Positions 1 through 27,993 of a DNA stretch of 27,993 nt are shown here, piece after piece. The DNA is taken from IMG/VR virus record IMGVR_UViG_3300010148_000086, positions 1 to 27,993 of that record; one strand, 5' to 3'. The stretch is from a virus. How positions within the stretch are numbered: the first letter of the stretch is position 1; each line of letters starts with the position of its first letter. The notes below the pieces were generated by a model. The model searched no databases, had not been told where the DNA came from, and saw only the letters and a list, made by a program, of their open reading frames with translations. The translations under genes were made by a program, and so were the position numbers.

Positions 1-996
1 CTACCAAGAAGAATAGTAAGAAGTAAAGAAGAATACTTGAGTTATGTAAAGGCTCAAAATAATAGGACTAATGTTTACACTAGTGTTTATGATTTTGCCG
101 AGTTTGCAGAAAAAGCCAAGATAGATTCATCAGTTATACTTGATAGAATCTTTCTTGATTTCGATGCTCACGGTGAAAGTATCGAGAAGGCATGGAGAGA
201 TGTTAAAGTTGTTATGACTCATGTTATTGAGAATGATTATCAACATACTCTTTTCTTTTCCGGTAGAGGTTTTCACCTGTTTATCTTTGGTGAAATTGCA
301 GACACTATTAGAAACATACAGGTCTTCTTTAGAGGCATCAAAGGTTATTTAATATCTAAAGTTGGTAGTGATAATACCCTTGATGATAGGGTCGGTCAAG
401 CAACTAGACTTAGAAGAATACCTAATACAGTAAACATGAGTTCTAAAGATGAGAACGGTAATCCTTACTTTTGCATACCATTACTTAGGACTGATTTAGA
501 TAAACAAGTCCATGAAATACTTGATTTGGCAAAGAAACCTAGAAAAATAACATTTAGAATAAGTGGTTCTGTTAAGGCAATATTCCCCGAAGCCCCTCCG
601 TTGGATGAAGTAAGTGGTGAAATAGCAGTTCCTAAAACAACAGGTTCTTTGCCTATCTTGCCTTGTTTATACAATGCTATTATGACCGAGAATCCTTCCC
701 ACATGGCTAGAGCATATCTAGTATCGTGGTATAGAGATTTACTATCCGGTTGTAATAGAGTAGAAAGCACAGAAGATAAGAACAAAATATTAGACACGAT
801 AGTAGATGAAATACGACATTTGGTAGAAACCAATGAAGAAATATGGTTAGATTGGGACGAAAGAGAAACAAGAAAACATGCTAAGTTTACAGTCTTTGGT
901 AATTATAGTAGTCCCCATTGTAAGACTGTATTGATACCTAATGGGTATTGTGTTGGTAAATGTTGGAGATACCCCGAACATGCGGAGGGAGCATAA
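1..996 (+). CDS. Archaeo-eukaryotic primase, PriS-like catalytic domain fused to PriL-type Fe-S C-terminal domain (5' end outside window)
   Basis: This protein probably makes RNA/DNA primers for viral genome replication. The frame is open to the left edge. A TTG at 37 is an in-frame candidate start, but coding-like sequence continues upstream of it, so the true start is probably outside the window. Numbering from TTG 37, the AEP motifs are LDFDAHG (D41, D43: metal-binding aspartates), SGRGFH (S75-H80, the SxH motif) and DDRVGQATRLRRIPN (residues 116-130, nucleotide-binding basic/acidic motif). Residues ~205-312 look like the PriL C-terminal domain: LPC (C210), then a helix with HMARAYLVSWY, then PHC, GYC and GKC (C295, C305, C309). 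That makes four cysteines placed to hold a 4Fe-4S cluster. A PriS-PriL-CTD fusion is known from archaeal plasmid primases such as that of pTN2. The gene overlaps the next one at its stop codon. The primase call is firm; the cluster is inferred from the cysteine pattern. Confidence 0.88.
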   Translation, partial: LPRRIVRSKEEYLSYVKAQNNRTNVYTSVYDFAEFAEKAKIDSSVILDRIFLDFDAHGESIEKAWRDVKVVMTHVIENDYQHTLFFSGRGFHLFIFGEIADTIRNIQVFFRGIKGYLISKVGSDNTLDDRVGQATRLRRIPNTVNMSSKDENGNPYFCIPLLRTDLDKQVHEILDLAKKPRKITFRISGSVKAIFPEAPPLDEVSGEIAVPKTTGSLPILPCLYNAIMTENPSHMARAYLVSWYRDLLSGCNRVESTEDKNKILDTIVDEIRHLVETNEEIWLDWDERETRKHAKFTVFGNYSSPHCKTVLIPNGYCVGKCWRYPEHAEGA

Positions 997-1322
997 TGGT
1001 AAGTACGGCTAGATTAAAATTTGATAAAATAAGAGAACTTATTTCTATATATTTAGAAGATAAGCAAGAAGTAAAATTAGTTGATTTAGTTGAAGACATA
1101 ACCCCCGAATATTATTCTTATATCAAAGGTCAAGGGAATGTTACTAAAATCAATATTGCTAGATTAAAAGACATGGAATCAAGACTAATACCTGTGATTG
1201 GCAGATGCTTGCCGTTAGGGTGGAAAAAGAAGGTAAAGCCATTTTCTGAACAAATTTGGTTTGATGGAAAATTTTTTGTGAGAAATAAAAAATTAACTGT
1301 ATTGTTTAAGGAGGAAGCATAA
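996..1322 (+). CDS. Unknown 108-residue protein in replication operon
   Basis: The start is placed at ATG 996, which overlaps the primase stop (TAATG) and follows a strong GGAGGG site at 984-989. A longer in-frame TTG start at 960 would lie inside the primase gene and lacks such a site. The product is basic, about 108 residues, with helices predicted at the N-terminus (LKFDKIRELISIYL). The C-terminal part is rich in Trp, Phe and Lys (GWKKKVKP, IWFDGKFFVRNKK). I recognise no domain. Its position between primase and ERCC4 nuclease, with stop-start overlaps on both sides, suggests a replication or repair accessory protein, perhaps a nucleic-acid-binding one. That is inference from context only. 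Confidence 0.7.
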   Translation: MVSTARLKFDKIRELISIYLEDKQEVKLVDLVEDITPEYYSYIKGQGNVTKINIARLKDMESRLIPVIGRCLPLGWKKKVKPFSEQIWFDGKFFVRNKKLTVLFKEEA

Positions 1323-2032
1323 TGTTAGTAATAGATAGTAGAGAAAAGAAAGGCTCTAAACTTGTAGAGTGGGTAGAGAGTGAGGCATTGAAATTGAAAG
1401 TGCCTTATGAAAAGAAGTGGATAGAGATAGGAGACTATGTTTATGATGATGTATGTTTCGAGGCTAAGTCAGCACATGATTTTATTGCGTCAGTAGTGAA
1501 CAAAAGGTTATGGACTCAACTAGATAACATGGATAGACACTATCAAACTAATGTAGTTATTATCTATGGTAGCATTGATGAAGGCATAACTCAATATAAA
1601 AAATACATCAAAACAAATAAAACATTTACCAACGCACAACACGCTAATTGGTCTAATAAACTTAGAAATAAGTTTCTTGGGGCTATTGGTAGAATAACAC
1701 TAGATACAGACGCAAAAGCATTTTGGGTATCTACCGAACAAGAAGCGGCACTGATAATAACCTCCATTTGTAAAATGAAGCCTATCAAAAGGGAGGTAAT
1801 CAAGCCGGAGATATTTAAGAGAATATCAACAGACGATTTAAGAGTAGATACTCTAATAACAATAAAGGGCGTATCAACAGATAAGGCGAAAGCCCTTATC
1901 AAAAAATACGGTTCAATTATGGAAATAGGCGAACAAACAGAACAAGAACTTCAAGAACTAGATGGCATAGGAAGAACCTTAGCCCGAAGAATCTTGAATG
2001 TTCTACACTCGGAAGAGAAGGTGAAAATATGA
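1322..2032 (+). CDS. ERCC4-domain (XPF/Hef-type) nuclease with C-terminal helix-hairpin-helix domain
   Basis: This is likely a structure-specific endonuclease cutting branched or flapped DNA during replication or recombination. The N-terminal ERCC4 nuclease domain shows VIDSRE (D5, R7, E8), then IGDY (G37-D38), then FEAKSAHDF (E47, K49, D53). The last matches the family motif ERKxxxD except that the arginine is alanine (A48). The C-terminal residues ~175-228 carry two helix-hairpin-helix motifs (TIKGVSTDKAKALIKKYGS and ELDGIGRTLARRIL), as in XPF and Mus81 partners and archaeal Hef/XPF. At 236 residues there is no helicase domain, so it matches the short nuclease-HhH form. ATG 1322 overlaps the upstream stop (TAATG) and follows AAGGAGG. 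It overlaps the next gene by 4 nt (ATGA), which fits translational coupling. Confidence 0.88.
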   Translation: MLVIDSREKKGSKLVEWVESEALKLKVPYEKKWIEIGDYVYDDVCFEAKSAHDFIASVVNKRLWTQLDNMDRHYQTNVVIIYGSIDEGITQYKKYIKTNKTFTNAQHANWSNKLRNKFLGAIGRITLDTDAKAFWVSTEQEAALIITSICKMKPIKREVIKPEIFKRISTDDLRVDTLITIKGVSTDKAKALIKKYGSIMEIGEQTEQELQELDGIGRTLARRILNVLHSEEKVKI

Positions 2033-3549
2033 ATGAAGATATAAATTACGAAGAATTTGAATTGAGCGAAGAAGAAGAAAAATACTTGTATGGGGTTGAT
2101 GAAAACACAAAAGTTTTCAACACTAATTTACCTAGTTTTATTAGAAGATTTCAGCAAGATGCAGTAAAGGTAGCATTCAAGAATGACATACCGGCGGCAT
2201 TAAGTTGTTTTGTATTACTAGGACAGATTTGTAAAGACTTTGTGCAAATACCTAATGGTAGAAGTATAGAAGATAGCAGGGTGCATTTTTGTCAAATACA
2301 GACTTCCGGTTCGGGTAAATCTACCCTATGGAATTTTGTTGGGCCAGTTTCTAAGAAACTGTTTTCTCTAATAAATGAAAAAGGCAAGCACCCTGTAATT
2401 GGGCATGTTCCCGATGAAGAAGGGTTCTGTTCCGCAAAGAAATTTGATTTAATGTCCACTACTGAATATACAGATGCCGCATTAATTGGTGGCTATGAAG
2501 AAATGACGGTAGAAAAAGAAGACGAAGATGGAAACACAAAGAAAGTTCTTGATTGGGTTAGAGAAGCAGGACTACTAGAAGGTAGCGGATTAGCCCATTG
2601 GGACGAGTTTGAATATAGCGGTATCTTCAAACAAAGTCAAAATAAAGAGCAAGCCATTGTATATCTAAATACTCTTATGAATACATTAGCGGGAGAATCT
2701 TGGATTATTAGTAAGAAACTAAAGCGTGGAGAAATGATGGAATGTTATTGCGAGCGTTCTATTTTAGCCATGACTTATCCACCGGAGAAATTAGCAAAGG
2801 TTATTGCTAACAAGGGTGTTCTTCAAAGAATGATTCTTTTTATTTGGGAAGTTCCCGAAAGAGTATTAGACTCTATGAGAAGAATGCAAATTAGTAAAGC
2901 GGGAAAGATAGAAGAAATCAATGAACCTATTGACGAGTTTGCACAGGAGTTCTTTGAAATTTATCAATTAGTAAAAGAAAGGTTTGAGGAAGTTGGAGAA
3001 GACCCATTGAAGACAATGACATTTGGAGAAACCTTTACCAAAAATCTACTAGTAGAATATGAAACTATGCAAGATTTCATCAGTTCAAGCGACCCAGTAG
3101 TTAGAAAAATTGCATCTAACTTTACAACTAGACTATTGAAAATTTTAATTAAGATGTCAGTTCTTTGTTCTATTGCAGAAGCAAAAGACATTAAAGACAA
3201 ATCAAAGCGATTTTATGTAAGTGGTAGAAATGTTATACAGGCAGGAAACATAGTGCGACAATGTTATAACACATTGGTATTATGGTTAGAGCGAAGCCTA
3301 AAGGTTCAACGCAGGGTCGGTGGAAGAACTCAATCGCCAAATGAACAACTATTTTTGGAGACATTGAGACAAGCAGAAAAGAATGAAAATGGATTCTTTA
3401 GTAAGGCTAAACAAAAAGAAAGATTAGCAGAACATATGAATGTAAGAACTGCGGAAAGGTTATTTAAGAAATACGAAGACGAGGGTTTGTTTGAAATAGA
3501 TAAGGTAGGGCGTTCCTATTATTTGAAATTGAAGGAGGAAAAAATATGA
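2029..3549 (+). CDS. P-loop ATPase, primase-associated helicase-like (DUF3987-like), with winged-helix C-terminus
   Basis: This is probably the replicative helicase or an ATPase partner of the primase. The N-terminus (~1-30) is very acidic. Walker A is QTSGSGKST at ~91-99 (K97) and Walker B is LAHWDEFE at ~188-195 (D192, E193). A later segment with SILAMTYPPEKLAKVI and GVLQRMILFIWEVPE resembles the sensor / arginine-rich region of DUF3987-type helicases. Residues ~440-500 look like a winged helix (LAEHMNVRTAERLFKKYEDEG) that could bind DNA. Length (506) suits such ATPases. The start ATG overlaps the nuclease stop (ATGA) behind GGTGAAAAT. The ATPase assignment is firm from the motifs; the helicase role is inferred from the primase operon. 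No MCM or RecA signature was recognised. Confidence 0.75.
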   Translation: MNEDINYEEFELSEEEEKYLYGVDENTKVFNTNLPSFIRRFQQDAVKVAFKNDIPAALSCFVLLGQICKDFVQIPNGRSIEDSRVHFCQIQTSGSGKSTLWNFVGPVSKKLFSLINEKGKHPVIGHVPDEEGFCSAKKFDLMSTTEYTDAALIGGYEEMTVEKEDEDGNTKKVLDWVREAGLLEGSGLAHWDEFEYSGIFKQSQNKEQAIVYLNTLMNTLAGESWIISKKLKRGEMMECYCERSILAMTYPPEKLAKVIANKGVLQRMILFIWEVPERVLDSMRRMQISKAGKIEEINEPIDEFAQEFFEIYQLVKERFEEVGEDPLKTMTFGETFTKNLLVEYETMQDFISSSDPVVRKIASNFTTRLLKILIKMSVLCSIAEAKDIKDKSKRFYVSGRNVIQAGNIVRQCYNTLVLWLERSLKVQRRVGGRTQSPNEQLFLETLRQAEKNENGFFSKAKQKERLAEHMNVRTAERLFKKYEDEGLFEIDKVGRSYYLKLKEEKI

Positions 3550-3767
3550 AATACGAAAATACATATGTTGTGTTTGATGTGACTAAGGGGCCAAAGGTAA
3601 TAATTGAAACATTAGATACTTACGGTGATGAAGGTTGGGAATGTTGTTCCATGCTAAGTATTGCAGGAACTAACATTGTCGCTTTCTTGAAAAGAAGAAT
3701 TGGCGCAGATGAACCAACAGTAGATGAAGAAAGCGAGAAGTTAAGTAAACTTTGGGCTAGTGATTAA
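3546..3767 (+). CDS. DUF4177-like small protein
   Basis: This 73-residue protein has the look of the DUF4177 family: a short strand at the start (YENTYVVFDV), then LDTYGDEGWECCSML, where the family usually has L-x-x-x-G-x-E-G-W-E-L-V, then a strand ending in a basic LKRR. The C-terminal 20 residues are acidic and probably disordered. Function of the family is unknown; such proteins are common as small viral and bacterial accessory proteins. It starts at ATG 3546, overlapping the ATPase stop by 4 nt, behind GGAGGAAAAAAT. It sits between helicase-like ATPase and exonuclease, so a replication-linked role is possible but not shown. Confidence 0.7.
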   Translation: MKYENTYVVFDVTKGPKVIIETLDTYGDEGWECCSMLSIAGTNIVAFLKRRIGADEPTVDEESEKLSKLWASD

Positions 3768-3769
3768 GT

Positions 3770-4363
3770 ATGTCAGTTCTAGCATTAGACATTGAAACAA
3801 AAAATATGTCGCATGAAATAGGCGGCTTTGGTAATACCCATATGTTTCAAGTATCTACTGTAGCGACATGGAATGGAGAAACAGGAACAGTCTATGTTGA
3901 TGAACCCGTAGAATCATTTGCTAAGTCCGGCCACATAATCAAAAACTTAGGAGAACTAAAATACGACTTAGATGAACATTTATCAAAAGGAGGAAAGGTT
4001 CTAGGGCATAATATTGCAGTATTTGATTTACCGATACTTAGGGATTCTATGGATATATATTGTATTCATAAATACCTAAGTGGTGAACAGTATATTGACA
4101 CTAGCAAGGTATTATTGAAAGAGCATGGAGAAAGGTTTCAATTAAAGAACCTTGTAAAATGCACGATGAATGATGCTAAACTTATGGATAGTGCCGATGC
4201 ACCTAAGTTATGGAAGATGGGTCAATATGATGAGGTAGTTGAATATTGTATGAAAGACACCCAATTAGTTTATGACTTATGGAAATATGGACAAGAACAT
4301 GGGATTGTTAAAGCATTCTCAATAGAGAAAGAGGAATTTGTAAATTTGGAGGTTGATTGGTAA
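3770..4363 (+). CDS. DEDDy-type 3'-5' exonuclease (RNase H-like fold, PolB-exo/YprB-like)
   Basis: This is likely a proofreading or processing 3'-5' exonuclease. All three Exo motifs are visible: ExoI ALDIETK (D7, E9), ExoII LGHNIAVFDLPIL (N81, D86) and ExoIII YCMKDTQL (Y159, D163). The four acidic residues and the tyrosine make it DEDDy type. The fold matches the exonuclease domain of family B polymerases and stand-alone YprB-like proteins. At 197 residues it has no polymerase domain, so it is a separate exonuclease. ATG 3770 is 2 nt after the upstream stop and follows GTGATTAAGT. It may supply proofreading to a polymerase encoded elsewhere, or trim recombination intermediates with the ERCC4 nuclease. 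The nuclease call is firm; the pathway is inference. Confidence 0.87.
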   Translation: MSVLALDIETKNMSHEIGGFGNTHMFQVSTVATWNGETGTVYVDEPVESFAKSGHIIKNLGELKYDLDEHLSKGGKVLGHNIAVFDLPILRDSMDIYCIHKYLSGEQYIDTSKVLLKEHGERFQLKNLVKCTMNDAKLMDSADAPKLWKMGQYDEVVEYCMKDTQLVYDLWKYGQEHGIVKAFSIEKEEFVNLEVDW

Positions 4364-4512
4364 TGTCTACGACAGAATGGATTGGCTTATTCATCTTTAT
4401 GATTATCTTGACGCTATTGTTTTTTGCCGCTTTTGGCGGAACAAACATTACAGAACAAAGCGTTGATGATTATATCAAAAGATTAATGGGTCAAACGGAA
4501 GAAAAGAAATGA
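4363..4512 (+). CDS. Small single-pass membrane protein, 49 residues
   Basis: ATG 4363 overlaps the exonuclease stop (TAATG) and lies behind GGAGGTTGATTG. The product has one hydrophobic span at residues ~6-24 (WIGLFIFMIILTLLFFAAF), followed by a polar, charged tail ending EEKK. No family is recognised. It is too small for an enzyme. It could anchor a complex at the membrane or act in lysis, but placement in the replication operon gives no clear hint. Tight stop-start overlaps on both sides (TAATG upstream, AATGA downstream) and a ribosome-binding site support it being translated. Confidence 0.6.
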   Translation: MSTTEWIGLFIFMIILTLLFFAAFGGTNITEQSVDDYIKRLMGQTEEKK

Positions 4513-4655
4513 GTTTGAAACAGAAGTGTGCTTATTGCGGAGATAAGACATTAGCAAAGAGAATCTTAGGATTTTATGTTGGCTCTAGCGAGCAAGTAAA
4601 ACTTTGGGAATGTCGGTCTTGTAAGGGTATATGGTCGCAAGACACTAAAATTTAG
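4509..4655 (+). CDS. Zinc-ribbon small protein, 48 residues
   Basis: ATG 4509 overlaps the stop of the preceding membrane protein gene by 4 nt (ATGA). The 48-residue product has two CxxC knuckles, CAYC (C7, C10) and CRSC (C35, C38), which fit one treble-clef or ribbon-type zinc site. The spacer of about 24 residues is basic and hydrophobic. It may bind nucleic acid or protein. It is the last gene of the + strand operon and is followed directly by a terminator. A weak ACGGAAG sits upstream, so translation is probably coupled to the gene before. Confidence 0.62.
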   Translation: MSLKQKCAYCGDKTLAKRILGFYVGSSEQVKLWECRSCKGIWSQDTKI

Positions 4656-4716
4656 AGGGAGAGTAGTTTAGGCTACTCTCCTTCTATTTTTTTTGGATTT
4701 TTTTTTCCGATTTTTT
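4656..4716 (+). terminator. Hairpin plus T-tract terminator of the + strand operon
   Basis: A perfect 9-bp stem (GGAGAGTAG at 4658-4666 with CTACTCTCC at 4673-4681, loop TTTAGG) can extend by a G-T and an A-T pair. It begins one base after the zinc-ribbon stop codon. It is followed by three long T runs between 4687 and 4716. Archaeal RNA polymerase terminates on T-tracts alone, so both parts could act. The T runs serve only the + strand; on the - strand they would be A runs. Confidence 0.8.
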
Positions 4717-4724
4717 AACGGAGC

Positions 4725-4757
4725 GAAAATTTTCTGTAAATTTTAGAAAACTTTCTG
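4725..4757. repeat. Twin 12-bp near-palindromic direct repeats, 21 bp apart
   Basis: GAAAATTTTCTG at 4725-4736 and GAAAACTTTCTG at 4746-4757 differ at one position. Each contains a palindromic core (GAAAATTTTC is perfect). Their start-to-start distance is 21 bp, two DNA turns, so they present on the same face of the helix. They lie in the only intergenic gap between the converging operons. They could be a protein-binding site or part of the - strand's 3' end. Function is not shown by sequence. Confidence 0.5.
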
Positions 4758-4770
4758 AAGTAGGCGAAAG

Positions 4771-4890
4771 TTATTCGTCCTTTGAATTTAAAATAATAAA
4801 GCCTAATGGCTTATCTTCAACGAATAATGCACTAACGGTTAAATAGCCAATAGCGAAACTAAGGAGAAATAAGAGAATTAGATACATCAT
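4771..4890 (-). CDS. Small membrane protein, 39 residues, last gene of the - strand cluster
   Basis: The frame starts at ATG 4890 (tandem ATG ATG) and ends with TAA at 4771-4773. The product has a strongly hydrophobic N-terminal span (MMYLILLFLLSFAIGYLTV) and a short tail ending LNSKDE. It overlaps the end of the methyltransferase-like gene by 32 nt in another frame. One membrane span plus a charged end could be a holin-like or membrane accessory protein; no family is recognised. Being the last gene before the terminator region, it is easy to miss. Support is moderate because the ribosome-binding site is weak and the overlap is longer than elsewhere. Confidence 0.45.
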   Translation of the reverse strand: MMYLILLFLLSFAIGYLTVSALFVEDKPLGFIILNSKDE

Positions 4891-5371
4891 GTGAAATACA
4901 CCAAGCCCCTATTTTATCACAGTATGGGCTATACTTATTTTTCATAGCAAAAATATATCCATTGTAAGATAATGGATTGTCGCTTATCCAAGAATCAAAC
5001 CAACCTATATCCCAATGCGAGTTAGCAGGTATATTCCAAGTTTCTATATCTTCTTTAATTAAAGTAAACCTATTATCTTTTGCACAATAAGGCCAAACTA
5101 AATCTATGACATCTTGTGAGTTTTCTATAATAGTAACGGAAGTAAAGTTGTGATTATCAATTAATTCTTTATTTAGAAAGCCTATTCCTAGACCCGCTAC
5201 TAATATATCTCCCGTAGCATTATTCCATAGCCATTGATGTGTGTCATATTCATAATGACAATCTTTCATAATAGATTTATTCATACTAACCTTAACTAAC
5301 GAACATTCACCATTATCTATTTCTACTTTCCAATTTCCAATTTGATTTTCAGGTATATTTATTCCTAACAT
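4859..5371 (-). CDS. Phage-type class I methyltransferase-like protein (spermidine-synthase-like fold)
   Basis: This 170-residue protein shows a Rossmann SAM-binding pattern: strand plus glycine loop ILVAGLGIG at ~56-64, acidic strand end TIIEN (E83) that would bind the ribose, IKEDIETW at ~105-112, and WDIGWFDSW at ~120-128. The combination GLGxG ... WDxxWxDxW ... NKYSPYCDKIGAWC matches a family of small methyltransferase-like proteins seen in phage genomes whose substrate is unknown. No DPPY-type motif of DNA adenine methylases is present, so DNA methylation is not indicated. The start ATG 5371 follows GAGGCGATAAA, the same sequence as at 23021. The gene follows the tail-tip genes and may modify a virion or host component. 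Confidence 0.62.
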   Translation of the reverse strand: MLGINIPENQIGNWKVEIDNGECSLVKVSMNKSIMKDCHYEYDTHQWLWNNATGDILVAGLGIGFLNKELIDNHNFTSVTIIENSQDVIDLVWPYCAKDNRFTLIKEDIETWNIPANSHWDIGWFDSWISDNPLSYNGYIFAMKNKYSPYCDKIGAWCISHDVSNSLISP

Positions 5372-5380
5372 TTTATCGCC

Positions 5381-6244
5381 TCATGTTAATGTTACTTCTA
5401 CCGTGTGAAAACAAACTTCTGTTGTGCCCGAACCATTAACGGCCTCCGCTTTATATCGCAAAGTCAGCACTTCTCCTGCGACTGGATTACCTGCTCCTCT
5501 ACCCCTGCTATCAAACAAATTAAGTATTGATATTGGATTTGCCAAAAAATTAAATGCCAATACTCCCGAATTTCCACATATTCCCCAATCACCACTATTT
5601 CCTGATGATGGGTTAAGATTAGGATTTGTTTCCGAAGGGTAAAGGTAGCCAAATGTTGTAGAATTTTGTTGTGGAAAATTTGGAGTTTTAATTGCGCCAA
5701 ATCCTGCAAAAATACCTGTTCCTGTCCAATTAGAATTTGCGGCAATTAACTCATAATAATTAATTTGGTTTAGCCCATTAGGTGCTTGTAAAAACATAGC
5801 AATATTTATGAATATTTGTAGCGATTGATTAAAACCAGTAAAGGGGTTTGTTTGTCCTGTTTGTGCAGTATTCATAAATGTAATAAGGTCGGAAGCGGGA
5901 AGAGTATGGGCACTTTTTAATTCCGTACTTGAAAGAGCAGTAACCGTAGGTGGGCTAAGACCTCCTAAAATTACCGGTGTTGCATAAGACCTGTTTGAAA
6001 CAGGGGGATTAAATTGTACAAACTGAGCATTTGCATACATATATAGAAAGGCACCACCACCACTCTCTTCGCCCAATAAACTTTGAGTAGCAGAAAAATA
6101 AATTTGATTTAAAGTGGGATTAGCAGGTGCGCCACCACCACCGCCGCCACCGCCGCCACCGCCGCCTCCGGCATTAGCCTCATCTTCAGCACAAGCCCCT
6201 GCAATAGCGAGATAAATAGTAATCACACTCCTAATGCAATCCAA
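5381..6244 (-). CDS. Tail-tip / adhesin-like protein with polyglycine tract
   Basis: This is likely a distal tail or receptor-binding protein, judged from position after two tail-fibre genes and composition rich in Gly, Asn, Ser and Thr. The N-terminus has a short hydrophobic stretch (ITIYLAIAGACAEDE), followed by 13 consecutive glycines at ~26-38. The rest has many N/S/T-rich strand-like segments and few charges, typical of beta-structured fibres. No catalytic motif is seen. The start is uncertain. TTG 6244 overlaps the upstream gene by 22 nt and has a weak AGGCGG site. GTG 6226 would give a GTGA overlap like the one at 16569, but its GGAG lies only 1 nt away. I give the longer version. The adhesin role is inference. 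Confidence 0.6.
   Translation of the reverse strand: MDCIRSVITIYLAIAGACAEDEANAGGGGGGGGGGGGGAPANPTLNQIYFSATQSLLGEESGGGAFLYMYANAQFVQFNPPVSNRSYATPVILGGLSPPTVTALSSTELKSAHTLPASDLITFMNTAQTGQTNPFTGFNQSLQIFINIAMFLQAPNGLNQINYYELIAANSNWTGTGIFAGFGAIKTPNFPQQNSTTFGYLYPSETNPNLNPSSGNSGDWGICGNSGVLAFNFLANPISILNLFDSRGRGAGNPVAGEVLTLRYKAEAVNGSGTTEVCFHTVEVTLT
6131..6169 (-). repeat. GC-rich triplet tract coding 13 glycines
   Basis: Thirteen GGN codons in a row (GGC, GGT and one GGA) form an unusually GC-rich island in an AT-rich genome. Triplet repeats of this kind can change length by replication slippage without breaking the frame. Polyglycine runs are known in phage tail adhesins and fibre joints as flexible or PGII-helical segments. 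The tract lies at the start of the tail-tip protein. Confidence 0.85.
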
Positions 6245-7509
6245 TCATTACCGCCTATAGCAATACAAGTTACACCATTAAAAGTAGCAACCGTAGCATC
6301 GGAAGCCGCATTATTAATATTATTACCATTTCTTCCAACAGTAATATTACCCCCTGTTGTATTTAAAATAGTAAAATGCACTCCTGTAGCAGAAGTAGCA
6401 GGTAAAGTTACATTTCCTGCACAAATCAAATATTTTCCTGCGTGAGTTGCTTCTACTAAAGTAGTGCTTGCACTTACAACAAGCGGCACTAATCTACGAC
6501 TTGTTAATGTTTCACAGACAAGTAATTGACCACTATCAACTGCGACATTTCCTGAAAATATTCCACCTGCTAATGGCATAGCGGCAATATCCGATAATGT
6601 TTGAGCCGCAGTTCTACCTTCTATTTGTGTTCCGTCTACTTTTAAGAAATCATTATCGGCTAAGTTAGCGTTAGCCCTCAATATATTATTAGCACCGATA
6701 CCAAAAGCCGCACCGCTTAACAATGCTAGTTCGGTAGAAGTCACGGAAGAAACGGCTAATCTACTGCTAGAGTCTGTTGTTAATGCTCTACTAGCAGTAA
6801 GTGTTGTAGTTATCTCTCCGTTTCCTGCAACTCTTAATTTCATATTTCCGTTTTGGTCGCCTATTTGAAAATAGTTCGTAGAACTATTACCGTTCAATTC
6901 TATATTTAATCGGTTTTTGTTAGAATCAATAACTGTTTGTCCGGTGCTAGAAGAACTACCAGTAATAGTAAGAGTTTCTGTAAAATTATCGGAATCTGCA
7001 TATCCAATAGAAAGACTATTAGCCGCTTTATTTGTTGTTAAAAACTGAACTTGCATGCTCCCGAATCCACCACTTGTAAATGTCAATACCGCAATAGGCA
7101 CATCTCCTAATGTTATTGGGGGTATTTTATTAGCAACATTTGTTCCGCTTTTCCTCACTTGTAGAGTATTGTTTGAAGACTGAACTACTAATAAAAATCT
7201 AGCATTTTCTACGGGATTATCGCTTCCATATTTAAAAACAGTATCGTCAAAAGTAGCGGCAGAAACGGTCTTATATTCATTATCTAAAAACACTCCACCT
7301 TGAGCAACGCTAACCATTGGATTACTATTTGCTTGAGTTATGTTAAAACTAGTAGACGCTCTCCTTACTGCATAGTTTCCTCTAATACCTGCACTTAGGG
7401 CTTTTATTAGACCCGTATGTGGGAAATCTACTGCATCTTCTATTTGTGTATAACTGTTATTGTTTGTGTCATTCTTGCTATAAAAAAACGGATTAGTTTC
7501 TGTCACCAT
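6223..7509 (-). CDS. Tail fibre protein
   Basis: This 428-residue protein has the make-up of a phage tail fibre: rich in Asn, Ser, Thr, Ala and Gly, low in Cys, with repeated short strand-turn units. The stretch SRALTTDSSSRLAVSSVTSTELALLSG at ~245-270 and the later FLKVDGTQIEGRTAAQTLSDI with MPLAGGIFSGNVAVDSGQL are characteristic of fibre shafts built from beta-helical trimers. The C-terminus (ATVATFNGVTCIAIGGNDWIAL) resembles the end domains of such fibres. The start is placed at ATG 7509, which follows AGAGGTTGAATAAT. The TTG at 7518 that would overlap the upstream stop is less likely. It lies between two other tail-tip genes and probably takes part in host recognition. Confidence 0.75.
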   Translation of the reverse strand: MVTETNPFFYSKNDTNNNSYTQIEDAVDFPHTGLIKALSAGIRGNYAVRRASTSFNITQANSNPMVSVAQGGVFLDNEYKTVSAATFDDTVFKYGSDNPVENARFLLVVQSSNNTLQVRKSGTNVANKIPPITLGDVPIAVLTFTSGGFGSMQVQFLTTNKAANSLSIGYADSDNFTETLTITGSSSSTGQTVIDSNKNRLNIELNGNSSTNYFQIGDQNGNMKLRVAGNGEITTTLTASRALTTDSSSRLAVSSVTSTELALLSGAAFGIGANNILRANANLADNDFLKVDGTQIEGRTAAQTLSDIAAMPLAGGIFSGNVAVDSGQLLVCETLTSRRLVPLVVSASTTLVEATHAGKYLICAGNVTLPATSATGVHFTILNTTGGNITVGRNGNNINNAASDATVATFNGVTCIAIGGNDWIALGV

Positions 7510-7510
7510 A

Positions 7511-7861
7511 TTATTCAACCTCTAAAAATATAAAAATTTCTACCGTTGTAGTAGAAGAGAATGGGCCAATTCCAGTAAAGTTTTGTCTTAGTAGCATGTT
7601 ATTTGAAGAGTCAAAAACTCCAACTTCTCTAATTACTTTGCCGGATATAGAAGAACCCACTACTGTAATTTTTACTTGAACTACATTTTCATCAGATTTA
7701 GTAGCAACTATAGTAGTTGTAGCACCGCTTATTGGTATATCTAAATCTGTTTGGGTAGGATAAGTGCTATTACCACCTAGTCCAACCTTAGCAGTTCCGC
7801 TACTATTTACTAAACTAACCACTTGAGTAGCCAGTAAATCTTGCATTTTATTTGCTATCAA
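7511..7861 (-). CDS. Tail-collar/fibre-attachment-like protein, 116 residues
   Basis: The sequence resembles the small N-terminal domain of phage tail-collar fibre proteins: KITVVGSSISGKVIREVGVFDSSNNMLLRQNFTGIGPF followed by TVEIFIFLEVE (residues ~65-116; shortened here by skipping repeats). In other phages this domain attaches a fibre to the baseplate and is followed by the shaft. Here it is a separate gene, directly before the fibre gene. The start is TTG 7861, overlapping the giant gene's stop (TTGA) with GGAGG 7 nt upstream. An ATG at 7846 would be too far from that site. The likely job is to join hub and fibre. Confidence 0.68.
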   Translation of the reverse strand: MIANKMQDLLATQVVSLVNSSGTAKVGLGGNSTYPTQTDLDIPISGATTTIVATKSDENVVQVKITVVGSSISGKVIREVGVFDSSNNMLLRQNFTGIGPFSSTTTVEIFIFLEVE

Positions 7862-10800
7862 AAGTCTTCCTCCAAAATTTCAGTAATCTCGGTAGCACCT
7901 AGACCTAGTGCATTGGCGTTAGTATTTAGTGTTGTTGTATTTGTATTGAGGTTTATTACACCGCCTGTCAGTCCAACGGTTCTAGCCATAATTCTAATAG
8001 GTTTTATCTTAATGAATTTCCTAAAATTAAATTGCGTTGCCGAACCATCTATAATATTTTCATTAACTCTATTGTTGGTGCTTCTATTTGCTATTGCTAA
8101 TTCAGCAAATCTATCTTCAAGACCTTTAATGTAATTTCCTAGTTCTAAATCAATAGTTCCTGTTAAAGATTGTTGCATCTGTAAAACAATAAAATCTTGT
8201 CTAGTTATGTTTTCTTCCGGTATTTCAACTGTCACTACATCTCCGGTTTTTAATTGTGATAATCCGTTATGATTAACCGAGAGTCGTAAATTAAAGTTTC
8301 TTCCGTTATGTAATCTTAATAATTCATTGGCTCTTTTATCCACTTCTTCTTGACTAGTCAATTCATCTTCAAACACTCTCATAGATTTCTTTCCTACTTT
8401 ATCTATGCTTGAAACATCTTGCCTAAACGCTTTATGAAATCTACCTAAAACTGTTATGTCATTAAACAAATCAAATTGGCTTTTTGTTTTAGAATAAGAA
8501 AATATATTATTGTCTTCAGATTTAGTTGTTAAGGCTAATTTAGAATCTGTCATATTATCATCGGATTTGATTGAGAAAGAATCTCCGTTTTCTAATAGCC
8601 TTTGTCCTTTTTTATTCATTAAAAATTCAATCGCAGTAAATAATTCTGTTCCTGTAAAATTAGGAGAAACAATATGTGGATAAGTTTCTGTGCTAGATAA
8701 AGTAAATTCAGCACCATTACTTTCCATTAAATCATTAATTAAAACATCAGTATCATATCCTATACTTACGGAAGTTCCTATTATTGCTCTCTTAGGAATA
8801 AAGGGCAATTGCTCCGGTATGGTTAATGAAATAGTTTCCGAACAAGAAACAACACCTAGTAGTTCTTCTTGATTTTCTAAATTAATATAATATTCTACAT
8901 CATTTTTCTTTTCAAATGTCACCGATGTAAAGTTTTTATTATCTCCGTCGCTAAATAACATTTTGGTTTGTCCCTCTTTTAGAATATTATTAGACATATT
9001 ACTTAAGTTTCTAACAACTAAATTACCATTATTAGACTGATTATCGGGGTCTACTATGACATACATAGATAAAACGCCTTCATTGTTGCTTTCATCGACT
9101 TGTGTTCCTTCGCTATCTTTAATATTATAGTGTCCTATTTTATCATAATATTCATCAGTATTTGGTTTTCTAGTATATCTTGAGGATAATTGATTTATTG
9201 ATATTCTATTAGGACTACCACTTGTAAAACAAGTATGGTTAGGTTGCATGATTCTATAATATCTAAATCTTTGAATATGATTCATTCTATCATCACAATT
9301 TGCCTTATCCGATGCAAGAATAGGAGTAGGCAAATCTCCACTTACTGTAATAATATGTTGTCTTGATTTACTTGTGGTGTCTATTTCGTGTGATAGAACA
9401 TAGAGTATAGAATTAGGATTTACACCATCTACACTAAATCTTGTAGAATATTCATTTCTAAAAACTCCATGACTCCCCGACCTAAAATCATTATTGCCGT
9501 TATTAGGGCTAAAGTTCTGCATCACATTTCCTGTATCATTCCACACTAAACTACCTTCTTCCGATACTAAATAACAACCTGTTAAATCTACATTAGTTAG
9601 CCAACTAGGATTTAAAGAACCATACATTTTATGCCCTACACCAAATGCTTTCAAATCCGAATCAGTCAAACATAAGACATGAACTTTAGTTCCACAAGTA
9701 GCCCATTGAGTTCCCATTATATTCCTGCTAACAATAATATCTTTAGTTCCGCTTGCATCTGCATTCTTGTCTATCTTGATAGAGTATTCAGCAGTTGAAG
9801 TTTGTTTGTTAGTGTATTGCCGTATTCTTGTTCCAATAGGTGTCTTGCTATTAGTTAGTTGAGAAATACCGCCATTGGTTTCATCACTAACTATGAAAAC
9901 TTCGCACTTTTGGTCTACTAAATCTTGAGAACCGTTGTTGAAATTACCGGCTTGTGCGCTAGTTAATCCATCTGCTTCTATGACAAAAGGTGCGGCCAGT
10001 GTTGCTTTAGCAAGGTCAGTTCCAGTAGAACTAAAAGTAACATTTTCTAATTCAAAGCCCACATCTAATTTAATAATTGGCTTTAATCCGTATGTTATAC
10101 CATCAGCGTCATTGTCATAATCATTAGCAAAGAACCCCGTTTCTTCTCTATTCATGGCCGCAAAACCACTGTGCCTAAGAGTTGTTCCGGTAGTGCTTGT
10201 TGTGGTTTTATTCATAGCAAAACCTACTCTTGTTTGTGGATTACCTACAGTGGTTGCAGTCATTTTAGAAGTTCCACTTATTCTTGTTCCGGTCATTCCA
10301 ATATCAGCCTTTGCTCCCTTTCCTCCTGCTATGCTAAATCGGCTCAAAAATACAGGCTTAAAATTCTGTAGTATTTGTCCTTGAGAATCTATTAACGAAT
10401 TGGGACTGGCGGTAGAAGATTTCCTAACTGCGGCATAGTTTGAAAATGTAATATTTTCTGTATTGTTAAAATCTCTAGCAATTGTTGGACTAGCCATATA
10501 ATCCATAAATAATGGGAATGGTGCGCCCGTTGCATATACGCTCCTCTCCGAAGGATTAGGGCTTCTACCGACTTGAAATATATTTGGTTTATATCCAAAG
10601 TTAATCGGAAGCCAAACATTTACATCTCTAGTAAAATCATATATTCCATCATTTGCAGTAAAGGGCGAACTATCTTTAAATCCATCATAAACTATTGCTT
10701 GTCCTGTCATAAAACCATGTGCTGAATGAAAAGCCGTATCTGTTTCGCTAGAATCATCTCCTCCATAACCTGCTGAATGGTCACCTCTAAATCCTCCATA

Positions 10801-13800
10801 AAGTTCTTCTGCTCCACCCGAAGCAAATACCCCGCCCTCATCAACATAAGGATTAGTAGTTCCGGCCACTTCTGCTAGTCCTCTCATTACTGCGCTTTTT
10901 AATAGGTGTATGCTAGAATCTAAGGTTATAAATTCATTATCTTTGCCCATACCCGTTATTTCAGCATTACCTGTAAGATGGCTTGCGTCAGCAATTTGTG
11001 TTTCTTCTTCTCGTATGAAAAATAAAGGGTGAGTTCTTTGAGTAGCAGGTTGGCTTCCCGCCCTATTGTTTTCAATATCTATAGGTTGTCTAAGTTGTTT
11101 TTCATCTAAACTAATAATAGTGCAATAACCGGCCTTACTGCTAGTGAAAGATGTGTAAAAGATTCTATCACTCAAGGCTACATTAGAAGTTAGGCTTTGG
11201 GGACTATATGTTCCAATATATCTTCCTTCCGAATCACAAATTATATCTCCTCCGGTCATAAAATTTGCCGCATCATCTAAGTCCAAGACAAAAGCACTAG
11301 GAGCATCTACAAATATAGCATTACTACTATTGCTACCCGAAGAAGTTAGCATTCTAACCATGTGGTAGTGGGAAAATACTGTTTTAGGAATTAACATGTC
11401 TTCACTAGGGGGGTTTTCGGGGTCAAATTGATTAAAACAAAAATCATAAACTACTTCTGTCAATCTCATTATTCCGAATCTCCTTAATGTAGATAATTCG
11501 GGAGAGTCAGTAGCAACAGAAGAAATAATACTTGTATGATAGTCTTTATCTAATCTATTAATTGTTTTTGTTTTTCCAATAACACTATCTTTAATTTCCG
11601 AATGAGGGGTTTCTTTGGTTTCTTTCAAAAACATAATATTGTAATTGATAAGTTTTCTTTCGCTATTTTGATAAAACAGACTATCCTTTCTTGTAGAAGA
11701 ATAAGGCATTGTGTCTGCATTTGAGAATAAAAACATTCTAGCCACTTTGGGGTCTATATGTTGAAACCTGTCTTTAATTAAAAAAGGACTTCTTATTTTT
11801 CCATCTAATGCCGTTCCTGTGCCTTCGTCCACTATTTGTTCTACTTCAACAGTTGGATTAGGAGGATATAGAACCATAGGAGGAGAACCGTCATGGTAGT
11901 TATTATGTCCGATTCCCATATCCAAGTTAGAAGGTATTGCCGCAGTTGCTCCTGTTCCCTGCACTGCAAGTATGAAATCACTTCTTTTTTCAAGCGTAGT
12001 CATTTCAAAGAATCTATCTCCGGTAACAGAAATAGTCCCCCTACTTTCCGGCATTCTCTTATAATCAAATTCAAAACAAGAAGCGGTTATTAACCCACCC
12101 GAATTTCCTGTTCCCGATTTTGTCAATATAAATTCTGTATTGGGGGTTTGAAATTCCGAACTAGAATATTTTACAAAAGTATTATCCGGTATATTATTAG
12201 CAATAATCATTTGACCTACTCTTGGTGAAGCAGTAGTTGATACTGCACCATCTCCACTATTGAGAGTTTGGCTTGTAGAGGCTTCTATATACTCCGAGCC
12301 ACTAAATGTTTCTATTTGATTTGTTCCGATATAACTTAGCCCCATTATATCTGTTCCAATAATATTATTTTCTAATATTCCATCTAAATAATAGCCCCTA
12401 TTAAATTTATAAGCACTAGTATAATATCCTATTCTACTAAGTTTTTCTGTGTAGAATTGAACATTATCTGTGTCTACTACTTTTGGTATTATTTTGTTGT
12501 AGTTTCCTTTCTCTATATTTAATAATCTGTATAAAGAAGTCCCAAACACTTCTTGTGAACTTCTATTAATTAGATTTTTATTATCGGTGGTTCCATCTAA
12601 ATTAAAGTTTTTAACTAAATTAGTAACACAATGTTGGTCGTGTTCTTGTAAGGCAGTTATGGGATAATTCATTAAAAGAGTTTTATTGTAGGTGTTTTGT
12701 GTAGCAAGAGAAGGGTGAAGTAAACCTATCATTTTTGCAGTATGTAAATGAGAACCATTTATGAGATTTAATTCGTGTGTTAGTTTTGAACTTTCTTTAG
12801 TTGCCCTTGTTGCTTTTGGTAGAACATTCACATCTTCTTTAGCATGACCTTCTAATTTTTCTACTAATAATCCTTTAGCAAGGAAAAAGTCTCTATTAGT
12901 TCTATTAGTTCCTGTAGCGTTTGCGCTCATCGTTATAGAATTATTACTGTTTATCTTTGTAATAGTCGTTTGCGATGGTATTGAAGTTCCGCTTATTCCC
13001 ATACCCACATATAATTTTTCTGTGGAATCTACAATTAGTGTGTTGCTTCCTGAAATAGATTTAGACATTATAGTTTCAAAACCAATCTCTCTATCTAAGT
13101 ATATCCTAGTAGCATCAACCATTGGCCCTGCAAGCCCACTATCGGGTTCTCTAAAGTTATTAAAATATATAAAACAACTACCATTGAATCCTGTTCCATT
13201 CGGTATGCCAGCATTAAATGTTATTGTATTTTCTGTAACCGAAGTTAATACTCTTAGGCTTGTCGTGCTAGAATTATTACTGAAAATTATAGCAGACATT
13301 CCTGCTTGAAGACCATTTGTTTGTTCTTTGGTTAAACCAGTAAGACTAATTGCTGCATTAGTACATTGATACATGTCTTGTTTACTATAGTGTCCTTGAA
13401 CTTGAATGATATTTCCTAAGAATTTACCATTTATGTAAATTGGTTTACCATGCAAATTTCTATTTCCTTTAATGTGTCTTGCAGAAGAAACTCCTCTATG
13501 TGTTCTTTTTATTTGAAATTGGTCGTCCTGTGCGGCTAAATCAAATGGATTGTTAAGTGGGTCGTCAGCATCATGTATTGCTACCGAGCAAACATCAATG
13601 AATCTTCTAGGCAGTGTCATATCAAAACTAATATCTCCCAAGTCCTTACTTGAGTAAGTAGTATCATTTGTATTAGCATAATTAATATCCACTCTCCCTA
13701 AAGATAAAGGAATATAAGGAGCAATAATAAGATTGGTCGCATTTGGCCCATCACCTTCAGCACTAACTATTTCAAAATCTATTAAAGTATTAATAACATC

Positions 13801-16569
13801 AAAATCAGTGCTTTCCAAAGTGCTTTGAAAATGCGAATCGCTTTTCATTTTCTTAGCATTATCTATATTATATCCTAGAGCATTATTGTTAGTATTATGA
13901 CTAGTCCCTATCAAACTACTTCCTTCCACACCCGTAGAACTAATTTGATTGCCCGATTTAAAAACAAGTCCCTTATTAGAAGCACCGTCAAGACTTGTTA
14001 AAGAATTGATATAGGTATTAGAAGCCAACGCCTTATTAAATACATAATTTTTGTTTGCTTCCTTGAATCCTGTTAAAGCCGTAGAAGCCTGTCCAACATG
14101 CGCTCTTGAAAAATCCACTAATGTAAAACTAGTTCCTGTTGCTCCTGTAGCGATTTCCCCAACATAAGCGGTCATACCGCTTTTGTATCTAACATGTATT
14201 CTATCACCTGCGGATAGAGTGATAGAACCCGAAGTTGTAATTGTATTAGTTGAAAAAGAACAAGTTATGTTTACGCCCAATCCTGTAAGTTTGTTATACG
14301 GGCTATTAGAAGAATAAATCATGTCTTCCGAGAATAAAGCATCTTTTGTTATTAATGGAGAAATAAGTTTTCTAACATTACTTCTTCCTATTATTTTTGT
14401 TTGAGTTAAACCGTTTTCTTTAAACTCTTCAATCTTTTCTATTACACCATCAATCTTTTCTAAGCAAATAGCATATTGACCTTCCATATAATCTATTTGT
14501 TTTACTCCACTATGATACAAGGTCATAGATTGAGTAGAAGTATAATAGCCGCTATCAAATAAATCTAAAGTAATTAAATTCTTTTCAGTATCTACTGATG
14601 TAGCGGTTGCGTAACTGTAAGAAAAGTCGGAAGAAAACATCTTAACAAATATATCTCCTTCTCTTGCGGCTATTGTTTTAAAGTCTGTTAAGAGGGTTTT
14701 GTCTATTTTATTAAACGCCCTTCTTTCTAATATTGCTCCTGCCTCTAAAGCATAACTACTTGAAGTAAATATTGATTCTGTTTCTAATCTGTTTTCAGCC
14801 AAAAAGGTAATCGTTTGTGTCTTTGTAGAATTGTTGAAAGTTCCAAAACTACTTACAATAAAAATTTTACTTCCAACCCTAACTTCATCACTTACATTCA
14901 AGAAACTACCTAAGTCAAATTCTGTATTAATTGTATAGGTTTGTCCCGAAGCACTTGTGGCTACGCTTGCTTTAAACGATTTAAATTCGTTAAAGTCCCC
15001 CTTGAAAACTTCATGTCTTACTCTAAGTTTATCTCCTTCTTTTAATTTAAGAGGAAGCACCCTATACGGGTCGGCTATTGTTATTTCCGATATAGTTCCC
15101 TTTTTACCAAAAGACTCCGATAATCTACAGTCAAGAACATTATATGTTAAGTTTGTTTTGTCTTTTGAATCAGCATAATGAACATATCTAGTTGGCCCTG
15201 TTAGTAAGACATTGTTTGTTCCGCTTCCTACCGATGAACTTATCATACTATCGTCAGCATCTCTCCTTGAGTTTACGGCATAGTCTTCTAAAACAGTAGA
15301 AGTATGCACTGGTTGATTTTTGAAAATAGTAGAAGCACCGAAATTGCTAAACACAAAAGCACCTTCGTTACTGTCATTAGATGTATATACTCGCTCTACT
15401 TCGTTATCTAGTGCAACTAATTTATCTACTATTTTTGCTTTAAGTGAATATTTACTACTGTCTATTATATCTTTACCGAAGTCTTGAATAGTAGTAAATT
15501 TACTAACATGAGTTAAGGTTGCAGTAGCATTTGATGTAAAATTTTCTTCTACTGCTTTTATGCTATATAGTTGTCCAAAATCTAAACCGTCTTTTTCGGA
15601 AGAAAAATCTTCAAAGAAATAAAATAAAGGCTTCGCACAATGAAAGTCATGTGTTGGGTTTTTTATTCCTGCTCCAATACAAATAGGGTGATTACTAGTT
15701 GGTATAGGTAAACTATACAAAGTAAATTTAGTTCCTTCTAATATTTGTTCGCCTAAAGGATTTTCGATTTCAAAGGAATCTCCTTCTACATCATCGGTAA
15801 GTTTTTCTGTCACTCTAGTAAAATGATGCGAATTAAAATCATCGGAATGTATCATAATAAATAAATAGTGAGTATCTAAATTAACTGTATTTATTCTAAT
15901 TCCTGTTTCTGTGGAATCTTCATAAGACTTTATTTTGAATCCTTCTGTTGTTTGTAAATTTTCATATTCCATTCCCAAAATAACTGTTTGACTACTAGCA
16001 GTCGCTATCGGTTCTTTATCTACTGTAAAAGAAGTATCGCTAAGTATTCTTTCTATTCTTGTATTTTCCGGTAAATTGGCATTGTATATGGCTTCCCCTG
16101 CGGATAAGTTACTAGTGTTTCCGCTTGATAAGGTAATCAATCTATCAAAATGCGTTATTGAACAATTAGCCAAAGTGCTTCTTCCTAGTGGAGTTAATAC
16201 TAAAGTTCCTGCATCATCGGGAGTAATCGCAACAAAGTTTCTTTTATTTTGTGATAAGACATTTGTAGCATATAACATTGGATTATTTGTCACTTGGCTT
16301 GCAGTTCTTGTGAAAGTAATAGTTTGAGTAGCGGGACTAAAACTATTAGGTAGTGTAGTTGTTGCGCCATTTGTTTCTAAAAATATTTGTGATGGTGGAT
16401 TAAGACTTGTTCCAACAACATAAGTTCCTGCCGGAATAACATCTCCTTCTACTATTTGGCCTAATCTAATTTTATCGGAATCAGCACTCGGAGTAACATC
16501 TAATCTACTAGAACCTCCCCTAGTGCATTGTAATGTAAAGGAAGAATTTTTCTTTGCTATTACTCTCAC
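7858..16569 (-). CDS. Giant baseplate-hub fusion protein, 2903 residues
   Basis: This single frame fills about 8.7 kb. The C-terminal region (~2600-2830) has the signature of a tail/baseplate hub (gpD/gp27/VgrG-like). It includes a segment with DLFNDITVLGRFHKAFR, the helix SQEEVDKRANELLRLHNGR, then SQLKTGDVVTVEIPEENI and DFIVLQMQQSLTGTIDLELG, ending near GLEDRFAEL. The N-terminal 2500 residues are strand-rich and low in Cys. They contain recurring units of the form VGMGISGTSIPSQTTITKI (~1180), VGQMIIANNIPDNTFV (~1450), LGQIVEGDVIPAGTYV (~35) and LSAGEAIYNANLPENTRI (~155), typical of beta-rich fibre or tail-needle modules. The start is GTG 16569, giving a GTGA overlap with the LamG gene behind GGAGGGAGATTT. 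It probably organises the tail tip and contacts the host surface. Confidence 0.78.
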   Translation of the reverse strand: MRVIAKKNSSFTLQCTRGGSSRLDVTPSADSDKIRLGQIVEGDVIPAGTYVVGTSLNPPSQIFLETNGATTTLPNSFSPATQTITFTRTASQVTNNPMLYATNVLSQNKRNFVAITPDDAGTLVLTPLGRSTLANCSITHFDRLITLSSGNTSNLSAGEAIYNANLPENTRIERILSDTSFTVDKEPIATASSQTVILGMEYENLQTTEGFKIKSYEDSTETGIRINTVNLDTHYLFIMIHSDDFNSHHFTRVTEKLTDDVEGDSFEIENPLGEQILEGTKFTLYSLPIPTSNHPICIGAGIKNPTHDFHCAKPLFYFFEDFSSEKDGLDFGQLYSIKAVEENFTSNATATLTHVSKFTTIQDFGKDIIDSSKYSLKAKIVDKLVALDNEVERVYTSNDSNEGAFVFSNFGASTIFKNQPVHTSTVLEDYAVNSRRDADDSMISSSVGSGTNNVLLTGPTRYVHYADSKDKTNLTYNVLDCRLSESFGKKGTISEITIADPYRVLPLKLKEGDKLRVRHEVFKGDFNEFKSFKASVATSASGQTYTINTEFDLGSFLNVSDEVRVGSKIFIVSSFGTFNNSTKTQTITFLAENRLETESIFTSSSYALEAGAILERRAFNKIDKTLLTDFKTIAAREGDIFVKMFSSDFSYSYATATSVDTEKNLITLDLFDSGYYTSTQSMTLYHSGVKQIDYMEGQYAICLEKIDGVIEKIEEFKENGLTQTKIIGRSNVRKLISPLITKDALFSEDMIYSSNSPYNKLTGLGVNITCSFSTNTITTSGSITLSAGDRIHVRYKSGMTAYVGEIATGATGTSFTLVDFSRAHVGQASTALTGFKEANKNYVFNKALASNTYINSLTSLDGASNKGLVFKSGNQISSTGVEGSSLIGTSHNTNNNALGYNIDNAKKMKSDSHFQSTLESTDFDVINTLIDFEIVSAEGDGPNATNLIIAPYIPLSLGRVDINYANTNDTTYSSKDLGDISFDMTLPRRFIDVCSVAIHDADDPLNNPFDLAAQDDQFQIKRTHRGVSSARHIKGNRNLHGKPIYINGKFLGNIIQVQGHYSKQDMYQCTNAAISLTGLTKEQTNGLQAGMSAIIFSNNSSTTSLRVLTSVTENTITFNAGIPNGTGFNGSCFIYFNNFREPDSGLAGPMVDATRIYLDREIGFETIMSKSISGSNTLIVDSTEKLYVGMGISGTSIPSQTTITKINSNNSITMSANATGTNRTNRDFFLAKGLLVEKLEGHAKEDVNVLPKATRATKESSKLTHELNLINGSHLHTAKMIGLLHPSLATQNTYNKTLLMNYPITALQEHDQHCVTNLVKNFNLDGTTDNKNLINRSSQEVFGTSLYRLLNIEKGNYNKIIPKVVDTDNVQFYTEKLSRIGYYTSAYKFNRGYYLDGILENNIIGTDIMGLSYIGTNQIETFSGSEYIEASTSQTLNSGDGAVSTTASPRVGQMIIANNIPDNTFVKYSSSEFQTPNTEFILTKSGTGNSGGLITASCFEFDYKRMPESRGTISVTGDRFFEMTTLEKRSDFILAVQGTGATAAIPSNLDMGIGHNNYHDGSPPMVLYPPNPTVEVEQIVDEGTGTALDGKIRSPFLIKDRFQHIDPKVARMFLFSNADTMPYSSTRKDSLFYQNSERKLINYNIMFLKETKETPHSEIKDSVIGKTKTINRLDKDYHTSIISSVATDSPELSTLRRFGIMRLTEVVYDFCFNQFDPENPPSEDMLIPKTVFSHYHMVRMLTSSGSNSSNAIFVDAPSAFVLDLDDAANFMTGGDIICDSEGRYIGTYSPQSLTSNVALSDRIFYTSFTSSKAGYCTIISLDEKQLRQPIDIENNRAGSQPATQRTHPLFFIREEETQIADASHLTGNAEITGMGKDNEFITLDSSIHLLKSAVMRGLAEVAGTTNPYVDEGGVFASGGAEELYGGFRGDHSAGYGGDDSSETDTAFHSAHGFMTGQAIVYDGFKDSSPFTANDGIYDFTRDVNVWLPINFGYKPNIFQVGRSPNPSERSVYATGAPFPLFMDYMASPTIARDFNNTENITFSNYAAVRKSSTASPNSLIDSQGQILQNFKPVFLSRFSIAGGKGAKADIGMTGTRISGTSKMTATTVGNPQTRVGFAMNKTTTSTTGTTLRHSGFAAMNREETGFFANDYDNDADGITYGLKPIIKLDVGFELENVTFSSTGTDLAKATLAAPFVIEADGLTSAQAGNFNNGSQDLVDQKCEVFIVSDETNGGISQLTNSKTPIGTRIRQYTNKQTSTAEYSIKIDKNADASGTKDIIVSRNIMGTQWATCGTKVHVLCLTDSDLKAFGVGHKMYGSLNPSWLTNVDLTGCYLVSEEGSLVWNDTGNVMQNFSPNNGNNDFRSGSHGVFRNEYSTRFSVDGVNPNSILYVLSHEIDTTSKSRQHIITVSGDLPTPILASDKANCDDRMNHIQRFRYYRIMQPNHTCFTSGSPNRISINQLSSRYTRKPNTDEYYDKIGHYNIKDSEGTQVDESNNEGVLSMYVIVDPDNQSNNGNLVVRNLSNMSNNILKEGQTKMLFSDGDNKNFTSVTFEKKNDVEYYINLENQEELLGVVSCSETISLTIPEQLPFIPKRAIIGTSVSIGYDTDVLINDLMESNGAEFTLSSTETYPHIVSPNFTGTELFTAIEFLMNKKGQRLLENGDSFSIKSDDNMTDSKLALTTKSEDNNIFSYSKTKSQFDLFNDITVLGRFHKAFRQDVSSIDKVGKKSMRVFEDELTSQEEVDKRANELLRLHNGRNFNLRLSVNHNGLSQLKTGDVVTVEIPEENITRQDFIVLQMQQSLTGTIDLELGNYIKGLEDRFAELAIANRSTNNRVNENIIDGSATQFNFRKFIKIKPIRIMARTVGLTGGVINLNTNTTTLNTNANALGLGATEITEILEEDF

Positions 16570-17699
16570 AAATCTCCCTCCTCAAATTTGAAATACATTA
16601 AAGTGCTATCCGAATTAGGCATTAAGGTATTAGTTAAAAACTTCTTTCTAATATCGGAAGTCATACAAATTTCATGTAATTCACCCATAAACTGTTTATT
16701 GAGTCCCGCACTATCAACACCAGTTCCTTGATTATTAGAAGCACCAATAAACAAATCTTCGGAAGCCATTGAGAAGACCCCGCTACCGGAGGAAAACTCT
16801 TGTTCTTTGATTAATATACCATTCAAGAATATTCTACCTACACTATTTTTTCTTTGTGTAAAAGTAAAAGCAATATGGAATTGATTGTTGATATAAGCAG
16901 GTTCTTTGAATGCGGGAATAAATATCTTTACTCCCGAAGATAAAGTGCTTGATGGTGCATTATCTAAAACAAAACTAACACCTGCGTTTATACCATTAGA
17001 TGCGATAGTGCCTAAAGAAGTAAAATTAAATCCATCTCTTGTAAATACCTCTTGAAATTGATGAAACTTTGTAGTGCTATCAACATTAATTGTAGTTCCA
17101 CTACTATTAGCATCAGTAGTTCCCGCATGTATATATTTTATTCTGCCGTTTTCGTCAAAGCCTTCTAATGTAGTATAAGGGGCTGAACCAAAACGCCAAC
17201 CTACTCCTTCTGTTGCAGTTATAACGGCATCGTTTGTTATCATAGTATAATCAACGCCTCCTAATTTAACTCCGACTTTTATTTTATATTCAGCAGGTTG
17301 ATTTTCATTATGAGTTGTAGAATTAACTAATGAAATGTAATAATTAGTGCTAGAGAAAATTCTCATTTCATGGGTAAACCTAGTTATGGTGCTTGCTTTT
17401 GCTAGAGGCAAGTATAGTTCGCTTTGGTTTTGTCCTCCTGTTCCTGCGTTTTGTGAATAAAGAACACTAGGCATTACCTTCTTTGTTTGTCTAGGAGTAT
17501 GCCTTCCTTGAGCCGATAACTGCCCTACTCCGTTTATGTCATAAGGAGTAATAATAGATTCAAAAGTGAATGAACCAGTATGCTCCCATATTCCATAGTT
17601 TAAATCCGGCACATTGTCGCTATAGTCTATTTTTACATGAGCATTACACATAACAGGAAACACCAAGCCTTTCTGTTTTCCTAGTAGAATGTCATACAT
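16566..17699 (-). CDS. LamG/concanavalin-like tail protein
   Basis: Residues ~275-377 look like a LamG / concanavalin A-like jelly-roll: HIAFTFTQRKNSVGRIFLNG, EDLFIGASNN, FMGELHEICMTSDIRKKF and STLMYFKFEEG follow the family order (guest strand, N-G turn, 'G-x-I-x-E/D' strand). The N-terminal part also has jelly-roll features (HTGSFTFESIITPYD), so two half-domains with an insertion are possible. LamG folds often bind glycans or surface proteins, which suits a tail-tip location. The start ATG 17699 follows AGGTGATAAT, 8 nt after the previous stop. It lies between the distal-tail candidate and the giant hub, so it is probably a structural virion protein with a binding role. Confidence 0.72.
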   Translation of the reverse strand: MYDILLGKQKGLVFPVMCNAHVKIDYSDNVPDLNYGIWEHTGSFTFESIITPYDINGVGQLSAQGRHTPRQTKKVMPSVLYSQNAGTGGQNQSELYLPLAKASTITRFTHEMRIFSSTNYYISLVNSTTHNENQPAEYKIKVGVKLGGVDYTMITNDAVITATEGVGWRFGSAPYTTLEGFDENGRIKYIHAGTTDANSSGTTINVDSTTKFHQFQEVFTRDGFNFTSLGTIASNGINAGVSFVLDNAPSSTLSSGVKIFIPAFKEPAYINNQFHIAFTFTQRKNSVGRIFLNGILIKEQEFSSGSGVFSMASEDLFIGASNNQGTGVDSAGLNKQFMGELHEICMTSDIRKKFLTNTLMPNSDSTLMYFKFEEGDL

Positions 17700-17707
17700 A
17701 TTATCAC

Positions 17708-18370
17708 CTATGGAGCAATCAAAGCAGTTTGGAACTCTAAAGAGAAACTCAATTCAAAAGTTTCTGCGCTAATATCACAACTAAAACTTCTAATGAAGCC
17801 TGTTAGTCCTGTATCTGTTTCAGTATCGGGGAAAGAAGATATTTTAGCAGGAACTCCTAAATTGTCTAAAGCGTTATTGCTTCCCCTTGAAGCAAAATTA
17901 AAAGGAACTAAAGTTCCTTCGTCTCTATCATCTCCCTCTACAATAGTAGATAAACTTTTTTTACCAGTTCTTTGAGCATAATTTGAATCAACAAATGAAG
18001 GTATTAAGACAACTAATTCATTGAATGCTTGATTCTTAGCAAATCCTGTTGAATCAACACCGGAAGCAATCATTTGTGCAATTTCATGTGCAGTAAATAC
18101 ACTAGTGTTAATATCTCCACCATCAGTATGAGTTTTCCTAACCACTTGGTCTAATATTACTCCTTGAAGTGATATTGTTTTTTGAGCCATTCCTAAATCT
18201 AATGCCGCAGTTATTGACTCACCAGTAGCAACACCGGACAAAGGAACTTCAAAAGAAGGTATAGTTTTACTAACACTTATGCTAACTTGTGTCGTTAATA
18301 ACTCAATGACATTTATGTTTAATCCATCACTTGAGGAATGTCTTTGTAGTTTAAGATATACACTTCCCAT
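17708..18370 (-). CDS. Distal tail / baseplate protein candidate, 220 residues
   Basis: It lies directly after the tape measure, where phages place the distal-tail (Dit) or gp53-like baseplate protein. Residues ~25-75 (SISVSKTIPSFEVPLSG, then KTISLQGVILD) resemble the start of such proteins, where a 'P-x-P ... I-x-L-x-G' pattern forms the first strands. The C-terminal ~30 residues (GFIRSFSCDISAETFELSFSLEFQ) are a strand pair consistent with a tube-like fold. No enzyme motif is seen. The start ATG 18370 has a clear AGGTGATGATAA site. The role is inferred mainly from gene order. Confidence 0.55.
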   Translation of the reverse strand: MGSVYLKLQRHSSSDGLNINVIELLTTQVSISVSKTIPSFEVPLSGVATGESITAALDLGMAQKTISLQGVILDQVVRKTHTDGGDINTSVFTAHEIAQMIASGVDSTGFAKNQAFNELVVLIPSFVDSNYAQRTGKKSLSTIVEGDDRDEGTLVPFNFASRGSNNALDNLGVPAKISSFPDTETDTGLTGFIRSFSCDISAETFELSFSLEFQTALIAP

Positions 18371-18376
18371 TTATCA

Positions 18377-20161
18377 TCACCTAAATAATCCGCTTGAGGA
18401 TATTCTCCTTGTTATCTTATTGCCTATTTCTTTACCTAATTGTTCAGCCAACTTAGGAACATTAGGAAGACCGCCATGAACTGTTATATTGAATGTATTA
18501 TTTATCGTATGACCCATCATTTTCTTGCTTGCGTCATTGGTGTGAACTCTTGAACCTGCGGGTAATTTAACTAATTCCGGCCCTCTTTCTCCAACAAGAG
18601 TTGTTTCTCCACTACCTACTATACCTCCGGTGGCTCTACCTAGTATCTTATCTTTAGCACCACCTAAGAAATTTTTAACTCCTTCTTTAGCCGCTTCAAA
18701 CGCTTTACCTATTCTGAACTCCTTAACAACTTTATACAAGAGAGCAGTTATTCCTGCTACAATAAGAACTGTAAATAATATAGGAAGTGCATAAATAGCC
18801 GCTATTTCCATAAGTTTTATTGCTAGATATTTAATAAAATATGCGGCAAGCAATAGAAGACCGGCTTTCATAAGAATTTCAAACACTTTATTTCGTAAGT
18901 CTTTATCATTTTTTAATTTCTCTATGAAATCTATTATGCTATAAAATGCCGCAACTGCTAATGCAAATAGTGTTTTTAATATTGCCGCAACTGCTAATAT
19001 TCCTATGCCTATTATATTTTTAACTATCTTTTCTCCATGTTCTATGAACTTATATATATCTCCATTAACAACAGCCATTATCATTCCTATAATACTTTTA
19101 GCCGTATCAAGAACTAAAAATCCTATTCTCTTAAGGTCTTCAAGGACACCAAATTCTTGTATAAATCCAAAGGCTTCATATGCTATTTTAGCAAAGGCTA
19201 AGAAAGCAACAATACCTAGCATAACCATAACTAATACCTTAAAGGCATAATTTAATATTGGCCTAGCCATTTTACCAACACCTAACATAAATTTTTGGTA
19301 TCTAAGGCTAAAATTAGCAAGTTTTTGTCTTGACTTATCAAAGAAAAGTCTTTTCTTACCTTGTTTAACTAATTGCTTGAGTCTTTTTTTCATAGGGTCT
19401 TTTTTTCCTTCAAAATTAGATTTTCCAAATAAAGCAAAACCCGCTTTCGCTTTCTTTCTATCTTCTTTGACTTGGTTTCTAGCCTTCCTCATTCCTATTT
19501 TTCTTTGTCTCTTTTCTTTTGGGTCTGTTAAATCTCTTATTTTAAGCCCCTCTTCAAATCTTGCGGCTTTTCTAGCCTCTACAAATGTTTTTCCTACCTT
19601 TTCAGCCTTTTGAGCAACTTCTTCTAACCCTTCTTGGAAAGCAAAATTTGGACTACGACCTAATAATATCGCTTTGTTATAAGCAACTGTGTTTTCTACT
19701 GCTTCTTTTAAATCGTCATTAGTCTTTTTTCTTACGCTTCTTAGTGTGTGTAAGTATTTTTGTTTTGATATTTCCCCTTTTTCTAGTTTTTCTTGTTCTT
19801 TTATTAATCCTTTATTTAATTTTATAGTTGCCGCCATTTGCATTTTTAGTTTTTCTCTTGATTTAACTAAATTAATTACTTTGTCGTCTGCTTCTTTTTG
19901 TGCTTTACTATTTTTTTGAGAAGCCTGTTCTATCAAAGCCAATGAATCTACAAATGCTCTAACTTTGTTTTGTAGTTTCCATATAGGACTTCCCGATACT
20001 ATTCTTGAAAAAATAGTCCATTTTTTGCCCGAACCCGATACATTATCGGACATTTTGATAAGTCGTTTAGTAAGACCTTGAAACTCTAGTCCTGCCTCAT
20101 AGGAAACAGAATTTAAGTCCTTCAAATTGTCTATAAGTTTGACAACTTCATCATCGGCCAT
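18377..20161 (-). CDS. Tail tape measure protein
   Basis: The tape measure sets tail length and is ejected with the DNA. The N-terminal ~300 residues are charged, helical and coiled-coil-like (KAQKEADDKVINLVKSREKL; KEKRQRKIGMRKARNQVKED). Residues ~300-490 hold several long hydrophobic helices (VLVMVMLGIVAFLAFA; LAVAAILKTLFALAVAAFY; IYALPILFTVLIVAGITALLY). The C-terminal ~509-545 has the tape-measure hallmark GETTLVGERGPELVKLPAGS followed by RVHTN. Length 594 predicts a tail of roughly 85-90 nm at 0.15 nm per residue, if the whole protein were helical. The start ATG 20161 lies 1 nt after the end of the frameshifted chaperone, a usual arrangement. Confidence 0.92.
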   Translation of the reverse strand: MADDEVVKLIDNLKDLNSVSYEAGLEFQGLTKRLIKMSDNVSGSGKKWTIFSRIVSGSPIWKLQNKVRAFVDSLALIEQASQKNSKAQKEADDKVINLVKSREKLKMQMAATIKLNKGLIKEQEKLEKGEISKQKYLHTLRSVRKKTNDDLKEAVENTVAYNKAILLGRSPNFAFQEGLEEVAQKAEKVGKTFVEARKAARFEEGLKIRDLTDPKEKRQRKIGMRKARNQVKEDRKKAKAGFALFGKSNFEGKKDPMKKRLKQLVKQGKKRLFFDKSRQKLANFSLRYQKFMLGVGKMARPILNYAFKVLVMVMLGIVAFLAFAKIAYEAFGFIQEFGVLEDLKRIGFLVLDTAKSIIGMIMAVVNGDIYKFIEHGEKIVKNIIGIGILAVAAILKTLFALAVAAFYSIIDFIEKLKNDKDLRNKVFEILMKAGLLLLAAYFIKYLAIKLMEIAAIYALPILFTVLIVAGITALLYKVVKEFRIGKAFEAAKEGVKNFLGGAKDKILGRATGGIVGSGETTLVGERGPELVKLPAGSRVHTNDASKKMMGHTINNTFNITVHGGLPNVPKLAEQLGKEIGNKITRRISSSGLFR

Positions 20162-20162
20162 A

Positions 20163-20737
20163 CTAAATCCCTGCTTGTCGTTTAACCTTGTCTAATTCTT
20201 CCTGTTTAATCTTTTCCATGCTTCCATGAACCATTAACAAGTCCATAACAAGACTTGTTGGCATTTTGTATATTTCTAAAGGACTTATAGATAAAGCACT
20301 AGCCAATGTATAAGTCAAAATTAAGAATACTGTTTTGGGGTCGCTAGGCTTTCCCCTAATAGTATTCTCAATTATTCCTTTTTTTCGTCGTCCTCCTGCA
20401 AAACAGTCATAGGATTAGGTAGTATTTCTTTTAATTGATTACCGACATAAGGACTTAACCTTAACATGTCAATAGTGGAGAGAGAGGGTTCTGTTTTTGA
20501 TATGAAATTTTCAACCATATAACGATACATGGCATTAATATCAATATCTACATCTTGGGTTCTAGCATCTAATTTCATCATGCTATTCATGGCTTTTTCA
20601 GCCTCTAACCATGTGGGTTCTTTTACCCACACTTTTAGATATTCTTCTTGGTCGGGTGCTACTTTAACATAATGTAGCGTAGGCTCTTGTAGTGCAAATA
20701 GCACATTCTTATCTTTAATCACTTTCTTTTCAGTCAT
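20163..20737 (-). CDS. Tail assembly chaperone, -1 frameshift fusion product
   Basis: The zero-frame gene starting at ATG 20737 meets a slippery A AAA AAG at 20384-20378. A shift to -1 there bypasses the TAA at 20374 and continues for 71 codons to TAG at 20165-20163, giving 191 residues. The extension reads as coding sequence: GKPSDPKTVFLILTYTLA, SISPLEIYKMPTSLV, MDLLMVHGSMEKIKQEEL. It fills the stretch that otherwise lacks a gene and ends 1 nt before the tape measure start. Two overlapping proteins from one start, just before the tape measure, are the known G/GT arrangement of phage tail chaperones, which hold the tape measure during tube assembly. The extension by itself has no ribosome-binding site, so it needs the shift. 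That it works in this host is not proven. Confidence 0.83.
20372..20737 (-). CDS. Tail assembly chaperone, unshifted product, 121 residues
   Basis: The zero-frame product is a helical protein (LEAEKAMNSMMKLDARTQDVD; NAMYRYMVENFISKTEPSLS; IDMLRLSPYVGNQLKEILPN) ending in the acidic EDDEKKE. The start is taken at ATG 20737 behind AAGGTGGATAAT, not the in-frame TTG codons up to 20761, which would run into the upstream gap without a site. It lies between tail tube and tape measure, the usual place of the short (gpG-like) tail chaperone. The short form normally exceeds the frameshifted form in amount and both bind the tape measure. Confidence 0.82.
   Translation of the reverse strand: MTEKKVIKDKNVLFALQEPTLHYVKVAPDQEEYLKVWVKEPTWLEAEKAMNSMMKLDARTQDVDIDINAMYRYMVENFISKTEPSLSTIDMLRLSPYVGNQLKEILPNPMTVLQEDDEKKE
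20378..20397 (-). promoter_or_regulatory. Programmed -1 frameshift signal: internal AGGAGG plus A AAA AAG
   Basis: The heptamer A AAA AAG (20384-20378) is in the zero frame as required for tandem slippage. It is the slippery sequence of the E. coli dnaX gene. An internal AGGAGG (20397-20392) lies 7 nt upstream, with no start codon of its own that could use it. Such ribosome-binding sites stimulate -1 shifting in dnaX, where the spacing is about 10 nt. The zero-frame stop TAA follows one codon after the heptamer. Downstream only weak pairing is seen (GGGG at 20356-20353 with CCCC at 20340-20337). Confidence 0.75.
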
Positions 20738-20791
20738 ATTATCCACCTTCAAAACCAACAAACAAACAAACGGTGTTGGTGGAATTTATAA

Positions 20792-20908
20792 TTACTCGGC
20801 TTTTGGAGTTTCTTTTTTCTCCTCCTTAGCCTTCTTAGCGGCTTTTGGTTTAGCCTTTTTCTTAGATTTTTCTTGAAGTAAATCTCTATATGAATATCCT
20901 TGACCCAT
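20792..20908 (-). CDS. Lysine-rich microprotein, 38 residues
   Basis: This frame starts at ATG 20908 behind GGGGTGATTGA and ends with TAA at 20792-20794. The first ten residues (MGQGYSYRDL) look folded or conserved; the rest is a repeat-like tail of Lys, Ala, Glu and Pro (KKKAKPKAAKKAKEEKKE), with 12 lysines in 38 residues. An alternative longer frame over the same bases is arginine-rich, without a start site, and is judged a shadow. The ribosome-binding site lies in the end of the tail tube gene (stop at 20913-20915). The protein could bind DNA, RNA or an acidic virion partner, or help tail assembly. No family recognised. Confidence 0.55.
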   Translation of the reverse strand: MGQGYSYRDLLQEKSKKKAKPKAAKKAKEEKKETPKAE

Positions 20909-20912
20909 TCAA

Positions 20913-22481
20913 TCACCCCATCAAACCTGCATGAGTAATAATTGTGCAACCATTAGCCTTTAATCCTCTAGGCATTATAGTGGCCTCTACTGTTATTGGC
21001 CCTTTATCATCGGGTATAGTAAAGTTAGCCGCACTAGTAAAAGCATTCTCAAAAACTAATTTTATTTGTTCTCCGTTGCTCTTATCAAACTGCAAGGTAA
21101 TATCATTTGTTGTATCTTCTGCTTGATTTAGCAATTCTCTAAATAATCTATCGTCAGTAACTAGGGCAGTAAAAGTTAATTCGTATGTTCTTTGTGCAGG
21201 TATTCCTTGTTTAACCGATTTACTGCCCACTCCAACAAATCTTTTATCTTGTATGTTATTGTTGATAGTTAAAGTAAAGTTAGTTATTTTCAAGAAAGTA
21301 TGTCCAAAGGCACTAAAAATCCCATCACTGAAAAAGAATGGTTCTAGGTGTGTGGCTTGAGCATTCTTTCTATTGCTGAAATTTTCTACATCAGCAACAT
21401 TGTTTCTAGCATACATTTCTTCATCAATGTCTAAAGCCTTTACCGCACTACTGTTTAAGTCCATAGTCATTTTAACTTCTTCATTTTCATTAGCAGTTAT
21501 TGTTAGAGTATTGACTCTATTTCCTCTAGCAATACGGACAAAGTTATGACTTTCTGTTGCGGCTGAATCTATATCAGTTAGTAGGTTTGTGTCAGTTTTT
21601 GAAATAGATTGTTCTAAAGCAAATGAAGGGAGTTTTGAAGTGTCTTGCTCATTTATAGTATAACTAATGAAATTGGTTGCGAAGTTATTAGCACTTAAAG
21701 ATGCTAATGCTACTAAATCACTTGCGCTAGAATCAGTAGGCATCAAAGGAGGAGTAATTTTAGTTCCTATTGACCTATAAAATATAGGGCCATCTTCAAT
21801 ATGTGCGCTATCGTTATGTATGAAAGTATTAGTATCTGCGCCATTTACTGTAAATATATCAAAATTACTTCCACTTGTCACTGCGCTTCTAATTCCGGCA
21901 GGAACAGTTGTAGCGGTGCATCTTCCAAGAGCATAATATAACCAATGGCCCTGATTAGCAATCAAAGCAATATTTCCACCACTAGCAGTTTCTATTCCTT
22001 TATACTGATGAGTAAAGTTTCTTGTTCCACCTAAATTTAAATTCAATTGTTTCATCTCTACTTCTAAGTTTGGGAATGATGCTGATTCTACTAAACCAAT
22101 AAAATTATCAGCATTTAATGTGGATTTGCTACTTTGTGCAGGAGCAGGACATGGTGCGCCATAGCCTCTAATAACATAGTAGTCATTATTTGAAGTTGAT
22201 TTTGCAGTAGGGGTAAAGGTTATTGTAGCCGCAGAAGCAGAACTACCCGAATTACCAGTAATAGTATGAGTTGATAGTAATACATTAGTAGTGTCAGCAA
22301 ATCTATCAATAGTGCAACCAACATATAAGTCTTTTATTAAACGGAAATGTGCTTGGTCGCCATGAAAAGTAATTGTTGATTCATCGCCCGTTGTTGTTGT
22401 CTTTTTAATATAATAATCTACTTCGGGAACAAAACTTAGTGTCGCTCCACTTCCTACAAATATTTCTTCATTTACTACCAT
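20913..22481 (-). CDS. Major tail tube protein
   Basis: The C-terminal ~180 residues carry the pattern of siphophage tail tube proteins: FLKITNFTLTINNNIQDKRF, then RTYELTFTALVTDDRLFREL, then DITLQFDKSNGEQIKLVFEN, then GPITVEATIMPRG. This is a set of alternating strands with the inner-lumen hairpin and the final strand that closes the ring. Near the N-terminus, NLEVEMKQLNLNLGGTRNFT with IALIANQGHWLYYALG fits the tube-fold start with an inserted domain. At 522 residues it is larger than many tube proteins, so extra decoration domains are likely. The start ATG 22481 follows GGAGAGGGGAGATGAAAGC. The following genes (chaperones, tape measure) agree with the assignment. Confidence 0.82.
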   Translation of the reverse strand: MVVNEEIFVGSGATLSFVPEVDYYIKKTTTTGDESTITFHGDQAHFRLIKDLYVGCTIDRFADTTNVLLSTHTITGNSGSSASAATITFTPTAKSTSNNDYYVIRGYGAPCPAPAQSSKSTLNADNFIGLVESASFPNLEVEMKQLNLNLGGTRNFTHQYKGIETASGGNIALIANQGHWLYYALGRCTATTVPAGIRSAVTSGSNFDIFTVNGADTNTFIHNDSAHIEDGPIFYRSIGTKITPPLMPTDSSASDLVALASLSANNFATNFISYTINEQDTSKLPSFALEQSISKTDTNLLTDIDSAATESHNFVRIARGNRVNTLTITANENEEVKMTMDLNSSAVKALDIDEEMYARNNVADVENFSNRKNAQATHLEPFFFSDGIFSAFGHTFLKITNFTLTINNNIQDKRFVGVGSKSVKQGIPAQRTYELTFTALVTDDRLFRELLNQAEDTTNDITLQFDKSNGEQIKLVFENAFTSAANFTIPDDKGPITVEATIMPRGLKANGCTIITHAGLMG

Positions 22482-22511
22482 GCTTTCATCTCCCCTCTCC
22501 TTACAAACTTA

Positions 22512-23021
22512 CTAGGGAATACTTAATGCGAATCGTTTTGCTTCTACTGTTAATTTATAACCGAATAACCTCTTTGCTCTATCGTTGCTTTCACTTCTTG
22601 AACCTACAAATATTTGATTGAATTTAGAACCATCACTTGCAGTATGTCCTTTACGACCTCGCTCAAGCGTATGACGGGCTATCAAGTATAAAGCCTTTAG
22701 CCTGTCTTTACCAAAGGCGGCATCTGTTCCTGCTCTTTCATCATGTATAGTTCTCATGTGCATAGTAAATGAATAAGTTTCATGTCTTACATCAAAATGA
22801 ATAGTTGGATATTCTATATTTTGAGAATCTTCAAAGAATACTATAACATCTTTAGCCGTTAAGTCATATCTAGCCCCTCTATTCTTATCTAATGTTCTAA
22901 CATCAACAAAGTTAGGAGTTCCTGCATGGTCGGCGGTTATCTTTCCTTCACTAATTAATGTTGTAACAGAAGAACTCCATTTACTTGAAACTAAATCAAT
23001 AAGTAAACTTACTTCATCCAT
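22512..23021 (-). CDS. Tail terminator / neck protein candidate
   Basis: This 169-residue protein has alternating strands and helices (DVIVFFEDSQN; TIHFDVRHETYSFTMHMRTI; DRLKALYLIARHTLERGRKG; FGYKLTVEAKRFA). It lies between the head-tail connector and the tail tube, the position of the tail terminator or completion protein in phages. Those proteins have an alpha/beta fold of similar length in which a final strand closes the sheet. No catalytic residues stand out. The start ATG 23021 follows GAGGCGATAAA, a sequence identical to that before the gene at 5371. The assignment is by position and fold impression. Confidence 0.55.
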   Translation of the reverse strand: MDEVSLLIDLVSSKWSSSVTTLISEGKITADHAGTPNFVDVRTLDKNRGARYDLTAKDVIVFFEDSQNIEYPTIHFDVRHETYSFTMHMRTIHDERAGTDAAFGKDRLKALYLIARHTLERGRKGHTASDGSKFNQIFVGSRSESNDRAKRLFGYKLTVEAKRFALSIP

Positions 23022-23022
23022 T

Positions 23023-23220
23023 TTATCGCCTCAATGCTTTTTTAAAATCATCACTTATTTTTTGAGATATTGCCCTGCTAAAGTTTTCTTGTGCATTTTT
23101 AATCATTTCATCTTTACTAAAACTAATATCAATACCTAATATTTCGGATAGTTCTTGCATGGCTTTTTGTCTTTCCATTTCTATTTGTAAAAATTTCTTG
23201 AACATATGTATTTCTTGCAT
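23023..23220 (-). CDS. Small helical protein in neck region
   Basis: The start is placed at ATG 23220, which has GTGAT at a 4-nt spacing. The GTG at 23229 that overlaps the upstream stop has no site of its own. The ~65-residue product is nearly all helix: MFKKFLQIEMERQKAMQELSEIL, then KDEMIKNAQENFSRAISQKI ending KKALRR. It ends 1 nt before the next gene. The position between connector and tail terminator suggests a neck or assembly factor, but no family is recognised. Confidence 0.6.
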   Translation of the reverse strand: MQEIHMFKKFLQIEMERQKAMQELSEILGIDISFSKDEMIKNAQENFSRAISQKISDDFKKALRR

Positions 23221-23225
23221 ACAAA

Positions 23226-24344
23226 TCACTCAAGTAAATAAACTAAGTCTCCCTTTCCTTTCAGTATATCCATAGCCTCTTTTGTTAGAATATCATACTT
23301 TTCTTTAGTTGAAATATTACCGCCAGTTTCAGCAATCATTATTGTTTGGTCGTCGTGACGCAACAATTCAGCCGCTACTAACATTGTAGTTGCTTTATGT
23401 ATAGCCGAAGGAACTCTTGAAGAACCCGCAACATAAGTAATTATAATTGAGTTTTGAGTATGATACGGATAATCTCTTAAGAAAAATATCCTTCCATCGT
23501 CTTTAATACTCCAAAAACTACCTAATCTTTTCATGTCCTGTTTATCTGTAAATGCTTCCGAAGTTGATTGTGAATTTTGACCTGCTTTATCTGTAACTGT
23601 TATCGTGCATCCCGAACCATCTTCTCCTGCTAAAAGACTTGAAATATTAATTTTATATCCATCATCGGGGTCAATAGAAGCATAAAAGAAATCACTTATG
23701 CTTAAACTATTAGGTGAAGAAGACCTTTCTTTTTCCCTATTAGCCCCTGTAAATTGAGCAGTGTTCGCAGGAAACTCTTCATTAATTAAATGGCAAATAT
23801 CTCTCGCAGTTGTTTTTGCTCCAAATCTACTGTCGAATGTATTATGTGCCGACATAGTTCCTTCTCCTTGAAAGAACAACTCAAAGGTATCTCCGTTATT
23901 TGGTAGTTGTAAAGTTATCTTCCTAAGATGTTGAAAGTTGTCGGGGTCTAATGTAACGCTTGCTTGAGCCGATGCTAATTCAAGGTAACTATTACCTTGC
24001 CAAACTTTCAAAGATATTACCTTCTTTAGTTTCATTGTGGCTAATTGTATAAATCCAACATAGCCACCATAATATGCTTGCATTGGGTGTCTAACAAATT
24101 CAAAGTCATGGAACTCATCTTTGTGAATAATTGGTCTGTATGACCTCTTTACTTTATCATCAACTATGCCCTCTATGTTTTTTATTATCTTACCAACTTG
24201 CGCTTGACTAGGAAAAGTAGAAGATGTAAATGCAGGTATTTGTAGCATATCCGATACTGCGTCTTTATCAGTATAGAATCCTTTACCTGTTGAATAATCT
24301 ACATCAATAGATGTATAGTCACTTGGGGATGATGCTATTGCCAT
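23226..24344 (-). CDS. Head-tail connector (gp6-like) candidate with inserted domain
   Basis: The N-terminal region (PAFTSSTFPSQAQVGKIIKN, then IEGIVDDKVKRSYRP) resembles the first helices of HK97 gp6-like connectors, in which 'F-t-x-x-T-x-P-t-x-x-q-V' begins the domain. The C-terminus (VPSAIHKATTMLVAAELLRHDD) matches their last helices. Residues ~100-300 form a beta-rich insertion with segments like ITLQLPNNGDTFELFFQGEG. At 372 residues it is longer than usual gp6 proteins. The start is taken at ATG 24344 behind GAAGTGAATAAT, 1 nt after the upstream stop. It joins the portal to the tail in the neck. Portal and capsid genes are presumably right of the window. Confidence 0.68.
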   Translation of the reverse strand: MAIASSPSDYTSIDVDYSTGKGFYTDKDAVSDMLQIPAFTSSTFPSQAQVGKIIKNIEGIVDDKVKRSYRPIIHKDEFHDFEFVRHPMQAYYGGYVGFIQLATMKLKKVISLKVWQGNSYLELASAQASVTLDPDNFQHLRKITLQLPNNGDTFELFFQGEGTMSAHNTFDSRFGAKTTARDICHLINEEFPANTAQFTGANREKERSSSPNSLSISDFFYASIDPDDGYKINISSLLAGEDGSGCTITVTDKAGQNSQSTSEAFTDKQDMKRLGSFWSIKDDGRIFFLRDYPYHTQNSIIITYVAGSSRVPSAIHKATTMLVAAELLRHDDQTIMIAETGGNISTKEKYDILTKEAMDILKGKGDLVYLLE

Positions 24345-24345
24345 A

Positions 24346-26085
24346 TTATTCACTTCCTGTATTTCTTAATAAATTTAGTCCTCTCTTAAGATTGTTAATT
24401 AAGCCGCTTGCTTTTTGTATTTCTTTATAGCCTGTCTTATCTTCTCTACTTACTCTAGCAATATCTTTAGCAAAACTTCTTTCAAAGACAATTTTCTTCT
24501 TAATCATTTCCGATTTTCCTTCATCTTTATTAGACCTAATACTGTAGCCCTTGCTCTTGCCTTTTTCTTGTTTATTTTTTATTGTAAGTTGTATAAAATA
24601 TACTGCATTCAAATCTGTTAGTTGATTTTTGAAATAATCAAATACTTCGCCTTTACTCTCAAACATTTTACTTGCTTTCTTTTGTAATGCTCTACTTGGT
24701 TTGACTTCACGACCTATTTTTTTCATTTCTAATTTTTTAATTTGGGCTTTAGCATATTGGGTTTTTTCTCTTTGAATCTTATTTATTTGTTCCTTAAGAG
24801 TAGAAACTGTAATATTTTTTCCATCTCCGTCTTTTTCAACTCTAAGTATATCTACCTTGTAGTCATTTTTATCTGTATCTCTTGAAACAAAACTACGCCT
24901 TTTTCTACCTATCATCTTTATTAATTTTAAAACATTTTTGTGTTCTTCATAAACTTTAGAACCTGCGGGTTCGTCGGGAAATACCGCCAAGAATAATTCA
25001 CCCAATGCTTCCGGTATTCCTTGTAGTTTGCCATCTAATGTAATTATATATTCATCACCTAGTTTTTTATTTCCCCTAGAGTAAAGATTGTATATTTCTT
25101 GTAGTGATTTTGCTTCTTCATCTTCACCCTCTAACATAGGTTCAACTTCACGCATTAACACATCTCTATATCTATCAATAATCTTTTTTAATTTTAAAAA
25201 TGGTTTCTGTAATTCTTGATATTGTTTAACCCTATCTTCATTATTCTCTTCCCATTCATAGCCAAACTTAATCATAAGTGCATCACTTACTGATTTTAAT
25301 TCTTCTCCGGTAGCGTCCTTTTCTCCACCAAAGGCTTCGTCTTTACCAAAAAGAACTTTTTGAAATCTATATGCTGAATCTCCGTAAACATCTTTGGTGT
25401 CCTCAAGGCTAAGTCTTCCTCCATCATCACCGAGAAGAGACTCTTTTTTCTTTTTACTAACTAATCCTATGTCCTTAAATCCTAATTGCTTAAGTTTTTT
25501 AAGTTTAATATTTTCTTTGTTCCCAAAGTCTCCCATTCCATCTATAGTATATTTTCTAACTAAGTCTTCTTTTATTCTTTTATCCTCAACTTTCATTATC
25601 TTTGTAAAGTAGGCTTTTGCTTCATCTTCGGGAAGCCCTCTATCTTTTTCAAGTTCAGCACTTTTCATTTTTTCTGTATCTTCATATATTCTAGCAAGAA
25701 CTTTATCGGACAAATCATTAATCTCTTCTCTTATGACTTCTTTACCCTTCTCGCTTTTAGTAAATTCTTCAAATTCTTTTTTTAATTCTAATGGCTCAAT
25801 TAGTTGTTCTATTTTTTCTCCTTCAATAGAAGTTAATGCTTCTTTGAATATATCTTTATATGCACTTTTAGTAAATCCCTTCAAAGCCCTGCTATTTTTA
25901 GCCACTTTTTTAGGGCTATATATTCTACTAAATCTCTTAATTAAATTATATTCTTTCCCATATTTTTGCTCATCTAAATAATCAACAAATAAATACTCTA
26001 TTAATTTTTTTTTAGCCAAATCCTTAGACCATATAATAGGTTCGGGTGTTCTACCTCCCAAATCTACATTAATGGTTAGAGCCAA
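24346..26085 (-). CDS. Large Lys/Glu-rich protein of unknown function
   Basis: The product is 579 residues, strongly charged (many Lys, Glu, Asp) and largely helical, with segments such as KGKEVIREEINDLSDKVLARIYED and the basic KKIGREVKPSRALQKKASKMF. The N-terminus (MALTINVDLGGRTPEPI) is short and not signal-like. No catalytic motif or known virion fold is recognised. The start is TTG 26085 with GGTGG at a 4-nt spacing. Its place just before the connector gene points to a head, neck or injected internal protein; some phages carry lysine-rich internal proteins ejected with DNA. A portal or capsid identity is not supported by what I see. Confidence 0.7.
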   Translation of the reverse strand: MALTINVDLGGRTPEPIIWSKDLAKKKLIEYLFVDYLDEQKYGKEYNLIKRFSRIYSPKKVAKNSRALKGFTKSAYKDIFKEALTSIEGEKIEQLIEPLELKKEFEEFTKSEKGKEVIREEINDLSDKVLARIYEDTEKMKSAELEKDRGLPEDEAKAYFTKIMKVEDKRIKEDLVRKYTIDGMGDFGNKENIKLKKLKQLGFKDIGLVSKKKKESLLGDDGGRLSLEDTKDVYGDSAYRFQKVLFGKDEAFGGEKDATGEELKSVSDALMIKFGYEWEENNEDRVKQYQELQKPFLKLKKIIDRYRDVLMREVEPMLEGEDEEAKSLQEIYNLYSRGNKKLGDEYIITLDGKLQGIPEALGELFLAVFPDEPAGSKVYEEHKNVLKLIKMIGRKRRSFVSRDTDKNDYKVDILRVEKDGDGKNITVSTLKEQINKIQREKTQYAKAQIKKLEMKKIGREVKPSRALQKKASKMFESKGEVFDYFKNQLTDLNAVYFIQLTIKNKQEKGKSKGYSIRSNKDEGKSEMIKKKIVFERSFAKDIARVSREDKTGYKEIQKASGLINNLKRGLNLLRNTGSE

Positions 26086-26095
26086 AAAACCACCT

Positions 26096-26764
26096 TCACA
26101 TTAACCATTTGGCCCAAGCCGCACCTTTCTGTATGGCACTACCTAAACCTAATCCGCTTTGTGGAGGTTCGTAACTCATTTGTCCTTGAGCATCTATCCA
26201 ATATGGCCTACCATAATTGTCAGTCCCCGATGGCGGGATAGGATAACCACTACCATTATTCATCGCACCTTGCATCTGTTGGTATTGTTGAGTTTGTCCT
26301 GTTAGTCCTGCTATCGCCATACCTGCGGTTGGTTGAGTCATAGATTGCATACCTCCTCCACCACTAAATCCTTGTGATTCTAAGTATTGTTGCTTGGCTA
26401 ACTTTCTTTGATTGACAACTTCTGTATTGATGGCCGCATCTAATATCTTTTGAATATCTAATTCAATATTTTCTTGAGTTATCTTTTCAAATTCTCTCAT
26501 GGCATCGTTGTGTATTCTTAACATTCCTGTTGTAGAATCTGTTGTAAATTGTAGTTTAGCCAACATCTTACTAACTACTCTTTCTACAACATCTTCCATT
26601 AGTTTTTCCATTTGAGTCAAAAACATTTGACCGTGATATTGAAAGAACTCTTCTACATGATTATCTTGTAAAGAAAGTAAATTATTTACATTCTTGAATT
26701 GTTGGTCGCTTTGTGCTTGTACTGATGCCAAGACTGTTCCATTACTTGTTCCTAAAAGTCCCAT
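26096..26764 (-). CDS. Gln/Gly-rich protein with helical N-terminus
   Basis: Residues 1-130 are helical and amphipathic (FFQYHGQMFLTQMEKLMEDV, ERVVSKMLAKLQF, MREFEKITQENIELDIQKIL). They are followed by a low-complexity region rich in Gly, Gln, Met and Pro (SGGGGMQSMTQPTAGMAIAG, QTQQYQQMQGAMNNG) and an aromatic stretch (NYGRPYWIDAQGQMSYEP). The last ~20 residues (LGSAIQKGAAWAKWLM) could be a short amphipathic helix. The start is ATG 26764 behind GGTGAGTAAT, rather than the overlapping GTG at 26773. It may be a minor head or assembly protein. No family recognised. Confidence 0.65.
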   Translation of the reverse strand: MGLLGTSNGTVLASVQAQSDQQFKNVNNLLSLQDNHVEEFFQYHGQMFLTQMEKLMEDVVERVVSKMLAKLQFTTDSTTGMLRIHNDAMREFEKITQENIELDIQKILDAAINTEVVNQRKLAKQQYLESQGFSGGGGMQSMTQPTAGMAIAGLTGQTQQYQQMQGAMNNGSGYPIPPSGTDNYGRPYWIDAQGQMSYEPPQSGLGLGSAIQKGAAWAKWLM

Positions 26765-26765
26765 A

Positions 26766-27398
26766 TTACTCACCCTGTTCTCCTTTAATTAGATAATTAA
26801 TCCTTTCTGTATTTAATTGTATTTCTGCCGTTAATCTAACCATTTCTGCCATTGTTGTTTCTGCATCCTTAGCCGGTGTTGGCGGCGTTATATTCCATCC
26901 CATGCTAGTCAGCCTCATAACATCTTCTTTCGTTAAGTCAGTTATTTGTTGTCTTTTTAACATAGAAGGCATTTTCGCTTTAGGAATAAATGCTTTAAAA
27001 TCTAAGCCATGTTCATCAGCCAATATTTGTTGTTGTAGCATTTCCATTTGTTTGTGAATAGCCGCATGTCTAGGACAGTAAGTTCCTCTAAGTGGTCTTC
27101 CCTTCTCTACTTTATCTAGTGGTATTGGTGGTCTTAAATAATCACCGGACTCCCAAATATGGTGAGTTCCACATACTACACATCTATCTTTAAAATTAAA
27201 CTTGTGACCATACTTCAAAAACAATATCTGTTTCTTTTCCGGTAACAATACTTTTCTTATTTCTTTCATTTGTTTCTTTGGTTTTAGCGCATCAAACTTA
27301 TAATCTTCAATCGGCCCAACTGCTCTATACTGTTGTAGTTTAGGCAAGAAAGCGTTCTTCGCTTGTTGCGTATTTATTAAATTCGGTTGCTGATACAT
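26766..27398 (-). CDS. Zinc-finger protein in the head/packaging end of the operon
   Basis: The product has 210 residues with a likely zinc site: CVVCGTHH (C73, C76, H79/H80) and YCPRHAAIH (C108, H111, H115). The spacing would suit one or two metal sites. The flanks are basic and helical (KKQMKEIRKVLLPEKKQILF). The C-terminal half is a helix-rich segment with a possible DNA-binding helical pair (QQITDLTKEDVMRLTSMGW). It could bind nucleic acid or stabilise a structural complex. The start ATG 27398 follows GGAGAAAGTAAA, 1 nt after the upstream stop. Function is not known. Confidence 0.68.
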   Translation of the reverse strand: MYQQPNLINTQQAKNAFLPKLQQYRAVGPIEDYKFDALKPKKQMKEIRKVLLPEKKQILFLKYGHKFNFKDRCVVCGTHHIWESGDYLRPPIPLDKVEKGRPLRGTYCPRHAAIHKQMEMLQQQILADEHGLDFKAFIPKAKMPSMLKRQQITDLTKEDVMRLTSMGWNITPPTPAKDAETTMAEMVRLTAEIQLNTERINYLIKGEQGE

Positions 27399-27399
27399 T

Positions 27400-27804
27400 T
27401 TACTTTCTCCATTGATTTTCTTTCATTGTTAAAACAACAGTGGGTATGGTTTCATGCCCCGCCAGTCCTCTTATGTGAGAACGGAGGTGTCCTGCTACTA
27501 ACACACTATCAAATGTAGAACCATCTTCATTTAATAGTTCTATCACTACTACAGGTTCTACATCTTTCATATTTCTAAATACTTCTTTTGTTTCTTCTTG
27601 CATATTAGAATCGTATCTACTTCTTAGAGTTTTATTTACAAATCTTTCATTCGGCACTATCATTAGAGGATAATTAGGCTCATATTTTTCTTCATACTGC
27701 TCATTGTCATATGCCTCTACATTAAAATTGCTAGGCATAAGGTCTAGCCAATCATCATCGTCAATGTAATAGTTTGGGATTGATTTTAAAATATTTTTCC
27801 ACAT
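27400..27804 (-). CDS. ParB/Srx-fold-like protein
   Basis: The C-terminal half shows the ParB N-terminal-domain pattern: VVVIELLNEDG, then LVAGHLRSHIRGLAGHETIP and TVVL. This aligns with the usual 'v-x-G-x-h-R-x-x-A-x-x-x-a-G-x-x-x-v-P-v-v-v'. In ParB-like families this box binds CTP or acts as a nuclease or phosphotransferase site. The N-terminal ~60 residues are acidic and aromatic (YYIDDDDWLDLMPSNF). No helix-turn-helix is seen, so it is not a full ParB. The start ATG 27804 is chosen over the TTG at 27813 that overlaps the upstream stop; neither has a strong site. It could serve in packaging, partition or DNA modification. Confidence 0.65.
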   Translation of the reverse strand: MWKNILKSIPNYYIDDDDWLDLMPSNFNVEAYDNEQYEEKYEPNYPLMIVPNERFVNKTLRSRYDSNMQEETKEVFRNMKDVEPVVVIELLNEDGSTFDSVLVAGHLRSHIRGLAGHETIPTVVLTMKENQWRK

Positions 27805-27809
27805 AACAA

Positions 27810-27993
27810 TCAATAATCCTTTATCATAGTGGTTATTCCTTTATACACCATTTCGGGGTCGGACTTTGCTGATACTATATATTTGAAACAAGGTATTCCC
27901 TTGTCATTTAACTGCCTCATTCCATACTTAAAAGGTTCAAATATTTCATGTTTGTCTATAGGATTGTCACTTTTATACTTCTCTCCCCACATA
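27810..27993 (-). CDS. Partial gene at right edge, C-terminal part or small protein
   Basis: Sixty codons are visible, beginning with an ATG at 27992. Because that codon is next to the window edge, the true start may lie outside. The segment ends FKYIVSAKSDPEMVYKGITTMIKDY and has a mixed helix/strand look. No domain is recognised. It is in the same operon, overlapping the stop region of the next gene. Confidence 0.5.
   Translation of the reverse strand, partial: MWGEKYKSDNPIDKHEIFEPFKYGMRQLNDKGIPCFKYIVSAKSDPEMVYKGITTMIKDY

Follow-up and report, generated by a model that had tools for sequence, protein, structure and literature searches.

An unusually large, conserved tail hub protein with a central segment that is replaced between close relatives of an uncultured virus

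The window, i.e., the whole stretch of DNA analysed here, is an entire IMG/VR virus record of 27,993 bases. It encodes a tail hub that is genuine, conserved and unusual in its size. The open reading frame (7858..16569, minus strand, as are all of its segments below) is intact, starts with GTG, encodes 2903 aa and accounts for 8712 of the 27,993 bases (31%). The initial annotation had described a single 2903-residue ORF taking up about one third of the window; this was borne out, and the single chain is conserved in 88 ORFs carrying two conserved blocks. The giant is best explained, with moderate probability, as a siphovirus (non-contractile tail) hub of the T5 pb3, lambda gpJ and GTA kind with an extreme hdII insertion. 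Block 1 (residues 456-770) would correspond to hdI with the first part of hdII. Block 2 (residues 2560-2903) would supply the last part of hdII, then hdIII, hdIV and a C-terminal tail, and the residues between them would be an outsized hdII insertion, with small beta modules of ~60 residues accreted into loops of the scaffold. Receptor binding by the insertion may move hdII and hdIII and thereby open the ring, as in T5, and recombination that swaps the insertion would change the bound surface with the tail-docking part staying fixed. The position of the insertion between hdI and hdIII follows only if block 1 is hdI.

In the available text of PMC10038345, T5 pb3 contains two tail-tube domains (hdI and hdIV) that form the last tail ring, with a linker made of hdII and its insertion, and in both T5 and GTA the hdII insertion is what closes the tube. 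For lambda, the accessible part of PMC10721106 describes this scheme too, gpL providing hdI and gpJ the remaining domains. The RcGTA hub (g13) with the megatron (g15, 1304 aa) and lambda gpL with gpJ have a large hdII-insertion region (PMC10721106) like the one proposed for the giant, whereas in these systems the hub domains are distributed over at least two genes and the giant is one chain. The giant also differs from T5 pb3, as its insertion of ~1790 residues has accreted modules and is replaced between relatives, and the C-terminal FNIII/central-fibre extension of pb3 has no room in it. The whole T5 pb3 chain has under 1000 residues.

The giant lies in a tail module with the following order (all coordinates given are on the minus strand): tail tube protein (20913..22481; PF18906 Phage_tube_2, E 3.8e-14), tape measure protein of 594 aa (18377..20161; phrog_1538, E 2.6e-6), a 220-aa protein at the site of the distal tail protein (17708..18370), a 377-aa protein directly upstream of the giant (16566..17699; counterparts of 364-424 aa in the relatives examined), the giant, a collar or tail-fibre N-terminal-like protein of 116 aa (7511..7861; phrog_2137, E 1.5e-5) and two more proteins. 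The gene-size order was unchanged in the relatives examined. The giant lies close to a tape measure gene called by PHROG and a distal tail gene called by position only; Pfam and PHROG searches gave no credible family match for the 220-aa protein and no match for the 377-aa protein. At full length, the giant itself found nothing credible in Pfam, PHROG and PDB. In tblastn searches against 50,697 phage records, the whole giant and a C-terminal piece of the relative L065 (relatives are designated by L numbers) had no match, while two other C-terminal pieces gave nothing better than E 9-10. The PMC literature searched, which does not cover subscription journals, yielded no account of a protein of this kind. 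The tape measure itself (18377-20161) shared 67 and 36% identity with L001 and L002, respectively, while its flanking genes shared 90-98%.

Relatives were collected in six scans of viral contigs; from the last three, the 80 top-ranking of 88, 146 and 234 confirmed stretches, respectively, were used. At least 95 distinct complete ORFs carried either conserved block, and 88, including the window, carried both. Among the matches listed, two-block ORFs (n=88) ranged from 1994 to 2903 aa with a median of 2280, the window being the longest, and only seven ORFs in four loci had one block. Of 91 distinct complete ORFs with block 2 among the matches listed, 88 also contained block 1, and for the remaining three it lay in the adjacent ORF. 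Since the other block sits in an adjacent ORF, the gene was considered broken at three one-block loci, where block 1 and block 2 occupy separate ORFs: L048 (2549-6154 and 6194-11026; same record as L023), L153 (from 1479 and from 4511) and L175 (from 5409 and from 6779). L194 (from 7870, adjacent ORFs) was also listed as a broken giant, and all four cases may represent a sequencing error, a pseudogene or a real split hub.

Local alignment with the distant relatives L064 and L065 revealed four conserved runs, at residues ~160-990, 1252-1393, 1592-1789 and 2323-2903. The N-terminal extension (residues 1-455; 15205..16569), with two repeated modules inside, was alignable from about residue 160 even in distant L063-L065. 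A BFVD fold search with the N-terminal model retrieved A0A516LI86_1 (E 4.5e-30), A0A516LT38_1 and A0A516M0A8_1, with E values from 4.5e-30 to 3.4e-17; relatives of the giant are therefore already present in a public structure library.

By profile comparison, block 2 (344 aa; 7861..8892) is homologous to the distal half of known hubs. The phrog_1887 profile ("tail protein") matched window positions 8158-8748 at profile positions 436-644 of 670 with E 5.1e-7 for the 344-aa piece, by which the hub-like C-terminus proposed in the initial annotation is confirmed at the sequence level. Together with phrog_21793, this places the homologous hdIII/hdIV region of hub proteins (T4 gp27, T5 pb3 and lambda gpJ type) in the giant. 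At E up to 1, block 2 was matched by phrog_21793 in all 20 members (best E 1.2e-8; 6.6e-5 in the window) and by phrog_1887 in 12 of them, and the best E for phrog_400 on block 2 was 3.5e-10. Across 42 records, phrog_1887 was detected in 21, window included, always within profile positions 432-658 of 670. The YqbQ-type hub family PF24032 (YQBQ) was detected in seven, three of them over the cut-off and the window not among the seven. YQBQ matches always fell within positions 135-293 of 294, the second half of the hub, and positions 1-134 were not found beside them in the 42 records. The giant thus resembles YqbQ-type, phrog_1887 and phrog_21793 proteins through significant profile matches of block 2 and differs in that, of profiles spanning 294-670 positions, only the later part is matched. 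Block 2 ended 0-2 residues from the C-terminus in all 88 two-block ORFs among the matches listed.

The C-terminal AF2 model (residues 1704-2903) had a mean pLDDT of 42.6, too poor for a strict fold call. Within it, a hub barrel at residues 2754-2820 (8110..8310; pLDDT 41-59), the putative hdIV, aligned in this poor model to residues 658-718 of T5 pb3 (9ioz_L) with Z 6.3 and rmsd 2.4 over 61 residues; Z values of 6-8, here and for block 1, may arise by chance. The same barrel matched the Sf11 hub (Z 6.0), VgrG1 (Z 4.9) and an unrelated PilZ protein (Z 6.0). No Foldseek row of the C-terminal model reached E 0.001, and PDB profile searches with both blocks gave nothing credible.

Block 1 (14260..15204) is conserved together with block 2, and weak structural resemblances suggest that it may hold hdI, the first tail-tube-like hub domain, followed by the start of hdII. 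The N-terminal AF2 model (residues 1-1200) had a mean pLDDT of 52.4. Inside block 1 it was confident (pLDDT in the 80s) only at residues ~521-590, 611-630 and 761-790, while residues 681-760 had a pLDDT of 25-63. The confident part corresponds mainly to a small beta-barrel at residues 530-618 (14716..14982; VIA-align of the AF2 model). Its matches included the JBD30 baseplate chain 8rk3_b (Z 7.7, rmsd 2.4, 75 residues), the Chi tail tip 8vjh_B (Z 7.0, rmsd 2.1, 69 residues) and T5 Dit pb9 (Z 6.5, rmsd 2.8, 75 residues), and EF-Tu and serine-protease barrels matched as well with Z of about 6. Residues 590-823 of the Sf11 hub chain aligned to 70 residues spanning 476-738 (Z 6.2, rmsd 3.1), which does not single out hdI because block 2 matches the same hub stretch. 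In Foldseek searches of the PDB with the N-terminal model, six of the ten top rows were tail-tube, baseplate, Dit or tail-tip chains (Mystique, JBD30, lambda twice and T5 Dit twice) and the others were proteases and MrkH, with no row at E 0.001. Block 1 matched no PHROG family below 0.005 and had no credible PDB match as a profile, and hhalign found no mutual similarity between the two blocks.

The lack of sequence evidence for hdI in block 1 from PHROG and PDB profile searches also fits a different layout, in which a complete hub occupies the C-terminal part (~2300-2830), the rest is an N-terminal adhesion extension and block 1 is an adhesion or structural domain. In the profiles phrog_1887 (670 positions) and phrog_21793 (482), the homologous domain is itself C-terminal, which shows that a hub domain can follow a long N-terminal region, and the conserved run at 2323-2903 in distant relatives leaves space for hdI at ~2330-2560. 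However, block 1 is found as regularly as block 2, YQBQ positions 1-134 do not turn up beside the match, and the replaced part in two pairs of relatives described below (L235/L238 and L227/L229) starts near the block 1 end and stops near the block 2 start; this layout is considered unlikely, if not strongly so. Because YQBQ is matched only at 135-293 of 294 and block 1 co-occurs in 88 of 91 block-2 ORFs among the matches listed, a hub interrupted by a giant insertion is probably the better description than a hub fused to an N-terminal region. Of the initial proposal of a hub at the C-terminus after ~2500 residues, the hub-like C-terminus stands on the phrog_1887 match, while the confinement of the hub to that end was not confirmed.

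On the interrupted-hub reading, the giant insertion covers residues 771-2559 (8893..14259) and is replaced between close relatives. The gap between the best profile matches of the two blocks is 1790 residues in the window and 1060-1796 in the 88 ORFs among the matches listed. At the N-terminal border, residues 739-876 (13942..14355) resembled in the model part of the LKA1 gp49 tailspike (4ru4_B 248-436; Z 8.8, rmsd 7.7, 105 residues), a point of similarity with RcGTA, where the sugar-binding domain of the hub resembles the gp49 insertion domain according to the accessible portion of PMC7296036. Between the window and L001, identity was 94.5% in block 1, 97.7% in block 2 and 83.9% in the insertion. 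The differences include two hypervariable stretches, residues 1001-1150 (13120..13569; 30-52% identity to L001 per 50 residues) and residues 1701-1850 (11020..11469; 42-74% per 50 residues, with the minimum of 42% at 1751).

Among 19 pairs with both blocks at or above 93% identity, five had an insertion at or below 84% (L227/L230, L227/L229, L235/L238, L248/L121 and L001/window), representing four independent cases, and in none of the 19 was the insertion clearly more conserved than the blocks. L235 and L238, two contigs from separate metagenomes, shared 98.7 and 100% identity in the blocks and 71% in the insertion. Identity of their codon-aligned DNA was 99-100% as far as about residue 660, fell to 95% at 661-720 and to 41-92% per 60 codons at 721-2040, and returned to 99-100% from 2041; the end of block 1 is at 750 and the start of block 2 at 2039. 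The DNA flanking the replaced part, which on each side includes part of the giant, was 99.5% identical over 4.6 kb and 98.9% over 6.8 kb. Comparable neighbour proteins, including the downstream 637-aa protein, were 99.5-100% identical, and one predicted upstream ORF had no partner where the shorter locus ends. In L227/L229, the blocks were 97 and 96% and the insertion 59% identical, with a switch near residue 600 and back near 1800 (block 1 end 599, block 2 start 1757). In L121/L248, the blocks were 100 and 99% and the insertion 81% identical, and mainly residues 1321-1800 within the insertion differed. Breaks near both block borders were therefore found in only two of the four replacement cases (L235/L238 and L227/L229), while the changed part was internal to the insertion in L121/L248 and window/L001. 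Of 21 non-overlapping pairs with 70-96% identity, 16 showed lower conservation in the insertion than in either block. Among the five exceptions, the insertion was more conserved than both in L075/L221 and L122/L218, and the latter (96% against 77 and 90% in the blocks) could, from the sequences, represent a shared cassette in different backgrounds.

As the insertion was replaced in four independent pairs with both blocks near-identical, it appears to act as a cassette for specificity that can be exchanged. A segment that is replaced while its scaffold stays fixed is what one would expect of a specificity determinant, and the middle segment probably decides which cells the virus attaches to, judging from the alignments. 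The earlier suggestion that the host contact resides in a single-chain tail tip is supported and becomes stronger with this exchange between close relatives. Part of the replacement could reflect chimeric assembly. A rival reading, compatible with either hub layout, takes the middle as mainly a tube-closing, membrane-inserting plug or a structural cup, places specificity in downstream fibre genes and attributes the divergence to drift or chimeric assembly. The T5 hdII insertion does carry the plug according to the available text of PMC10038345, and the second and third genes downstream of the giant also vary, at 76 and 27% identity between the window and L001. Yet the downstream 637-aa and 146-aa proteins of L235/L238 were 100% identical with the insertion at 71%, and replacement recurred in four independent pairs, which makes this reading unlikely. 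A 287-aa protein (window 5381-6244), with a poly-glycine tract near its N-terminus, shared 27-29% identity with its positional counterparts in L001 and L002 and is a possible second specificity factor. A 170-aa protein at the end of the tail module (window 4859-5371) had weak methyltransferase similarity (PF00398, E 0.007, under the cut-off).

The recurring "VGMxISGxxIP" unit reported from the initial reading proved to be a real module of ~60 residues with four copies in the window protein, at residues 15-72 (16354..16527; 25 bits), 138-199 (15973..16158; 45 bits), 1172-1224 (12898..13056; 58 bits) and 1443-1490 (12100..12243; 21 bits). The region of the second copy (model residues 128-206) matched 8eci_1 of Arthrobacter phage Bridgette with Z 10.1 and rmsd 3.2 over 76 residues at 22% identity. 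Copies were counted above 10 bits; on shuffled and reversed sequences the module profile gave none above this threshold, and two between 5 and 10 on the reversed ones. Since the profile was trained on the giants themselves, the following counts are partly given by construction: modules occurred in 39 of 49 complete giants with 0-7 copies each, the ten shortest having none, and 177 copies were found over the 88 two-block ORFs among the matches listed, 33 of which had none. Giant length correlated with module copy number (Spearman 0.87, n = 49, relatedness not corrected). Copies sit at roughly a dozen distinct positions, in keeping with accretion into loops.

Taken as a lineage trait, these observations may describe a large uncultured lineage of marine, probably archaeal, tailed viruses. 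In it the hdII insertion, a tube-closing plug in other systems, would have grown to 1000-1800 residues and would now be the chief means of receptor binding. It would consist of accreted beta modules and be exchanged either as an entire cassette (two of four cases) or partially (two of four). We put this forward tentatively, as a nearly even prospect; it would represent an internal rather than C-terminal host-range route within one hub chain. The tail tips of such uncultured marine viruses are little known. If this is true, the host specificity of a widespread lineage could be read from one cassette in one gene, natural recombinants would mark the cassette borders and make virus-host pairing testable from metagenomes, and the tube-closing insertion of siphovirus hubs could evolve into the adhesin itself. 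HFTV1 gp44, described in the accessible part of PMC12494034 as a trimeric archaeal-siphovirus hub thought to bind surface glycans, is a comparable system and differs in that its predicted carbohydrate-binding domain lies at the C-terminal end.

The 94,947-base record of L001 encodes PolB, two proteins with ATP-dependent ligase domains, a Cpn60 chaperonin, a UvrD helicase and a terminase. Its structural and replication genes lie mostly on opposite strands, a layout that matches the ICTV description of Magrovirales (PMC10768690, PMC12999244). Magrovirales are further marked by PolB, an ATP-dependent ligase, a chaperonin, archaeal PCNA and primase, and genomes of about 90-110 kb. A chaperonin was present in three of eight records of relatives, and the window is a fragment without PolB, ligase and chaperonin genes. 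PCNA_N (PF00705) was detected in 0 of 13 and DNA_primase_S (PF01896) in 0 of 14 records, some of them fragments, and MCM matches were weak and under the cut-off in 4 of 13. The nearest named relatives of PolB were haloarchaeal viruses (E 9e-23 to 1e-21), closely followed by T4-like cyanophages (2e-20), while the chaperonin was nearest to Bacteroides phages. Because PCNA_N and DNA_primase_S were not found and the nearest named proteins are mixed, the virus is termed "magrovirus-like" only, and an archaeal (magrovirus-like) host is plausible. A scan of genome contigs for relatives of the giant returned none, and thus no host or provirus copy.

An archaeal host would also suit the S-layer-piercing device offered in the initial annotation, whether contraction-driven or needle-like, and non-contractile archaeal HFTV1 has been proposed to cross the S-layer with its tail, perhaps in the manner of a needle (PMC12494034, available text). 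The data speak against such a device for the giant: none of 14 records, of which seven exceed 80 kb and some are fragments, contained Phage_sheath_1 (PF04984), while control genomes were positive in 3 of 14. In addition, only 83 residues follow the hub barrel, which ends at 2820; these are too short for an OB-fold and a spike, so a spike is excluded from the giant chain, and a piercing role is regarded as very improbable. At one end of the window (1-996), a 331-aa protein contains a motif reminiscent of archaeo-eukaryotic primases, while PF01896 gave no match to it. Positions 1322-2032 encode an ERCC4 and HHH nuclease whose sole relative in the phage collection is Methanobacteriales virus vir080, represented by two records.
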